Source of the DNA: Bacillota bacterium
Lineage (GTDB): Bacteria > Bacillota > Clostridia > Peptostreptococcales > Anaerovoracaceae
Direction: 5' to 3'
Assembly (NCBI GenBank): GCA_017459895.1
Contig: JAFUCA010000032.1
Coordinates: 1 to 62,743, forward strand
Length of the DNA stretch: 62,743 nucleotides
Under the pieces are notes generated by a model. It had not been told where the DNA came from. It was given only the letters and a program-made list of their open reading frames with translations, and searched no databases. Numbering within the stretch: position 1 is the stretch's first letter; every line of letters starts with the position of its first letter. Shown in pieces: positions 1-62,743 of the stretch. The position numbers were made by a program, and so were the translations under genes.

Positions 1-989
1 GCTGCGGCAATCTGCTGGCGTATCTTCCGGGGACCTTCCCGGAGGGCACGCCCGAGGCAGAGCTTCCGCCGATCCTGCTGGCGGCTCATATGGATACCGT
101 CATTCCGGGGACCGGCAAGACGGCCGTCCGTAAAGACGGACACATCTGTGCGGGAGAAGGCGCGGTGCTGGGAGCGGACGATGTATCCGGCATCGCAGAG
201 ATCCTGGAAGGGATCCGGATCCTGCAGGAACAGGACATTCCCCACCGGCCGGCGGAGATCCTGTTCACCGCCTCCGAAGAGAACTACTGCCGAGGCAGCC
301 ATGCCTTTGACGCATCGAAGCTGCAGTCCGAGGATGCCTACATCATGGATCTGGCCGGACCGGTGGGCTCCGCGGCGGTGCGGGCGCCGTCTCTGATCTG
401 GTTCAGCGTTACGGTGCGGGGCAGGGCGGCCCACGCCGGGTTCTGCCCGGAGCAGGGCATTCATGCGGTTCAGGCGGCGGCGAAGGCCATCGCCCGGCTG
501 CCCCAGGGAAGACTGGATGAGGAAACGACCTTCAATTTCGGCAGGATCGAAGGGGGCCGGGTCTCCAATATCGTGCCGGACTGCTGCACCGTCATCGGCG
601 AAGTGCGCAGCTACTCTCACGAGAGGGCGCTGGAGGTGATCGAAGAGATGACCGCTGTTTTTGAAGAGGAAGCGGCCCGCATCGGAGCCAGCGCCGAGAT
701 CGATCCGAAGGAAGCGATCCACGCGTACCGGATCGACGAAAACGAAAGTGTCTGCCGCAGATTTCTGGCGGCGCTTGAGACGGCAGGGATCCCTTCGGCG
801 GACGGGGAAGAGGTGTTCGTATCCACCTTCGGCGGAAGCGACAACAATGTTCTGAGTCAGCGGGGGATCCGGGGGATCGTACCCACCAGCGGCATGTACG
901 AGCCGCACTCGCTGCAGGAATACACTACAGAAGAAGATCTGGTGCAGGGAGCGCGCCTCATCGCCGCTCTGTGCATGCAGACGATATAG
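1..989 (+). CDS. M20 family metallopeptidase (tripeptidase T-like), 5' truncated
   Basis: The open frame runs in from the left edge (first full codon at base 3), so the N-terminus is missing. It encodes a co-catalytic zinc aminopeptidase of the M20 family, which removes residues from small peptides in the cytoplasm. Visible signatures: AAHMDTV (zinc-binding His), GADDVSGIA (bridging Asp), TASEENYCRGS (catalytic Glu pair), a dimerisation-like insert, and GGSDNN near the C-terminus. The spacing resembles PepT-like peptidases rather than DapE. It stops 21 bases before the next gene on the same strand and is probably co-transcribed with the amidohydrolase/permease genes, fitting peptide or amide catabolism. 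Exact substrate cannot be told. Confidence 0.88.
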   Translation, partial: CGNLLAYLPGTFPEGTPEAELPPILLAAHMDTVIPGTGKTAVRKDGHICAGEGAVLGADDVSGIAEILEGIRILQEQDIPHRPAEILFTASEENYCRGSHAFDASKLQSEDAYIMDLAGPVGSAAVRAPSLIWFSVTVRGRAAHAGFCPEQGIHAVQAAAKAIARLPQGRLDEETTFNFGRIEGGRVSNIVPDCCTVIGEVRSYSHERALEVIEEMTAVFEEEAARIGASAEIDPKEAIHAYRIDENESVCRRFLAALETAGIPSADGEEVFVSTFGGSDNNVLSQRGIRGIVPTSGMYEPHSLQEYTTEEDLVQGARLIAALCMQTI

Positions 990-1010
990 GAAATCAGTCA
1001 GGAGAAGATT

Positions 1011-2642
1011 ATGGCAAAGAAAAAAGTCTATTACAACGGGGTCGTGTATACGGCCGACGCGGATCGCCGGATCGTCACGGCGGTGGTCACAGAAGGGGAC
1101 CGGATCCTCTACGCGGGGGACGATGAAGGCGCGAAGGCAGCGGGGGGCGCGGACGCCGAGCTGCAGGATCTGGAAGGAAAAATGCTGCTGCCGGGGTTTA
1201 TCGACGGCCACTGCCATCCCATTATGGCGGCCTGCCTGCTGTCCGGCATTGTGCTGGATATCGACTGGACCACGGAGCAGAATCTGGCGGAGATCCGCCG
1301 CTACGTCGCGGAGCATCCGGACCAGGAGACCTACATCGGCAGCGGTTATGCGGAATGGAATTTCGATGAGCACGGACCGGCGAAGGAGCTGCTGGATGAG
1401 ATCTGCGCGGACCGGCCGATGATCATCCTGGGCAGCGGCGGCCACGAGGCCTGGGCCAACAGCAAGGCCTTCGAGGCGGTGGGTATCACGAAGGACACCC
1501 CCGATCCGGTGCCGGGCCTGCATTACTATGCCCGGGATCCCGAGGGGAACCCTTCGGGCCATGTGGCGGAGAGCCAGGCCATGGACGTGTTTTTCGAGAA
1601 GGTCAATTTCTTCAACACAGAGGCCATGGAGGCCATGCTGGAGCAGATCTCCGCGGACTACGCCTCCTACGGTGTGACCACCACGGCGGATATGGGTGTG
1701 ACGCTGATGATCGGCGAAGAAAACTACCGGACGGGGCTCTCGCTGATCCGCGACCGCGGCTACCGGCAGCGGTTCAACGGACCGGGGCTGCTGGTGGCGG
1801 ACGAGGCTCTGGCGGAGCGCGCCCTCAGCTTCGGCAAGTCCCTGCGGGAGGAATACGACGATGACCGGATCCGGATCTCCCTGTACAAGATCATCAACGA
1901 CGGAACCATGGAGAGCCGGACGGCGGCCAACAGCGAGCCCTATCCGGAGGACGGATCCGTGGTGGAACCGCTGCTGGATGGTCCGGCCATGGCGGACATC
2001 GCGCTGAAGGCGATCCGGGAGGGATTCGATCTCAACGTTCACGCCATCGGAGACAACGCAGTTAAGTCCGTTGTGGAGGCGGCGAAGGCGATCCGGCAGG
2101 CGGGATTCGAGGATACGAGGATCACGTGCTCTCACTGCCAGTACATCGATCCGGCGGACGTGCCAGCCTTTGCGCAGTACGATATCACAGCCAATTCCAC
2201 CGGCGTCTGGTTCTACGGAAATCCTCTGATGGACAAGGTGCTGGGGCACATCAACGACGAGACCTTCCGGATGCGCTCCCTGCGGGATGCGGGAGCACGG
2301 GTCGCCTTCGGCAGCGACTTCCCGGTGGACGAATACGGCAATGAGCCGCTGAAGAGCATCGAGATGGCGGTGACCCGCCGGATGTACGATCAGCCGGATG
2401 CTCCCATGCTGAAGCCCTATGACGAGGCGCTGACGGTGGAGGACGGCATCCTGGGCTATACGATCCACAACGCGATCCAGCTGCACATGGAGGATCGGCT
2501 GGGCTCCATCGAGCCGGGCAAATACGCCGACCTGGTGATCCTGGAGGAGAACCTGCTGGAGGTCGAACCGGCGCACATCCATAACGTGAAGGTGCGGGAG
2601 ACCATCATCGGCGGCGAAACGGTATACAAGGCGGAAGGCTAG
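1011..2642 (+). CDS. Amidohydrolase family protein, YtcJ/Amidohydro_3 type (copy 1)
   Basis: 543 aa. Metal-dependent hydrolase of the amidohydrolase superfamily, subgroup that includes N-substituted formamide deformylase and YtcJ. Metal-site motifs are present: GFIDGHCHP near residue 60, NVHAIGDNAV (His), CSHCQYID (His) and FGSDFPVD (Asp), with the C-terminal GSIEPGKYADLVIL strand that closes the small beta domain. The start is set by an AGGAGA ribosome site 6 to 11 bases upstream. It is clearly paralogous to the gene at 4428-6053, and the two flank an APC permease, so a shared imported amide or peptide substrate is a fair inference. The real substrate is unknown. Confidence 0.88.
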   Translation: MAKKKVYYNGVVYTADADRRIVTAVVTEGDRILYAGDDEGAKAAGGADAELQDLEGKMLLPGFIDGHCHPIMAACLLSGIVLDIDWTTEQNLAEIRRYVAEHPDQETYIGSGYAEWNFDEHGPAKELLDEICADRPMIILGSGGHEAWANSKAFEAVGITKDTPDPVPGLHYYARDPEGNPSGHVAESQAMDVFFEKVNFFNTEAMEAMLEQISADYASYGVTTTADMGVTLMIGEENYRTGLSLIRDRGYRQRFNGPGLLVADEALAERALSFGKSLREEYDDDRIRISLYKIINDGTMESRTAANSEPYPEDGSVVEPLLDGPAMADIALKAIREGFDLNVHAIGDNAVKSVVEAAKAIRQAGFEDTRITCSHCQYIDPADVPAFAQYDITANSTGVWFYGNPLMDKVLGHINDETFRMRSLRDAGARVAFGSDFPVDEYGNEPLKSIEMAVTRRMYDQPDAPMLKPYDEALTVEDGILGYTIHNAIQLHMEDRLGSIEPGKYADLVILEENLLEVEPAHIHNVKVRETIIGGETVYKAEG

Positions 2643-2715
2643 CCTGCAAAGGCTGGCGGATCCGTTTTGCATAAAGCAATCATTCATTATCACATTTACG
2701 GAAAGAGGTGAAACT

Positions 2716-4371
2716 ATGGGTAAATCTAGTTACAATGGAGGTCAGATTCTGACCGACGTAACGCCCGGAATCAAGAAGACTCACTTCTCGCTGGGAGCGA
2801 TGATCTTCTTCCTCTACTGCGGATGCGCGGGCGGAGCCTTCGGTATCGAATCCATGATCTCCGCGTCGGGCCCGGGACTGACCCTGATCCTGCTGGTCAT
2901 CATTCCGATCATGTGGGCGCTGCCCATTGGACTGTACTGTTCGGAGCTGACCAATCTGGTGCCGGTGCAGGCCGGTCCCTACGTCTGGACCCGAATGGCC
3001 TTCGGCGAATTCTGGGGATTCTCCTTCGGGTTCTGGATGGCGCTGGCCATGTATCTGACCGGCGCGGCCTACGTCGTACTGGCGGTGGACTACATCGGCA
3101 TGTATGTGGCGCTGACGCCGGTAACGGCCTTTATTCTGAAGGCGCTGATGATCATCATTTTCACGGTCATCAACCTGCGGGGCCTGAAGGACGTACAGGT
3201 GGTCAGCATCATTCTGTGTATCATCATCCTGGTCGCCTTCGCGGCGGTCACGGTGGTTGGCCTGATCAACTGGGAGCAGAACCCGTTCGATCCGATCATC
3301 GCGGAGGGCGAGGACGTCTGGTCCAGCTGGGGCACCGGCATCGCCATCGGCGTCTGGATGTACTGCGGCTACGTTCTGATCGCCTACATCGGCGGAGAAG
3401 TCGAGAATCCGCAGGTCATCCCGAAGGGAATGAAGATCGCCATCGTGCTGATCGCGGCAAGCTACATCCTGCCGACGCTGGCCGGTATCGTTTCGACGGG
3501 CCCCTACTCCGACTGGGGCACCAGCATCGACTATTCCACGGTACTGTCCCGTCATCTGGGACCCTGGGCCGGTGTTGCCTTTATGATCTCGGCGGTCATC
3601 GCTCAGTGCGCCATCTTCAACGAAGCCATCACTTCCGCCGGACGGTCCTTCATCACGCTGGGTCAGGATTACCTGTGCCCGCAGTTCCTGGCGAAGGTTT
3701 CCCCGAAGAGCGGTATCCCGGTCATTCCGATCGTGCTGCTGGGCGTCATCAACCTGGTTCTGGTCAACATCAACTTCGAGATCCTGGTCACGATCCTGTC
3801 GCCGGTACTCTTCGTACTGTACTGCGGCATCGGTTTCGCCTATGCGCGGCTGCGTAAGGATTATCCGGTGGAGAAGAGGGGCGGTCTGTACTACGTCAAG
3901 AGCAAGCTGGCTCCGCTGTACATCGCGGGATGCCCGCTGATCATCGGCGTCATCAGCTTCCTGGTCAACGGTACCGAATACTTCCTGCTGGGATTCATCG
4001 TCATCATCGCGGCGGTCATCTTCTATCCGATCTGCAAGTGGGTCTACGGGGGCCTGTACAAAAAAGATCCGGAGAACAATCCCATCAACCCGAAGACAAA
4101 GCTGGCGCCGGGAGATCTGGAGCGGTTCGGCTATTTCTTCCTGCTGTTCGGCATCATCTGCTTCCTGGGTTCCTTCTTCCTGATCTGGTATGAAGGCAGC
4201 TGGGGTCCGGATTATTATCTGGAGACCTATGGCTCGGGCATCATGAGCAACTTCTGGCTGATGATCAAGATCGCCCGCTGGAGCGGTATCATCATGCTGG
4301 TACTGGGTGTGTTCTTCAAGCTGTACGGCAAGAAGGTCGACCCGATTCCGAAGGACGTAGAATATCATTAA
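2716..4371 (+). CDS. APC family amino acid/amine permease
   Basis: 551 aa, with about a dozen strongly hydrophobic segments, typical of amino acid-polyamine-organocation transporters that act by cation symport or exchange in the inner membrane. The N-terminal part carries the family-like GCAGGAFGIESMI loop in helix 1 and a Gln/Pro-rich region VPVQAGPYVWTRMAFG in the helix 3 zone. Ribosome site AAAGAGGTG lies 6 bases before the ATG. It sits between two paralogous amidohydrolases, so it may import their substrate. A hairpin terminator follows at 4380-4413, so the second amidohydrolase may be partly uncoupled from it. Confidence 0.88.
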   Translation: MGKSSYNGGQILTDVTPGIKKTHFSLGAMIFFLYCGCAGGAFGIESMISASGPGLTLILLVIIPIMWALPIGLYCSELTNLVPVQAGPYVWTRMAFGEFWGFSFGFWMALAMYLTGAAYVVLAVDYIGMYVALTPVTAFILKALMIIIFTVINLRGLKDVQVVSIILCIIILVAFAAVTVVGLINWEQNPFDPIIAEGEDVWSSWGTGIAIGVWMYCGYVLIAYIGGEVENPQVIPKGMKIAIVLIAASYILPTLAGIVSTGPYSDWGTSIDYSTVLSRHLGPWAGVAFMISAVIAQCAIFNEAITSAGRSFITLGQDYLCPQFLAKVSPKSGIPVIPIVLLGVINLVLVNINFEILVTILSPVLFVLYCGIGFAYARLRKDYPVEKRGGLYYVKSKLAPLYIAGCPLIIGVISFLVNGTEYFLLGFIVIIAAVIFYPICKWVYGGLYKKDPENNPINPKTKLAPGDLERFGYFFLLFGIICFLGSFFLIWYEGSWGPDYYLETYGSGIMSNFWLMIKIARWSGIIMLVLGVFFKLYGKKVDPIPKDVEYH

Positions 4372-4379
4372 ACAATCCG

Positions 4380-4413
4380 TACCGGCGGCATCTGCGGATG
4401 CTGCCGGTATTTT
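4380..4413 (+). terminator. Rho-independent terminator after the permease
   Basis: A 13-bp stem (TACCGGCGGCATC with GATGCTGCCGGTA, one mismatch) with a TGCG loop, followed by TTTT. It lies 9 bases after the permease stop and just before the next ribosome site. It is probably a partial terminator or an mRNA-stabilising hairpin. Confidence 0.75.
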
Positions 4414-4427
4414 ACAAGGGAGGAATT

Positions 4428-6053
4428 ATGGCTGCAACGAAGCTTTTTTACGGAGGACATATCTATACGGTAGACGCGAAGCGCTCCTGGGCGGAGGCCG
4501 TCGCCATCGAGAGTAACCGGATCATCTATGTCGGTGATCTGGCCGGGGCGGCCAGCCTTTGCGATGAGAGCACGGAGCGGATCGATCTGGAAGGGAAGAT
4601 GCTGCTGCCGGGATTCATCGACGGCCACTGCCATCCGATCCTGGCGGCGCACTATCTGTGCGGCGTTTACCTGGAGATCGAGTACTCGGTGCAGGACTGT
4701 CTGGACGCGATCCGCGCCTATGTCGAGGAAAACCCGGAGGAAGAGACGTATTTCGGGATCGGCTATGCGGAGTGGATCTTTGACGAGACAGGTCCGAAGA
4801 AGGAACTGCTGGATGAGATCTGCCCGGATAAGCCGATGATGATCCTGGGATCCAGCGCCCACGAGGCCTGGGTCAATTCGAAGGCGCTGGAGCTAGCCGG
4901 CATCACGAAGGATACGCCGGATCCGATTCCCGGATTTCATTATTTCCACCGGGATGGGTCGGGGGAGCCTACCGGTCATCTGGTGGAGACGGGCCCGCAG
5001 ATCATGATCACCGACAAGGTCAATTTCTTTAAGGCGGATACGGTTCGCCGGATGATCGAGCTGAATTCGGCAGGCTACGCATCCATGGGTGTGACGACCA
5101 CCTGCGATATGGGCTGTCCGGAATTCGGACAGGACTTCTATTTCAGGACGATTCCGGAGATGATCGAGGCCGGAACGTATATGCAGCGGTTCTTCGGCTG
5201 CGGCAGGATGGTCGCCGACAAGAGCGAGATCGAGCTGATCCTGGGGCGGCTGCAGGAGCAGAAGGATGCCTGCGATACGGACTTTTTTAACATCCATTTC
5301 CTGAAGATCATCAATGACGGAACTCTGGAGACGCGTTCCGCGGCGCTCAGCGAGCCATACAATGAGGACGGTTCGATGGTGCAGCCGCTGCTGACCAGAG
5401 AGGAGATCGCCCGGCTCGGCGTGCGCGCTGCAAAGGCTGGTCTGGACATCAACGTCCATGCCATCGGCGATGAGGCCATCAGCGGGACGCTGGCCATGGC
5501 GAAGGCGGTCCGGGAGGCCGGATTCGACGACTGCCGGATCGTCAATTCTCACTGCGATTACGTGAAGGACGAGGAACTGGGCCTCTTCGGCAAATACGAT
5601 GTCATCGCCAACACGACCTGCGTCTGGCACTACGGCAATCCGGACATGGAGGCGGTCATCGGCGACCGGCAGAACCGCACCTTCCGGCTGAAGTCCATGA
5701 TCGACGGCGGCTGCCGGATGGGACAGGGGTCGGATTTCCCGGTGGATGAGTTCGGACGGGAACCCCTCAAGGGCATCGAGATGGGCTGCACCCGGCAGCT
5801 GTTCGATCATCCGGAGCTTCCGGTGCTGAAGCCCTACGAGGAGAAGCTGTCCGTGGATGACGGCATCGCCAGCTACACCATCAACAACGCCTATCAGATG
5901 CACGCGGAGGACCGGCTGGGATCTATCGAGGAGGGAAAACTGGCGGATCTGGTCATTCTCGAAAAGAACCTGTTCGATGTTCCGCTCAGCGAGATCCACA
6001 AGGTCAGGGTCTGTGAGACCATCCTGGACGGAACGACGGTGTTCCGGGCGTAG
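4428..6053 (+). CDS. Amidohydrolase family protein, YtcJ/Amidohydro_3 type (copy 2)
   Basis: 541 aa from the ATG at 4428, chosen because GGAGG lies 7 bases upstream; an upstream in-frame ATG at 4398 falls inside the terminator stem and has no ribosome site. Same architecture as the gene at 1011-2642: LLPGFIDGHCHPI, NVHAIGDEAI, NSHCDYV and QGSDFPVDEFG. The two proteins align over the whole length, so this is a gene duplication around a permease. The copy carries an exact GCAAAGGCTGG motif at 5430 encoding AKAG, absent at the matching place in copy 1. Confidence 0.88.
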   Translation: MAATKLFYGGHIYTVDAKRSWAEAVAIESNRIIYVGDLAGAASLCDESTERIDLEGKMLLPGFIDGHCHPILAAHYLCGVYLEIEYSVQDCLDAIRAYVEENPEEETYFGIGYAEWIFDETGPKKELLDEICPDKPMMILGSSAHEAWVNSKALELAGITKDTPDPIPGFHYFHRDGSGEPTGHLVETGPQIMITDKVNFFKADTVRRMIELNSAGYASMGVTTTCDMGCPEFGQDFYFRTIPEMIEAGTYMQRFFGCGRMVADKSEIELILGRLQEQKDACDTDFFNIHFLKIINDGTLETRSAALSEPYNEDGSMVQPLLTREEIARLGVRAAKAGLDINVHAIGDEAISGTLAMAKAVREAGFDDCRIVNSHCDYVKDEELGLFGKYDVIANTTCVWHYGNPDMEAVIGDRQNRTFRLKSMIDGGCRMGQGSDFPVDEFGREPLKGIEMGCTRQLFDHPELPVLKPYEEKLSVDDGIASYTINNAYQMHAEDRLGSIEEGKLADLVILEKNLFDVPLSEIHKVRVCETILDGTTVFRA

Positions 6054-6063
6054 CGCGGCTGCC

Positions 6064-6687
6064 TCAGGCGGTCTCGAATACGACATCTTGAACGGCCCGG
6101 CCGATGATCTGTGAAGGATCGACGGCCGGGTCGATCCATTGGTCGATGAGATCGCCGGGAAGGATCACCGGCATCCGGTCGTGGATGAAGGCGATGTCCG
6201 CGGAGGGTTCCCGGGTCAGAACGACGAAGCGGGGCAGTCCCTGTTCCATCCGGTACAGTCCGCAGAGCCAGGTGACGGCGGAGCCCCGGGGCTGGATGGC
6301 GTACTTCTGTCCGGCGGTCTGCCGGCCGGAGGGATCGGCGCGGTGCTCCCATTCAAAATAGTAGGATGCGGGGAGGATGCAGCGGTGGGAGCGCCAGCTC
6401 TCCCGGAAGGTCTGCTTCTGCGCGGCACTCTCGCAGCGGGCATTGAGGAGCAGGGTGCTCCCGGTGCGGCCGCTGAGCTGAAATCCCCACTGCATGGGGA
6501 AGACGGAGCGTCTGCCGCCCCGGGAGGTAGCGATGGCGGCGGTGACATCGGTGGGGCGGATCTCCCCGGAGGTGTGCAGCGGGGAGCCGGCGCGGAGGAA
6601 GCGGTCCGCCAGCGCCGTGCCGGCAGCAGCGGAGACGATGTCCTGCAGTTCCTCATCGGATATATCGATATAAAAGCGTGTACACAT
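6064..6687 (-). CDS. SOS response-associated peptidase (SRAP / YedK / HMCES family)
   Basis: 207 aa starting MCTRFY, with GGAGG 7 bases upstream. SRAP proteins protect abasic sites in single-stranded DNA by a covalent bond through Cys2 after Met removal. The full active set is visible: Cys2, Asn in LLLNARCES, Glu in YYFEWE and His in AFIHDRMPVILP. It is the last gene of a cassette with a Y-family polymerase under a LexA box, which fits its damage-response role. Oddly, the same frame is open upstream through a YolD-like module with no stop between them (see 6688-6957). Only initiation at 6687 gives an N-terminal Cys2. Confidence 0.92.
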   Translation of the reverse strand: MCTRFYIDISDEELQDIVSAAAGTALADRFLRAGSPLHTSGEIRPTDVTAAIATSRGGRRSVFPMQWGFQLSGRTGSTLLLNARCESAAQKQTFRESWRSHRCILPASYYFEWEHRADPSGRQTAGQKYAIQPRGSAVTWLCGLYRMEQGLPRFVVLTREPSADIAFIHDRMPVILPGDLIDQWIDPAVDPSQIIGRAVQDVVFETA

Positions 6688-6957
6688 AGCATTCCTCCGG
6701 TGTGTGTCTTCATCGTGCCTTTCGGCGGGCCCGCCCGCCTCCATCTGCATCCGCCTGGCAGTCAGTGCCAGATCGAACCCCCGCAGCGCGTCAAAGGGCG
6801 CGAAGAGCTTGGCTCTGCGGGAAAGCTCCATGCTGGGATGCCTGGCGGAGAACCGGTCGCAGGGTTCATGATGCGGTCTGCCGCGCAGCAGGATCCGCCG
6901 GTAGGGAAATCCTTCCGGGATCCGGGGCGGCCGGGTCTGATTCGGTCGGTCTGTCAT
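6688..6957 (-). CDS. YolD-like module, in frame with and upstream of SRAP
   Basis: 90 codons from the ATG at 6957 (GGGAGGG upstream) run without a stop into the SRAP start. The segment HPSMELSRRAKLFAPFDALR matches the typical pattern of small YolD-like proteins that sit beside Y-family polymerases in Firmicutes (M...DRAAQFSPFAAL). The family is thought to help the polymerase; function is not proven. Either this is a real YolD-SRAP fusion of 297 aa, or translation restarts at 6687. The product boundaries are therefore uncertain. Confidence 0.6.
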
Positions 6958-6979
6958 AGATTCTCGTGTTCCCTCCCGG

Positions 6980-8410
6980 TCACTTCCGGTGCCCGCCGAT
7001 CTGGCCGTTTCGCTCCAGGGTCGTGGCACCCCTCAGCAGATCCATGCCGCGGAAGATCGCGTTGGATCCGTATTTCTGCCGCACCTGCAGCATGGCGCCC
7101 TGCATCCGCTGCTGCCGCCATTCCTCCTGATGGTCCGTGAACATATCCAGCTGGAAGATCCCGTCGTTAAAGGCAGTGCCCTCGGCGCAGACCGACAGCC
7201 GCCGGAAGAGCAGCCTCCGGTCACAGACGCTGTCGAAGCGGGTGAGGATCGCCGGGGATACGCCGGCAGCCGCGTTGGTGGGCCGGGACAGCCGGACCGT
7301 GCCGTTCGAATGCCGCGGATGCAGCCGGCCGTAAAAATCCATGCTCAGCGGACCGGCGTAGGAGGGATATTTCTCAAGACTCTTGTAGTCATAGCCCACC
7401 CACCAGGTGAAGGTCTTCGCCAGCAGATTCTTCGAGAACAGATCCATGCACAGTTCATCGATCATCTCACGCAGGACGATCCGCGCTTCGCCGAACAGGT
7501 AGGGCCTCGGCAGGACCTGTCCCCTGGAAAGGCTGGAGCGGTCCGAGCGGTAGTTCTTGATGTCGGGCATGGTGACCGGCTCGATCCCCCAGGCGTGATC
7601 GATCAGGATCTCCGCGTCGATGCCAAAGGTCCGGTAGAACCATTCCTCATCCTGCTGGGAGCGTGCGGCAACATCGCCCATGGTGAACATCAGCGCCTTC
7701 TCCAGACGGCGGGCCTTGCCGCGGCCGATCTGCCAGAAGTCGGTCAGAGGGCGGTGCTGCCACAGCCGAAGCTGGTATTCCAGTTCATCCAGCTCCGCGA
7801 TGCGCACGCCGTTTTCGTCCGGCGGCGCCTTCTTGGCGACAATGTCCATGGCCACCTTGGCCAGATAGAGATTCGTTCCGATGCCGACGGTGGCCGTGAT
7901 GCCGGTTTCGGCCAGGACCGCGCGGAGGATGGCTCTGGCCATGGCGTGGGCCGCGGTGATGTTATCCCGCTTCGCCTGCTCCCGGTAAAGGTGAAGATAG
8001 CCGGTGCAGTCGATGAAGCATTCATCGATGCTGTAGATGTGGATATCCTCAGCGGCAGCGAAGCGCAGATAAATGCCGTAGATCTCGGCGGAGATCTGCT
8101 CGTAGGCAGCCATGCGGGGCCGGGCGATGATATAGTCGACGCTCGTGCGGTGCGTCACCTCGTAGCGGCGGATGGCCTGCCGGGCTTCGAAGAGGCGGGG
8201 CCGGGAGGGTACACCGATGGCCTTGAGGGCGGGGGAGACCGCCAGACAGATGGTCTGGTCCGAGCGGGTCTCATCGGCGACCAGCAGGCGGGCCCGCAGC
8301 GGGTCCAGCCCCCGGTGGACGCACTCGACGGAAGCGTAATAGGACTTCAGATCGATGCAGATATAGGCGCGCGGCGCGGCGCTCGCGGCGGATTCGGCGG
8401 AAGTCAGCAT
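6980..8410 (-). CDS. Y-family translesion DNA polymerase (DinB/UmuC-like)
   Basis: 476 aa. Error-prone polymerase that copies past DNA lesions. Palm motifs are clear: IDLKSYYASVE near residue 22 (first catalytic Asp plus the steric-gate region) and YSIDECFID near residue 130 (SIDE box with catalytic Asp-Glu). Fingers, thumb HhH and little-finger parts follow. The length and the YolD/SRAP neighbours match the UvrX/YqjW group of Gram-positive polymerases rather than classical DinB. It is the first gene of an SOS cassette, with the LexA box at 8465-8480 between promoter and start. Confidence 0.93.
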   Translation of the reverse strand: MLTSAESAASAAPRAYICIDLKSYYASVECVHRGLDPLRARLLVADETRSDQTICLAVSPALKAIGVPSRPRLFEARQAIRRYEVTHRTSVDYIIARPRMAAYEQISAEIYGIYLRFAAAEDIHIYSIDECFIDCTGYLHLYREQAKRDNITAAHAMARAILRAVLAETGITATVGIGTNLYLAKVAMDIVAKKAPPDENGVRIAELDELEYQLRLWQHRPLTDFWQIGRGKARRLEKALMFTMGDVAARSQQDEEWFYRTFGIDAEILIDHAWGIEPVTMPDIKNYRSDRSSLSRGQVLPRPYLFGEARIVLREMIDELCMDLFSKNLLAKTFTWWVGYDYKSLEKYPSYAGPLSMDFYGRLHPRHSNGTVRLSRPTNAAAGVSPAILTRFDSVCDRRLLFRRLSVCAEGTAFNDGIFQLDMFTDHQEEWRQQRMQGAMLQVRQKYGSNAIFRGMDLLRGATTLERNGQIGGHRK

Positions 8411-8464
8411 AGTCGTTCTCCTTTGATCGGATCAAGGGTGATATTTACTATGGACTCCCGAATG

Positions 8465-8480
8465 AAGAACAGATGTTCTT
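8465..8480. promoter_or_regulatory. LexA (DinR-type SOS) box
   Basis: Perfect palindrome AAGAACAGATGTTCTT, matching the Firmicute LexA consensus GAAC-N4-GTTC. It lies directly downstream of the -10 of the polymerase promoter, over the expected transcription start, which is a repressing position. Confidence 0.9.
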
Positions 8481-8487
8481 TTTAGAG

Positions 8488-8516
8488 ATTATATATCACA
8501 TCCGCCGGGACGTCAA
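8488..8516 (-). promoter_or_regulatory. Promoter of the SOS polymerase cassette
   Basis: On the minus strand: TTGACG (8516-8511), 17-bp spacer, TATAAT (8493-8488). Near-consensus vegetative promoter, immediately followed by the LexA box. Confidence 0.85.
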
Positions 8517-8562
8517 GGTCCATTTGAAATGCATCCGGCAATCCTGTATTTTGTGGTTTTTA

Positions 8563-8591
8563 TTGTGCGGGCCCCGTGTGTGTGGTAAGAT
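8563..8591 (+). promoter_or_regulatory. Putative promoter of the ATP-grasp/murT/gatD operon
   Basis: TTGTGC, 17-bp spacer, TAAGAT. It lies 35 bases before the ATG at 8626 and diverges from the SOS promoter. Moderate match. Confidence 0.45.
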
Positions 8592-8625
8592 ATTGTATAG
8601 TATTTTTATACGGGAAGGTGATTCC

Positions 8626-9654
8626 ATGGAAAACAACAAACTGCAATATTACCTGCGGGTATTCCGGCAGGCGAGCTTCGGTAAATTCTTCAAGGTAGTG
8701 GATACGGCCAGTCAGCGGTCCGGAAGGAGCAAGGCGTACTGCTTCTTTGATATTCTCCGATGCATGAAACGCTATCAGGCGGGATATAACGATTACGTGA
8801 TTTTCGAGTGGTGGGATATGAACCATAAGCAGCGGGACACGTACATGACGCGGTTTCGCAGCAAGAAGTTCATCATGTTCATGAATGACCACGACTACGC
8901 GCATTATTTCGATAACAAGAACGAGTTCAACGAGAAATTCAAGGACTTCATCGGCCGGGAATGCCTGGATCTGGAGACGGCGACCGAGGAGGACATCGCG
9001 CAGTTCTTCGGTTCCCGGGAGAAGATCTTCGCCAAGATGAAGGACCTTTCCTGCGGCATCGGCTGCGAGAAGCTGGAGACGAAGGACTTCGAAAACGCGC
9101 AGGCCTTCAGCGCCTATATTAAAGAAAAGGGATTCGCCACCATCGAAGATGTGGTGGAGAACCATCCGGACATCGCCGCGATCTATCCGTTCTCGACCAA
9201 CTGCTTCCGGGTGATCACACTGATCGACGCGAAGGGAGTTCCCCATGCGATCTATGCCGTCTTCAAGATGGGCATCAACGGCAGAGTAGTGGACAATTAC
9301 GGTCTGCACGGCCCCATCAATCTGGAGACCGGGGAGTTCATGTTCCCGGCGCATTCCGGCGACACCACGGCGGACATTCAGTATACGGAGCATCCCTACA
9401 GCCATACGCCGCTGATCGGTATGGTGCTCCCATACTGGCGTGAGGTGCTCAAGATGGCGGAGGATGCGGCGCTGGTGATTCCGCAGATGCGCTACGTCGG
9501 ATGGGATATCGCCGTAACGCCGACGGGCCCGGCCATCATCGAGGGGAACAATTACTGCGCCCACGATTTCTGGCAGCTGCCGGGACAGACTCCGGGCGGC
9601 ATCGGCATCATGCCTACCATCGAGAAGATCATTCCGGAATTCAAGTACAAATAG
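8626..9654 (+). CDS. Sugar-transfer-associated ATP-grasp protein
   Basis: 342 aa from the ATG at 8626 (AAGGTG ribosome site). The C-terminal two thirds resemble the ATP-grasp family often linked to capsule or cell-surface polysaccharide genes, with late signature GWDIAVTPTGPAIIEGNN, where the Glu and Asn would bind Mg-ATP. ATP-grasp enzymes join a carboxylate to an amine or thiol. It is the first gene of an apparent operon with MurT and a GatD-like protein (9-base gap), so a role in envelope precursor modification is inferred. Substrates are not known. Confidence 0.75.
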   Translation: MENNKLQYYLRVFRQASFGKFFKVVDTASQRSGRSKAYCFFDILRCMKRYQAGYNDYVIFEWWDMNHKQRDTYMTRFRSKKFIMFMNDHDYAHYFDNKNEFNEKFKDFIGRECLDLETATEEDIAQFFGSREKIFAKMKDLSCGIGCEKLETKDFENAQAFSAYIKEKGFATIEDVVENHPDIAAIYPFSTNCFRVITLIDAKGVPHAIYAVFKMGINGRVVDNYGLHGPINLETGEFMFPAHSGDTTADIQYTEHPYSHTPLIGMVLPYWREVLKMAEDAALVIPQMRYVGWDIAVTPTGPAIIEGNNYCAHDFWQLPGQTPGGIGIMPTIEKIIPEFKYK

Positions 9655-9663
9655 GTTGAGGCA

Positions 9664-11055
9664 ATGAAACGACTGAAATTCTATCTGGCACTGTGGTGTG
9701 CCAAGCTGTCCGTCATCGCGCTGAAGCTGACCGGACACAGAGGGACGGATTTTCCGGGACGGATCGCGGTAAAGATCTGCCCGGATTTTCTCAGACAGGC
9801 GAAGGTTCCTGACCGGATCCTGGGAGTTACGGGGACCAACGGCAAGACCACGGTCTGCAACCTGCTGATCGGTATGCTCACAGCCGACGGACTGAGGGTT
9901 CTGGACAACAATCAGGGCTCCAATACCATCACCGGCCTGACGACGGCATTCATTCGGGACATGGGCGCCGGCGGACGCTGCCGCAGCGATATCGCGGTGC
10001 TGGAGATCGACGAGCGGTCTTCCCGGGTCGTGTTCCCGCTGATGCAGCCGGACTATCTGCTGATCAACAATCTGACCAGGGATTCCATCATGCGAAACGG
10101 CCATCCGGAGTACATCTCCCGGGTGCTGACGCGGGCCATGCCGGCGAAGACAAAGCTGATCCTGAACGGAGACGATCTGATCGCCTCCAATGTGGCGCCC
10201 GGCAACGCCAGAGCCTATTTCGGCTTCGAGTCGCTGGAGGGGGATGTGAAGGAATGCATCAACCTGGTCAACGACCTGCAGATCTGTCCGAAGTGCCACA
10301 GCATTTTGCAGTACACAAACCGCAGATACCATCACATCGGCCGGGCCTTCTGTCCGGAATGCGGATTCCATTCGCCGGATCTGGACTACCGGGGGCAGGA
10401 TGTGGACACGGAGCACATGCGGATGACGGTCTGTCACGGCGATGCGTGGGAGCAGGGAATCCGTCTGCTGAACGAGAGCGTTTTTAACATCTATAACGTC
10501 CTGGCGGTGACGGCCTATCTGAGTGAACTGGGATATGCTCCCGATCGGATCGGCGAGCTGCTGGACAAGGTCGAGATCGTTAAGAGCCGCTTCAGCGAAG
10601 AGGAGATCGGCGGCTACCGCATCATCCGTCAGATGTCAAAGGACCGAAACGCGCTGGGCTCTTCCCGGGCGTTCGACTACGTGTCCGGTCTGCCCGGCGA
10701 CAAGGAGCTGATCATGATGATGAACAACCTCAGTGATGCAGCGGTATGGTCGGAGAACACCTGCTGGCTCTACGACTGCGATTTCGAGTTCCTCAATAAG
10801 GATAACATCAGGAACATTGTCGTGACCGGGCCCAGAGCCAAGGACTACTATCTGCGTCTGAAATTCGCGGGCATCGGTGATGACCGTATTTCATTCGTAC
10901 ACGATGAGCTGGATGCTCCCGGAGCCCTGCGGCTGTATCCGGGAGAGGATATCTATGTCCTCTACGGTACGGATTCCATCGATCTGGCCGATCGTGTGGC
11001 AGAGAAGGTCCGGCAGCAGATCAGCGAGAAGATGACAGGAAGGAGCGCCGGCTGA
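9664..11055 (+). CDS. murT: Lipid II isoglutaminyl synthase subunit MurT
   Basis: 463 aa Mur-ligase-like protein. GVTGTNGKTTVCNLL near residue 55 is the ATP-binding loop, and a zinc-ribbon insert (CPKCHSIL ... CPECGF) near residues 210-240 and a C-terminal DUF1727-like domain are typical of MurT. With GatD it amidates the alpha-carboxyl of D-Glu in lipid II. The stop overlaps the next ATG (TGATG), so translation is coupled. Note that its GatD-like partner here lacks the glutaminase residues. Confidence 0.88.
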   Translation: MKRLKFYLALWCAKLSVIALKLTGHRGTDFPGRIAVKICPDFLRQAKVPDRILGVTGTNGKTTVCNLLIGMLTADGLRVLDNNQGSNTITGLTTAFIRDMGAGGRCRSDIAVLEIDERSSRVVFPLMQPDYLLINNLTRDSIMRNGHPEYISRVLTRAMPAKTKLILNGDDLIASNVAPGNARAYFGFESLEGDVKECINLVNDLQICPKCHSILQYTNRRYHHIGRAFCPECGFHSPDLDYRGQDVDTEHMRMTVCHGDAWEQGIRLLNESVFNIYNVLAVTAYLSELGYAPDRIGELLDKVEIVKSRFSEEEIGGYRIIRQMSKDRNALGSSRAFDYVSGLPGDKELIMMMNNLSDAAVWSENTCWLYDCDFEFLNKDNIRNIVVTGPRAKDYYLRLKFAGIGDDRISFVHDELDAPGALRLYPGEDIYVLYGTDSIDLADRVAEKVRQQISEKMTGRSAG

Positions 11056-11828
11056 TGAAGATAGAAGTATTATTTCCGGAAATATGCAATCTGTACGGGG
11101 ATCTGGCCAACATCCGTTATCTGAAGGAGTGCCTTCCCGATGCGGAGGTGATCCACACCTCGCTGCAGAGCCGGCCCCGGTTTCTCGATGAGACGGTGGA
11201 TCTGATCTACATGGGAACGACGACGGAGAACGGACAGATCCTGGCGCTGGAGCAGATGCGCTTCTACCGGGAGCAGATCCTCGGGCAGATCGAGCAGGGG
11301 ACCAACTTCCTGATCACCGGCAATGCCATGGAGCTGTTCGGGGAACGGATCGAGGAGGACGGCGAGGAGGTCTGCCGGGGCCTGGGCGTGTTCCCGGGGA
11401 TCGCCCGGCGTTCTTCGGTGAACCGGTTCAACAGCCTGTTTCTGGGGACGTTCGCGCCGGATGCCAAGCAGCCGATCACCGTTGTCGGATTCAAGAGCCA
11501 GTTCGGGCACACCTTCTGCGAAGAGGGCGACACGGGCCTGGATCATCTGGCCCTGTTCACGCCCCAGAGGGGGCCGGGGATGAACCGGTATGCCGGGGGC
11601 GAAGGGATCCGGATCAACAACTTCTTTGCCACCTATGTGATCGGGCCGCTGCTGATCCTGAATCCGCCGTTTACGAAATGGTACATCAGAAACCAGCTGG
11701 GCGTGCCGATCGAGGATCTGGCATTCGAGGAGGCGGCGATGGATTCCTATGACTGCCGGGTAGAGGAGTATTCGGATCCGAAGACGGGGCTTTATTACTG
11801 GGGCGGAACGACGCAGCGATGGACGTAA
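11055..11828 (+). CDS. GatD-like CobB/CobQ-type amidotransferase, catalytic dyad missing
   Basis: 257 aa. Fold and position are those of GatD, which releases ammonia from glutamine for MurT. In canonical GatD the nucleophile is in ICGGYQ and the His in a Y-x-HGP segment. Here the matching segments read NFLITGNAMELFG (Thr88 in place of Cys) and FFATYVIGPLL (Ile196 in place of His). Both catalytic residues therefore appear lost, while surrounding structure motifs are kept. It could be a structural partner of MurT, or the complex may use free ammonia. The gene name gatD would describe homology only. Confidence 0.82.
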   Translation: MKIEVLFPEICNLYGDLANIRYLKECLPDAEVIHTSLQSRPRFLDETVDLIYMGTTTENGQILALEQMRFYREQILGQIEQGTNFLITGNAMELFGERIEEDGEEVCRGLGVFPGIARRSSVNRFNSLFLGTFAPDAKQPITVVGFKSQFGHTFCEEGDTGLDHLALFTPQRGPGMNRYAGGEGIRINNFFATYVIGPLLILNPPFTKWYIRNQLGVPIEDLAFEEAAMDSYDCRVEEYSDPKTGLYYWGGTTQRWT

Positions 11829-11861
11829 ACCGATCCGGCCGTACAATCAGCATAAAAAAAG

Positions 11862-11892
11862 GAGCAGGTAGGGGTTTCTATCTGCTCTTTTT
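11862..11892. terminator. Bidirectional terminator between gatD-like gene and spoVG
   Basis: 10-bp stem (GAGCAGGTAG / CTATCTGCTC, one G-U pair), 6-base loop, TTTTT on the plus strand and seven A's on the other side, so it can serve both converging genes. Confidence 0.88.
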
Positions 11893-11923
11893 CAGAGTGA
11901 ACACCATTCAGATTGTTATCGGA

Positions 11924-12217
11924 CTATTCCGCAGATGCTTCATCTGCTTCGGCCGATTTCTGGGCCAGTACTTTTTCGTATTCTTCAAAAATGGCATCTC
12001 TAATTTTGTTTCTGGTTTCGGAAACCAGAGGATGAGCGATATCCCTAAAATCCCCCTCGCTCATTTTCCTGCTAGGCATAGCGATGAACGGACCGTTCTG
12101 TCCCTCGATGATCTTGATGTCGTGAACGACAAACTCGTCATCGAAGGTGATCGACACGATGGCCTTCATTTTTCCCTCATCGTTAACCTTGCGGATTCTT
12201 ACGTCAGTAATTTCCAT
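11924..12217 (-). CDS. spoVG: Septation/regulatory protein SpoVG
   Basis: 97 aa. SpoVG is a small RNA/DNA-binding regulator affecting septation, sporulation and virulence genes in Firmicutes. The near-invariant N-terminus [11 protein letters not shown], the central [15 protein letters not shown] and the [11 protein letters not shown] segment are all present. Length is typical. It keeps the classic Firmicute neighbourhood (spoVG near prs, pth and mfd) although it is transcribed away from them. Promoter at 12257-12285. Confidence 0.96.
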
Positions 12218-12256
12218 ATACTGTACCGCCTTTCATGGCCATATAAATATACAGCA

Positions 12257-12285
12257 ATTATACACTAACACGGCAAAGGAAACAA
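12257..12285 (-). promoter_or_regulatory. Promoter of spoVG
   Basis: Minus strand TTGTTT (12285-12280), 17-bp spacer, TATAAT (12262-12257). Looks like a vegetative promoter rather than a sigma-H one. Confidence 0.65.
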
Positions 12286-12354
12286 GCAAATTATACTAAA
12301 AAAATGAATGTAAAATGGTACCCGGGAAGTTTTTGCATCAAACCGGGGCGGTTT

Positions 12355-12384
12355 ATGACACGGAAGCGTAAAATATGGTATACT
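12355..12384 (+). promoter_or_regulatory. Putative promoter of murC
   Basis: ATGACA, 18-bp spacer, TATACT, about 50 bases before the murC start. Confidence 0.5.
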
Positions 12385-12436
12385 GTTATCTGTCATAAAG
12401 GGGATTGTGATCATACAGACCGAAAGGAAACAAATC

Positions 12437-13816
12437 ATGAATTTGTCTGCATATAAAAATATACACTGCATTGGAATCGGAGGGATCGGATTGTCCGGCA
12501 TTGCGGAGATCCTTCTGAGCCGGGGACACAATGTATCCGGCTCCGATATGCGGGAGAGCGATATTACAGAAAAGCTGATCGGCGACGGCGCGAAGATCAG
12601 CCTGGGACACCGGGCGGAGAACGTGGAGGGCGCCGATCTTGTCGTATATACGGTTGCGGTCGGGGATGATAATCCGGAGCTGGCCAGAGCGAAGGAACTG
12701 GGGATCCCGGCGATTACCAGAGCCCAGGCTCTGGGTGCGCTGATGGAGGAGTACGACAGCAGCATTGCGATCTCCGGGACCCACGGCAAGACGACAACGA
12801 CTGCGATGATCTCTCTGATCCTGAAGCACGCGGGGAAGGATCCGACCATCTCCGTCGGAGGGAATCTCGACGAGATCGGCGGGAACTTCTATGTCGGCAG
12901 CAAGGATTTTTTCGTTACGGAAGCCTGTGAATACAGGGACAGCTTCCTGGAGCTGAAACCGAACATCGAGATCATTCTCAACATCGATTCGGACCACCTG
13001 GATTATTTCAAGGATGTGGAGCACATCGCCCGATCCTTTGACCGCTTCGCGAAGCTGGTGCCGGGGAACGGGACGGTCATCGCCTACGATGCTAATCCCT
13101 TCGTCCGAAGCGTCATAGAGGGCCTGCCCAATGCCGTAACCTTTGGCTTCAGCACGGACAGCGACTATTACGCATCGAACATTTCCTTTGATAATGAGGG
13201 AATGCCCAGCTTCGATGTCTATCATCAGGCAGAGAAGCTCTGCAGGATCGATCTGTCCGTTCCGGGAGAGCATAACATACTGAATTCCCTGGCAGCCTTT
13301 GCATGCTGTCACATTCTGGGCATCGAAACCGATGAGATCGTGTCGACCCTTCACGGCTACCGCGGGATACACCGGCGCTTTGATGTGCTCGGCAAGATCA
13401 CCGGCGACATCCGGATCATCGATGACTATGCGCACCATCCGACGGAGATCAGGGCAACCCTGGCGGCCATTAAGAACATGAAGCATCACCGTCTCTGGTG
13501 CCTGTTCCAGCCCCATACCTATACCAGAACGATGGCGTTGATGAACGAGTTCGCAGCCAGTTTCGATGATGCGGACCGGATCGTTCTTGCCGAGATCTAC
13601 GCGGCGAGAGAGAAGAACATCTATAAGATCAGCTCCAGGACACTGCTGGAGCGGCTGCGGGAGCACGATCCCGATAAAGACGTATACTTTTTCGAGAACT
13701 TCGAGGACATCGCTCACTTCGTCTATGACAATGCGGAGGAAGGCGACCTGATCCTGACTATGGGAGCGGGGGATATCTACAGGGTCGGTGAAATGATCCT
13801 GGAACTGGACAAGTAG
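12437..13816 (+). CDS. murC: UDP-N-acetylmuramate--L-alanine ligase MurC
   Basis: 459 aa from the ATG at 12437, with AAAGGAA upstream; the in-frame ATA/ATG codons before it have no ribosome site. MurC adds L-Ala to UDP-MurNAc, the first peptide step of peptidoglycan synthesis in the cytoplasm. Motifs: N-terminal nucleotide site IHCIGIGGIGLSG, ATP loop SGTHGKTTTTAMI near residue 117, and the central NIDSDHLDYF. C-terminal DDYAHHPTEI is characteristic of MurC. Followed after 38 bases by prs. Confidence 0.95.
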   Translation: MNLSAYKNIHCIGIGGIGLSGIAEILLSRGHNVSGSDMRESDITEKLIGDGAKISLGHRAENVEGADLVVYTVAVGDDNPELARAKELGIPAITRAQALGALMEEYDSSIAISGTHGKTTTTAMISLILKHAGKDPTISVGGNLDEIGGNFYVGSKDFFVTEACEYRDSFLELKPNIEIILNIDSDHLDYFKDVEHIARSFDRFAKLVPGNGTVIAYDANPFVRSVIEGLPNAVTFGFSTDSDYYASNISFDNEGMPSFDVYHQAEKLCRIDLSVPGEHNILNSLAAFACCHILGIETDEIVSTLHGYRGIHRRFDVLGKITGDIRIIDDYAHHPTEIRATLAAIKNMKHHRLWCLFQPHTYTRTMALMNEFAASFDDADRIVLAEIYAAREKNIYKISSRTLLERLREHDPDKDVYFFENFEDIAHFVYDNAEEGDLILTMGAGDIYRVGEMILELDK

Positions 13817-13854
13817 TTCCGAACAGTACATAAGAAGACCGAAAGGAGAAACCA

Positions 13855-14805
13855 ATGAAAAACGGCGTATTTGCAAATTACAAGATCTTCGCGGCGAACT
13901 CTCATCCGGGACTGGCGGAGGAGATTTCCTCCATTATAGGGAAACCTCTCGGCGATGCGAAAGTTTCCAAGTTCAGCGACGGTGAGATTTCCGTCAGTCT
14001 GGGCGAGTCGGTCAGAGGCTGTGACTGCTTCATCATTCAGTCCACGTGCTCCCCGGTCAATGACAACCTGATGGAACTGCTGATCATGATCGATTCCATG
14101 AAGCGGGCTTCGGCCGGCAGGATCAGCGCGGTCATGCCGTATTACGGATACGCCAGACAGGACCGGAAGGCCAAGGCGAGAGATCCCATCACAGCGAAGC
14201 TGGTAGCGGATATGCTGGTGGCTGCCGGCGCTGACCGGGTCGTGACGATGGACCTGCACGCGGCGCAGATTCAGGGATATTTCACCATTCCGGTGGATCA
14301 CCTGGTGGGTCTTCCCCTGCTCAGAAAATATTTCGCGGCCGAGGATCCGAAGGATCTGGTCATCGTTTCTCCGGACCATGGAAGTGTGCCCCGTGCGCGG
14401 AGCATGGCGGAGCCTCTGGGATGTCCGATCGCCATCGTCGATAAGCGCCGGCCGGAACCGAACAAGAGCGAGATCATGAACATCATTGGAGACATCAAGG
14501 ACAAGAACTGCATCCTGGTGGATGATATGATCGACACCGCCGGAACCATCACCAACGCGGCGAACGCGCTGAAGGATCTGGGAGCGAAGAGCGTCCGCGC
14601 CTGCGCGACCCATGCGGTCCTCTCCGGTCCCGCCATCGAACGGATCGATCAGTCCGCAATTGAGGAACTGGTGCTCCTGAACACCATGCCGATCCCGGAG
14701 GAGAAGATGCTCCCGAAGATGAAGGTGCTGTCCGTCGGACCGCTGTTCGCGGAGGCCATCAACCGGATCCATACCAACGGTTCGGTCAGTAAGCTCTTTG
14801 ATTAA
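13855..14805 (+). CDS. prs: Ribose-phosphate pyrophosphokinase
   Basis: 316 aa, standard length. Makes PRPP from ribose 5-phosphate and ATP for purine, pyrimidine, NAD, His and Trp synthesis. Visible: flexible ATP loop PYYGYARQDRK, metal-binding VTMDLHAAQIQGYF, and the PRPP loop ILVDDMIDTAGT. Ribosome site AAAGGAG 8 bases before the ATG. Sits in the conserved prs-pth-mfd order. Confidence 0.96.
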   Translation: MKNGVFANYKIFAANSHPGLAEEISSIIGKPLGDAKVSKFSDGEISVSLGESVRGCDCFIIQSTCSPVNDNLMELLIMIDSMKRASAGRISAVMPYYGYARQDRKAKARDPITAKLVADMLVAAGADRVVTMDLHAAQIQGYFTIPVDHLVGLPLLRKYFAAEDPKDLVIVSPDHGSVPRARSMAEPLGCPIAIVDKRRPEPNKSEIMNIIGDIKDKNCILVDDMIDTAGTITNAANALKDLGAKSVRACATHAVLSGPAIERIDQSAIEELVLLNTMPIPEEKMLPKMKVLSVGPLFAEAINRIHTNGSVSKLFD

Positions 14806-14830
14806 GCGTACTGCGCGGGAAAGGGAAGGA

Positions 14831-15397
14831 ATGTACGTCATCGCAGGACTGGGCAATCCCGGGCGGGCCTATGAGAAGACCCGGCACAACATGGGGTTTC
14901 AGGTCATCGACCGGATCGCGGAGAAACACGGAATCCAGGTAAAGCGTCTGAAGCACCAGGCGCTGACCGGGGATGGCAGGATCGCCGGTCAGAAGGTGCT
15001 CCTGGTCAAGCCGCAGACCTATATGAACAACAGCGGCCAGTCGCTGGGAGAAATCATCCGCTATTACGATGTGGAGCCGGAGCATCTGATCGTGATCTAC
15101 GACGATATGGATCTGCCGACGGGAACCATCCGGATCCGCAAGAAAGGCGGGCCGGGAACGCACAACGGCATGAAGTCCGTGGTTGCCCATGTGCAGACGC
15201 AGGAGTTTCCGAGGATCCGTGTCGGAATCGGCGCCAGCGGCGGCGAAGACTGGAAGGATTTTGTCCTCGACGAGATCAGCAAAAAAGATCAGCAGCTGCT
15301 GTCCGATGCACTGGATCGGGCGGCAGAGGCTGCCTGCGGGATCCTGGGAGAGGGCATTGACATCGCAATGAATCAATGGAACAAAAAAACGGAATGA
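14831..15397 (+). CDS. pth: Peptidyl-tRNA hydrolase
   Basis: 188 aa from the ATG at 14831 (GGGAAGGA upstream). Frees tRNA from stalled peptidyl-tRNA. Motifs: GLGNPGRAYEKTRHNMGFQ with catalytic His, LVKPQTYMNNSGQS with Asn, VIYDDMDLPTG with catalytic Asp, and KGGPGTHNGMKS. The last 22 bases overlap the start of mfd, implying translational coupling. Confidence 0.95.
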   Translation: MYVIAGLGNPGRAYEKTRHNMGFQVIDRIAEKHGIQVKRLKHQALTGDGRIAGQKVLLVKPQTYMNNSGQSLGEIIRYYDVEPEHLIVIYDDMDLPTGTIRIRKKGGPGTHNGMKSVVAHVQTQEFPRIRVGIGASGGEDWKDFVLDEISKKDQQLLSDALDRAAEAACGILGEGIDIAMNQWNKKTE

Positions 15398-18300
15398 TCA
15401 ATATCACCGGTGCGTCCGAAAGCAGAGTCGCACCACTGGCAGCGGAGCTGATCAGAGAAAGAGGAGGTCAGAGTCTGATAGTCGCAGCGACCTACACGAG
15501 GGCGAAACGACTGGCGACGGACCTTTCTTTTTTTCATGAACAGGCGGGCATCGAGGGACCGGTTCTGGTCCTGCCGGAGGAGGATGCCCGGATGGTCGCC
15601 TTCGAGGCGAAGAATAACGACGATCTGATGGAGCGGATGCGGGTCTATAAGACCGTAACATCCGGTCGTTCGTGTACCGTCATTGCCCCGGTCAGCGCGG
15701 CGATCCGAAAGCTCCCTCCCCGGTCCGCCTATACGGAGCATATCCTCCGTCTGCGCCTCGGAGAGGACATCGATGTCAGCGCAGCGCAGGAAAAGCTGAC
15801 CGCGATGGGATACGAGCGGGTCCCGGCTATTGAGGCGCGGGGCGAGTACAGCATCCGGGGCGGGATCATCGATATATTCCCGCCGGACAGCGGGGATCCA
15901 TACCGGATCGAGCTGTTTGACACGGAGATCGACTCCATCCGCACCTTCGATCAGGAGTCCCAGCGTTCCCGGGAGTCTCTCACTTCCGCCGACATCTATC
16001 CCTGTGCCCGGATCTGCCGGGATGACGCAGCCTTTGCAAAGGCCGGACAGCGGATCCGCAGAGCATACGACCGTCAGATCCGCCGGCTGGAAGCGAAGGC
16101 GGCCGAGGATCTCAAAGCCGAAAGCGGCAGCGGGAAAGCATCGGGAGCATCCGCGGTGAAGACGGAACAGACGCATCATCTTCGCCAGCGGAGAGACCAG
16201 CTTTTGGAGTACGTGGAACAGAAGATCAACCTGCAGTACCTGGAGCAGTTCCCGTCCTATTTCTTTGATGAGACGGATTATCTGTGGGACTATATGGATG
16301 ATCCGCTGATTCTGATCGACGACCCGGGAAGAATCCTGGAGAACATCGACGCCGCGGGCAAGGAAATGTCGGAAGACATCGATGTGATCCTGTCGGAAGG
16401 CAGAGGCATCGGGGCGGACTTCGCATCGGTTTCCGGGGAGGCGGACTATTTCCGGCTGTATGAGAAGGAAGGGTATATCTTCACCCCCTTCCTGGCGACG
16501 ATCCGCAATGCTCCGTTCCTAAAGGAGCTGCGCACCGTGAACTGCCGCCAGATGCCCTCCTATAACGGAAGGCTCGATGTGCTGAAGACCGATCTGGAAG
16601 GGTATCTTGCCAGAGGCTTCCGCGTGACCATCGTCTGCAGCAGCAGCGACCGGGCGAAGCAGATGGATGAATTCCTGGAGCACGAGGGCCTGTATGACCG
16701 CCGGATCGCGAAGGTCGGAACAAACGGAGTGACGCAGACGGCGGAGCATGCTCCCGGGAGCATCACGGTGGTGGAGGGGCGCATCACCTCCGGCATGGAA
16801 TTCACGGATGAGAAATCCTGCTGGATGTGGGAGGGCGACATCTTCGGGGGAAGCCGCAGAAGCCGCAGGCCGCGGCGCGCGAAGACCAAGGGTGAAACGA
16901 TCAAAAGCTTCGCCGATGTGCAGACCGGTGACTACGTTGTTCACGAAAGCCACGGCATCGGCAGGTTCGTCGGTGTGGAGCAGCTGGTGGTCCAGGGCGT
17001 GAAGCAGGATTATCTGAAGGTAAAATACGCCGGTACGGATCTTCTCTACATTCCGGTGGATCAGCTGGGGGCGCTCCAGAAGTACATCGGAGGCGAGGGC
17101 GCCGCTCCGAAGCTGAACAAACTGACCGGCGGCGAATGGAAGCAGACCAAGGCCAGAGCGAAAGCCGCGGTGGAGGATATGGCCCAGGACCTGATCCGGG
17201 TATCGGCCGCGCGGATGCACGAGAAGGGATACGCTTTCTCGGAGGATACGCCGTGGCAGGGAGAATTCGAGGACAGCTTTCCCTACGAGGAGACCGACGA
17301 TCAGCTGAAGTGCATCGATGAGATCAAATCGGATATGGAGCGGGAAGTTCCGATGGACCGGCTGCTCTGCGGCGATGTCGGCTTCGGCAAAACGGAGGTT
17401 GCGGCGCGGGCGCTGTTCAAATGCGTTGCCGATGGCAAACAGGCGGCGGTGCTGGTTCCGACGACGCTGCTGGCAAACCAGCATTACTACACGCTGAAGG
17501 ACCGGTTCGAGAAGTTCCCCTTCCGGGTGGAGATGCTTTCCCGTTTTCGCACGGCGAAGCAGCAAAAGAAGATCATCGATGATCTGGCGAAGGGGAAGCT
17601 GGATCTGGTGATCGGCACCCACCGGCTGCTGTCAAAGGATGTCCGGTTTCACGACCTGGGCCTGCTGGTGGTGGATGAAGAGCAGCGGTTCGGCGTGCGG
17701 CACAAGGAACGGATCAAACAGCTGCGCACCAATGTGGATGTACTGACGCTGTCTGCGACACCGATCCCCAGAACGCTGCACATGTCCCTGTCGGGACTCA
17801 AGGATATGAGCACCCTCGAGGAGCCGCCGGAGGATCGGTATCCGGTTCAGACCTAGGTGATGGAGCAGGATAAGTTCGTGATCCGGGAAGCCATCGAAAT
17901 GGAGATCGGCCGGGGCGGCAGGTATACGTGCTCTATAACCGGGTGGAGTCCATCGGGCGGGTCGCATCGGAAATACAGGCTCTGGTGCCGGATGCGTCCA
18001 TTGGCATCGGTCACGGGAAGATGAAGGAGCAGGAGCTGGAGGATGTGATCATGGACTTTTCGGAGGGCGCCTTCGATGTGCTGGTCTCCACCACGATCAT
18101 CGAATCCGGAATGGATATCCCCAACGTCAACACGATGATCGTCCTGGACGCGGACCGGTTCGGTCTGGCACAGCTGTATCAGCTGCGGGGCAGGGTCGGA
18201 CGTTCCGGGCGGATGGCCTACGCCTATCTGATGTACCGCAGGGACCGGAACCTGTCGGAGGTGGCCGAGAAGCGCCTGCGGGCGATTCGGGATTTTACCG

Positions 18301-18935
18301 AGTTCGGATCGGGCTTCCGCATTGCGATGAAGGACCTGGAGCTGAGGGGCGCGGGAAACATCCTGGGAACCGAACAGTCGGGCCATATGCTGAACATCGG
18401 ATATGAGCTGTACTGCAAGCTCCTGGAGGAGGCGGTGGACCGGCTGCAGGGCAGGGAGGTGCTGCCCCAGGCGGAGGAAACGGCCTTCAGCCTTTCGATC
18501 CCAGCCCTCATCCCGCAGTACTATATCGAGGACGAGGTGCTGCGTCTGCAGATGTATAAGAAGATCGCCATGATCGCGGGGGAGGAGGATCAGTCGGATG
18601 TGGTCGACGAAATGCTGGACCGCTTCGGAGATATCCCGAAGGATACCATGAATCTGATCCGCATCTCGAAGATCCGTTCTCAGGCGTCCCGTCTGGGCGT
18701 CCGGGAGATCAGTCAAAACGGTCACAAGCTGATCCTGAAGCTCTGGGAAACGACCCGGTTCGCCGAGGGCGTGATCCCGCGCCTCGCGTCGGCCTATGGA
18801 GAGCGGATCCGGTTCGGAGGAGGCAGTGATCCATGGATCCGGGTCACGGTCAGCGAAGCGGATAATACGAAGGCGTCGCTGGAGGAACTGGAGCAGTTCT
18901 TCCGGACCGCCCTCAGTGAACAGAAGTTATCATAG
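15376..18935 (+). pseudogene. mfd: Transcription-repair coupling factor Mfd, broken by a stop and a frameshift
   Basis: Mfd frees RNA polymerase stalled at lesions and recruits UvrA. The first open part (15376-17856, 826 codons) has the UvrB-like module, RNAP-interaction region, Walker A GDVGFGKTE (about residues 666-674) and DEEQ (767-770), up to [13 protein letters not shown]. An in-frame TAG at 17854 replaces the Tyr expected after PVQT. About 60 bases later, near 17918, one base is missing, and the frame resumes as QVYVLYNRV and runs to 18935 (helicase motifs IV-VI, GRVGRSGR, C-terminal domain). A GTG at 17928 is the first possible restart. Apart from these two lesions the sequence looks intact, so this is a very young pseudogene or a local sequence error. 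Confidence 0.9.
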
Positions 18936-18988
18936 AGTCTGTCCGGCAGGAAGGGACGGATGATCCGGAAAGGAACAAGGTGAACAGT

Positions 18989-19759
18989 ATGGTAAAGGTA
19001 GTCATAACAGCCCCTCGGGGCGCCATGGATCGTCTGATCATTCAGGAAGCATACAAGAATCCGCAGATCGAGGTCACCGGCGTGGTCGGTGCCCCGGGAC
19101 GGGATTACATCGGCAGGGATGCCGGTCTGGTCTGCGGTCTGGGAAGCGAGATCGGCGTTCCGGTCTGCGAGTCAATCGAGCAGGTCATCGACGGATGCGA
19201 CATCGTCATCGACTTCTCCCGGGTGGAGCTGTCGATGCAGGTGCTGCAGTCCTGCCTGGCCCACGGCAAAGGACTGATCGTGGGAACGACCGGATTCAGT
19301 GAGGAGCAGACGGAGCAGATCCTGGCTGCGGGGGAGAGGATTCCTCTCATGAAGGCAGCCAACACCTCCTTCGTGGTCAATGTCATGCGCCGGCTCCTGG
19401 GCATCGCCGCGGAAAAGCTGGGCTCCAGGGCGAAGATCGAGGTCATTGAGATGCACAGCGAAACGAAGCTGGATGCTCCCAGCGGCACGGCGATCGAGCT
19501 GGCCGAGGAGATGGCGGAGAAGGCGCCGGACAAGGAACTGGCGGATATCCCGTACCATTCGGTCCGGGCAGGAAACACGCCCAGCGAGCACCGGGTCATC
19601 TTCGGCTGCATGGGGGAGAAGATGGAAATCTCCCACGAAGCCTACGACTGGAGATGCTATGCGCTGGGTGCGTGTGATGCGGCGCTGTACATGTATGAGC
19701 AGATTCAGAAGGACGGCGGCATCGGCCGATATACCATGGAGGATGTGATCGGACTGTAG
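18989..19759 (+). CDS. dapB: 4-hydroxy-tetrahydrodipicolinate reductase DapB
   Basis: 256 aa from the ATG at 18989 (AAGGTG 6 bases upstream); a GTG at 18980 is an alternative start. NAD(P)H-dependent reductase of the lysine/diaminopimelate pathway. The catalytic segment EMHSETKLDAPSGTA is present, with the second His of the usual HH pair replaced by Ser. The N-terminal nucleotide loop reads APRGAMDRLI rather than the usual GxxGRMG, so cofactor binding is a little atypical. VGTTGFSEEQ is conserved. Likely functional. Confidence 0.9.
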   Translation: MVKVVITAPRGAMDRLIIQEAYKNPQIEVTGVVGAPGRDYIGRDAGLVCGLGSEIGVPVCESIEQVIDGCDIVIDFSRVELSMQVLQSCLAHGKGLIVGTTGFSEEQTEQILAAGERIPLMKAANTSFVVNVMRRLLGIAAEKLGSRAKIEVIEMHSETKLDAPSGTAIELAEEMAEKAPDKELADIPYHSVRAGNTPSEHRVIFGCMGEKMEISHEAYDWRCYALGACDAALYMYEQIQKDGGIGRYTMEDVIGL

Positions 19760-19769
19760 ATCCCGGCGG

Positions 19770-20417
19770 TCAGTCATCGATCGCCTTGAAGGTGCCGGTG
19801 ATCGTCTTGAAATCACCGGTTCCGCTGTTTTTGACTCCGGTGATGGTATAGTGGTAGGTCTTGCCGTAGGACAGATTCCTGACCTTGACCTCCAGTTCAT
19901 CGGAGTCCTTATGCTTGATCTTCTTAACGTAATCCTTGCCGTTTCGGGTGATGGTGACCGTGGGCGATTTCCATTTCACCTTGCCCTTGAATTCGAATTC
20001 CACCTCCCGGTCATTCGCGTCGTAGTCGATGTCCTTGACGACCACCTTCGTGCTCTTCGGGATCTTCACCTTGCCGCTGACGCTGGTGTAGCTGTCCGCA
20101 CCGCGTTTTTTGATCCCGCGGATCGTGAATCTATATGTTTCCCCTTTTTTGTAATTTTTGATTTTGAAGGTGATGTCGTCGCTGTCCTTTTCGATGATCT
20201 TCGTCTTGTAGGAGGTCCCCTTCGTGTCGGTCACCTTAATGCCGGTTTCGTGATATTTGACCTTCCCGTAGAATTCGACCTCCACCTTGCCCTTGCCCTC
20301 ATAATCGATGTCCTCGATCTCCGGTGCGGATGCGGCTGCCGCAGGCGATGCGGCAAGTCCGAAGGCAAGAACCAGTGACGCGGTCACTGTGAGCAATGAT
20401 TTCAGATGTTTGTTCAT
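19770..20417 (-). CDS. Secreted lysine-rich protein with two beta-sandwich-like repeats
   Basis: 215 aa. A signal peptide (hydrophobic LLTVTASLVLAFGLAAS, cleavage near ASPAAAA) precedes two repeats of about 85 aa, each with an acidic start (EDIDYE.. / KDIDYDAND), VEFEFKGKVK, a K(D)SD(E/D) stretch and a final GKTYHYTITGVK strand, resembling Fn3-like folds. The protein is rich in Lys and Asp. No known family is recognised. The C-terminal repeat is closely related to the protein at 20543-20965, so these are tandem paralogues beside a two-component system. Direct repeats at 20486-20516 lie upstream. Confidence 0.8.
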   Translation of the reverse strand: MNKHLKSLLTVTASLVLAFGLAASPAAAASAPEIEDIDYEGKGKVEVEFYGKVKYHETGIKVTDTKGTSYKTKIIEKDSDDITFKIKNYKKGETYRFTIRGIKKRGADSYTSVSGKVKIPKSTKVVVKDIDYDANDREVEFEFKGKVKWKSPTVTITRNGKDYVKKIKHKDSDELEVKVRNLSYGKTYHYTITGVKNSGTGDFKTITGTFKAIDD

Positions 20418-20485
20418 AATGATTACCCCTTTCTGTGATCTCCTGATGTGCTATCTTCATTACGGTGCCATTCTAAGGCATCAAG

Positions 20486-20516
20486 ATGAGATTCGCATGA
20501 GATTCAGATTAGAGTT
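20486..20516 (-). promoter_or_regulatory. Direct repeats upstream of a secreted protein gene, possible response-regulator site
   Basis: ATGAGATTC occurs at 20486 and 20497, an 11-base step, with a weaker third copy at 20508. OmpR/PhoB-type regulators bind direct repeats of about this period, and a gene for one lies 600 bases away. Target role is inferred. Confidence 0.45.
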
Positions 20517-20542
20517 TCATGAGAAAGGAAGGCCCCGGAGGA

Positions 20543-20965
20543 TCAGTCGACGGCCTTGAAGGTGCCGGTCAGGGTATAGTACTTCCTGCCGTTCTTCTTC
20601 TTGACGCCGGAGATCTTGTAATGGTAGGTCTTGCCGTAGGTCAGCTTCTTGACCTCAACCTCCAGTTCATCGGAATCCTTATCGGTGATTTTCTTGGCTT
20701 TGTTCTTGCCGTTCCGGGTGATCTTCACCTTGACGTTCTTATATTTCACCTTGCCCTTGAACTCGAACTCCACCTCCCGGTCGCGATGGTCGTAATCGAC
20801 ATCCTCGACGACCGGTTTGTCGCTGCCCTGAAGGAAGAAGGCTTTCACCGCGTGAAGCAGACCGCTTTCGCTGCTGGCGGCGCTGACCGGCGCAGCGGTG
20901 AATGCCATGACCAGCACAAAGGACAGGATCAAAGCGGCCGGCAGCCGTAATCTGCGATTTCTCAT
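20543..20965 (-). CDS. Secreted lysine-rich protein with one beta-sandwich-like repeat
   Basis: 140 aa. Signal peptide (ALILSFVLVMAFTAAPVSA) followed by one copy of the same domain as in the 215-aa neighbour: VEDVDYDHRDREVEFEFKG, KITDKDSDELEVEVKKL, GKTYHYKISGVKKKNG. About a third of the mature residues are Lys or Arg. It precedes the 215-aa gene on the minus strand and diverges from the two-component genes. Function unknown; a surface, metal- or polyanion-binding role would suit the charge pattern but is only a guess. Confidence 0.8.
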   Translation of the reverse strand: MRNRRLRLPAALILSFVLVMAFTAAPVSAASSESGLLHAVKAFFLQGSDKPVVEDVDYDHRDREVEFEFKGKVKYKNVKVKITRNGKNKAKKITDKDSDELEVEVKKLTYGKTYHYKISGVKKKNGRKYYTLTGTFKAVD

Positions 20966-21088
20966 AATCGTATTCTCCTTATAGTGTTTGATTATTTCTC
21001 TACTACAGTATAAGATAGGATTATTAGAAAATCATTAATATATTTTTAATTATCATTTGCTATGATCATTTCCGGAGGTGCGCGGACA

Positions 21089-21763
21089 ATGAGAATTCTG
21101 ATAGCAGAGGATGAGAGGGATCTGAACGAACTGATCCGCAGGAAGCTCACCGCGGAGGGCTACAGCGTGGACGCCTGTTTCGACGGCGAGGAGGCGATGG
21201 ATTATCTGGACGCGGCGGAATACGACTGCGTAATCCTGGATATTATGATGCCCCGGCGGGACGGACTGCAGGTGCTGCAGCAGATGCGGCAGAGGGGAGA
21301 CCATACGCCCGTCATGTTTCTGACGGCCCGGGACTCCATCGAAGACCGGGTGCGGGGGCTGGATCTGGGAGCGGCCGATTACATGATCAAACCCTTTTCC
21401 TTCAAGGAACTGACCGCGAGGATCCGGGTGATGACCAGAGAGAAGTACGCGGTGCCTACCAGCCTTCTGCAGGTGGCCGACCTGACGATGAACACCGCCA
21501 CGCAGGAGGTGATGCGGGGCAGCCGGCGGATCGATCTTTCGGCCAAGGAGTTTTCGCTGCTGCACTACCTGATGATCAACAAGAACCTGGTTCTGTCCAG
21601 AGAAATGATCGAAAACCACGTCTGGAATTACGACTATGAAGGCGGCAGCAACGTGGTGGATGTATACATCCGTTATCTTCGCCGGAAGATCGATGAAGGC
21701 GAAGAGATGAAGCTGATCCGGACGGTGCGGGGCAGAGGATATGTGATCCGGGAGGATGAATGA
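21089..21763 (+). CDS. OmpR-family response regulator
   Basis: 224 aa from the ATG at 21089 (GGAGGTG ribosome site); the upstream ATG has none. Receiver domain with acidic pair AEDERD, phospho-acceptor Asp in VILDIMMP (about residue 51), TARD and the Lys of MIKPFS, then a winged-helix DNA-binding domain ending TVRGRGYVI. Its stop overlaps the histidine kinase start (ATGA). Possible targets are the two divergent secreted-protein genes. Confidence 0.95.
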   Translation: MRILIAEDERDLNELIRRKLTAEGYSVDACFDGEEAMDYLDAAEYDCVILDIMMPRRDGLQVLQQMRQRGDHTPVMFLTARDSIEDRVRGLDLGAADYMIKPFSFKELTARIRVMTREKYAVPTSLLQVADLTMNTATQEVMRGSRRIDLSAKEFSLLHYLMINKNLVLSREMIENHVWNYDYEGGSNVVDVYIRYLRRKIDEGEEMKLIRTVRGRGYVIREDE

Positions 21764-23181
21764 GAAATCTTACGATCCGCGCGAAAATAACCCTGTGGTT
21801 CATTGTGATCCTGACGGTGCTTCTGGGACTGTCCTATGTGGTGTTCTATTTCTCCAGCGTGGCAGGGGACCGGACGATCCTGCAGCAGAATCTGCAGGAG
21901 ACCGTGGACAATGATATGGATGAGGTTCGTTTCTTTGCCGCGGGCGAGCCGGTGCAGCGAATCCGGGGAAGTGAATATCTGGAATATCAGGAGGGCTGGC
22001 TGGAATTTGAGGATGACTTCCTCGAGCTTGCGGACGGGATCGGTGTCGGTTTGTTCGACGCGGAACGGAATCTGATTTTCGGGAATGACCCGATCTCAGA
22101 GGAAAGCCGCCAGGTCGCTCTGGAAGATGGACAGCTTCATACGGTTCCCTCCGGACCGGATGTTTTTTATGTTTACGAAAGGAAGCTGCAGATCGAGGGG
22201 GCGGGGGAGCTCTGGCTGCGGGGTTCCGTCGACCGGGCACAGCATCAGGAAGAGAGGATGAGCTATTTTCACGTCAGCCTGTTTCTGCTGCCTCTTCTGA
22301 TCCTTCTGGCGGCGGCCAGCGGATATCTGATCACGAAGCGGTCGCTGCAGCCGATCCGGCAGCTCATCGGCGCGGCGGAGAGCATCAGCGCCGGCAGAGA
22401 CCTGAAACAGCGGATCGATACCGGCGACGGGGAGAACGAGGTGCAGCAGCTGACCCGCTCCTTTAACGAGATGATGCAAAGGCTGGACCGGGCGTTTGAA
22501 GCGGAGAAACAGTTCACATCCGACGTTTCCCATGAGCTGCGCACACCGATGGCGGCCATTCTGGCGCAGTGCGAGCTGGCGCTGGAGGATCCCGGGATCG
22601 AAGGAGAGGCCCGGGATGCGCTTCAGGTCATCCAGCGGCAGGCGAACCGAATGAACGGGCTGATCGAGGATATGCTGACCTATACCAGAATCGACCGGCA
22701 CCACGAGGCCTATCCGATGGAGCGGCTGGATCTGAGCCAGCTGGTTATCGAGTGCTGTGAGGATTTCCGGACCCTCCATGAAGAGCACCTGTTCTTTGAG
22801 ACCGAGGCAGAGAAGGAAATTTTCATTGACGGTTCCGATCCGCTGCTGCACCGGCTGCTCTGGAATCTGCTGGAGAACGGCGTCCGCTACAGTGAAGGGG
22901 ATGCCCGGATCCGGGTAGGGCTGCGCTGCGAAGAAGGCAGCGCCCGGCTGCAGGTGAGCGATCACGGCATCGGCATCGCTTCAGAGCACCAGGAGAAAAT
23001 CTTCGACCGGTTCTATCAGGCGGATCCGGCCAGGACCTGCGAAGGGACCGGGCTGGGCCTTGCGATGGTCCGGGAGATCGCGCAGATGCACGGAGGAACC
23101 GTTTCCGTCAGCAGCGCTCCGGCCGAAGGGAGCACCTTCACGGTCATTCTTCCCCTTGACTTTTCAGCCTTTGCAGGGTAG
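21760..23181 (+). CDS. Two-component sensor histidine kinase
   Basis: 473 aa. Transmembrane helix at about residues 10-32, an extracytoplasmic sensor of about 135 residues, a second helix near 170-190, a HAMP region, H-box FTSDVSHELRTPMAA, N-box LLWNLLENGVRY, G1 DHGIGIASE and G2 GTGLGLAMV. All phosphotransfer motifs are intact. It is coupled to the upstream response regulator. The 3' end contains the ileS promoter (23156-23184). One exact GCAAAGGCTGG at 22476. Confidence 0.95.
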   Translation: MRNLTIRAKITLWFIVILTVLLGLSYVVFYFSSVAGDRTILQQNLQETVDNDMDEVRFFAAGEPVQRIRGSEYLEYQEGWLEFEDDFLELADGIGVGLFDAERNLIFGNDPISEESRQVALEDGQLHTVPSGPDVFYVYERKLQIEGAGELWLRGSVDRAQHQEERMSYFHVSLFLLPLLILLAAASGYLITKRSLQPIRQLIGAAESISAGRDLKQRIDTGDGENEVQQLTRSFNEMMQRLDRAFEAEKQFTSDVSHELRTPMAAILAQCELALEDPGIEGEARDALQVIQRQANRMNGLIEDMLTYTRIDRHHEAYPMERLDLSQLVIECCEDFRTLHEEHLFFETEAEKEIFIDGSDPLLHRLLWNLLENGVRYSEGDARIRVGLRCEEGSARLQVSDHGIGIASEHQEKIFDRFYQADPARTCEGTGLGLAMVREIAQMHGGTVSVSSAPAEGSTFTVILPLDFSAFAG

Positions 23182-23184
23182 AAT
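23156..23184 (+). promoter_or_regulatory. Promoter of the ileS T-box transcript
   Basis: TTGACT, 17-bp spacer, TAGAAT, lying over the last codons of the histidine kinase gene. The dispersed motif CAGCCTTTGC fills part of the spacer (23165-23174). Confidence 0.75.
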
Positions 23185-23204
23185 GGCATGGTATGAACTG
23201 AATA

Positions 23205-23424
23205 CGGCGATGACGGAGACAGTAGCCCCGCAGGCGCTTTACAGAGAACCGCTCCGACGGATGGAACATCCGGAGGCTGAGAGAGCGGGAGAAGACGCGG
23301 ACCGTGAAAATCACTACCCGAGCCGAACACTTGATGGAGAGACGGGATGATGGTCCCGTAACCAGGGTGGTACCGCGGTTGTTTATGATCGTCCCTGACG
23401 TGTGTCAGGGACGTTGATTTTTTT
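23205..23424 (+). promoter_or_regulatory. T-box riboswitch (isoleucine) before ileS
   Basis: The T-box sequence CCAGGGTGGTACCGCG is at 23362-23377. An ATC specifier lies in GTGAAAATCACT (23310-23312), matching tRNA-Ile. The terminator stem GTCCCTGAC / GTCAGGGAC (23391-23399 and 23404-23412) is followed by seven T's. Binding of uncharged tRNA-Ile would favour the antiterminator and switch on ileS 16 bases downstream. Confidence 0.95.
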
Positions 23425-23439
23425 ACTGGAGGAAGAAAC

Positions 23440-26400
23440 ATGATCAAGAACTTATCCGACAAACCGATCGCTGAGCTGCAGACCGAGCAGGCGGAGAAAT
23501 GGGACCGGGAGGACCTTCTGGGCAAATGCGTCAGCACCAGAGAAGGCCAGCCCTCCTTCGTATTTTATGAGGGCCCGCCGACGGCCAACGGCAAGCCGGG
23601 CATTCACCACGTGATGGCGAGGACCCTGAAGGATTCGGTGAACCGCTACAAGACGATGAAGGGATTCAAGGTCAACCGCAAGGCCGGCTGGGACACCCAC
23701 GGACTTCCGGTGGAGATCGAGGTCGAGAAGCAGCTGGGCATCGAAGGCAAGCAGCAGATCGAGGAATACGGCATCGCTGAGTTCAATCAGAAGTGCAAGG
23801 ATTCCGTTTTCACATACAAGGGACTGTGGGAGAAGATGTCCAGCCGTATGGGCTACATGGCGGACATGGAGAATCCCTACATCACGTTGGACAACAACTA
23901 CATCGAGACCGGATGGTGGATCATCAAGGAATTCTTCAAGGCCGGTCTGGTCTACGAAGGGCACAAGATCCTGCCCTACTGCCCGCGCTGTGAGACGGGA
24001 CTGGCGTCCCACGAGGTCGCCCAGGGCTATAAGGACGTGAAGGTCAACACGATCACGGCTAAATTCAAGAGAAAGGACGCCGACGAATACTTCCTGGCAT
24101 GGACGACCACGCCCTGGACTCTGGCATCGAACGTCTCCCTGACCGTCGGTCCGGACATCGACTACGTCAAGGTGAAGATGCTGGAAGGCGATGAGGAAGG
24201 CCACGTCTTCTATGTGGCCAGGGGCCTTGCGGATAAGACGCTGGGTGAGGGAAAGTACGAAGTCCTGGAAGAGATGAAGGGCAGGGATCTGGAGTACGTC
24301 GAGTACGAACAGCTGATGCCGTTCTGCCAGACGGATAAGAAGGGCTTCTACGTGACCTGCATGGATTACGTCTCCGTGGAAGACGGTACCGGTATCGTTC
24401 ATACGGCGCCGGCTTTCGGTGAGGACGACTATCAGTGCGGACGCAAATACGATCTGCCGTTCCTGCAGCCGGTGGACGGCAACGGTCGTTACACCGAGAC
24501 GCCGTGGAAGGGCCGCTTCGTCATGGAAGAGGGTCTCGATGTGGAGATCATCAAGTGGCTGGCGGAGGAGGACAAGATCTACGCCAAGGCCAAGCTGGAG
24601 CACAACTATCCCCACTGCTGGCGCTGCGGCACGCCGCTGGTCTACTACGCGAAGCCCAGCTGGTACATCGCCATGAGCAAGCTCAAGGATCAGCTGGTGG
24701 CGAACAATAACGAAGTCAACTGGTTCCCGGATTTTGTCGGTGAGAAGCGGTTCGGCAACTGGCTGGAGGAGGTCAAGGACTGGGCCATCTCCCGGAACAG
24801 ATACTGGGGCACCCCGATCCCGATCTGGCGCTGCGAATGCGGCCATTTGGAATGCATCGGAAGCCGGGCGGAGCTGGTGGAGAAGGCAAATGAGGACATC
24901 GATGAATCCATCGAGCTGCATCGTCCGTATGTGGACGAGGTGACTCTCACCTGTCCGCACTGCGGCAAACCGATGCACCGGATCCCGGAGGTCATGGACT
25001 GCTGGTTCGATTCCGGCGCGATGCCTTTCGCCCAGTGGCACTATCCGTTTGAGAACAAAGAGAAGTTCGATGAGGAGCTGTTCCCGGCGGACTTCATCTG
25101 CGAGGGCATCGACCAGACCAGAGGCTGGTTCTATTCGCTGATGGCCATCTCCACCTTCATCAAGGGGACCTCCCCGTACCGGAACGTGCTGGTCAACGAC
25201 CTGATCCTGGACAAGGACGGCAAGAAGATGTCCAAGCACGTGGGCAACACGGTGGATCCGTTTGAAATGCTGGATAAATACGGCGCGGACGCCACCCGCT
25301 GGTATCTGCTGCACACCTCGCCGGCCTGGTCACCGACCCGGTTCGATGAGAACGGTCTGATGGAGATTGCCGGCAAGTTCTTCGGTACGCTGAAGAACGT
25401 ATACAACTTCTTCGTGCTGTACTACAACCAGGACGAGCTGGATTCGTCCCAGCTGATGGTCAACTACGAAGACCGGCCGGAGCTGGACCGCTGGATCCTG
25501 TCCAAGTTCCACCGCCTGATCCGGGACGTGACCGACTCCATGGATCACTACGATCACATGAAGACGACCCACGCCATCCAGAACTTCGTCAATGAGGATC
25601 TGTCCAACTGGTACATCCGCCGGGCCCGCCGCAGATTCTGGGGCGAGGAGCTGACGGAGGACAAGAAGGCCGTCTACGCGACGACCTATGAAATCCTGAT
25701 CGGCGTATCCAAGCTGATCGCGCCCTTTGCGCCGTTCCTGTCCGATGAGATGTACGTCAATCTGACCGGCGGGGAATCGGTCCACCTGTCCTACTTCCCG
25801 GCCTGCCAGGAGAGCCTGATCGACGACAAGGTCGAGGAGAGAATGGATCTGGTACGGACGCTGGTCACTCTGGGCCGCGGCACGAGAGAGCAGGAGAAGA
25901 TCAAGGTGCGCCAGCCTTTGCAGGAGGTCCTGGTGGATGGAGCCTACGAGGCGGTCATCGGGGACCTGACGGATCTGATCAAGGAAGAGCTGAACATCAA
26001 GGAGGTCGTCTTCGAAAACGACCTGGAGGAATACATGGATTATTCCCTGAAGCCGAACTTCAAGGTGGCGGGACCTGCTCTGGGCAAGAACATCAAGGCC
26101 TTCGGCGGAGCACTGGCCAAGGCGGATCCGGTGAGCACGGTTGCCGCGCTGGAGAAGGACGGGAAGATCACTCTGGATCTGAACGGGGAAGCAGCCTGCA
26201 TCACTCCGGAGATGGTGGATGTCCGGATCACGGCGAAGGAAGGCTTCGCGGTGGCGATGGATGGCAGCGTCTTCACGATCCTGGATACGCAGATCACACC
26301 GGAACTGGCTTCCGAGGGTCTGGCCAGAGAGCTGATCTCCAAGGTCCAGCAGATGCGTAAGCAGGAAAACTTCGAGATGATGGACAACATCTACATCTAC

Positions 26401-26553
26401 GTGGAGGCGGACGAAGCGGTGGCGGCGGCCATCGAGGAGCACCGCAGCTACATCATGAAAGAGACGCTGGCGGTGGCCATCGAAGCAAAGGCTGGCCTGG
26501 ACACGGTCAAGCTGAACGGCCACAAGACCGGACTTGCGGTGGAGCGGGTGTAG
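23440..26553 (+). CDS. ileS: Isoleucine--tRNA ligase
   Basis: 1037 aa. Class I aminoacyl-tRNA synthetase. HIGH-type motif in PTANGKPGIHHVMART, KMSKS in DGKKMSKHVGN, editing domain in between (WTTTPWTLASN), and C-terminal anticodon-binding region. The length and the GKPGIHH form suggest the IleS2 type, which in other bacteria is less sensitive to mupirocin; that last point is inference. Start follows GGAGG after the T-box. Two exact copies of the dispersed 11-mer lie inside (25911 reverse, 26485 forward). Confidence 0.97.
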   Translation: MIKNLSDKPIAELQTEQAEKWDREDLLGKCVSTREGQPSFVFYEGPPTANGKPGIHHVMARTLKDSVNRYKTMKGFKVNRKAGWDTHGLPVEIEVEKQLGIEGKQQIEEYGIAEFNQKCKDSVFTYKGLWEKMSSRMGYMADMENPYITLDNNYIETGWWIIKEFFKAGLVYEGHKILPYCPRCETGLASHEVAQGYKDVKVNTITAKFKRKDADEYFLAWTTTPWTLASNVSLTVGPDIDYVKVKMLEGDEEGHVFYVARGLADKTLGEGKYEVLEEMKGRDLEYVEYEQLMPFCQTDKKGFYVTCMDYVSVEDGTGIVHTAPAFGEDDYQCGRKYDLPFLQPVDGNGRYTETPWKGRFVMEEGLDVEIIKWLAEEDKIYAKAKLEHNYPHCWRCGTPLVYYAKPSWYIAMSKLKDQLVANNNEVNWFPDFVGEKRFGNWLEEVKDWAISRNRYWGTPIPIWRCECGHLECIGSRAELVEKANEDIDESIELHRPYVDEVTLTCPHCGKPMHRIPEVMDCWFDSGAMPFAQWHYPFENKEKFDEELFPADFICEGIDQTRGWFYSLMAISTFIKGTSPYRNVLVNDLILDKDGKKMSKHVGNTVDPFEMLDKYGADATRWYLLHTSPAWSPTRFDENGLMEIAGKFFGTLKNVYNFFVLYYNQDELDSSQLMVNYEDRPELDRWILSKFHRLIRDVTDSMDHYDHMKTTHAIQNFVNEDLSNWYIRRARRRFWGEELTEDKKAVYATTYEILIGVSKLIAPFAPFLSDEMYVNLTGGESVHLSYFPACQESLIDDKVEERMDLVRTLVTLGRGTREQEKIKVRQPLQEVLVDGAYEAVIGDLTDLIKEELNIKEVVFENDLEEYMDYSLKPNFKVAGPALGKNIKAFGGALAKADPVSTVAALEKDGKITLDLNGEAACITPEMVDVRITAKEGFAVAMDGSVFTILDTQITPELASEGLARELISKVQQMRKQENFEMMDNIYIYVEADEAVAAAIEEHRSYIMKETLAVAIEAKAGLDTVKLNGHKTGLAVERV

Positions 26554-26556
26554 GAT

Positions 26557-27045
26557 ATGAGCACCCCCATCGAACATCTGAAAAGGCTGGCCCAGCGGGA
26601 CGTGAAGGACCATACCGCGATCTTCGATCTGTACGTTACGGTGGGACGGGATCTGGAATACCTGTCCATCAAGTTCGGTATGGATCCGGAGGACGTCATC
26701 CGCCTGCTGGAGGGCTACGGCGAGAGGATCCGGCTGACTTCAGCCGAGGAATACGACGGAGAAGACCCGGCGGTCCGCAAGGCGCTGGCCGAGTTCGGAC
26801 TGGCGCTGGATTACCGCGGCAAGGGCAGGCTGCACGGTCTGCCCCGGGTCCTGATCGAAGAGTATGTCGGGCGGTTTTATCCGGGGATCGCTTCGGAGCA
26901 TCCGGAGAACGACTGGATCAACATTGAAAGCTATCTGGAGCAGATGCACCCCGGCTGGCAGGTCACCATGCAGCCGGCGGAAGAAGCGGGCGAAGAGAGA
27001 AGCAACAGGAAAAAAGTCCGGAACCGATTCCGGCTGTTCGGGTAA
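26557..27045 (+). CDS. Conserved hypothetical protein, acidic, between ileS and rlmN
   Basis: 162 aa. Starts 3 bases after ileS and ends 5 bases before rlmN, so it is in the same operon. No signal peptide or membrane segment. Features: an N-terminal helical region (DLYVTVGRDLEYLSIKFG), a middle LAEFGLALDYRGKGRLHGLP, and a basic C-terminus RSNRKKVRNRFRLFG. I do not recognise the family and offer no function. Confidence 0.75.
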   Translation: MSTPIEHLKRLAQRDVKDHTAIFDLYVTVGRDLEYLSIKFGMDPEDVIRLLEGYGERIRLTSAEEYDGEDPAVRKALAEFGLALDYRGKGRLHGLPRVLIEEYVGRFYPGIASEHPENDWINIESYLEQMHPGWQVTMQPAEEAGEERSNRKKVRNRFRLFG

Positions 27046-27050
27046 ATCAC

Positions 27051-28115
27051 ATGAAACAGGATCTTCTGGATCTGACAATCGAAGAAACAAAATCGTTTGC
27101 CGCGGCACTGGGTGAGAAGCCCTACCGCGGCAAACAGGTATTTCAGTGGATCTGCCGGGGCGCGGCAGGATTTGAGGAGATGACGGATCTGCCGAAGGCG
27201 CTGCGGCAAAGGCTGGTCGAGAAGGCCGTGATCGGTCTGCCCCATGTCCTGGAGGAACAGGCGGATCCGGGGGACGGAACCAGGAAGTTCCTTTTCGGAT
27301 ACGACGATGCAGCGGTGGAGAGCGTCTTCATGAAATACTCCTATGGCAACAGCCTCTGTGTGTCCTCCCAGGTGGGGTGCAAAATGGGCTGTGTTTTTTG
27401 CGCGTCGGCGCTGGGAGGATTCGTGCGGAATCTGACTGCGGGGGAGATGATGGGGCAGGTGCTGGCAGCCGAGCGGGCGGCCGGTGAAGCGGTAAACCAC
27501 ATCGTCATCATGGGGATGGGGGAGCCCTTCGATAATTACGGGAACGTCAGCCGGTTCCTGCGGCTGCTGCACGAGCCCGGCGGAAGGAACATGAGCTGGC
27601 GCCATCTGACGGTATCGACCTGCGGCATCGTCCCGGTCATGCAGCGGTTCGCGGAGGAATTCCCTCAGGTGAACCTGGCGGTTTCGCTGCACCGCATCGA
27701 CGATGAGCAGCGCAGCCGGCTGATGCCGGTGAACCGCCGCTATCCGGTGGCGGAGCTGCTGGAGGCGGCCAGGGCATATACGGAGAAGACCGGCCGCCGG
27801 ATCACCTTCGAATACGCGCTGATCCGGGGAGAAAACGACCGGCCCAGGGACATCGAGGCACTGATCCGCTCGCTGCGGGGGATGCTCTGCCATGTGAATC
27901 TGATCCCCCTGAACCGGGTCGAAGAGAGCGGCCTTGACGGAACGGACCGGGAAAGAGCCGCACAGATCGCGCAGCAGCTTACGAAGGCGGGAATTCCGGC
28001 AACCGTCCGGCGCCAGCTGGGACGGGAAATCGACGGGGCCTGCGGGCAGCTGCGGCTTCGGCGGCAAACCGGACCGGAGCGGGGCACCCGGCCGGACAAA
28101 AAATCGACGCCCTGA
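27051..28115 (+). CDS. rlmN: 23S rRNA (adenine-C2)-methyltransferase RlmN
   Basis: 354 aa radical-SAM enzyme that methylates A2503 of 23S rRNA and A37 of some tRNAs. Iron-sulfur motif CKMGCVFCASA, SAM-site GMGEPFDN, and the C-terminal Cys in DGACGQLR that forms the transient RNA adduct. Length typical. Carries an exact 11-mer motif at 27206 encoding RQRLV. Confidence 0.95.
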   Translation: MKQDLLDLTIEETKSFAAALGEKPYRGKQVFQWICRGAAGFEEMTDLPKALRQRLVEKAVIGLPHVLEEQADPGDGTRKFLFGYDDAAVESVFMKYSYGNSLCVSSQVGCKMGCVFCASALGGFVRNLTAGEMMGQVLAAERAAGEAVNHIVIMGMGEPFDNYGNVSRFLRLLHEPGGRNMSWRHLTVSTCGIVPVMQRFAEEFPQVNLAVSLHRIDDEQRSRLMPVNRRYPVAELLEAARAYTEKTGRRITFEYALIRGENDRPRDIEALIRSLRGMLCHVNLIPLNRVEESGLDGTDRERAAQIAQQLTKAGIPATVRRQLGREIDGACGQLRLRRQTGPERGTRPDKKSTP

Positions 28116-28129
28116 TGGAGGATTTACGG

Positions 28130-28158
28130 TTGCCCGAAAAAAGTACATGGTGTACAAT
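28130..28158 (+). promoter_or_regulatory. Putative promoter of the small P-loop gene
   Basis: TTGCCC, 17-bp spacer, TACAAT, about 60 bases before the ATG at 28221. Confidence 0.55.
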
Positions 28159-28220
28159 GAATGTAATATTTATAGAGAAATTCGCAGGGATTTGATTGAA
28201 CGAAGCAGGAGGAGAGGCTC

Positions 28221-28643
28221 ATGGTGAAATTACTGATCGGACACAAAGGAAGCGGCAAGACCAACCAGATGCTGAAGCTAGCCAATGAGAACATTGAGAG
28301 CGCAGCAGGCAGCGTTGTCTTCATCAATAAGAATCACAGGCTGATGTACGAGTTAAGCTATCGGATCCGGGTGATCTGCATGGAGGATTATGAGCACATC
28401 ACCAATATCGATGAATACATCGGATTCCTGTACGGCATCATCAGTTCCGATCACGATATCGAAACCATTTTTATCGACAGCATCCTGAAGCACGCGGACG
28501 TCTCCATGGGGGATCTGCCGGACTTCATCGAACGTCTGAAGGTGATCTCCGAGGTCTATGGACCGAACTTCGTTGTCAGCATCAGCGCTGAGAAGGAAGA
28601 AATGATCGGCGTGGATTTCGACGGGATCGAGATTCTGAACTAG
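28221..28643 (+). CDS. Small P-loop NTPase-like protein
   Basis: 140 aa. A Walker A motif GHKGSGKTNQM starts at residue 7 and a Walker B-like strand ETIFIDSIL follows near residue 90. The short length gives a single nucleotide-binding domain; similar Clostridia proteins are often labelled twitching motility protein, which I would not trust. It has a strong AGGAGGAGAGG ribosome site and its own promoter. Cytoplasmic, function unknown. Confidence 0.72.
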   Translation: MVKLLIGHKGSGKTNQMLKLANENIESAAGSVVFINKNHRLMYELSYRIRVICMEDYEHITNIDEYIGFLYGIISSDHDIETIFIDSILKHADVSMGDLPDFIERLKVISEVYGPNFVVSISAEKEEMIGVDFDGIEILN

Positions 28644-28672
28644 GATGTGAACGGGCTATAGATAAAGCAGGT

Positions 28673-28699
28673 AAGGCGGTGGAGATTCACCGCCTTTGT
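28673..28699 (+). terminator. Hairpin between the P-loop gene and the DMT permease
   Basis: Perfect 9-bp stem AAGGCGGTG / CACCGCCTT with a 6-base loop, followed by TGTT. The T-tract is weak, so it is a moderate terminator. Confidence 0.6.
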
Positions 28700-28715
28700 T
28701 ATGGAGTAAAACGAT

Positions 28716-29639
28716 TTGAGCAAAGCATATATTTTTGTTGTCATTACAGCGTTTCTGTTCGGATCCATGGAGGTCTCCTGTAAGATCGGGGGAGCGGATC
28801 TTGATGCCTTTCAGCTGACCTTTCTCCGGTTTGCCATCGGAGGACTGGTTCTGCTGCCCTTTGCCGTGATCGAGATGCGCCGCAGAGGCGTGCGGATCCA
28901 CGGGAAAGATGTGCTGCAGCTGGCCGGCGTCGGTGCCCTGGGAATTCCTGTGAGTATGGTTCTGTTTCAGCTCTCGATCATGTCCTCGAACGCGTCAACG
29001 GTCTCTGTGCTGATCTGCACCAGCCCGTTTTTCGTGATGCTGTTCGCTCATTTATTTACGGATGAGAAGCTGAACCGGGATAAGCTGATCGTGCTGGCGA
29101 TCGCGCTTATCGGGATCCTGTTCATGCTCCGTCCCTGGGATGTGCAGGAGGGCAACTCCATGCTCGGGATGGTGCTGATGCTGCTGGCGGCGCTCTTTTT
29201 TGGCGCTTATACCGTGGCAGGCAAAACGCTGGCGGCGCGGATGGGGCTGATGGCGCAGACCAGCTTCAGCTTCCTGATCGGTTCGGCCATTCTCCTGGTG
29301 ATCATCCTCTGCATGGGACGGCCGGTGCTGACCGGCGTGGCGGAGCACCTGCCCATCGTTCTCTACGTGGGAGTCATGGTGACCGGTGTGGGATACTTCT
29401 GCTATTTCAAGGCCATCGAGCTGTCCGATGCGGCGACGGGATCCTTCGCGTTTTTCCTGAAGCCGGCCATCGCGCCGACCCTGGCCCGGATCATATTAAA
29501 GGAGACGATCCTCTGGAATACGTTCGTGGGGATCGGTCTGATCCTGGCGGCCTCACTTCTGAATATTCTGAGCCAGAAGAAACGGATGAGCCAGCAGCGG
29601 GCTGCGGTGCGCCGCAGGAAGGAGGTCGGAAGTGAGTGA
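28716..29639 (+). CDS. EamA/DMT family transporter
   Basis: 307 aa, about ten hydrophobic helices in two EamA halves. Members export or import metabolites and amino acids. It starts with TTG at 28716, supported by ATGGAG upstream and by the fit of the first helix (AYIFVVITAFLFGSMEV). The end overlaps the NUDIX gene frame by 8 bases. The basic C-terminal tail QKKRMSQQRAAVRRRKE is probably cytoplasmic. Substrate unknown. Confidence 0.88.
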   Translation: MSKAYIFVVITAFLFGSMEVSCKIGGADLDAFQLTFLRFAIGGLVLLPFAVIEMRRRGVRIHGKDVLQLAGVGALGIPVSMVLFQLSIMSSNASTVSVLICTSPFFVMLFAHLFTDEKLNRDKLIVLAIALIGILFMLRPWDVQEGNSMLGMVLMLLAALFFGAYTVAGKTLAARMGLMAQTSFSFLIGSAILLVIILCMGRPVLTGVAEHLPIVLYVGVMVTGVGYFCYFKAIELSDAATGSFAFFLKPAIAPTLARIILKETILWNTFVGIGLILAASLLNILSQKKRMSQQRAAVRRRKEVGSE

Positions 29640-30429
29640 GGAGAAGATGGCTGACAAGAGGTTGACCGACGTGAAGACGACCGCTGGGAAGACGACCGCC
29701 GGGAAGACGACCGACGTGAAGACGACCAACGTGAAGACGACCGCCGGGGAGACGACCGCTTGGGAGGGGTCAGGCGGGGGGATGGAACCCACGGCGGCCC
29801 AGCTGCGGGAGATGTTCGCCGGGACCCCGCCGGTGCCGGAGAACCGGTTCCGTCACTATGCGGTCCTGATTCCGCTGATCCGGCGGGAGGACGGCATCCA
29901 TGTGCTGTACGAGGTGCGGGCCAGGGATCTGGACCGGCAGCCGGGGGAGATTTGCTTTCCCGGCGGCATGCAGGAACCGGGGGAAACCTGGCAGGAGTGC
30001 GCCCTGCGGGAGACCCGCGAGGAGATCGGCCTGAATCCGGAGAATGTGGAGGTGCTCAGCGAGCTGACGGTGATCTACGGGGTCGGGCGGTTTGCGATGC
30101 ATTGCTTCCTGGGACTTGTGGATGCCGAGGCGGCGGAGAATCTTCAGATCAGCCGTCAGGAGGTGGATCAGGTGTTTACCGTGCCGCTTTCGGACCTGTT
30201 GGAGGCGGAGCCGGAGGAATACCGGGCGAAGCTGATTCAGTACGGCCCGGAGGATTTCCCGTACAGAAGAGTCACGGGAGCCGATTCCTACCCCTGGTCA
30301 AAGATGACATCGCCGGTGCCGGTCTTCGATGTTGACGGCTGGGCGATCTGGGGCCTGACCGGCCGGGCAACGAAGGTGCTGGTGGAGGAGATTCGGAAAC
30401 GGAGCCGGACGGCTTCAAGCGATGACTGA
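29632..30429 (+). CDS. NUDIX hydrolase (CoA pyrophosphatase-like) with a repetitive N-terminal tail
   Basis: 265 aa from the GTG at 29632, or 216 aa from the ATG at 29779. The NUDIX box is GGMQEPGETWQECALRETRE plus EIGL, preceded by the CoA-type segment LIPLIRREDGIHVLYEVRA, as in CoA and nucleoside-diphosphate hydrolases. The first part is a chain of pentapeptides (DVKTT, AGKTT, AGETT) encoded by a 15-bp minisatellite (29663-29757). The repeat tail may be translated or may be an untranslated leader; the second start has only a G-rich upstream stretch. Confidence 0.85.
   Translation: MSEEKMADKRLTDVKTTAGKTTAGKTTDVKTTNVKTTAGETTAWEGSGGGMEPTAAQLREMFAGTPPVPENRFRHYAVLIPLIRREDGIHVLYEVRARDLDRQPGEICFPGGMQEPGETWQECALRETREEIGLNPENVEVLSELTVIYGVGRFAMHCFLGLVDAEAAENLQISRQEVDQVFTVPLSDLLEAEPEEYRAKLIQYGPEDFPYRRVTGADSYPWSKMTSPVPVFDVDGWAIWGLTGRATKVLVEEIRKRSRTASSDD
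29663..29757 (+). repeat. 15-bp minisatellite in the NUDIX 5' region
   Basis: About six tandem 15-base units around GACGACCGCCGGGAA / GACGACCGACGTGAA, kept in frame and encoding TT[AD][GV]K. A slippage-prone tract of this kind could vary in unit number between strains. Confidence 0.85.
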
Positions 30430-30440
30430 GATCAGAGTTT

Positions 30441-30717
30441 TGTCACGCAGCATCTCGATCTGAGTTGTTCTGTGACAAAACTTGAGAAGGAGTGTCACGG
30501 AAAGAGCAAAAAAGAGAGGCGTCGTGACAGTTTTGATGGTACATCCCAGCCTTTGTACGGGAAAGTCAAAGAAAAGTGTCACGAAAGCATCAAAAACAAC
30601 ACGCTGCGTGACAAGGATCGTTTCAGTTTGTCACGGAGACAGTCGTTTTTTAACCTTGCGTGACAATTTGCGGGAGATTTTGTCACGCAGGAGTTAAATA
30701 TCGTGCCGTGTGTGACA
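30441..30717. repeat. Array of ten TGTCAC motifs in five inverted pairs of fixed spacing
   Basis: This stretch (30430-30743) has no convincing gene. TGTCAC on the plus strand is at 30441, 30493, 30577, 30629 and 30681, and GTGACA at 30472, 30524, 30608, 30660 and 30712. Orientation alternates strictly, and each pair is exactly 31 bases apart (37-bp elements with variable 25-base interiors). Gaps between elements are 15, 47, 15 and 15 bases. The extended consensus is TTGTCACGSAR. The spacings are close to whole helical turns (31, 21, 53). The first pair extends to 11 bp (AGTTTTGTCAC). No known repeat family is recognised. Confidence 0.92.
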
Positions 30718-30743
30718 ATGCCGATAATCAAGGAGGATGTCTT

Positions 30744-31550
30744 ATGAAGTTCAAATTAGCGCTCTGTCAGATCGCAGGATCGATGGACAAGAATGAAAGC
30801 CGCAGAATCGCGGAGGAGCATGTGCGCCGGGCCGCGGAGGACGGGGCACAGGTGATCGCTCTTCCTGAAATGTGGGACTGCCCGTACTCGAACGATTATT
30901 TCAGAGAATATGCCGAGCCGGCGGACGGGGAAACCGTCGAGTTCATGTCGAAGCTCGCCGCGGATCTGGGCATTTACCTGATCGGAGGTTCGATTTCCGA
31001 GCTGGAGGGGGATAGGGTGTACAATACCTCCTTCAGTTTCAATCGCAGCGGCGATCTGATCGGCCGGCACCGCAAGGTCCACCTCTTTGACATCGATGTG
31101 GAGGGAGGCATCCGGTTCATGGAATCGGATACGCTGACCGCCGGACAGGACATGACGGTGATCGAGACCGAGTACTGCCCGATCGGCGTGGCGATCTGCT
31201 ACGATGTCCGTTTCCCGGAGTGGTTCCGCAAGATGTCCCTGGCCGGGGCGAAGCTGATCGTGCTTCCGGCAGCGTTCAATATGACCACCGGGCCGGCGCA
31301 CTGGGATCTGACCATCCGGGCCAGAGCGCTGGATAATCAGGTCTATTTCGCGGCGAATGCTCCCGCAAGGGATGAAAATGGGGTCTACGTGTCCTACGGC
31401 AACTCCTGCATCGCCAGTCCCTGGGGTGAATTCATCGCTCACGCCGATGAAAAACAGCAGATCCTCTATGGTGACATAGATCTGAATTATGTCGACACAA
31501 TCCGTGATCAGCTTCCGCTGCTGAAACACCGCCGGCCGGAGCTTTACTGA
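30744..31550 (+). CDS. Carbon-nitrogen hydrolase (omega-amidase/Nit2-like)
   Basis: 268 aa from the ATG at 30744 (AAGGAGG 7 bases upstream). Nitrilase-superfamily amidase with the Glu-Lys-Cys triad visible: Glu in LPEMWDCP, Lys in HRKVHLFDID, Cys in AICYDVRFPE. Nit2-type enzymes hydrolyse alpha-ketoglutaramate or ketosuccinamate to the keto acid and ammonia. The HLFDID and YDVRFPE wording fits this branch. It stands alone directly downstream of the TGTCAC array, which may control it. Confidence 0.9.
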   Translation: MKFKLALCQIAGSMDKNESRRIAEEHVRRAAEDGAQVIALPEMWDCPYSNDYFREYAEPADGETVEFMSKLAADLGIYLIGGSISELEGDRVYNTSFSFNRSGDLIGRHRKVHLFDIDVEGGIRFMESDTLTAGQDMTVIETEYCPIGVAICYDVRFPEWFRKMSLAGAKLIVLPAAFNMTTGPAHWDLTIRARALDNQVYFAANAPARDENGVYVSYGNSCIASPWGEFIAHADEKQQILYGDIDLNYVDTIRDQLPLLKHRRPELY

Positions 31551-31589
31551 GCGTGGGAAGCAAGGCATTTTAACAGAGAATAAATCAAA

Positions 31590-31631
31590 AGGGACCGGCG
31601 TTTCCGATCGGACGCGTCAGTCCCTGTTTTT
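31590..31631. terminator. Bidirectional terminator between the amidase gene and citrate synthase
   Basis: AGGGAC (31590-31595) pairs with GTCCCT (31620-31625) around an inner GCGT/ACGC stem, followed by GTTTTT; four A's precede it for the opposite strand. Confidence 0.65.
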
Positions 31632-31661
31632 GTGCGTGAATCTCCAGCCTTTGCAGGTCCG

Positions 31662-33128
31662 TTACTTCAGGAACAGATCCTTTCGCTGGTCGATGGGAAT
31701 GTACTCCTGGTGGGGCTGGACGGAATTATAGGCGGGCCGCATCAGCTTGCCGCCGGCAACCAGCTCCTCGAGCCGATGGGCACACCAGCCGGAGAGCCGG
31801 GCCGTCGCGAACAGCGGTGTGGCGACATCCACCGGGATATCCAGCGCGTCATAGACGAAACCGGAATAGAGGTCGACGTTGGCCGGCATGTTGACCTCCC
31901 TACCGTGAACCTCCGCGTACAGATCCGGTACATGGCGCTCGATGTAGTCGCAGAGCAGGAAATCATCCACCAGACCCTTGCTCTCGGCCAGCTTCTTGGC
32001 CATGTTCTTCAGGAGCTTCGCCCGGGGATCGGACAGGGTGTAGATCGCGTGGCCCATGCCGTAGATGAGACCGGTGCGATCGCCCGCTTCCTTTCGGAGG
32101 AGCTTGACCAGATAGTCTTCCAGCTTGCTGCGGTTGTTGATGTCAGGCACATTCTCCTTGATGTCCCTGATCATATTGATGACCGCGATATTGGCACCTC
32201 CGTGCTTGGGACCCTTGAGGGAACCCACCGCCGCCGCGATGGCGGAGTAGGTATCGGTTCCGGTGGAGGAGACCAGCTGGGTGGTGAAGGAGGAGTTGTT
32301 GCCGCCGCCGTGCTCCGCATGGATGATCATGCAGAGGTCCAGCAGCTTCGCCTCCAGCTCCGTATACTCGCCCATGGGACGGAGCATCCGCAGAATGTTC
32401 TCGGAGGTAGATAACTCCGGAATCGGGTTGTGCAGGTGCAGGCTCTCGTTATCATAATAGGTGTGCTTCGCCTGATACGCGTAGGAAATGATCGCGGGGA
32501 AGCAGCCCATCAGCAGGAGGGACTGCCGGAGCACGTTGGGGATGGAAATATCATCCGGATTGTCATCGTAGCTGTACAGCGCCAGAACGCTTCTGGCCAG
32601 TTTGTTCATGATGTTGCGGGACGGCGCGGTCAGGATCATGTCCCGGGCAAAGGTGTTCGGCAGATCCCGGTGTCTGCCGAGGATGTCATTAAAGGCCGCC
32701 AGCTCGGATCGGCTGGGAAGCTCGCCCAGGATCAGAAGGTAGGATGCTTCCTCGAATCCGAACCGGTTCTCCCGGAAGCAATTGGCGACCAGGTCTTCGA
32801 TATCGTAGCCGCGGTAGTAGAGCTTACCCTCGCAGGGGATCTTGTTGCCTTCTTCGTCGATGTTGTAGCCGCAGACCTCCCCGATGTGGGTCAGGCCGAC
32901 GACCACTCCGGTGCCGTTGGCATTCCGAAGTCCCCGCTTCACGCGGTTCTTCACGTACAGATCCGCCGCAATGGCGTTCTTCTCGCCAAGGATCTCCGCG
33001 CTGCGCTCATAGGAAAGTTCCGCTGTGTCAGATGTATCAGATGAAGTCGTGTCAGGTGTATTTTTAACTTTGACTTTTTTCCCTTTTCGCGGAGACCAAT
33101 CCCAGTGCTTTTGTTTTTTTTTGAGCAT
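31662..33128 (-). CDS. gltA: Citrate synthase
   Basis: 488 aa from the ATG at 33128 (AGGAGG 7 bases upstream). Joins acetyl-CoA and oxaloacetate to citrate. Active-site segments: HAEHGGGNNSSF, GPKHGGANIAV, GMGHAIYTLSDPRA and a C-terminal ARLSGWCAHRLEE. The first 60 residues form a basic and Thr/Ser-rich leader (KKKQKHWDW, DTTSSDTSDTAE) not found in the usual bacterial enzyme. Length and sequence resemble the longer Clostridia type. Glutamate synthesis in an anaerobe is the probable role. Confidence 0.93.
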   Translation of the reverse strand: MLKKKQKHWDWSPRKGKKVKVKNTPDTTSSDTSDTAELSYERSAEILGEKNAIAADLYVKNRVKRGLRNANGTGVVVGLTHIGEVCGYNIDEEGNKIPCEGKLYYRGYDIEDLVANCFRENRFGFEEASYLLILGELPSRSELAAFNDILGRHRDLPNTFARDMILTAPSRNIMNKLARSVLALYSYDDNPDDISIPNVLRQSLLLMGCFPAIISYAYQAKHTYYDNESLHLHNPIPELSTSENILRMLRPMGEYTELEAKLLDLCMIIHAEHGGGNNSSFTTQLVSSTGTDTYSAIAAAVGSLKGPKHGGANIAVINMIRDIKENVPDINNRSKLEDYLVKLLRKEAGDRTGLIYGMGHAIYTLSDPRAKLLKNMAKKLAESKGLVDDFLLCDYIERHVPDLYAEVHGREVNMPANVDLYSGFVYDALDIPVDVATPLFATARLSGWCAHRLEELVAGGKLMRPAYNSVQPHQEYIPIDQRKDLFLK

Positions 33129-33144
33129 GAGAGTCCTCCTTTCA

Positions 33145-33194
33145 TTTAACGTGATAACACTAATATTATAACACAGTATTACGTTAAAGAGCAA
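33145..33194 (-). promoter_or_regulatory. Citrate synthase promoter with flanking palindrome
   Basis: Minus strand TTGCTC (33194-33189), 18-bp spacer, TATAAT (33170-33165). Perfect 8-bp arms TTTAACGT (33145-33152) and ACGTTAAA (33181-33188) bracket the -10 and could be an operator. Confidence 0.55.
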
Positions 33195-33210
33195 ATACAT
33201 TCAATAAATG

Positions 33211-33224
33211 CGAACATTTGTTTG
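33211..33224. promoter_or_regulatory. LexA (SOS) box upstream of uvrBA
   Basis: CGAACATTTGTTTG, one mismatch from the CGAAC-N4-GTTCG consensus, overlapping the uvrB -35 hexamer. Confidence 0.75.
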
Positions 33225-33250
33225 CAAAGGCTGGACATCTGTGCTACAAT
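33222..33250 (+). promoter_or_regulatory. Promoter of uvrBA
   Basis: TTGCAA, 17-bp spacer, TACAAT, 33 bases before the ATG. The dispersed motif GCAAAGGCTGG (33224-33234) lies across the -35 and spacer. Confidence 0.75.
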
Positions 33251-33282
33251 AAAAGTCTAACGAAGAAAGGAAGGACAGCCGC

Positions 33283-35253
33283 ATGCCGGAATTCAAAGTT
33301 GTTTCAGAATTCGAGCCGATGGGCGATCAGCCGCAGGCGATCGATACGATCGCAGAGAACATCCTGCAGGGGAAGCGATCCCAGACACTGATGGGAGTCA
33401 CAGGCTCCGGGAAGACCTTCACCATGGCGAAGATCATCGAGAAGGTCCAGAAGCCGACCCTGATCATTTCCCATAACAAGACGCTGGCAGCGCAGCTGCA
33501 CGGTGAGTTCAAGGAATTCTTCCCGGACAATGCCGTGGAGTATTTTGTTTCCTACTACGACTATTATCAGCCGGAGGCGTACGTCGCCTCGACGGACACC
33601 TATATCGAGAAGGACTCCGACATCAACGATGAGATCGAGAAGCTGCGCCACTCGGCAACGGCGGCGCTGTCGGAGCGAAGGGATGTCATCATCGTGGCTT
33701 CCGTCTCCTGCATCTACGGACTGGGAAGTCCGATCGATTACGAGAATCAGGTCATTTCCCTGCGCCCGGGGATGGAGCGGGACCGGCAGGAGCTGCTGCG
33801 CAAGCTGGTCGATATTCAATACACCAGGAACGATACAGCCTTTGAACGGGGCGACTTCCGCGTCCGGGGGGATACCATCGACGTCCACCCGGCGGGAGCG
33901 GAGAACGCGGTGCGCATCGAGCTGTTCGGGGATGAGGTGGAGACGATCAAGGAGATCAACCCGCTGACGGGAGAGATCGTAGGTCTGCGAAATCACGTCG
34001 CCATCTATCCGGCCTCCCACTACGTAACCAGTCAGGAGAACATCGACCGGGCGACGGAGACGATCAACGAAGAGCTGGCGGAGCGGATCCAGTGGTTCCA
34101 GGACCGGGGCAAGCTGATCGAAGCCCAGCGGTTGGAGCAGCGGACCAGATACGATGTGGAGATGCTGCGGGAGATCGGCACCTGCAAGGGGATCGAGAAT
34201 TATTCCCGGCACATCACGGGACTGCCCCCCGGCAGCCGGCCCTACACGCTGATCGACTATATCCCCGATGATTTCCTGATCATGATCGACGAGTCCCATG
34301 TCATGCTGCCCCAGCTGCGGGCGATGTACAACGGGGACCGGGCAAGGAAACAGTCTCTGGTGGACTACGGGTTCCGTCTGCCCTCGGCGCTGGACAACCG
34401 TCCGCTGAAGTTCGAGGAATTCAACAACATGGTTCAGCAGATCCTGTACGTCAGCGCCACCCCCGCCGAATATGAGCGGGAGCAGAGCGGCGGCATCACC
34501 GCGGAGCAGATCATCCGGCCGACGGGACTTCTGGATCCGGTGATCGAGATCCACAGCAGCGAGGGCCAGATGGACCATCTGATCGGCGAGATCAATCAGG
34601 TGACGGCCCGGGGCGAGCGGGTGCTGGTCACGACCCTCACGAAGAAGATGGCGGAGTCCCTGACGGATTATCTGGCCGGTGTCGGGATCCGGGTGCGGTA
34701 TCTGCACTCCGAGATCGACACGCTGGAGCGAATGGAGATCATCCGGGATCTGCGGCTGGGGGTGTTCGACGTGCTGGTGGGAATCAACCTGCTGCGGGAG
34801 GGGCTGGATATTCCCGAGGTTTCCCTGGTGGCGATCCTGGATGCAGATAAGGAGGGATTCCTGCGGACGGAGACGTCGCTGATCCAGACCATCGGCCGGG
34901 CAGCGCGTAATGTGGACAGCAAGGTCCTCATGTACTGCGACGGCATCAGCAAGGCCATGCGGGTCGCCATCGATGAGACGAACCGGCGCCGGGCGATCCA
35001 GCAGGAATACAACGAGAACCACGGGATCACCCCCCACAGCGTTCAGAAGGGCATCCGGGATGTGATCGAGGCCACCACCCGGGCCGAGGAGGAGGCCGGG
35101 GACGGCAGGAGCCCGCTGGAGATGACGAAGAAGGAACTCAGGGATTACACTGCGAAGCTCGAGAAGGAGATGAAGCAGGCGGCCGCCGACCTGCAGTTCG
35201 AACGGGCGGCTCAGCTGCGGGACATCCTGTTCGAGTACCGGGCAAGACTATAG
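33283..35253 (+). CDS. uvrB: Excinuclease ABC subunit B
   Basis: 656 aa. Damage-verifying helicase-like subunit of nucleotide excision repair. Walker [13 protein letters not shown], beta-hairpin [11 protein letters not shown], helicase motifs [27 protein letters not shown] and TIGRAARN, and the C-terminal UVR motif that binds UvrC. The start is supported by AAGGAAGG upstream. SOS-regulated together with uvrA, which follows 19 bases later. Confidence 0.97.
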
Positions 35254-35272
35254 AAGACAAGGTGAATGGATT

Positions 35273-38098
35273 ATGGCAACGAAGGATATCGTGATCAAGG
35301 GAGCCAGAGAGAATAACCTGAAGGGACTGGATGTGACCATCCCCAGAGACAGTCTGGTCGTGCTGACCGGACTGTCCGGCTCCGGCAAGTCCTCTCTGGC
35401 CTTCGATACGATCTACGCAGAAGGACAGAGAAAATACATGGAGAGCCTGTCGTCGTACGCGCGGCAGTTTCTCGGACAGATGGAGAAGCCGAACGTCGAA
35501 TACATCGAGGGACTTTCCCCGGCGATCTCCATCGACCAGAAGACCACCAGCAAGAACCCCCGGTCCACGGTGGGGACCGTGACCGAGATCTATGATTACC
35601 TGCGCCTGATGTATGCCAGGATCGGGATCCCCCACTGCCCCGTCTGCGGCAGAGAGATCAGCAGCCAGTCCATCGACCAGATCGTGGACCTGCTGCTGCA
35701 GGAGGAGGAAGGGACCCGGCTGACGATCCTGGCGCCGGTGATCCGCCAGCGAAAGGGGATGCACGAGAAGATCCTGGACCGGATCGCCAGAGAAGGGTTT
35801 TCCCGGGTCCGGGTGGACGGCGAGATGCGCCACCTGGAGGAGGACGAGATCAAGCTGGAGAAGAACTTCAAGCACACCATCGAGATCGTCATCGACCGGA
35901 TCAAGGTCAGGGAAGGGGTCCGCAGCCGGCTGACGGAGGCATGCGAGCTGGCCATCACTCACGGAGAGGGACTGGTGCAGGTGATCGTCGGCGAGGAGGA
36001 ACGGACCTTCAGCACGAACCTGGCCTGCCCGGATCACGGGATCAGCGTCGAGGAGCTGGAGCCCCGGATGTTCTCCTTCAACAACCCCATGGGCGCCTGC
36101 CCGGAGTGCAACGGACTGGGTTTCGTGCAGCAGGTCGATCCGGATCTGCTGATCCCGGATCAGTCCCTGAGCATCGTGGACAAGGCTCTGAAGAACGTGT
36201 TCGGCACCATGGAGCACACCAGCTTTTACTGGCAGGTGATCCGGGCGCTGGCGGACAAATACCATGCGGATCTTTACGCGCCGTATGAGGAGCTTCCGGA
36301 GGGCTTCAAACAGATCCTGCTCTACGGGACCGGCGATGAGAAGCTGCAGTACGATTACACCAACCGCTCCGGATACGTGCAGCACCGAAACCACACCTTC
36401 GAGGGGCTGGTCAATAATCTGGAACGCCGCTACCGGGAGACCGGATCCGAGTGGATCAAGGAGAAGATGGAGACCTACATGAGCGTCAACACCTGCCCGC
36501 AGTGCCGCGGACGCAGGCTGCGGCCGGAGCTGCTGGCGGTGACCGTCGGCGGCCGGAGCATCATGGAGTTCTGCGATATGTCGGTGGTGGAGGCGGTGGA
36601 GTTCATCGATGATATGAAGCTCTCTGCGACCCATCAGAAGATCGCTGAGGAGATCCTGAAGGAGATCCGGGGAAGGCTGCAGTTTCTGGCAGGCGTCGGT
36701 CTGGATTACCTGACCCTGTCCCGGGCATCGGCGACCCTTTCCGGCGGAGAGTCCCAGCGGATCCGGCTGGCGACCCAGATCGGTTCCGGACTGGTGGGGG
36801 TACTATATATTCTGGATGAGCCGAGCATCGGTCTGCACCAGAAGGACAACCACATGCTGCTCCAGGCTTTGCGCCGCCTGACGGACCTCGGCAACACGCT
36901 GCTGGTGGTGGAACACGATGAAGACACTATGTACGCGGCGGATCAGATCATCGACATCGGCCCCGGGGCGGGAGTCCACGGCGGCGAGCTGGTCGCCCAG
37001 GGGAGCATCGATGACATCAAGGCCTGTGACCGTTCCATCACCGGGCAGTTCCTTTCGGGCAGACGGAGCATCGAGGTGCCGGCCGGCCGGCGTCCGGGAA
37101 ACGGGCAGGCGATTCAGGTTCTCGGCGCTGCGGAGAACAATCTGCAGGGAATCGATGTGCGGTTCCCCCTGGGACAGTTTGTCTGTGTCACCGGCGTTTC
37201 CGGCTCCGGCAAGAGCAGCCTGGTCAATGAGATCCTGTACAAGGCCGTCTCCTCGGAGCTTTACCGGAGCAAGGACAAGCCGGGCAAACACCGGAAGATC
37301 ACCGGCCTGGAGAACATCGACAAGATCATCGACATCAACCAGTCGCCCATCGGCAAGACCCCCCGGTCCAACCCGGCGACCTACACGGGCGTGTTCACCC
37401 ACATCCGGGATCTGTTCGCCCAGCTGCCGGAGGCGAAGCTGCGGGGCTACGGCAAGGGCCGGTTCAGCTTCAATGTGAAGGGCGGCCGCTGCGAGGCCTG
37501 CAGCGGCGACGGTATCCTGAAGATCGAGATGCACTTCCTGCCGGACGTCTATGTGCCCTGCGAGGTCTGCAAGGGCAAGCGCTACAACCGGGAGACCCTG
37601 GAGGTTCGTTACAAGGGCAAGAGCATCTACGATGTGCTGGACATGAACGTCAGCGAGGCGCTGGAGTTTTTCCAGAACCACCCGGCCATCCGCCGGCAGC
37701 TGCAGACCCTGGAGGACGTCGGTCTGGGCTACATCAAGCTGGGACAGCCGAGCACGCAGCTTTCCGGAGGGGAAGCCCAGCGGATCAAGCTGGCGACCGA
37801 GCTTTCGCGAAAGAGCACCGGCCGGACCCTGTATATTCTGGATGAGCCCACCACCGGACTGCATTTCGCCGATGTGGAGAAGCTGCTGGCGATGCTCGAA
37901 AAGCTGGTGGATCTGGGCAATTCCGTGGTGGTCATCGAGCACAATCTGGACGTGATCAAACGGGCGGATCACATCATCGATCTGGGGCCGGACGGCGGAT
38001 CCCGGGGCGGAACGATCGTCGCGGAGGGAACGCCGGAGGAGGTCGCGCAGGTCAGCGGTTCCTATACTGGACAATTCCTCAAAAAAATACTATACTGA
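35273..38098 (+). CDS. uvrA: Excinuclease ABC subunit A
   Basis: 941 aa, the usual length. Two ABC ATPase modules: Walker [13 protein letters not shown] (residue 32 region) and [13 protein letters not shown] (640s), with signatures [13 protein letters not shown] and [12 protein letters not shown]. Zinc modules are CPVCGREI ... [16 protein letters not shown] and CEACSGDG ... CEVCKGKR. Recognises DNA lesions and loads UvrB. Second gene of the uvrBA operon. Confidence 0.97.
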
Positions 38099-38138
38099 TG
38101 GTGTTTTCTATGGTGCTCACAGAATGGAGGAAACCAAA

Positions 38139-39566
38139 ATGATTGAGAAACTGAACCTGACCATGCTGACCGACTATTATGAGATCACGATGGCCAACGG
38201 ATACTTCACCGCGGGGATGGCAGACGAGATCGGATACTTCGATATGTTTTTCCGCAAGATTCCGGAGGACGGAGGCTATGCGATCATGGCCGGCCTGGAG
38301 CAGGTCATCGAATATCTGAAAAAGCTGGAGTTCACGGAGGAGGATATCGAGTTCCTGAGAAGCAAGAAGATCTTCAATGAGGAATTCCTGAAGTACCTGG
38401 CAGACTTCCGGTTCGCCTGCGATGTATGGGCGGTTCCGGAGGGCACCCCCATCTTCCCGGGAGAGCCGCTGATTACCGTGCGCGGTCCGGTCATGCAGGC
38501 CCAGTTCATCGAGACGATGATCCTGCTGCTGATCAACCATCAGAGCCTGATCGCCACGAAGGCCAGCCGGATCGTCCGGGCGGCGGAGGGCCGGCCGGTC
38601 ATGGAATTCGGTACCAGACGGGCCCACGGAACGGCGGCGGCGGTCTACGGAGCGAGAGCTTCCTTCATTGGCGGATGCGCCGGTACCGCGTGCACCATCG
38701 CCGATGAAGATTTCGGCACACCGGCGCTGGGAACCATGGCCCACAGCTGGGTGCAGATGTTCGATAACGAATACGAAGCCTTCAAGGCATATACCGAGAT
38801 CTACCCGACCAACGCGACGTTGCTGGTGGACACCTACAACGTATTGAAATCCGGCATCCCTGCCGCGATCAAGGTCTTCAAGGAGCTGGATCCGCCGGTC
38901 AAGGGCATCCGCATCGACAGCGGCGACATCGCGTATCTGACCAAGAACGCCCGGAAGATGCTGGATGAGGCGGGGCTGACCGATTGCAAGATCGTCATCT
39001 CCAACTCCCTGGACGAGCACATCATCCACGACGTCATCTCCGAGGGAGCCTGCATCGATTCCTTCGGCGTCGGCGAGAAGCTGATCACCTCCAAGTCCGA
39101 GCCGGTGTTCGGCGGCGTCTATAAGCTGTCCGCGCTGGAGAAGGACGGACAGATGATCCCGAAGATCAAGATCAGCGAGAACACAGAGAAGATCACCAAC
39201 CCCGGATTCAAGAAGATATTCCGCTTCTTCGATAAGGACACCGACCGCCTGCTGGGAGATGTGATCGCGCTGCGGGATGAAGAGATGCCTTCCGGAGAGG
39301 AGTACGAGATCTTTGACCCGAACCACGTCTGGAAAAAGAAAAAGATCACCAACTTCTATGTGAAGGAGCTGCAGGAGCCGATCTTCAAAAGCGGCGAGTG
39401 CGTCTACGAGTTCCCGGACATCAGGGACATCAAGGCCTACTGCCTGCAGCAGCAGGATCGCATGTGGGATGAGATGAAGCGGTTCGAGAATCCCCAGACC
39501 TATTATGTGGACCTGTCCCATAAGCTCTGGTCATTGAAGAATGAGATGATTGAAGCGGCGAAATAG
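38139..39566 (+). CDS. pncB: Nicotinate phosphoribosyltransferase
   Basis: 475 aa from the ATG at 38139; GGAGG lies 8 bases upstream, inside the upstream ATG at 38124, which therefore looks false. Converts nicotinate and PRPP to nicotinate mononucleotide in NAD salvage. Typical segments: LTDYYEITMANGYF, the autophosphorylated-His region EFGTRRAHGT, LLVDTYNVLKSG, GIRIDSGDIAYL and GVGEKLITSKSEPV. Length fits the Firmicute type. A terminator follows at 39600. Confidence 0.93.
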   Translation: MIEKLNLTMLTDYYEITMANGYFTAGMADEIGYFDMFFRKIPEDGGYAIMAGLEQVIEYLKKLEFTEEDIEFLRSKKIFNEEFLKYLADFRFACDVWAVPEGTPIFPGEPLITVRGPVMQAQFIETMILLLINHQSLIATKASRIVRAAEGRPVMEFGTRRAHGTAAAVYGARASFIGGCAGTACTIADEDFGTPALGTMAHSWVQMFDNEYEAFKAYTEIYPTNATLLVDTYNVLKSGIPAAIKVFKELDPPVKGIRIDSGDIAYLTKNARKMLDEAGLTDCKIVISNSLDEHIIHDVISEGACIDSFGVGEKLITSKSEPVFGGVYKLSALEKDGQMIPKIKISENTEKITNPGFKKIFRFFDKDTDRLLGDVIALRDEEMPSGEEYEIFDPNHVWKKKKITNFYVKELQEPIFKSGECVYEFPDIRDIKAYCLQQQDRMWDEMKRFENPQTYYVDLSHKLWSLKNEMIEAAK

Positions 39567-39599
39567 GGAAGCGGTGAAGCAAACATATACGCAAGCATG

Positions 39600-39633
39600 A
39601 GAGGGAGCATTTCAAATGAGGTGCTCCTCTTTT
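39600..39633 (+). terminator. Terminator after nicotinate phosphoribosyltransferase
   Basis: AGAGGGAGCA (39600-39609) pairs with TGCTCCTCT (39622-39630), followed by TTT. Confidence 0.75.
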
Positions 39634-39695
39634 GGCGCGGGGATGGTTTGATGATGATGTCCGGCCGGTTTGGAACGGAGGATGCCGGGCGGTGT

Positions 39696-39774
39696 CCTAC
39701 CATAAAACAGGCATTTTCAGCCAGGGTGGTAGGCTCCTACCATATCAGGAGAACTTTGACGATTTTATGGTAGG
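39696..39774. repeat. Inverted CCTACCAT/ATGGTAGG array A
   Basis: Two abutting elements in the 500-base gene-free gap 39567-40070. CCTACCAT is at 39696, GTGGTAGG at 39726, CCTACCAT at 39736 and ATGGTAGG at 39767. Steps are 30, 10 and 31 bases, so each element is an 8-bp inverted pair around a 22-23 base interior, with 2 bases between elements. Interiors of the matching elements in arrays A and B are partly alike (GCATTTT in the first, CGATT in the second). Confidence 0.9.
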
Positions 39775-39871
39775 CAACACCCTGTCACGGTCTTGGGGTT
39801 AGCAAATAAGTACTGACTCGACTCTATACAACAGCAAAATGATACGGTTTGCTGCCGAAAAGAAACGCATG

Positions 39872-39950
39872 CCTACCATATTTGATGCATTTTTCTTCAA
39901 AAATGGTAGCAACCTACCATATCGACCAGCTTTTGCGATTATATGGTAGG
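39872..39950. repeat. Inverted CCTACCAT/ATGGTAGG array B
   Basis: Second copy of the structure at 39696-39774, with CCTACCAT at 39872, ATGGTAGC at 39903, CCTACCAT at 39913 and ATGGTAGG at 39943. Steps are 31, 10 and 30 bases. The overall length is the same (79 bases). The 97 bases between the arrays hold no gene that I can see. Confidence 0.9.
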
Positions 39951-39996
39951 CAATGTGCCACTCGCTCTGGGGGAGGCCGCCTCGGACCATGAAAAA

Positions 39997-40041
39997 AGGC
40001 TGCCGCCCAGACTTTTTCGTTGTCAGTCCGGGCAGCAGCCT
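39997..40041 (-). terminator. Strong terminator of fba
   Basis: 17-base arms AGGCTGCTGCCCGGACT and AGTCTGGGCGGCAGCCT (minus strand) with a short loop, then TTTTTT. Confidence 0.92.
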
Positions 40042-40070
40042 CGAATTTGTTCCATTTTCTGATATCTGAC

Positions 40071-41039
40071 TTAGATCTTCCCGTCGGAGCCCAGCACGTT
40101 GACGATCTTGCGGGCAACCATGTCCTTGACCGCCTGTCTGGCGGGCTTGAGGTACTGGCGCGGATCGAAATGATCGGGATGCTCAGCGAAGTGCTTGCGA
40201 ATGTTGGCCGTCATGGCAAGGCGGATATCCGAGTCGATGTTGATCTTGCAGACAGCGGACTTCGCGGCCTTGCGGAGCTGGTCCTCGGGGATTCCGATGG
40301 CATCCGGCATATTGCCGCCGTAGGCGTTGACCATTTCCACGAATTCCTGCGGTACCGAAGAGGAACCGTGCAGAACGATGGGGAAGCCCGGAAGGCGCTT
40401 GGTCACTTCCTCCAGCACATCGAAGCGAAGCGGGGGAGGAACAAGGATGCCTTCTTCGTTCCGGGTGCACTGCTCCGGACGGAACTTGTAGGCTCCGTGG
40501 GATGTTCCGATGGCGATAGCCAGTGAGTCGCAGCCGGTGCGGGATACGAACTCCTCGACTTCCTCGGGGCGGGTATAGCTGGCCTGGCCGGCTTCTACGA
40601 CGACCTCGTCCTCGACGCCCTCCAGCGTTCCCAGCTCAGCCTCAACGACTGCGCCGTATTCATGGGCGTACTCGACGACCCGGCGGGTTTCCGCGATATT
40701 CTCTTCAAAGGATTTCGACGACATGTCGATCATGACGGATGTGAAACCGCCGTCGATACAGCTTTTGCACAGCTCGAAGGAATCGCCGTGGTCCAGATGG
40801 AGAACGATGGGAAGATCCGGGTTCTCCGCGATGGCCGCCTCCACCAGCTTCACCAGATAAGTGTGGTTGGCATAAGCGCGCGCACCCTTGGATACCTGGA
40901 GGATGACCGGGCTGCGAAGCTCAGAAGCGGCTTCGGTGATCCCCTGTACGATCTCCATGTTGTTGACATTGAATGCTCCGATGGCATAACCGCCGTCGTA
41001 CGCCTTCGCGAACATTTCCTTGCTTGTTACCAGTGCCAT
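40071..41039 (-). CDS. fba: Class II fructose-bisphosphate aldolase
   Basis: 322 aa. Zinc-dependent glycolytic enzyme. Metal and substrate segments: VLHLDHGDSFELCKSCIDGG, EAELGTLEGVEDEV, AIGTSHGAYKF and FPIVLHGSSSVP, the last with the SSS variant found in part of the family. AGGAGG ribosome site close to the ATG. It follows a small membrane protein gene after 9 bases and ends at a strong terminator. Confidence 0.95.
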   Translation of the reverse strand: MALVTSKEMFAKAYDGGYAIGAFNVNNMEIVQGITEAASELRSPVILQVSKGARAYANHTYLVKLVEAAIAENPDLPIVLHLDHGDSFELCKSCIDGGFTSVMIDMSSKSFEENIAETRRVVEYAHEYGAVVEAELGTLEGVEDEVVVEAGQASYTRPEEVEEFVSRTGCDSLAIAIGTSHGAYKFRPEQCTRNEEGILVPPPLRFDVLEEVTKRLPGFPIVLHGSSSVPQEFVEMVNAYGGNMPDAIGIPEDQLRKAAKSAVCKINIDSDIRLAMTANIRKHFAEHPDHFDPRQYLKPARQAVKDMVARKIVNVLGSDGKI

Positions 41040-41048
41040 AATGACCTC

Positions 41049-41234
41049 CTATTCTGTTTCTTCTATAGTGTCGTCAGCCTCGGTCTCCTGCACGGTCTGC
41101 GTCAGACTCTGGGCTGCTGTTTTCTCCGGGTATTCCATGATGATGGTCACGCGGCTGTAGATGATCAGAGCTGCAACGATCAGGATCAGGAATACGATGA
41201 TGATATCGTTGTTTTTATAAAAGAAATTTCTCAT
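41049..41234 (-). CDS. Small single-pass membrane protein upstream of fba
   Basis: 61 aa. One hydrophobic helix (IIIVFLILIVAALIIYS, about residues 11-27) with a basic N-terminus and an acidic C-terminal tail (ETEADDTIEETE), so the tail is probably outside. No ribosome site is clear; a GATAAT box lies only 8 bases upstream, so the mRNA may be leaderless. No family recognised. Confidence 0.65.
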   Translation of the reverse strand: MRNFFYKNNDIIIVFLILIVAALIIYSRVTIIMEYPEKTAAQSLTQTVQETEADDTIEETE

Positions 41235-41253
41235 GAAAACATATTATCACAAA

Positions 41254-41282
41254 TTGTTTCCGTTTACCACATGTTGTATAAT
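41254..41282 (+). promoter_or_regulatory. Promoter of the RluA-type gene; transcript probably leaderless
   Basis: TTGTTT, 17-bp spacer, TATAAT. The ATG at 41292 is 10 bases after the -10, and no Shine-Dalgarno sequence is seen, so the expected +1 is within a few bases of the start codon. Confidence 0.7.
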
Positions 41283-41291
41283 AAAACAAGT

Positions 41292-42257
41292 ATGGTAAAA
41301 ATCGTGATCGGAGAAAACGAAGCGGGTCAGCGGGTCGACCGCTTTCTGCGAAAATATCTGGGAAGCGCTCCCCTCAGCGCCATCTACCGGATCATCCGAA
41401 AGGATCTCAAGGTCAACGGCAGGCGGGTTCGGGAGGATGCGCAGCTGCAGACAGGGGATGAGCTGACGCTGTATATGACGGAGGAGCAGCTGGGGACTTT
41501 TCGGAAGCCGGCCCGCAGGAAGGCAGCTCCCCGCAGGCAGTTTCAGGTGATCTATGAGGATGACCAGGTTCTGATCGTCAGCAAACCCAAGGGACTTCTG
41601 GTGCACGGCGATGCCCGGGAGAAGAGCAATACGCTGGCCAATCAGGTATGCGGCTATCTGCAGGAGCGGGGAGAGTACGACCCCTCCGCAGAGAAGACCT
41701 TTACCCCGGCGCCGGCGAACCGGATCGACCGCAATACCAGCGGGCTGGTGATGTTCGGCAAGACCGCGCCTGCGCTCCGGGAGCTGACAAAGCAGATCCG
41801 CGAGCGGGACCGGATCCGCAAGTTCTATCTGGCGGTAGTCTGCGGCGAGGTCTCTGAGGAAATGGTTCTGACGGACCGGCTGCAGAAGGATTCGCAGAAT
41901 AACAGGGTCACGGCAGTTTCGGGCGAAGAGGGAATGGCCTCCGAGACCCGCATCCGGCCGGTGAAGACAGGCAGACGCTTTTCGCTGGTCGAGGCGGAGC
42001 TGATCACCGGGAGGACGCACCAGATCCGGGTGCATCTCGCAAAGGCTGGACATCCGCTGCTGGGCGATCCCAAGTACGGCGACCCCGCGGCCAACGAAAC
42101 CGGCAGGAAACACCAGGTGACAAGCCAGCTTTTGCATGCGTGGCGGCTGCAGTTCGAAGAATTAGACCAGCCTTTGCAGAAGCTGTCGGGCCGGACCGTT
42201 GAGGCACCGCTGCCCCGGCAGTTCGAGATGGCTGAAAGGGAATGGTTCAATGGCTGA
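41292..42257 (+). CDS. RluA family pseudouridine synthase
   Basis: 321 aa from the ATG at 41292; the open frame extends much further upstream but only as antisense to fba. N-terminal S4-like RNA-binding domain (AGQRVDRFLRKYL ... DLKVNGRRV), then the catalytic domain with ANRIDRNTSGLVMFGK (catalytic Asp in HRLDxxTSG, here RID) and ITGRTHQIRVHLA. Modifies uridines in rRNA or tRNA; the exact site (RluC/RluD-like) is not decided. Two dispersed 11-mers at 42039 and 42167. Confidence 0.92.
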   Translation: MVKIVIGENEAGQRVDRFLRKYLGSAPLSAIYRIIRKDLKVNGRRVREDAQLQTGDELTLYMTEEQLGTFRKPARRKAAPRRQFQVIYEDDQVLIVSKPKGLLVHGDAREKSNTLANQVCGYLQERGEYDPSAEKTFTPAPANRIDRNTSGLVMFGKTAPALRELTKQIRERDRIRKFYLAVVCGEVSEEMVLTDRLQKDSQNNRVTAVSGEEGMASETRIRPVKTGRRFSLVEAELITGRTHQIRVHLAKAGHPLLGDPKYGDPAANETGRKHQVTSQLLHAWRLQFEELDQPLQKLSGRTVEAPLPRQFEMAEREWFNG

Positions 42258-42804
42258 ATACAGACTGTTTAGCAGAGGAGATGAGGGAACCGGCCGAAGA
42301 CGCAGATCCCCCTATATGACGGCTGCAGCGCTGGCGATCGTGCTGTTTCTCGTGGTCGCGCCGGAGGTCAACGAAGGCCCGGCGATGGATCCCACGATCA
42401 AGGACGGACAGGTGCTGGTGACCAGCAAGCTGACCCATTATTCCATCAAGCGCAAGGTGCCGGAGCAGGGGAAGCTGGTGATCCTGGATAAGGTGCTGTC
42501 CCTGGAGGCGGCTGACGACAATATCATCGCCCGGGTCATCGCCACCGACGGGGATCATGTGGTGATTCAGGACGGTATCGTGACGGTAAACGATGAGGAA
42601 TACGTGGCCCCCGGAGGGATCCGCGGCGCCGAGGGAGAAGTCGATGTGACCCTCACGGGCAACGAGGTGTTTCTCCTGTGTGATAACCGGGAGGAAATGC
42701 TGGACAGCCGCGATCCGAAGCTGGGGGTTGTGGATATGCGGAAGATCAAGGGTAACGTACTGCTCCGGATCTGGCCGCTCTCGAAATTCGGGAAAGTGAA
42801 GTAG
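42250..42804 (+). CDS. Signal peptidase I-like protein without catalytic residues
   Basis: 184 aa from the ATG at 42250, overlapping the previous stop by 8 bases. One N-terminal transmembrane helix (AAALAIVLFLVVA) and an S26-like domain. The Ser box reads GPAMDPTIKDG (Ala45 where the nucleophile Ser should be), and the Lys box reads NIIARVIATDGD (Ala94 where the general-base Lys should be). The box D-like LLCDNREEMLDSRDPKLG is kept. It should be proteolytically dead. An active paralogue follows after 19 bases. This copies the known SpsA (inactive) / SpsB (active) pair of Staphylococcus aureus. Confidence 0.88.
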   Translation: MAEYRLFSRGDEGTGRRRRSPYMTAAALAIVLFLVVAPEVNEGPAMDPTIKDGQVLVTSKLTHYSIKRKVPEQGKLVILDKVLSLEAADDNIIARVIATDGDHVVIQDGIVTVNDEEYVAPGGIRGAEGEVDVTLTGNEVFLLCDNREEMLDSRDPKLGVVDMRKIKGNVLLRIWPLSKFGKVK

Positions 42805-42823
42805 ACGGAAGGAATTGGCATTC

Positions 42824-43351
42824 ATGAAGGAATTTATTAAAGATATTCTGATCGCCATTGCCATCGTGGTGGTGATCACGCTTATTATTAAACCGACCAT
42901 CGTCAAGGAGAGCTCCATGGAGCCGACGCTGTATGAGAACAATTATCTCATCATCAACAAGCTGGCCTATTTTCATAAGGATCATCCCAGCTACGGAGAC
43001 ATCATCGTGTTTCGGTCCAATATGGACCGGACGGATGGGACCGGCAAGAAGCTGCTGATCAAGAGGGTCATCGGTGTTGAGGGAGATGTGATGCGCATTG
43101 AGGATGGGCAGGTCTACCGCAACGGAGAGCTGCTGGATGAACCGTACATCCACGGGCAGCAGACGTGGGCAGAGACCGGCGGCGACTCGATGGAGGTGGA
43201 GATCGGGGACGATGAGCTGTTCTGCATGGGAGACAACCGGGAGGTCAGTCTGGACAGCCGCTCGCCGGAGGTCGGTAATGTGGACGAAGAGACCGTGGTC
43301 GGAAAGGCTGTCGTACGCCTGTATCCGTTCAACGAGATAACGAGGTTTTAA
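42824..43351 (+). CDS. lepB: Signal peptidase I
   Basis: 175 aa from the ATG at 42824 (GGAAGGAA upstream). Membrane-anchored protease that removes signal peptides. N-terminal helix ILIAIAIVVVITLII; catalytic Ser31 in KESSMEPTL and Lys80 in LIKRVIGVEGD; CMGDNREVSLDSRS box. It processes exported proteins such as those at 19770-20965. Pairs with the dead paralogue upstream. Confidence 0.93.
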   Translation: MKEFIKDILIAIAIVVVITLIIKPTIVKESSMEPTLYENNYLIINKLAYFHKDHPSYGDIIVFRSNMDRTDGTGKKLLIKRVIGVEGDVMRIEDGQVYRNGELLDEPYIHGQQTWAETGGDSMEVEIGDDELFCMGDNREVSLDSRSPEVGNVDEETVVGKAVVRLYPFNEITRF

Positions 43352-43357
43352 GCAGGA

Positions 43358-43807
43358 ATGAAGCTGATAGCGAATAACAAGAAGGCAAGACACGACTATT
43401 TTATCGAGGAGACCTACGAGGCCGGGATCGTGCTCACCGGGACCGAGATCAAGTCCTGCCGACAGGGCAAGGTGAGCATCAAGGAGAGCTTTGCCAAGAT
43501 CGAGCGGGATGAGGTCATTCTGTACGGGATGAACATCAGCCCCTACGAGCAGGGCAACCGGTTCAATACCGATCCCCTCCGGCCGAAGAAGCTTCTGCTG
43601 CACAAACGGGAAATCTCGAAACTGATCGGCTACACGACGCAGAAGGGCTTGACTTTGGTACCTCTGCGGATGTACATTAATGATGCGGGCAGGGCGAAGG
43701 TAGAGCTGGCCGTTGCCCGCGGCAAGAAGGAATACGACAAGCGGCAGACGACCGCCAAACGGGATGCTGACCGGAGGATGCAGCAGGCCATGCGGCGGAA
43801 TCAATAA
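43358..43807 (+). CDS. smpB: SsrA-binding protein SmpB
   Basis: 149 aa. Binds tmRNA and brings it to stalled ribosomes. Typical [38 protein letters not shown] and the basic C-terminal tail [20 protein letters not shown] that occupies the empty mRNA channel. Located 0.45 kb before ssrA, its RNA partner. Confidence 0.97.
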
Positions 43808-43840
43808 AGACAGGAAACTGGATTGGAGGATACAGATACC

Positions 43841-44167
43841 ATGCAGGACTTTTTATCAAAACTCGGCAAGTCCGCTTCGAACGCGGCCAGCAGAGCCGGC
43901 AATAAGGCAGAGGAGATCAAGGAAGTCAGTAAGCTGAAGAGCCGGATCACTTCCGCCCGCTCCGACATCGGCATCGCCAAGAAGGACATCGGCGATTACT
44001 GCTACAAGCTCTTCAAGGAGGGCAAGCTGGAGGATCCGGAGATCATCGAGCTGTGCGAGCAGATCCGGGACAGCTACGAGGAGATCGACAACATGGAGAG
44101 GATGATCGAGGAGACGAGAGAAGAGTATCGTGAGAGAGCCGACTCCATCGGCGAGGATACGTTATAG
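43841..44167 (+). CDS. Small coiled-coil protein between smpB and ssrA
   Basis: 108 aa from the ATG at 43841 (GGAGG upstream). Highly charged and helical (EEIKEVSKLKSRITSARSDIG, EIIELCEQIRDSYEEIDNMERM), with no signal peptide or membrane segment. Similar small proteins, sometimes with a zinc ribbon added, occur in Clostridia; here the ribbon is absent. Function unknown. Confidence 0.72.
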   Translation: MQDFLSKLGKSASNAASRAGNKAEEIKEVSKLKSRITSARSDIGIAKKDIGDYCYKLFKEGKLEDPEIIELCEQIRDSYEEIDNMERMIEETREEYRERADSIGEDTL

Positions 44168-44251
44168 AGAACCATGAGCGCGAAAGCGCTTTGCGCGGGA
44201 GCACGGCGCCCGGATGCCGGGAGCATCGGGAGCACCGGATCCTGCATATAT

Positions 44252-44608
44252 GGGGGTGCACTGGTTTCGACGGGGGTGTGGAAACCGGATAAGCGAGCCG
44301 CAGATGGTCCAGCTGCGTTAAAAGGACCCGTTAAATACAAACGCTAAAAATAACAACAGACTCGCATTTGCTGCTTAGTTCAGCACCGCGCGCCGACTTC
44401 GGTTCACCTGTAGGCTGAAGACCCGGCGTCAAACATGCAGGAAACCTTATGTGAACCTCCCGGCAGCATAAGGGAATCACGGGATAGCTGAGGCAATAGC
44501 CTGCTTCTGGGCGCTTGCCGAGGCGAAACTTCAAATCAGAAGCTGCGCTCGGAGAAAGTCCGCTGGAAATGCTTTCGGACGCGGGTTCGATTCCCGCCAT
44601 CTCCACCA
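44252..44608 (+). ncRNA. ssrA: Transfer-messenger RNA (tmRNA)
   Basis: 357 bases. The 5' GGGGGTG pairs with 3' CATCTCC followed by ACCA; the T-arm GGGTTCGATTCCCG is at the 3' end and the conserved CTGGTTTCGACGG at the 5' end. The tag reading frame begins at GCT 44343 and ends at TAG 44376-44378, giving AKNNNRLAFAA (one codon more if the AAC before it is the resume codon). The CCA is encoded. The element begins right after position 44608, so the RNA itself stays intact. Confidence 0.96.
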
Positions 44609-46382
44609 AAAGTTCCTTACTCGAACTATTATGCCTAAAAAAATATTCATTGTTCGAGTGAGTTGTCATATTTGATGGATTGTCCACGTCAGAAAGGCCA
44701 CATTCAAGAAATTCTTGGATGTGGCCTTTTGCTATGTCTATGAGTTTTTCGAGTTTTGATGATTTATTTCTAATAGCATTATTGATTTTAGAAATATCCT
44801 CTTTTATCGGATCTAGCATTTGATCGAATGGCGGTTTGAATGAGAATTCTAAATCGAATTCATGGTCGGCGTCATTTACGATATAGATTTTATTGAAGAT
44901 AGCCTGATTCATTAGTTTCTTTGTTGAGTCGCTTGCATTCCGATATGCCTCTCCGCAATTCTCCATGATATCTAATGTCAACCGGAGATTGTCTGCAATA
45001 TTGTCAAAGGTGGTATTATGCATCTTAATTTCATGGTCTACGGCTGCGAGCTCCTTTGCAATTTTCTTTTGCTCTTCTTTTAGCAGGTCAAGGGGGATTG
45101 CGTCATTATAATGGGCTTCAAGGAGCTTCTTTCTTTTGTTTTCGAGTTTGGCTTTTTCGCCCTTAAGGCCGTCGATCTCTTTATCATACTTTGCCTTTTC
45201 TTTGGATATGATAGTTAAGATCTGTGTTTCTAATAATATACGAACCTCGGAAGGAAGCTGGTAGTCGTCGTATATTCTTTCTATTTTCTTTTCTACGACA
45301 TCGATTAGAACGGCCCGGGTTTTGCAATCTTTCTTTCGTTTACTATGGCGTCCACCGCATACAAAGTATGGATATACTGTTCCGTCTTTTTTCTTTTCGT
45401 TACTTACGATCATGCGCTCGCCGCAGTTTGCACAATAAATGCTTCCCTTCAGGAAGTGCGGATGCTTGAGGTTTCTTTCCCCGTTAAGTCTCGATGTAAG
45501 TATTGATTGTACTTTGTCCCATAATTCCGTATCGACAAGAGCCTCATGGGTTCCTTGATACTCAACGCCTTTATATTTCACGACCCCTTTATAGTACGGA
45601 TTAACGAGAACTTTGTGGAGCGTTTTAAGTGTAATGGGAGTTGATGGTATTTTCGGCGTTGACCTAGTGTTTAGTCCACATGCCGCCAGGTGGTCCGCGA
45701 GATCGGCGACTGTCCAGTTACCGGTTGCGTATTCTTCAAAAGCGAGCTTTATTAACGGCGCACGTTCTGGATCAGTAATCACCGTTCGTTCCTCGCGTCC
45801 CTTTTCGTCGACATATCTGACATTCTGATATCCAATTGGTGCGCGTCCAACGGTACCACCGCTTTTGATTTTCTCGCCCATTCCTTTTTTAACTTCCGTT
45901 GCAAGGTTTTGTGAGTAGAATTCTGCGATGGAACTCATAATGCCATGCAGAAGCATACCTGCCGGAGTGTCGTCGATACTTTCGGATGCAGATACGAGTT
46001 GAACACCGCACTCACGCAATACGCGCATAATGTCGCTATCATCGTCACGGTTACGTGCGAGACGATCGACCTTGTGTACGATTACGTAATCTACCCGATC
46101 GGCATTTTCCTTCACGTATTCAAGCATCGCCTGAAGCTGTGGACGGTCTGCAGATTTGGCTGAAGCACCGCGGTCTACAAATTCTTTGCCGACTATTGCA
46201 CCTAATGTAGCAGCCTTCTTTTTGTTCGCCTCACGTTGCGCCGGGATTGAAAAGCCTTCGTCATGTCCACCACCGCGTTCAGCCTGTCCTCGAGTGGATA
46301 CGCGGAGATATGATACCGCAAACTTGGGAGTCATCGACCCCATAAGCATTTGAGCTGTATCTAACATAGTTGAATTGCTCAT
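44331..46382 (-). CDS. Large serine recombinase (integrase) reading into ssrA antisense
   Basis: 683-codon frame; AGGAGG precedes the ATG. Site-specific integrase: resolvase domain with YLRVSTRGQ (nucleophile Ser), DRLARNRDD, then the recombinase domain (PIGYQNVRYV.., LHKVLVNPYYKGVVKYKG), a zinc ribbon (CANCGERM ... CGGRHSKRKKDC) and a long coiled-coil. About 592 codons belong to the element. The last 90 or so, starting near VEMAGIEPAS, are antisense tmRNA and so are host DNA. The mature C-terminus therefore depends on the integration state. A terminator-like hairpin lies inside the frame at 44693-44730. Confidence 0.9.
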   Translation of the reverse strand: MSNSTMLDTAQMLMGSMTPKFAVSYLRVSTRGQAERGGGHDEGFSIPAQREANKKKAATLGAIVGKEFVDRGASAKSADRPQLQAMLEYVKENADRVDYVIVHKVDRLARNRDDDSDIMRVLRECGVQLVSASESIDDTPAGMLLHGIMSSIAEFYSQNLATEVKKGMGEKIKSGGTVGRAPIGYQNVRYVDEKGREERTVITDPERAPLIKLAFEEYATGNWTVADLADHLAACGLNTRSTPKIPSTPITLKTLHKVLVNPYYKGVVKYKGVEYQGTHEALVDTELWDKVQSILTSRLNGERNLKHPHFLKGSIYCANCGERMIVSNEKKKDGTVYPYFVCGGRHSKRKKDCKTRAVLIDVVEKKIERIYDDYQLPSEVRILLETQILTIISKEKAKYDKEIDGLKGEKAKLENKRKKLLEAHYNDAIPLDLLKEEQKKIAKELAAVDHEIKMHNTTFDNIADNLRLTLDIMENCGEAYRNASDSTKKLMNQAIFNKIYIVNDADHEFDLEFSFKPPFDQMLDPIKEDISKINNAIRNKSSKLEKLIDIAKGHIQEFLECGLSDVDNPSNMTTHSNNEYFFRHNSSSKELLVEMAGIEPASESISSGLSPSAASDLKFRLGKRPEAGYCLSYPVIPLCCREVHIRFPACLTPGLQPTGEPKSARGAELSSKCESVVIFSVCI
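44619..44659. other. Inverted repeat next to the ssrA junction, possible recombinase site
   Basis: ACTCGAAC (44619-44626) and GTTCGAGT (44652-44659), 8-bp perfect arms 25 bases apart, 10 bases inside the element. The position suits an integrase arm site; this is inferred from position only. Confidence 0.4.
44693..44730. terminator. Long perfect-type hairpin inside the integrase frame
   Basis: AAAGGCCACATTCAAGAA pairs with TTCTTGGATGTGGCCTTT (one U-G pair), followed by TTTT on the plus strand. It is 85 bases from the tmRNA end and lies within the open frame of the integrase. It may terminate ssrA transcription or mark the element edge. Confidence 0.6.
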
Positions 46383-46479
46383 AAAGCATTACCTCCTTTC
46401 ATAGGTAGTCATCGCATGATAGCTCTCTTTCGAGCAGAAAGCCAGTCTTTTGCGGATAATTAATGTTTTTTTGTCTTCT

Positions 46480-46508
46480 TTGCCTCTTGGGGCAATCTGT
46501 AATATAAT
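46480..46508 (+). promoter_or_regulatory. Promoter of the zinc-ribbon gene; leaderless arrangement
   Basis: TTGCCT, 17-bp spacer, TATAAT. The ATG at 46517 is 8 bases after the -10, and no ribosome site is present. Confidence 0.7.
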
Positions 46509-46516
46509 TGCTTCAA

Positions 46517-47143
46517 ATGGTTAGCGTTTATAGGTGTCCGTCATGCAAAGATAAAATAAAATATGGGTATAATTACTGCCCGCACTGCGGTGTCGAGTTA
46601 GAATGGGAAGACGACGAGTCCGATACCGAAGATCTGTCGAAACTGAGTAAAGACGAACTTGTCATGGCATATGGTCTAAGTAAATACGTTGACGGTTCGG
46701 CTGCAGGGCCTGCGAAATATGGCGGCGGAGTTGTCGGATATGCTTCTTTACTGCTGTTCACGGGTATGCATAATTTTCTTTATACCGAGTGTTCTGAAAT
46801 TGAACTATGTCATAGTAAGAATAGGCTATATGGTATTGCCCCCAATAAAGATCGCGACGAGATCAATGTTGACTTAAAAGAAATATCAGTTGATTATAAT
46901 CCGGTATCTGGTAGCGATTTTGGCACGTTCATCATTAAGATTCCTAGTAAAGAAAAGGTATATACGTATCCTTATGTTTATATGCCTAATCTGTTGTATA
47001 AATCTATAATGTCGGCTAAGTCTGGGAAATTTGATAAGTCAATTTATCAGTCAGGACTAAAAGATTTGTCTCAGAAATCCGAGTCTACTGAAGCCGAGAA
47101 AGAACCTGACGATGACGAATTTGATGATTTTGACGATTTATAA
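46517..47143 (+). CDS. Zinc-ribbon protein of unknown function, divergent from the integrase
   Basis: 208 aa from the ATG at 46517. N-terminal zinc ribbon CPSCKDKIKYGYNYCPHCG, an acidic linker, a middle domain with a possible hydrophobic hairpin (YGGGVVGYASLLLFTG), and a strongly acidic C-terminus ending in repeated D/E/F. The only gene in the left arm read rightward. AT-rich codon use. No known family recognised. Confidence 0.7.
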   Translation: MVSVYRCPSCKDKIKYGYNYCPHCGVELEWEDDESDTEDLSKLSKDELVMAYGLSKYVDGSAAGPAKYGGGVVGYASLLLFTGMHNFLYTECSEIELCHSKNRLYGIAPNKDRDEINVDLKEISVDYNPVSGSDFGTFIIKIPSKEKVYTYPYVYMPNLLYKSIMSAKSGKFDKSIYQSGLKDLSQKSESTEAEKEPDDDEFDDFDDL

Positions 47144-47144
47144 A

Positions 47145-47172
47145 AAAGCCAGTCCCAACCGGGGCTGGCTTT
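47145..47172 (-). terminator. Hairpin terminator, copy 1
   Basis: 12-base arms AAAGCCAGTCCC / GGGGCTGGCTTT with loop AACC; six T's follow on the minus strand. It ends the DUF4314 gene at 47182. Near-identical to the hairpin at 47463-47490. Confidence 0.8.
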
Positions 47173-47181
47173 GGTTGGAAA

Positions 47182-47418
47182 TTAATCAATTACCCGAAAG
47201 ACGTCGTCATCGTATATTAGGTTGCAAAAACATCCATTATCCCATGTGACGGATATATTGGCATTGTTGTCAATATGCATGATGGTGCCTTGATCGCCAA
47301 ATACTAAATCTGCCCGGCATGGGTCATATAAAGATATCAGTTCAATGCGAGTTCCTTCGGGATACTTCTCACGAAGCCGTCTTATAAATGCGTTTGTGTA
47401 AACTCTGTTGTAATACAT
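47182..47418 (-). CDS. DUF4314-like small protein (copy 1)
   Basis: 78 aa. Pattern REKYPEGTRIELISLYDPC, GDQGTIMHIDNN and ISVTWDNG matches the DUF4314 family (SH3-like small proteins common in Firmicute conjugative elements; function unknown). AAGGTGG ribosome site. Paralogue of the next gene. Each copy has its own terminator hairpin. Confidence 0.8.
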   Translation of the reverse strand: MYYNRVYTNAFIRRLREKYPEGTRIELISLYDPCRADLVFGDQGTIMHIDNNANISVTWDNGCFCNLIYDDDVFRVID

Positions 47419-47462
47419 TTAGTCCACCTTGTTTCGTGATAGGAATTAGCCGTTATCTTGAA

Positions 47463-47490
47463 AAAGCCAGTCCCAACCGGGGCTGGCTTT
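47463..47490 (-). terminator. Hairpin terminator, copy 2
   Basis: Same arms and loop as at 47145-47172, with five T's on the minus strand; ends the DUF4314 gene at 47501. Confidence 0.8.
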
Positions 47491-47500
47491 AGTTAGAAAA

Positions 47501-47731
47501 TCACAGCTTCCGGACATGATCGACTCTATACACAACGCCAAGCGTTGAACCGTTGTCCCAGTCTACGAATACTGTTCCAGTATCATCGACGCAGGATACG
47601 GTTCCCCGATCGCCGGGCTTTAATGCCGTATATGGATCATTCATGCGAATCAACTCTACGCGAGTTCCTTTTGGGTATGTGTCGCGTAGATATTTAACGA
47701 TTGCATGGCTCGGGAATTGATTATTTCTCAT
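47501..47731 (-). CDS. DUF4314-like small protein (copy 2)
   Basis: 76 aa: YLRDTYPKGTRVELIRMNDP, GDRGTVSCVDDTG, VFVDWDNGSTLGV. Closer to the family consensus than copy 1. Its start overlaps the end of the 265-aa gene by 11 bases, so translation is coupled. The gene plus hairpin unit seems to have been duplicated in tandem. Confidence 0.82.
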   Translation of the reverse strand: MRNNQFPSHAIVKYLRDTYPKGTRVELIRMNDPYTALKPGDRGTVSCVDDTGTVFVDWDNGSTLGVVYRVDHVRKL

Positions 47732-48518
47732 TATTTACACCACTCCTTTCATCGCGCATTACTTCATATGGAATATCTTGAAAAGCATCATATTCCTCTT
47801 CAGAAGGTGCGGAGCTATTGGAATTATCGGGCATCTCGCGCCGTTCTGGCGCGTGTCCGGCCTTCCAGCTGCAGTTTCCGGATAAGTCCCGGAGCAGGAT
47901 TTTCCTTGCCTGTTTGTACTCGTCACCGACGAATCCTAAACGAACCAAGAATAGGCGCATGGCATATTTAAGGTTCTCTTGCGGTCGTTCGACGGGCGAG
48001 ATGCGTTTCTGCTCACAAGCTGTTTTAGCAAGAGCCGAAATAAGCTTCGTGTAAGCGTCAGCTTCGCCATCAACTCCGCTGATCGTGAACCAAGGAAAGT
48101 ATATTTTATCCTCATATTCTTCGATCTGAAGCTCACGAGCTCCAAGAGCGGCTTTGAGGAGCGTCTCTTTAGATTTAACGAGACTACAAAGCCTAATGAG
48201 AGAATCCTCCGTAAACATAGATTTCGGCAATGATACGACAAACAACATTAAATTTGTGCCGGTGTGTTCAAAGCCTTTCTCTTTAAGCTTCACGATAATC
48301 TGCTCAGCGATTTCTTTAGTACAGCTTTCCGGACAAATTATTGCGCCAATTTTAGTGACGACGTAATTGCCCACTTCATAACTGAAGGTAGGAGCTCCCA
48401 TATATTTGGGCTCCCATAAGAGGATTTCGCCAAGTGCTTTGACGAGTTCTTTTCTGCGTGGCCCTTCTACATCGTAATAAATGCGAATGGTTGGACCTTC
48501 ATCAATAAAGCTCTTCAT
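47721..48518 (-). CDS. 'Virulence-related'-type protein sharing a C-terminal module with the amidoligase
   Basis: 265 aa. The N-terminal part (IRIYYDVEGPRRKELVKALG, KYMGAPTFSYEVGNYVV) matches a family found in Clostridia mobile elements and often named virulence protein without evidence. Around residues 190-230 lies AMRLFLVRLGFVGDEYKQAR... LSGNCSW, and the same module ends the amidoligase at 50571-51551 (about 20 of 40 aligned residues identical). The shared module suggests a common partner or location. Function unknown. Confidence 0.72.
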   Translation of the reverse strand: MKSFIDEGPTIRIYYDVEGPRRKELVKALGEILLWEPKYMGAPTFSYEVGNYVVTKIGAIICPESCTKEIAEQIIVKLKEKGFEHTGTNLMLFVVSLPKSMFTEDSLIRLCSLVKSKETLLKAALGARELQIEEYEDKIYFPWFTISGVDGEADAYTKLISALAKTACEQKRISPVERPQENLKYAMRLFLVRLGFVGDEYKQARKILLRDLSGNCSWKAGHAPERREMPDNSNSSAPSEEEYDAFQDIPYEVMRDERSGVNNEK

Positions 48519-48772
48519 TACTTACTTCCTCCATCGTATTCATAAAGCAAGATCTCAAGCGCGGCTTCGGCAGCTATGCAGGTAGGTCGTATATCCCAGC
48601 CGCGATCATAGTTACAGGCAATCTGGCCTTCGATCTTCAACATGAGTTTAGATATTCGGCCATTATTAATTCCAAACTTACTCGGGTTCTTGTAATGCTT
48701 AACCCAGTAATGCACGGCGGTAGGTTTCCCAGCTATACTAGCCGGAACACCGATTACTCCTTCTGACCACAT
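48518..48772 (-). CDS. Small mobile-element protein (SefGINNGRISKL family)
   Basis: 84 aa. The stretch PSKFGINNGRISKLMLK and NYDRGWDIRPT is typical of a widespread small protein family in Firmicute phages and conjugative elements (I believe DUF7678, not certain). Its stop overlaps the next start by one base. No function known. Confidence 0.7.
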   Translation of the reverse strand: MWSEGVIGVPASIAGKPTAVHYWVKHYKNPSKFGINNGRISKLMLKIEGQIACNYDRGWDIRPTCIAAEAALEILLYEYDGGSK

Positions 48773-48787
48773 ATTTGCTCCTTTCTG

Positions 48788-48964
48788 TTATTGATCTTTA
48801 TGGTCGTCACATTCATCACTCGAAGTGTGATAGAAAGCAAGTCCTTTGCGGAATAATCTGAGGAAATCTCGAATTGTACCGTGTTTAGGGTGCCCGCCGG
48901 AGATTTTAGGTCTCCGGCGACGCTTTAAGTAATTGCCTAGAAATATTATCTTTGACGTTTTACT
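48788..48964 (-). other. Open frame without a standard start, possible gene remnant
   Basis: 58 sense codons run between stops and read like protein (HPKHGTIRDFLRLFRKGLAF, then YHTSSDECDDH), but no ATG, GTG or TTG is present in the frame. Either a 5'-truncated remnant or a gene using a rare start after the AGGTGA at 48965. Uncertain. Confidence 0.3.
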
Positions 48965-49226
48965 TCACCTCGCTTCTGGCAAATAGCGTTCCACCTTGAT
49001 AGCTTCCAAACTCGGAGTTCACATCGTGAATGAGCGAGGATAAATGATCAATGACGTCGGTAATACATTCATGGTGAGCTAAACACCATTCTTCAAGCAG
49101 CATGCAGTAGAATGCGCCAAAGGCTGGATAATCCAGACGATTAGTCTTTGGCGATAAATCGGATAAAATATCCGCAGCATAGCTTAAACTAGGACAGATA
49201 CTCATTAACATTTCTTCCATAGGCAT
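48960..49226 (-). CDS. Small hypothetical protein
   Basis: 88 aa, helical, acidic. The middle MLLEEWCLAHHECITDVIDH and end GGTLFARSE resemble LIELWCDEYGEDVDSCIQQ and GVFFVTD of the 84-aa protein at 49452-49706, so the two may be paralogues. Start overlaps the DUF5049 stop (TAATG). No family named. Confidence 0.62.
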   Translation of the reverse strand: MPMEEMLMSICPSLSYAADILSDLSPKTNRLDYPAFGAFYCMLLEEWCLAHHECITDVIDHLSSLIHDVNSEFGSYQGGTLFARSEVK

Positions 49227-49432
49227 TAATCCTCCTTATCTTCATCAGCCATCGGAGCTTCCCCGGTCATAATAAAATTCCAATATTCCCGGCTGTTCTC
49301 CTCAAGGTAAATAACGAGTTCAAAGTAATTTTCGCGATTAGCGATCCACTGTACGGTGCGGGTGTCCAGCATATTGGTTTCGCCGGAGTCCCGAATAGCC
49401 ATAATCTGTTCCTTGATTTTTTTAGTCATCAT
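49226..49432 (-). CDS. DUF5049-like small protein
   Basis: 68 aa. KIKEQIMAIRDSGETNMLDT and VQWIANRENYFELVIYLEE match the DUF5049 family of phage and mobile-element proteins, function unknown. Translationally coupled with the following gene. Confidence 0.82.
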   Translation of the reverse strand: MMTKKIKEQIMAIRDSGETNMLDTRTVQWIANRENYFELVIYLEENSREYWNFIMTGEAPMADEDKED

Positions 49433-49451
49433 AGTTCTTCACCTTTTCCTT

Positions 49452-49706
49452 TCATGAGGGCTTGACGATATCTGTTACAAAGAAGACACCTCTGTTGTTT
49501 GACGAGGCGAGGTCTTGGATCTGCTGAATGCAGGAATCGACATCCTCGCCATATTCGTCACACCAGAGTTCAATGAGCGAGCAGATGAGTTGCTGAAAAT
49601 ATGGCTTTCTCAGGCCATTCAGCACTGGCGACATATCGCCAGCAAAGCATTCTACGATATAAGCGAGCTTATCATTGCTGAGTTCTAATACAATAGGATC
49701 AACCAT
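49452..49706 (-). CDS. Small hypothetical protein upstream of DUF5049 gene
   Basis: 84 aa, helical. Its start overlaps the end of the GGCT-like gene by 8 bases. Possible paralogue of the 88-aa protein at 48960. No recognised domain. Confidence 0.62.
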   Translation of the reverse strand: MVDPIVLELSNDKLAYIVECFAGDMSPVLNGLRKPYFQQLICSLIELWCDEYGEDVDSCIQQIQDLASSNNRGVFFVTDIVKPS

Positions 49707-50163
49707 AAAGCTTTACCTCCACACAGTTTTCTGCGACTGCCTGATGCAGCAGCTTAGGATCAAAACCGGCATTTATATATCCTTCACGAATCGTTTCAAA
49801 ATAGGGTTCGGAAGGCTGTCCGTAGATCATCTTTTCACTGTTCATGATGTAAATCATGGCAGAAAAAGTTTTCTTGCCGAGTTTGATCTTCATCGTTTCC
49901 TTACGGTAAAGGCGCGGATAACCTTCATAGGCATCCAAGCTCTGTTCGTCATCCGGACAGATCTCCCAAATGGTTACAGGAACCAGATCGTCGGGCGACG
50001 GTTCGATTGTTGCGACAGCGCCGTAGTGGCTACCCATAAAGCGGAGCCGGTGGCCTTCCAAGTACATATTGGTAACTACCTTCGCGGTCGGGCAGCGACG
50101 CTGCATCTGACCAATGTTCATGTTGGAACCATAGGCGATATATAACTTAGTGTTCTTCTGCAT
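49699..50163 (-). CDS. Gamma-glutamylcyclotransferase-like (GGCT/AIG2) protein
   Basis: 154 aa. YIAYGSNMNIGQMQRRCP is the signature substrate loop, and DAYEGYPRLYRKE contains the catalytic Glu. GGCT-fold enzymes release 5-oxoproline from gamma-glutamyl amides. Published comparative genomics pairs amidoligases with such cyclotransferases, and an amidoligase lies two genes upstream here. The likely job is to undo or trim a gamma-glutamyl-type linkage; substrate unknown. Confidence 0.88.
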   Translation of the reverse strand: MQKNTKLYIAYGSNMNIGQMQRRCPTAKVVTNMYLEGHRLRFMGSHYGAVATIEPSPDDLVPVTIWEICPDDEQSLDAYEGYPRLYRKETMKIKLGKKTFSAMIYIMNSEKMIYGQPSEPYFETIREGYINAGFDPKLLHQAVAENCVEVKLYG

Positions 50164-50176
50164 ATATTTCTCCTTA

Positions 50177-50596
50177 TTAAGCCAGGCGGATCAGACCGCC
50201 ACTATTTGTACGACGAACTACAATACTGCCCATATCTGAACAGATAGGATTGTCCTGATTAATAGTCCAGGTCAGAACATAACCATCCGACAGGTCTTTT
50301 CTGACAAGTTCCCATTCATCTTCGTAATTATCTACAAAGAGTAATGAGTCCAGCCAACCAAATGAGGACGGCGTACGGACTACCAGATATACAAGGTCAT
50401 CCCATTGCTGTTCAAATTCGCGGATCTGCTGTTTGAGAAGCAGATCGTCAAGAGGAGTAATTGCTCCGGTGATCCCGGAACAGCTCATGACGATATCTTT
50501 TTTCTTAAACAATTCAATGACATCAGAGTTAACGCCAAGGATCTTCATCCAGCGGACAGCCTCGGCTTTCTTAACTTCGCGTTTCACTTTCGGCAT
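50177..50596 (-). CDS. Hypothetical protein between amidoligase and GGCT
   Basis: 139 aa. N-terminal basic helix (KVKREVKKAEAVRWMKIL), middle DLLLKQQIREFEQQWDDLVY, then a beta-rich part (YLVVRTPSSFGWLDSLLFVD, TWTINQDNP). Its start overlaps the amidoligase end by 26 bases and it sits 13 bases before GGCT, so it is probably part of the same function. Could be a substrate or immunity-type partner. Not recognised. Confidence 0.68.
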   Translation of the reverse strand: MPKVKREVKKAEAVRWMKILGVNSDVIELFKKKDIVMSCSGITGAITPLDDLLLKQQIREFEQQWDDLVYLVVRTPSSFGWLDSLLFVDNYEDEWELVRKDLSDGYVLTWTINQDNPICSDMGSIVVRRTNSGGLIRLA

Positions 50597-51551
50597 TCTC
50601 TACCTCCGTTTCCTCAGAATGTTCTGGCTTATTACGATGGCTGCGGCAGTTTTCTTTACTGCCATAACGCCATGCGGCATTGCCGTCTAAGTGTTCATAA
50701 AGATGTTTGCGACAGGACTTGAATTCTTCACCAATAAAGCCGATCCGGTTAAGATAGACTCGCATGGCGAACTTTTCGTTCTCCTCCTGAACTTTGCGGT
50801 AACTTGCGCTTTTTTGAGAAAGCGCCTGGTGATTCATCGCCAGTGCGAACACGATATACGCACGAACTTTTCCAGCATGTAATTCGCTGTTAAAGCCACG
50901 CAGTTCGATCGTGTGATTCCCGTGGAAGAAGCAATGCAAGTTGAGAAAGTGATAGCGGCTGTCATGGTAGTGACCATTCCGGTTACCGCCATAACCCGCG
51001 TACCAGATATTCTCAAGTTGGGCGAAAGTTTTTGGTTTGGTGCTATTCATACGTTCAACCAAATACGCGTCCATTTTCTTACAGTAGCTCATACGTCCGG
51101 GTTCAATTTGAAGCGCCTTATAGAAAAGGTCGTTTCGACTTGCGATGAGATTAATGAAGTTACGGATAGATCTTGGGGTGTGTGGAGCGCCATCGAGATG
51201 GATATGGATGCCGCAAGTACTGTTTGTCATGCCGCCAGCTTTACGCAAGCGGCGAACAATGTCTTGCATAGCATTAATATCTTCCCGATAGGTAAGGATG
51301 GGACTGACGAGTTCGCAGGAGTATTCACTTCCGGCGGACCGGCTGCGCCTTCCTTCGTGTCTGCGACAGGAAATACTGCTGTCGTACATGATCTTCCAGT
51401 TCCGTCCATCGGCAGGGGTTACAACATAGGTGTCATAGTAGTCATGAAGACGAGAGTATTCGCAATCAAAATACTTACTAACAACTTCTGCAGCCTGCTG
51501 ACGTGTGATTCCGGTAAATTCGATCTCGATGCCGAACTTACTTGATAACAT
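50571..51551 (-). CDS. Putative amidoligase (COOH-NH2 ligase, glutamine-synthetase-like fold)
   Basis: 326 aa from the ATG at 51551; the frame extends upstream to 51737 but without a ribosome site. Key parts of the Amidoligase_2 family: FGIEIEFTG (metal-binding Glu pair) near residue 6, STCGIHIHLDG, and HFLNLHCFFHGNHTIELRG with the late Arg. Such enzymes are predicted to form amide bonds between a carboxylate and an amine using ATP. The C-terminus carries an extra module also found in the 265-aa protein at 47721. It forms a unit with the 139-aa and GGCT genes. Confidence 0.88.
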   Translation of the reverse strand: MLSSKFGIEIEFTGITRQQAAEVVSKYFDCEYSRLHDYYDTYVVTPADGRNWKIMYDSSISCRRHEGRRSRSAGSEYSCELVSPILTYREDINAMQDIVRRLRKAGGMTNSTCGIHIHLDGAPHTPRSIRNFINLIASRNDLFYKALQIEPGRMSYCKKMDAYLVERMNSTKPKTFAQLENIWYAGYGGNRNGHYHDSRYHFLNLHCFFHGNHTIELRGFNSELHAGKVRAYIVFALAMNHQALSQKSASYRKVQEENEKFAMRVYLNRIGFIGEEFKSCRKHLYEHLDGNAAWRYGSKENCRSHRNKPEHSEETEVENAESETRS

Positions 51552-51798
51552 TTCTGTTTCGGACCTCCTTTCATAATGTGCGGTACACAATAGAGGTCTC
51601 TGCGGTACACGCAGAGATTCCTCTACGTGTACTTGAAACAGTTGGAGTGGTGATAAATTGTAAAGGTGCTTTTCCGGGGGTGGGGCCGGAAATATTTGAC
51701 CGCTTTTAGCGAATATCTGTGTACCAGATCCTCGCAAGGAACCAATCAGGTGCGGTGTGTTTTATATTTGATTGGCTCCAGAACGAGAGTCTGATAGA

Positions 51799-51969
51799 TT
51801 ATGTTTGTGTTGGGCTATTAGACTCTGTGGTTTGTTCTTTCGCCATGCTTTTGGCGATCTCAATCAGTGCCTGACAGAGTTTTTCTATATCTACTTGTTC
51901 GCGGAATTCGGGAACAACGCGAACGTTGTCTGATTTCATTTTTCTTCCGCGAGGACTTTTATCTTTCAC
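51799..51969 (-). CDS. Small basic/acidic protein (56 aa)
   Basis: GTG start at 51969 with AGAAAGGAG 7 bases upstream. Basic N-terminus (KDKSPRGRKMKSDN), the segment VRVVPEFREQVDIEKLCQAL and a helical IEIAKSMAKEQ. Small proteins of this look accompany the replication-relaxation genes of Clostridia elements. Function unknown. Confidence 0.65.
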   Translation of the reverse strand: MKDKSPRGRKMKSDNVRVVPEFREQVDIEKLCQALIEIAKSMAKEQTTESNSPTQT

Positions 51970-52004
51970 GTTGTTCTCCTTTCTGGAAGTATTTGAATGT
52001 TACT

Positions 52005-52032
52005 GGCTCAAAGGCCTGGGACATGTAAGCCG
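52005..52032 (+). repeat. Element repeat R, copy 1
   Basis: 28-base unit AAGGCCTGGGACATGTAAGC plus flanks, matched in reverse orientation at 52650-52677 (25 of 28). Together they bracket two small paralogous genes. Related shorter versions lie at 52953-52977 and 53041-53066. Confidence 0.75.
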
Positions 52033-52067
52033 AGCTACGCTTACGATCCTGTTAGTGCAAGCCTAAG

Positions 52068-52319
52068 TCAGGAGTTTTGAGTTTTATTTGCTTTTTTCTG
52101 TCCACGACGTTCTATGCTTTCACAATAAGCATGAAGTTCCATGGCAAATTCTTCGATGGGCTCCGTCATACTTTCTGGCGTAGCACCGTGTTTAACTGCG
52201 GCGTCTATGACTCTACGGGCTCGTTCAAAGTCTTCATCAAGAAGTCTGAGCACCATATCGAAAGACTCGTAGATTTCAGTCAGCTCAATCACGTTCCAAT
52301 CGATTTCCTTATTCGTCAT
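52068..52319 (-). CDS. Small helical protein (copy 1 of a pair)
   Basis: 83 aa from the ATG at 52319 (AGGAGG upstream). Acidic and helical; ARRVIDAAVKHGATPESMTE and FAMELHAYCE align with parts of the next protein, so the two are paralogues. Starts overlap by 11 bases. Unknown function. Confidence 0.62.
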   Translation of the reverse strand: MTNKEIDWNVIELTEIYESFDMVLRLLDEDFERARRVIDAAVKHGATPESMTEPIEEFAMELHAYCESIERRGQKKANKTQNS

Positions 52320-52575
52320 GTCCGTCCTCCTGTTGTTCCATTTCACTGAGTACCTCTTCAAAAGTTTTCGGTGTTCCGATCACCTGATAGAGCAGCTCCA
52401 CGGCAAGCGGACGAATCTCTCGGCGTATCTCGACTTCTACTTCATTTCCATACTCTTTCGCAGCGCCTATTAAACGAGCTACCGCGTAAACATCTGTTTT
52501 CAAATAGTGTATGGCTTGACGTATTTCGTCTTCAAATTCTTCGAGAGAGATCTTCTTGTTGTTTTGTTCTGTCAT
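52309..52575 (-). CDS. Small helical protein (copy 2 of a pair)
   Basis: 88 aa. LEEFEDEIRQAIHYLKTDVY and VARLIGAAKEYGNEVEVEI; similar length and layout to the preceding entry. AAAGGA ribosome site. No known family. Confidence 0.62.
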   Translation of the reverse strand: MTEQNNKKISLEEFEDEIRQAIHYLKTDVYAVARLIGAAKEYGNEVEVEIRREIRPLAVELLYQVIGTPKTFEEVLSEMEQQEDGHDE

Positions 52576-52649
52576 ATAAATCCTTTCAGATTAAAGTTAA
52601 TAAGGTCCAAGGTTCCGACTAGGTTTGCGTTACAGCATCATCACGCATC

Positions 52650-52677
52650 CGGCTTACATGTACCAGACCTTTGAGCT
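52650..52677 (-). repeat. Element repeat R, copy 2 (inverted)
   Basis: Reverse-orientation copy of the unit at 52005-52032. The similarity continues weakly on the far side (GTGCAAGCCTAAGTC versus ACGCAAACCTAGTCG), so the whole unit is about 70-80 bases. Confidence 0.75.
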
Positions 52678-52715
52678 ACACTCGGCGGCCTGGTAAGAAG
52701 GACGCGCAATTACGA

Positions 52716-52934
52716 TTAAGTGTTAGTAGTAGTCGTTCCAGAAATGTTGCGGCGTAGCTGCTGTAATTCCGAGATATATAGATCGATCTGTTTGAGTAAG
52801 AGATCATCGCAGGAGCCGCCAAAACGACTGGCATAGAATCTCAAATCTTCAATTTTGCTAATTGCTTCATCGAAGAAAACTTTGTTCTTTTCTAAGGACT
52901 GCTTAGTCATAGTTTTTAAATCGGTAGATGCCAT
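52716..52934 (-). CDS. Small coiled-coil protein
   Basis: 72 aa, helical (SLEKNKVFFDEAISKIEDL, LLLKQIDLYISELQQLRRN), polar Thr/Asn tail. AAAGGATG ribosome site. Not recognised. Confidence 0.6.
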   Translation of the reverse strand: MASTDLKTMTKQSLEKNKVFFDEAISKIEDLRFYASRFGGSCDDLLLKQIDLYISELQQLRRNISGTTTTNT

Positions 52935-52952
52935 AAGTGTTCATCCTTTCTT

Positions 52953-53066
52953 AATCCGACCTGCGTATCCCAAGCCTCATTTCCAAATAAGATAAAATGC
53001 AATACCAAATAGGAGGTTTTAAAGTGCTATGGGTGGTTATAGGCTTGGGGTATGCAAGCCGGATCG
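52953..53066. repeat. Inverted short forms of repeat R before the relaxation gene
   Basis: GCGTATCCCAAGCC (from 52961) and GGCTTGGGGTATGC (from 53041) form 14-base arms with two mismatches. Both match the core AGGYYTGGGRYATGYAAGCC of repeat R. Thus at least four copies occur within 1.1 kb around small genes. Confidence 0.6.
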
Positions 53067-53070
53067 TTTA

Positions 53071-54063
53071 TTAATACATCTGTTCCTGATTCGCACCGTT
53101 TTTGATTAGCGATTCAAATTCTTCGGCCTTAATGACAACGAACATGTGCGGGCCTTTCTTGAAGCTCTCCTTGATTGCGTCGATGATCTTTTGCTTGCGA
53201 TCATCGTTTACTACAATCCAAACCGGGATTGGAAATACCCCTTCATTTCGGCGCTGCTCAATGCCGGTGCTCAGATACTGATGGTAGCGTTTACACTTTT
53301 CGATAATGACCGGAATAGCTTCTGTGTTCATATCTATCTCAATAAACCAGCGGTCGATGTAACCGGCATTGCGAGTAACAACCGAGAGGTCTGGCTTCAA
53401 TTGCATCATGTGACCATCTTGCCGATACGGTCGCCAGCAATCAGGTTCCCACTCAATGTTCTGCAACAGAATGTCCTTGTGTCTTCGAGATATCTCCACG
53501 AGCTGCACGTAACATTCCGCGATAGCAAGCGTGTGTTTTAAATGCGCGTAAGCTGGCTCAAGATAGCGGTGGCTGCGCTGTAGATTCTCGGCTCCGTCTT
53601 TTAAGTCGAGTAAGCGTTGCCCAGCTTCAGTCAGACACCAAACAAAGGATGCTGACCCGGCACGAACTCCGCCGATACGACGATCGAAGGTCTTCACGAG
53701 TCCATGCTTCTTGAGCTTCTTCATGTTATTTACGGCGTTCTGCATAGCAGTAGCAGGCTTAGCGGTAACTGGCACATGAAGTCTCTGAACCTGCCCGGTC
53801 AGAAGATACTTAGCCTGTTTTAGGGTTAGCAGAATCTCGAAGTCCCGTTCGCTGAGTCGGTCGATCAGCTCGATGAGTTGATTGCGTCCGAGCCGAGCGG
53901 GGCCGTCCTTAGGGGTGATAGGGAGAGATTCCGCTTGATTGCGGTAATCCTCTTTTCCCTTAAAATTCATGCTGTCGGGAAAACGGCGATCTTCGATGGC
54001 TAGCGGTCGGTCTCGAACAGGAGTACGAACAGGGGTGCGACGATTACGTTTCTTCTTGCTCAT
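53071..54063 (-). CDS. Replication-relaxation family protein
   Basis: 330 aa. Winged-helix-type start (LSERDFEILLTLKQAKYLLTGQVQRL, LKKHGLVKTFDRR) followed by a nuclease-like beta core (LKPDLSVVTRNAGYIDRWFIEID), typical of the Replic_Relax family found next to coupling ATPases in Gram-positive conjugative elements and plasmids. Its start overlaps the stop of the ATPase gene by 4 bases. It may act in DNA processing for transfer or replication. Confidence 0.85.
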   Translation of the reverse strand: MSKKKRNRRTPVRTPVRDRPLAIEDRRFPDSMNFKGKEDYRNQAESLPITPKDGPARLGRNQLIELIDRLSERDFEILLTLKQAKYLLTGQVQRLHVPVTAKPATAMQNAVNNMKKLKKHGLVKTFDRRIGGVRAGSASFVWCLTEAGQRLLDLKDGAENLQRSHRYLEPAYAHLKHTLAIAECYVQLVEISRRHKDILLQNIEWEPDCWRPYRQDGHMMQLKPDLSVVTRNAGYIDRWFIEIDMNTEAIPVIIEKCKRYHQYLSTGIEQRRNEGVFPIPVWIVVNDDRKQKIIDAIKESFKKGPHMFVVIKAEEFESLIKNGANQEQMY

Positions 54064-56228
54064 TTAACCGGCCCCCTCCCGAATGTGGTGCTCACAATCT
54101 CAGGGGGAGTTGTCTCATCAATGTTCTTTAACAGTTTCAAAAAGTCTTGATCTACCTGTTCAGCTGGCACACCATACTTGCTTTGGCTGTAGGCGCGGAA
54201 CTCAGCTGGCGTACGCAGAGCGTTCATTGGTGGATATGTAACGCCGCGAATCCAGCCGGTAGACTTACCACCACTCATGAAGTTTGTGTAGACTTCATAA
54301 CGTGGCAGGGTCATGAAGTCTAGAGCAGTAAGTTCCGGAGCCATGCTTGCCATGTCTTTTGCGTCGGCAGCATTCAGTCCGAAAGAGATCTTATTGCGAG
54401 CGTTCGCGTCAATTCCGGCTCGGATTTCCGGTGGTAGCTGCGCGCGGTATTGATGAGCCATCGTGATACCAACACCCAATCCTCTTGCCTGAGCAAGAGC
54501 GTCAGACAGGTCCGTAGGCAGACTCAAATAATCCTGAAGTTCATCGATATACATCGAAACAATATGTCTTTTCTCGGCAGGGATTTTGGCACGCGAAAGA
54601 GCCAATGTCCAAGTGAGCCCAACGATCATGGAGCCCAAAAGCTTGGCGGCTTCGGAACCAATTACGCCCTTATTAAGTGGCACCAACACGATCTTTCGTT
54701 TATAGAAAAGGTCGGTCAGCTGGAACTTCGGATTGCTCTGTCCGAGTACACTTCGAAGACCTGGCCGATACAAAAACTGGCGCATCTTATTCAGTACTGG
54801 AGCGATTTCTTGTTTACGTTCGGAGTCGCGCATCGCGTCATATTGCTTCCAAAACGGTTTAAGAACGATCTCGTCTTTGAGTTTGTTCGTGATACTATGA
54901 CGGAACTTTTCGTTAGTAAGTAGGGTTGGCAGATGAAGGAGTGACGATCCTTCAGTTTCAGTAAGCGTAAGCAGTGCTGCGCTCAAAACATCCTGCGAAC
55001 GGATGCCCCAATTCTCGGAGAATACTTCTTTAAAGACGGCAAGAATTGCATCGGCGACGAGCGCCTTATCTCCGGGGAGCGCTAATGGATTAAAACCAAC
55101 TGGACACGGATCGGACGGCGAGATTACGGCGACATCATCTTTAAGTCCTTCCGGTAGTCGTTCAAGGATACGGTTAACGAGATCTTCTTTTGGATCGATG
55201 ACTAGAACGGAGCGACCGGCAATAGCGTCAGCGAGAATCAGGTTCTCTAGTACTGTGGATTTACCGCTGCCGGTCGGCCCGATAATGTGCGTGTGCTCTA
55301 AGCTGTCTTGTGGACTGATGGATAACTTCTTACTGCCGATTACATTCTTGGTGTGAGCAAAAGTGCGATCGTTCATGCGGTTAGTAGGTTCCCGGTACCA
55401 CTTGGGTAGCAGTGTGAGTTTCGGGTGCAGACCATCAGTGCCGGGGAGTTCTTCTTCCCCAAATGGCAGGAGCATGAAGGCGGGCATTTCTTTAGCAGAT
55501 AAGCGGAGTGGAAAGCGCCATGGAGCGGTAGCATTGTTAAGACTAGTTGATCTTGTATCTGCAGCTTTGATTCTGACACCGGCAGATTCAAGTGTTTGAA
55601 AAGCGCTAAGGACACTGTTAATACGACTTATATTCCCTGCTTTCGATTCACCTGATGCGCCGACCCGAATGCAAGCTTCAAAACAATGCTGTTCGTTCTT
55701 TTCCTTGATCGCTTTCCGGGTATCCGTAGGCGCTTCGTCAACGCCATAAAGGATGACGCTGATCCATGATTGCCCCGGATCTGGTAAACGTTTCGCGGTG
55801 ACTTGTGGCTTATGAGCCTTGCCGATAATGATCTGGACGACAGTTTCTTCTTCGCCCCGGACATTTGCCAGAGCGGCAAGTCCGGAGCGGATCGTAGCGG
55901 ATATGGCATCCGTGTTAAGCGCTAGTCCAGGTTTCGTGACTGATACCTGACGTACGGTATTGACAGGCAAACGGTGAAAATCCTCAAGCGGATAGAATTG
56001 AACATCTAAGTAAGTCTTGAATACATTCTTGATTCTGGTAAGATATTTACTGTCAGCGCCAATGAGGTGTTTGACATATCCCCCGTGGCTACGTGATTCC
56101 CAGATTACAGGGCCACGGGGATTTTGTGTTGCAATATTGACCAGTGTATTAATGACCTGATCTATATCATATGGCCGCTGTATATATACTTCTGACCATT
56201 CAAGGTTTTCAAAAGAACGTTTAGCCAT
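54060..56228 (-). CDS. Conjugative coupling-type ATPase (TraG/VirD4/HerA-like)
   Basis: 722 aa. Walker A HIIGPTGSGKSTVLEN near residue 320, Walker B-like IVSMYIDELQDYL, and ARGLGVGITMAHQY further on, as in type IV coupling proteins and DUF87 ATPases that pump DNA through a transfer channel. No N-terminal transmembrane anchor is seen in this protein, but a separate 65-aa membrane protein lies just upstream and could supply it. Forms an operon with the relaxation gene. Confidence 0.85.
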   Translation of the reverse strand: MAKRSFENLEWSEVYIQRPYDIDQVINTLVNIATQNPRGPVIWESRSHGGYVKHLIGADSKYLTRIKNVFKTYLDVQFYPLEDFHRLPVNTVRQVSVTKPGLALNTDAISATIRSGLAALANVRGEEETVVQIIIGKAHKPQVTAKRLPDPGQSWISVILYGVDEAPTDTRKAIKEKNEQHCFEACIRVGASGESKAGNISRINSVLSAFQTLESAGVRIKAADTRSTSLNNATAPWRFPLRLSAKEMPAFMLLPFGEEELPGTDGLHPKLTLLPKWYREPTNRMNDRTFAHTKNVIGSKKLSISPQDSLEHTHIIGPTGSGKSTVLENLILADAIAGRSVLVIDPKEDLVNRILERLPEGLKDDVAVISPSDPCPVGFNPLALPGDKALVADAILAVFKEVFSENWGIRSQDVLSAALLTLTETEGSSLLHLPTLLTNEKFRHSITNKLKDEIVLKPFWKQYDAMRDSERKQEIAPVLNKMRQFLYRPGLRSVLGQSNPKFQLTDLFYKRKIVLVPLNKGVIGSEAAKLLGSMIVGLTWTLALSRAKIPAEKRHIVSMYIDELQDYLSLPTDLSDALAQARGLGVGITMAHQYRAQLPPEIRAGIDANARNKISFGLNAADAKDMASMAPELTALDFMTLPRYEVYTNFMSGGKSTGWIRGVTYPPMNALRTPAEFRAYSQSKYGVPAEQVDQDFLKLLKNIDETTPPEIVSTTFGRGPVK

Positions 56229-56243
56229 GGTTGCCCTCCTTAT

Positions 56244-56441
56244 TTACCATTCGGAGTCGTGCACGCGCTTCCAAATGCGGTAGGCAACAACTCCCGCTAT
56301 TACAACTGTAGCAATGATGACGAGAACGGGCCAAACTTGCATAATGAAGCATACGGCGAGCTTGATGAGGTATGCGGAAAGTGCGAGGACGATCGCGGCT
56401 TCCAGCAGCCTTTCTAACCATCTTCTTGGTTGATTGTCCAT
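56244..56441 (-). CDS. Small membrane protein beside the coupling ATPase
   Basis: 65 aa from the ATG at 56441 (AGGAGGTCG upstream). Two hydrophobic stretches (AAIVLALSAYLIKLAVCFI and VWPVLVIIATVVIAGVVAY) and a short basic C-terminus. It lies between the MT-A70 gene and the ATPase. An overlapping 75-codon frame (56221-56448) looks non-coding. Confidence 0.72.
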   Translation of the reverse strand: MDNQPRRWLERLLEAAIVLALSAYLIKLAVCFIMQVWPVLVIIATVVIAGVVAYRIWKRVHDSEW

Positions 56442-56444
56442 TGA

Positions 56445-57032
56445 TCATTCGACCTCCTCCTTGTTCGGCAATACTGCCTTGCTTGAATATTTCGGAACTG
56501 GATAGCCAGGGATGTAGATATCTGACTCGATCTCATTTCCCCAGACATCCCATTCGTTGGGATAGGCGGTCGTTGGACGGCGACGGGCGAAAAGTTCTAA
56601 GTATGGAGCATGGCTGATACGTTCAATGATCGGGAAGAATTCTTCCGGTTTATGTGAGTGGTCTTGGCGTGGCGCTCGAACGAGCGACGGCTGGCTTTTG
56701 AATTTAACTTCCGGCTTGCCGCGTACACCAAGCAGCAGAGTCTCATGCGTATGGCGCAAATATCTGCCGAGGCCGAGATAGTATTTATCCCAGATCATTT
56801 CATCCACATATCTAAAGCCCCATGCCTTGATAACCTCCAATCCTTCAGGAATGAGTCCCTGCGGGACCCAGAGCCAAAGCAGGGCGTCATCGGCGCAGAT
56901 GTCTTCAATAGGCATCTCCTTGATGCGGTCAATGGTCATCAAGTCATAGTGGTTAATAGCGCCAAGTTTTCCCTTCTGGTTCTTAGCCCAAGGCGGATCG
57001 GCATAGACCGTCTTATACATTCTTTTTGGCAT
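56445..57032 (-). CDS. MT-A70 family DNA/RNA N6-adenine methyltransferase
   Basis: 195 aa. YADPPWAKNQKG holds the DPPW catalytic motif, and DDALLWLWVPQG, HETLLLGVRGKP and YLELFARRRP are family hallmarks. Members methylate adenine N6 in DNA (or mRNA in eukaryotes). In elements they may protect DNA from host restriction. Start overlaps the 31-aa frame by 20 bases. Confidence 0.92.
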   Translation of the reverse strand: MPKRMYKTVYADPPWAKNQKGKLGAINHYDLMTIDRIKEMPIEDICADDALLWLWVPQGLIPEGLEVIKAWGFRYVDEMIWDKYYLGLGRYLRHTHETLLLGVRGKPEVKFKSQPSLVRAPRQDHSHKPEEFFPIIERISHAPYLELFARRRPTTAYPNEWDVWGNEIESDIYIPGYPVPKYSSKAVLPNKEEVE

Positions 57033-57108
57033 TCTTGATCACCTCCTTTCCAGTTTGTGTTGCCAAAAGATCGTGAACTGACCGGTTATTATTCTGTGCT
57101 TGTTTCAT
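57013..57108 (-). CDS. 31-aa small protein coupled to the MT-A70 gene
   Basis: ATG at 57108 with AGAAAGGA 9 bases upstream; polar and helical (NNRSVHDLLATQTGKEVI) and overlapping the methyltransferase start. It could be a short functional peptide or a translation-coupling leader. The larger frame containing it (to 57510) is not coding. The 190 bases upstream (57109-57298) hold no gene I can support. Confidence 0.5.
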   Translation of the reverse strand: MKQAQNNNRSVHDLLATQTGKEVIKNAKKNV

Positions 57109-57298
57109 AGTCGAAATCCTTTCTGTAAATGTGCGCCCCTCTTGCCGGGCATTAAACCACAAAACATAGTTGCAAAAAAGACAATTTTGTGTTGAGAATT
57201 GGAGCGAACCTGATATCGCTAACAGAGGTAGAATAGCAATTAAGGGCACGTGATTTTTGATGTAGTTTTTTTGACATATGACCTTATTTTTGGCGTTT

Positions 57299-58726
57299 TT
57301 AAGCTGGTAGAAGACTTGGATCGGCAAGTGTACCTTCCAGACGATATTCCCTGCTGCTGGGGCCAGAAACGGCCTGTGCCGCCGAGAAAACACTCGAGAG
57401 GTATCCTTCTGCGATGGTGCGGTAGCTGCGCACAGAAAAGCCGTCTTTGCCCGCCACGTTTGCCATCTCCTGAATAATGGCCGGGGCGATATATTTGAGT
57501 TTGATACCATACTCGAAGCCAGTATTCAGGATGGTCTTTGCGATGATGCGGATCTTTGCAGTATCGGAGAGCGGTTTAAACTCGGCAAAGCCAGAAAACC
57601 TTGTAGCGATCTCCGGCAGGACACCAGTTCTTACCAAGGCACGACGCGCTTTCTCGTTCTGTTCATAGATGTGTTGTACCAAAGATTGCTCTGATTCTTT
57701 GGGACCTTCCTTGTATTCCACGCTCACCGCATCGTCAACATAAGAGATATCTTTGATATCTGTATTTATGGCAAATCCAATGGGATGCTTTTTGACGCCA
57801 AGTTCTCCAAGGGGACTATTAGTTGTGAAGATATGTATGGAATGCCTGAAGTCATACTCACGGGTGTGATCAGGAAGCTCCTTGTTAGAAGCACATCTAC
57901 CTTCGTCCATGATCCCCATGAACAACTTCAAGACCGCTGGATGGCTTTTTTCTACCTCATCCCAAATGAATACCGTATATGGATTCTCGACTACGGAGTA
58001 GAATACGGGAGGCTCATCATGTCCAATATATGAAGCAGGAGCCCCAGTCAGGTTATGAACAGTATGCGCCTCAGTATAGGTGTTCAGATCTACCCAGACA
58101 ACACCGTACTTGTGGCTGCAGTACCGGGATAAAAGGTCTCCGATCGCTTTGGCTAGTTCGGATTTTCCCGTTGCCGGAACCCCGTAGAACAGAAGCGTTA
58201 ATGGCCGTTTCGGATTGGGCTTAGCGAGATGAGCGGCTAGCTGATATGAGACGATATCCACTGCCGAGTCCTGCCCGATAACGGTTTTACGGAGCTCGTT
58301 TCGGATGAAATCAAAACTCAGAGTGACAACTTCGTCCTTGGGGATAGTAATGGCGTCAAAGTCCGTAATGTTATCCTCTACCGTTACTATTGGTGGAATA
58401 TCTGGTGGTATGTCTGCCAAGTCATCCGGCAGCTGCTGGCAGAAGGCCCGGAGGCGATCCATAGTGTCTGCCATGAACGAGCCATCTGAAAATAATCGTT
58501 GCAGGACAGGATCGTCTCCGGTATAAGATATTTCTTCATTGAAGAATAAGATGTATCCTTGATCACTCCGAAAGAATCCGATAGTAGTGCTTTCGGGGGA
58601 ACAGCCAGGGTACAAGGCGACGTTATCGAAGAAATATGGCCTCATAGATGGCAGGCTATCGATCTTATGCTGAAGCCATTCGAAATCCTGTGCGCTAGTA
58701 TTGCGAAGATCTGAAAGCTTCTCCAT
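57299..58726 (-). CDS. AAA+ ATPase (Clp/ClpX-like) of the E1-JAB operon
   Basis: 475 aa. A helical N-terminal part of about 150 residues, then an AAA+ module: IGQDSAVDIVSYQ box, Walker A FYGVPATGKSELAKAIG near residue 185, Walker B VFIWDEVEKSHPAVL, a sensor 1-like IHIFTTNSP and a Clp-type small C-domain (SVRSYRTIAEGYL). Such ATPases unfold or remodel proteins. It lies 3 bases after the ThiF-like gene, so the two are cotranscribed, suggesting an unfoldase working with the modification system. Confidence 0.85.
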   Translation of the reverse strand: MEKLSDLRNTSAQDFEWLQHKIDSLPSMRPYFFDNVALYPGCSPESTTIGFFRSDQGYILFFNEEISYTGDDPVLQRLFSDGSFMADTMDRLRAFCQQLPDDLADIPPDIPPIVTVEDNITDFDAITIPKDEVVTLSFDFIRNELRKTVIGQDSAVDIVSYQLAAHLAKPNPKRPLTLLFYGVPATGKSELAKAIGDLLSRYCSHKYGVVWVDLNTYTEAHTVHNLTGAPASYIGHDEPPVFYSVVENPYTVFIWDEVEKSHPAVLKLFMGIMDEGRCASNKELPDHTREYDFRHSIHIFTTNSPLGELGVKKHPIGFAINTDIKDISYVDDAVSVEYKEGPKESEQSLVQHIYEQNEKARRALVRTGVLPEIATRFSGFAEFKPLSDTAKIRIIAKTILNTGFEYGIKLKYIAPAIIQEMANVAGKDGFSVRSYRTIAEGYLSSVFSAAQAVSGPSSREYRLEGTLADPSLLPA

Positions 58727-58729
58727 ATG

Positions 58730-59767
58730 TCAGACCTCCCTTGTGTCGGCTATTGAACCTTTAAGCGCCAGAAGGTCGCCGGTCCCACCGCAGAGTGGAC
58801 AAGTCTTAAAACCGTTGGCTTCATTATTTGGTACCTGCGGAATCCAGACCGTATCGTCAAAGAAGCCATAATCTGGAGTGATAGTCCGGTCGAAAACATG
58901 CAGCCCAAGATGATCTCCGGCAAATGGCGACATCCGCACCTGAACGAAGTTACGGTCCGCTACCATGTCCAGCATGTTGCTGTAACGGGAACGTTTATCT
59001 TCGTGGTACATCAGAAGCATTAAGGCGATCTTACCTTCGATGGCATTCATTCTGAGCGAAGAAAAATAATCTGAAGCGTTTGAAGTGACATTGTTGTGAA
59101 AGCCGGCTTCGTAAGCGTCGTATCTGCTGCCAAGCGCACACCTGGGGCAGCTATTATTTGTGACACCAGGATAGCTGAAATAAACTTCTCCACCTTCTCC
59201 GCCAGCATAGAGCTGGGCGGCAAGATAAGGGATTCCATACTTCATGGCAAGATTAGCTGTACGAGACTGGGCTGGAAAGGAATCAGTTAAGCCGCAGATA
59301 AGGATGTCGGTAGGATCATTGACGAGCTTTTTACCGACCAGGGATTCAAAGTCTTTATCCGAGAAACGGTTGTCAAGCTTGAGCGAAGCCGCAGTGACGT
59401 GAGCCTTTGGATTAATATCTAAGATGCGCTCCTTGGTGGCGTTTACTTTACGTTTGCCATTTTCAGATACGACCGAATGCTGCGTGGCGACATTAACACC
59501 TTCGGCGTAGTCGTGATCTATGAGCAGGAAGTTACTAACACCACATCGGGCTAAGCCCTCATAGAGACCACGGCCACTGCCGGCTCCAACGCCTATGACC
59601 AACTTTTGATTCAGAACTTCTTCGGGAAGTTCTTGCTGGATACGTGCAAACAGATCGAGCTCAGGCTCATTGACTGTCTGCGTGGACGTTGCGGGAAATG
59701 CAGGTGGTCTTAGTGTCATTTCACTGACACGGCCATTTCTTGAAATGCGATAAGTACTTACTAGCAT
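58730..59767 (-). CDS. ThiF/E1-like adenylating enzyme
   Basis: 345 aa. Rossmann-type nucleotide site VIGVGAGSGRGLYEG near residue 57, then LIDHDYAEGVNVATQHS and GKRKVNATKERI, the usual E1/ThiF/MoeB ATP and substrate contacts. Cys pairs CPRCALG (mid) and CPLCGG (C-terminus) could bind zinc; the CPRC region also lies where a catalytic Cys might be. E1-like proteins adenylate the C-terminus of a ubiquitin-like protein or peptide. Start overlaps the JAB gene stop by 7 bases. Confidence 0.88.
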   Translation of the reverse strand: MLVSTYRISRNGRVSEMTLRPPAFPATSTQTVNEPELDLFARIQQELPEEVLNQKLVIGVGAGSGRGLYEGLARCGVSNFLLIDHDYAEGVNVATQHSVVSENGKRKVNATKERILDINPKAHVTAASLKLDNRFSDKDFESLVGKKLVNDPTDILICGLTDSFPAQSRTANLAMKYGIPYLAAQLYAGGEGGEVYFSYPGVTNNSCPRCALGSRYDAYEAGFHNNVTSNASDYFSSLRMNAIEGKIALMLLMYHEDKRSRYSNMLDMVADRNFVQVRMSPFAGDHLGLHVFDRTITPDYGFFDDTVWIPQVPNNEANGFKTCPLCGGTGDLLALKGSIADTREV

Positions 59768-60186
59768 GTGACCGGCCTCCTTTCGTATTCGGGTTGAACG
59801 ATGAGGATATAGAACTCGGGAAGGTCTAAAGCATCCATGATCCGCTGGGCGTACTTAATATCTGCCCCGGAGGGGTGAGTATATCCTTCCGGGTGCGAAT
59901 GTACGTTGCCGATCAAGTGTACACCGGATTCATCCCATTCCTGGAGCTTCCGGTTTACGGCTGAAATATCCGGCGTATAGGTGGCTGCAGAAGTTTCAGC
60001 GGTATGGTCAAAGTAGAAGTGGTCGATAGTATTACCGTTACTGGAACCAAGAAAGCCACCCGTCTCGGCAGGCAGACTGCCGATGGTTGCCTCAATCTGG
60101 TCAGCTACCTCGTCCGTTATACGCAGACAAGGCGGGATCGGCGGTTTAGGTGGCTTAGGAAATATGATTGAAATATCTCTTAACAT
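59761..60186 (-). CDS. JAB/JAMM domain metalloprotease-like protein
   Basis: 141 aa. The JAMM signature is complete: Glu in AETGGFLGS (residue about 41) and GNVHSHPEGYTHPSGADIKYA (HSH, then Ser-x2-Asp). JAB proteins cleave ubiquitin-like tags or isopeptide bonds. A Pro-rich N-terminus (FPKPPKPPIPPC) is unusual. Paired with ThiF as in the prokaryotic ubiquitin-like systems described for other elements (for example PRTRC). Confidence 0.92.
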   Translation of the reverse strand: MLRDISIIFPKPPKPPIPPCLRITDEVADQIEATIGSLPAETGGFLGSSNGNTIDHFYFDHTAETSAATYTPDISAVNRKLQEWDESGVHLIGNVHSHPEGYTHPSGADIKYAQRIMDALDLPEFYILIVQPEYERRPVTC

Positions 60187-60198
60187 AGGTTGCTCCTT

Positions 60199-60552
60199 TC
60201 AATGATTAATGTCGGATACGATTTGATTGAAACTTCTGTATTCATTTGGCTTAACATATAGGGCTGTCGCGTCTGCCCAGAGGGAGGCAACGGCCTTAGC
60301 CTGATCAAAAGTGTCGATCTTGCCCGCCCAACAGATATATTTGTACGTATCCCGGGGGTCATGCAGCCAGTGAGCATCGTGCGAACTATGGTCATGTGAG
60401 CCGTAGTCTATACTGTTGATGACGTAGATCCGCCAGCCATCGTCTTCTGAAAGATGCCAGAACACGAAATCGAAGGTCAAAGAGTCATCACTGCTCCGAT
60501 ACTTCAGCCGTTCGTATGGATGTCTTTGGAGTAGTCTAGGAATGCGAAACAT
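60199..60552 (-). CDS. Unknown protein with E2-like His/Cys spacing, start of the E1-JAB operon
   Basis: 117 aa from the ATG at 60552 (AAAGGAGG upstream; the longer frame from 60594 lacks a site). Strand-rich middle (LTFDFVFWHL, GWRIYVINSI), then HDPRDTYKYIC with His64 and Cys74 ten residues apart, and a C-terminal helix (DTFDQAKAVASLWADATALY). In E2 enzymes the HPN His and catalytic Cys are also ten apart and followed by a helix. That is a pattern match only; no family is recognised. Confidence 0.65.
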   Translation of the reverse strand: MFRIPRLLQRHPYERLKYRSSDDSLTFDFVFWHLSEDDGWRIYVINSIDYGSHDHSSHDAHWLHDPRDTYKYICWAGKIDTFDQAKAVASLWADATALYVKPNEYRSFNQIVSDINH

Positions 60553-60590
60553 GTGTTTCCTCCTTTCGAAGAGTGGGAGGGAGTCCCGGG

Positions 60591-60638
60591 CCAAAACCGA
60601 GGCTCCCTCAATTGGGGATCAAGAACAGATCCCCGAAG
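60591..60638 (-). promoter_or_regulatory. Two tandem hairpins between the peptide and the 117-aa gene
   Basis: 7-bp perfect stems GGGGATC / GATCCCC and GAGGGAG / CTCCCTC, without T-tracts. They could tune translation or mRNA stability so the peptide is made in excess of the enzymes. Confidence 0.5.
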
Positions 60639-60656
60639 AGATTGAGCAATCAGGGT

Positions 60657-60743
60657 TTAGCAGAAAGTGCCAGCCGGGAGTTCCTGACCTTCGCGGCCGC
60701 CCTGAAATGTTCCTTCAGGAATAGACATATAGAACTTCGTCAT
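60657..60743 (-). CDS. 28-aa peptide, first open frame of the E1-JAB operon
   Basis: ATG at 60743 with a very strong AGAGGAGGTGA upstream (a second in-frame ATG at 60749 is too close). Sequence contains PEGTFQGGREGQELPAGTF and ends in Cys, with an internal Gly-Gly at residues 15-16. Two hairpins follow before the next gene: GGGGATC / GATCCCC and GAGGGAG / CTCCCTC (60591-60638). Candidate substrate or leader peptide. Confidence 0.5.
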   Translation of the reverse strand: MTKFYMSIPEGTFQGGREGQELPAGTFC

Positions 60744-60768
60744 GTGCATTCACCTCCTCTCTAGTGGA

Positions 60769-60796
60769 TTGAAGAAAAGCGAGAAGATGTTATAAT
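60769..60796 (+). promoter_or_regulatory. Putative rightward promoter in the divergent control region
   Basis: TTGAAG, 16-bp spacer, TATAAT. It would give a leader of about 130 bases before 60935. The gene-free region 60744-60934 also carries the direct repeat GTTGACC at 60897 and 60908 (one helical turn). Confidence 0.45.
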
Positions 60797-60934
60797 ATAA
60801 GTGTTTTTTGAGGCCTTTGAGACCTTCCCAGCTTTTCTTTCTGAGCGTATTGTAAATGTTTAAGAAACGATAATTATGACCTTGATATGACTATGAGTTG
60901 ACCTACGGTTGACCAAAGAAAAGAGTTGGTATTT

Positions 60935-61927
60935 ATGTTTAATGAGTATCGCGTTTTGAACTATGAATCATTTGAGCATATAGTGGTTGCTCATTGTAAG
61001 AATTTGGTTTATGAGAATAGAACACGGATTAACGAGCTAACTGGCAAAGAGGAACGTGTTTATAGACTTGCTCCGATTTCGCAGTACTATTTAGATTTGG
61101 AGATATTGTTGCCTTCTGGCCTAACGCAGGATGAGGCGGATCAGCTCGTTTATAGGGTTGAGTCCGATAAGAAGAATCCTCTGAGCGAGACATTCTTGTC
61201 TAAGTGCAGGAATAGCAAAAAATCCCTTCCGCGCCCGATACGAATGGCTTATTTAAAAGAAGGCGCTGTAGATCTAGTACGGTCATCATTTGAGACTGAT
61301 TTGGATTCCCAGATATACGGCGACGATAAGTTGTATGTAATCCATGAATTGATGAGTGTGATTGATCGAGATTTAACGATCCCGCGAGTCTATAGGAGTA
61401 TTTTCAAAAAATACGCAAGTAAGGATACGATGCCGTCATTCTTAGCTGAGATTTTCGTTTTTGTGATGACAAAAGATATAAGTTCGCGGATCATGGAGCT
61501 TGAAGAGGAGGAAAGGCAGCATCCTTTGGTTAATCATTTAGTACAGCGCGTTGTTGATGAGGTGGCACAGTTTGGAAAAAGCGGCTACTTTATTCCAGTC
61601 CTTAATCTTTTAAATACGTATGTCACAGAGATTCCTAGAGGTGAAGAAAACAGAGATTTCTCCGATATTGATGTTACTTATTTTGTTGAAGGAACGAAGG
61701 ATTACTGTAATGATTTGGTAACTAGCGACGAGGAAGCGCGGACTTATGAAGGGCTGGCTGCTTATAGCACTGGAAGAAGTCTGCGTAATTTAATGAAGGA
61801 CTATATGGAAGCTGAGAAAGACTTGATTGCTAGATTGTCCGCAAAACATCATATGCTGTATGACATAGATATTCAGAAAGATGGCGACTTGTATATAGCG
61901 GGACCGAGGAAGAAATCAAAGAGATAA
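60935..61927 (+). CDS. Unknown protein of the right arm
   Basis: 330 aa from the ATG at 60935. No signal peptide or membrane helix. N-terminal MFNEYRVLNYESFEHIVVAH, an acidic middle (ELEEEERQHPLVNHLVQRVV) and a basic end (GPRKKSKR). AT-rich codon use. A terminator follows at 61931. I do not recognise it. Confidence 0.7.
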   Translation: MFNEYRVLNYESFEHIVVAHCKNLVYENRTRINELTGKEERVYRLAPISQYYLDLEILLPSGLTQDEADQLVYRVESDKKNPLSETFLSKCRNSKKSLPRPIRMAYLKEGAVDLVRSSFETDLDSQIYGDDKLYVIHELMSVIDRDLTIPRVYRSIFKKYASKDTMPSFLAEIFVFVMTKDISSRIMELEEEERQHPLVNHLVQRVVDEVAQFGKSGYFIPVLNLLNTYVTEIPRGEENRDFSDIDVTYFVEGTKDYCNDLVTSDEEARTYEGLAAYSTGRSLRNLMKDYMEAEKDLIARLSAKHHMLYDIDIQKDGDLYIAGPRKKSKR

Positions 61928-61930
61928 CAG

Positions 61931-61966
61931 AAGCCGCGTCTAAGCTACTTAGGTAAGACGCGGCTT
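61931..61966 (+). terminator. Terminator after the unknown right-arm gene
   Basis: 11-bp perfect stem AAGCCGCGTCT / AGACGCGGCTT with a 14-base loop; weak T-tract. Confidence 0.75.
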
Positions 61967-62004
61967 TACTAATGAATTGCGTGTTTTTGAACGCTAACTT
62001 TTGT

Positions 62005-62033
62005 TTGAAAAATCAGATTCGCGATGATATAAT
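62005..62033 (+). promoter_or_regulatory. Promoter of the XRE regulator gene
   Basis: TTGAAA, 17-bp spacer, TATAAT, 43 bases before the ATG at 62077. Confidence 0.7.
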
Positions 62034-62076
62034 AAACAATAGCAGTTTGCGGAGAAAGATTAGTGAGGATACTACT

Positions 62077-62286
62077 ATGAAAGTAAGCTATAAAAAGCTC
62101 TGGAAGCTACTTATAGATCGAGACCTGAGAAAGAAAGATCTCGAAGAAATGGCTGGAGTAAGCCACTATGTAATGAACAAGCTTACTCATGGAGATAATG
62201 TAACGACGGATATTCTGGGGCGAATATGTAAGGCGCTCAACTGCCCGTTGGATGACATTATGGAGTTTATTGATGATGAATCATGA
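62077..62286 (+). CDS. XRE/Cro-family helix-turn-helix regulator
   Basis: 69 aa from the ATG at 62077 (GAGG upstream). HTH pattern SYKKLWKLLIDRDLRKKDLE, then EMAGVSHYVMNKLTHGDNV, and LCKAL-like end ICKALNCPLDDIM. Single-domain regulators of this size often control neighbouring restriction-modification genes, and a cytosine methyltransferase starts 275 bases on. Confidence 0.9.
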   Translation: MKVSYKKLWKLLIDRDLRKKDLEEMAGVSHYVMNKLTHGDNVTTDILGRICKALNCPLDDIMEFIDDES

Positions 62287-62355
62287 TATGATAAGAACAG
62301 TAGTGGTTCATGGTATATTTAAGCGATTCGTAGTTTGCGAATGTGAGGCGCATTG

Positions 62356-62553
62356 ATGGCAAGACCTGAGATAAATGGGGCATATTTGAATATTTGTACT
62401 GATATCATCATCTGCGAAGAGCTTGAAAAGATGCGCGAGGCAGCCAGACGAACAAAAACAACGGCAGCTGAAAGTGGGCTCGCGTCTTATTTACAGGACT
62501 ATGAGAAAACACAGGTGAAACTCGGAGCCTTAAAAACTAATAAGAAAGGGTAA
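62356..62553 (+). CDS. Small hypothetical protein before the methyltransferase
   Basis: 65 aa from the ATG at 62356. Helical and charged (CEELEKMREAARRTKTTAAE), with no domain recognised. Eight bases before the methyltransferase start, so in the same operon. Confidence 0.55.
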   Translation: MARPEINGAYLNICTDIIICEELEKMREAARRTKTTAAESGLASYLQDYEKTQVKLGALKTNKKG

Positions 62554-62560
62554 CTGCATA

Positions 62561-62743
62561 ATGAGCAATTTGAAGATTTTTTCCTTCTTTTCAGGGAGCG
62601 GATTTTTAGACTTGGGCTTCGAGATGGCCGGATATCAGATTGATTTTGTGAATGAGTTCTATCCGGCTTTTATAAATGCCTATAAGTATTCAAGAGCCCA
62701 GATGGGTCTGAGAAAACCAGAGTTTGGATATGCCAATACTGAC
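62561..62743 (+). CDS. DNA (cytosine-5-)-methyltransferase, 3' truncated by the window
   Basis: First 61 residues only. KIFSFFSGSGFLDLGFEMAG is motif I of C5-methyltransferases (SAM binding). AAAGGG ribosome site. The rest, including the PCQ catalytic loop, is outside the window, so whether a restriction partner follows is unknown. Confidence 0.88.
   Translation, partial: MSNLKIFSFFSGSGFLDLGFEMAGYQIDFVNEFYPAFINAYKYSRAQMGLRKPEFGYANTD

Follow-up and report, generated by a model that had tools for sequence, protein, structure and literature searches.

The window, that is, the whole stretch of 62,743 nucleotides analysed here, carries an array of short inverted motifs between a Nudix hydrolase-like gene and a nitrilase-superfamily amidase gene. 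The features of the locus are:

29632..30429, + strand: upstream neighbour, a putative Nudix hydrolase (name read from the sequence)
30441..30717, + strand: array core, five 37-bp units with ten alternating TGTCAC/GTGACA motifs (sequence, shuffles, pattern scans)
30441..30477, + strand: unit 1, TGTCAC-N25-GTGACA (motif scan)
30493..30529, + strand: unit 2, which also fits TGTCACG-N23-CGTGACA (motif scan)
30530..30576, + strand: 47-bp wide gap, with a motif step of 53 or roughly 5 turns (step scan)
30546..30557, + strand: CCAGCCTTTGTA inside the gap, one mismatch away from a 12-base word that recurs across the genome
30577..30613, + strand: unit 3, which also fits TGTCACG-N23-CGTGACA (motif scan)
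30629..30665, + strand: unit 4, which also fits TGTCACG-N23-CGTGACA (motif scan)
30681..30717, + strand: unit 5, ending 26 nt ahead of the amidase start codon (motif scan)
30730..30736, + strand: Shine-Dalgarno sequence AAGGAGG of the amidase gene, intact (sequence)
30744..31550, + strand: downstream gene, amidase of the nitrilase superfamily (omega-amidase or deaminated glutathione amidase-like; NCBIfam scores all below the curated cut-offs)

The stop codon of the Nudix hydrolase-like gene ends 11 bp ahead of the array, which is laid out as two units, the 47-bp gap and three units. The first-pass annotation of this DNA had described ten strictly alternating TGTCAC motifs, and a motif scan finds exactly ten exact motifs at 30441-30717; an exact scan returns the claimed steps of 31, 21, 31, 53, 31, 21, 31, 21 and 31. 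The search pattern it proposed, TGTCACG-N23-CGTGACA, fits three of the five window units and is found in none of 100 dinucleotide shuffles of the window. The array is far beyond chance. It is also neither a CRISPR nor a gene, as that annotation stated: conservation is confined to the motif, its neighbours and an A/T centre, and the near-identical 23-50 bp repeat that characterizes CRISPR units does not occur. A partition site had been suggested as well and has to be given up: the array does not fit the consensus of partition or terminus sites (parS or matS; TGTTNCACGTGAAACA or GTGACRNYGTCAC), since its half sites are spaced at 15 or 25 bp, both within units and in the linkers. The idea that the array serves as an operator remains a guess.

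The array belongs to a dispersed family. In the genome of origin (2.50 Mb across 55 contigs, with 93% completeness and 5% contamination), the pattern TGTCAC-N{23,27}-GTGACA has 72 matches and its reversed control none, and the interior is exactly 25 bp in all 72 units in a scan that allowed 23 to 27. These units form 19 arrays, two of which are identical duplicates on other, short contigs (C12 of C6 and C25 of C34), most likely through assembly redundancy or strain mixture. Setting aside the duplicates, of 3 and 5 units, leaves 17 distinct arrays with 64 units. Locating arrays by exact motifs favours well-kept ones; a scan of the window and 334 kb of other sequence found no decayed arrays. The commonest design, read in gene orientation, consists of three units, a 36-bp gap and two units, with steps of 31, 21, 31, 21, 31, 42, 31, 21 and 31. 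Eleven of the 17 arrays fit a 266-bp template of this kind with 57-60 of 60 motif bases, and L029 is a twelfth with 52 of 60; in L020 the fit lies inside a longer, partly duplicated array. The window copy, L017, L018, L023 and L030 differ from the template in unit order or gap and reach scores of 39 to 45.

The helical spacing noticed at the window locus extends to the family. Most inter-unit steps in the array cores measure 21 or 42, while 22, 32 (which involves a one-mismatch motif) and 53 occur once each; all of these are close to multiples of 10.5. Only the window copy has the 53-base step, the usual wide step being 42 (36-bp gap, four turns). One step scan forced the within-unit step to 31 and allowed one-mismatch motifs; its chains ran into the flanks and gave steps of 23-25, 28, 30, 31, 37 and 38 there. 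In an unforced scan for exact motifs, the adjacent steps from a forward to a reverse motif are 31 within the arrays, barring stray motifs in L020, L026 and L032. The geometry is conserved among the copies within this genome, and the orthologous loci in relatives carry no array.

Across the 64 units the conserved motif is WTTGTCACG, longer than TGTCAC. At the unit centre three bases are A or T in 121, 126 and 121 of 128 cases (both orientations counted), and this A/T centre lies 15.5 bp, or 1.5 turns, from the centre of each motif; its minor groove would face the same side as the major groove of the motif. Similar arrangements of sites on one DNA face, separated by whole turns and accompanied by A/T-rich bend points, are found in multi-site operators and in wrapped complexes such as those of Lrp or of lambda and Mu, whereas the putative sites described here are carried by a mobile element to 17 places.

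Since TGTCAC can pair with GTGACA, the motifs of a transcribed leader could form stems of 6-8 bp, and the arrays might be tandem RNA hairpins acting on translation or termination. We consider this very improbable. Beside the motifs, 12 positions in units and 7 in linkers were compared with shuffles (63 units, 36 linkers), and complementarity was nowhere 2 sd above them; the largest excess was 15 against 10.4 (sd 2.6), and three unit positions fell more than 2 sd below the shuffles, lowest of all the centre pair with 7 of 63 against 16.7. This lack of stem covariation speaks against hairpins and favours a protein on DNA, as do spacing steps that follow the DNA helix. The sole Rfam match, to a lncRNA family, has an E-value of 0.16 and lies far below the gathering score. 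A promoter in the 36-bp gap pointing at the gene, which would explain the orientation of the arrays, was considered and dropped: the sigma70-like scores of 19 gap candidates averaged 5.20 forward and 5.24 in reverse against 5.95 in shuffles, with two of the 19 being artefacts (one runs into the amidase gene, one into an array end).

No comparable array turned up in the other genomes searched. A strict three-motif pattern occurs in one of 61 relatives and one of 393 genomes of the order, in both cases the genome of origin itself. Elsewhere it matches 13 loci in a genome contig collection and three in viral contigs, searches in which records very near the genome of origin may be left out, and none of these loci has more than two units of the same geometry. 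The two-unit tandem in L061 (Bacteroidales), with near-identical interiors, and the pairs of linkers in L064, L065 and L072 were judged by eye to be unrelated. Searches of plasmid and phage DNA with one array element gave no matches. Small sets of GTGACA and TGTCAC motifs are present in MAGs of Bacteroidales, Eggerthellaceae, Atopobiaceae and Clostridiaceae (L061, L064, L065, L066 and L072); their steps of 21 and 31 match by construction of the search, some are arranged as large inverted repeats, and they are probably REP-like.

At orthologous positions, relatives lack the array. The amidase is present in 47 of 49 genomes of the genus, and no array precedes it in the loci of the 19 best relatives; in the nearest one (93% amino acid identity in the amidase) the intergenic gap measures 31 bp. 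Both flanks could be aligned to G010, G011 or G020 at 12 of the 17 loci (the window, L016, L017, L018, L019, L020, L024, L025b, L027, L029, L030 and L031), and all 12 sites are empty, which identifies the arrays there as insertions. The count leaves out L023, L025a, L026, L028 and L032, which could not be judged on both sides.

Many of the copies have recognizable ends. Better-kept copies start close to GGTAGCGTCAAGTGACGTATGAAAA at the end away from the gene and finish close to TGACACTACC at the gene-side end, and 10 of the 17 copies have one or both ends resembling GGTAGTGTCA or GGTAGCGTCAAGTGACGTATGAAAA. Against 300 shuffles, of which none or one was as good, at least one end stands out in L016, L019, L020, L023, L024, L026, L027, L028, L031 and L032, as judged with an end consensus made by eye from some of the scored copies. 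In all ten, the score of the ends as placed exceeds that with the ends swapped. The ends of L017 are borderline by score, and neither end is recognizable by score in the window copy, L018, L025a, L025b, L029 and L030. Family membership of these copies rests on architecture and position and, for the window copy, L018, L025b, L029 and L030, also on the empty site. The element is 325-328 bp long in four copies with both ends and 227 bp in the shorter L023. In these five copies the flanking 8 bp agree at 8, 7, 6, 5 and 0 of 8 positions (26 of 40, P = 1.1e-7), as expected for a target duplication. L023, whose boundary was set by eye with the duplication match known beforehand, can be removed, leaving 18 of 32 (P = 1.6e-4). 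No clear target duplication was seen for L019.

The same ends bound an insertion sequence in a relative. When the L027 element was searched against the DNA of the whole genus, its 25-bp end matched in G020, G010, G003 and G412; in a fifth genome, G031, only 26 bp matched, elsewhere in the element. In G010 the R-end of L027 (25 bp, two mismatches) and the 10-bp L-end enclose an insertion sequence of 1851 bp (L154:180-2030) with both ends, the other one reading GGTAGTGTCA, and a transposase of 479 amino acids. The arrays with readable ends thus share them with a transposase-encoding element, as MITEs do. The transposase scores just above the Pfam cut-offs for the rve_3, IS66 and IS240 domains (IS6/IS66: PF13610, PF03050). 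NCBIfam gives 70.2 bits for IS6 (NF033587, cut-off 125) and 39 bits for IS66 (NF033517, cut-off 180), too low to assign it to the IS6 family. IS6 elements make 8-bp target duplications and have ends beginning with GG; the partner resembles IS6/IS66 in these traits and in its DDE core, but differs in its length of 479 residues, its zinc-ribbon-like N-terminal region, its targeting of start codons and its NCBIfam scores below the cut-offs. Its insertion sequence contains no TGTCAC or GTGACA at all. At an E-value of 1e-60, relatives of the transposase occur in 2 of 197 genomes of the family and none in the genome of origin, so that mobilization of the arrays happened in the past or from sequence missing in the assembly. 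Eleven plasmids, with elements from Geobacillus and L. brevis among them, encode relatives with 33-46% identity; searches of viral contigs and phages gave none. The same 30-bp transposon end occurs in three relatives without an array (L155:2187, L156:2674 and L157:1725), possibly in other short elements of this transposon. Two earlier candidates for the partner failed: the strong IstB match that had suggested IS21 is unlinked to any array, and IS1595 gave no match.

The first-pass annotation had also offered a new family of the REP/BIME type. The dispersed family stands, with its 72 units genome-wide; the likeness to REP/BIME does not. Both consist of short inverted sequences scattered between genes, but the arrays lack a covarying palindrome and a RAYT with the same repeat. 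One RAYT-type Y1 transposase gene does exist in the genome (L073:1252-2067), and several loci in other bacteria combine GTGACA-N15-TGTCAC pairs with GGGACGG-like repeats, which is what could be expected if a RAYT had spread the family. The gene is flanked by its own inverted GGGGACGGTTCTCCGTC repeats and no array, however, and it is a DDE transposon whose ends and 8-bp duplications recur in the array elements; spread by a RAYT is close to refuted.

The transposon and the arrays also share an unusual choice of target. From the gene-side end to the start codon, the distance is 23 nt in 6 of 11 arrays and 15, 19, 21, 22 and 24 nt once each in the others. The six arrays whose gene-side end stands above shuffles (L024, L026, L027, L028, L031 and L032) give 23, 23, 22, 23, 23 and 23 nt; the gene-side ends of L017, L019, L020, L023 and L029 are looser and were set by eye. 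The insertion sequence in G010 ends 23 nt upstream of an ATG, as does one in G395 (48% identity). Of the eleven plasmid records, ten were measured (all but L167), and the five with a readable gene-side end are counted: they end 23, 24, 23, 23 and 18 nt upstream of the start codon, whereas the end is unreadable in L163, L166 and L168 (one locus), L169 and L170. Starts in MAGs and in L164 follow our own reading, and those of the other four plasmid insertions are annotated. Perfect 8-bp duplications flank four of the five plasmid insertions, which makes four of six among the insertion sequences with both ends read; L154 and L160 show no clear one. In most cases the target duplication sits directly ahead of the Shine-Dalgarno sequence, and the arrays with readable ends, the L154 sequence and the five plasmid relatives all point one way round. 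The exception to this placement is L025a, which has no readable ends and is separated by about 210 bp from the closest start codon. A DDE insertion-sequence type of this kind is seen in several Firmicutes (L154:180-2030, L158, L160-L162, L164 and L165), mostly 23 nt before starts. In the literature searched, titles and opening lines of abstracts gave no recognizable account of an insertion type that lands one way round beside the Shine-Dalgarno sequence. Insertion of this type, which leaves the ribosome-binding site intact, could help to place DNA before genes.

The transposon accounts for placement and orientation, and neither is in itself evidence of regulation. This bears on the idea that the operator array of a host regulator arose at a single gene and reached the others by recombination or duplication instead of transposition. 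Such an origin would fit arrays that, apart from L025a, sit immediately ahead of gene starts, ten of them with a readable end and the same orientation; it is nonetheless improbable given the 8-bp duplications, the ends shared with a transposon and the array-less insertion sequences found in the same position and orientation. The functionally mixed genes downstream also argue against it. They include rimI, bioB, a nitroreductase-like gene, aroQ, radC, nadA, a molybdenum-cofactor gene, a TSCPD gene, a cobD-like aminotransferase gene, a peptidylprolyl isomerase-like gene, a metH-like gene and a metal ATPase operon, besides three genes with no match; hutH is nearest to L025a. Cofactor genes look frequent among them, and we do not call the set a regulon.

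In seven close pairs of copies, drawn from two groups and hence not independent, the motifs are 98.1% identical and the body 76.0%, compared with 71% for the R-end and 74% for the L-end, both taken from alignments that permitted gaps, a choice that works in favour of the ends. Among L024, L027, L028 and L032, the variable columns number 2 of 60 in the motifs and 76 of 188 in the body (Fisher P = 2.6e-9), although differences between copies may predate insertion. In 110 motifs there are 16 departures: 15 change the sixth base alone (TGTCAC to TGTCAT or TGTCAA, on either strand) and one reads GTGGCA. That the motifs stayed intact while the rest drifted suggests that something still binds them.

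One explanation confines this binding to the element itself: the array would supply sites for a transposition protein or accessory factor, only intact copies would have moved, and the host would have no use for them. Transposons such as Tn7, Mu and IS21 have multiple subterminal binding sites, and differences in the body could partly predate insertion. Motifs kept only for moving should nevertheless be accompanied by kept ends, which any transposase needs, and the ends have diverged like the body. L028 and L032 combine weak R-ends with identical motif sets, and the transposon that shares the ends does without such motifs. We regard an element-only role as unlikely. Use by the host would be the simplest reason for kept motifs in copies with decayed ends.

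The reading we favour, with a probability of roughly two in three, is that the array is the body of a MITE whose phased motifs form a putative protein-DNA scaffold, one that selection would have maintained once the element was no longer mobile. That the array belongs to a MITE of a start-codon-targeting transposon has good support; the scaffold part is inferred from geometry and conservation. A MITE of about 325 bp in its well-kept copies, without a transposase gene, would have been mobilized in trans by an IS6/IS66-like DDE transposon, of a type that lands in a single orientation immediately ahead of Shine-Dalgarno sequences and makes an 8-bp target duplication. A sequence-specific protein might then read WTTGTCACG in the major groove and contact or bend the A/T centre 1.5 turns away, with up to ten subunits on one face of the DNA. 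After insertion the copies would have been dead as mobile DNA and their motifs held in place by selection, the simplest cause being that, from its place in the leader, the bound complex has come to influence the gene that follows or the local chromosome structure.

Measured against known bacterial MITEs, the family agrees in being short, in lacking a transposase gene and in having the inverted ends of a full insertion sequence, target duplications (8, 7, 6, 5 and 0 of 8 in the copies with both ends), many copies and empty orthologous sites at 12 of 12 loci, the window included. It differs in a body made of a ten-site phased array, in motifs better kept than the ends, and in insertion tied to Shine-Dalgarno sequences or start codons and to orientation. 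The mycobacterial MIRU, compared here by general description, are likewise intercistronic repeats mostly oriented with the operon, but they are minisatellites with small reading frames and are not known to contain phased inverted motifs.

Mobile elements have long been proposed as seeds of regulatory networks; to our knowledge, few bacterial cases show both the state before and the state after clearly. A further step, which we take only tentatively and hold to be rather doubtful, would be that the transposon placed the phased scaffold, with ten sites in most copies, in the leaders of some seventeen genes and that the host kept these as a new regulatory or chromosome-organizing network. Relatives as near as 93% (in one protein) have no arrays, and the wiring of genes would therefore have been caught soon after the event. 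Many genes of one species would then have been wired by transposition, in a lineage that shows empty sites, ends, partner transposon and kept motifs together.

Two other features of the window deserve mention. The gap of several arrays holds a version of the 12-base word CCAGCCTTTGCA, which is found exactly at window positions 2645, 5429, 22475, 25911, 31644, 33223 and 42167, besides near-matches; with up to one mismatch it occurs 20 times in the window against 0.33 expected. Exact copies number 87 in 465 kb (51 and 36 by strand), compared with 0.065 expected by simple composition, and by eye they lie in both coding and intergenic DNA. Among relatives, G011 has five in 25 kb, G010 two in 21 kb and G020 none in 19 kb. 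Its distribution is suggestive of a signal word, of the DNA-uptake type or another. The window also contains a tmRNA gene at 44252-44608, with the tag AKNNNRLAFAA.
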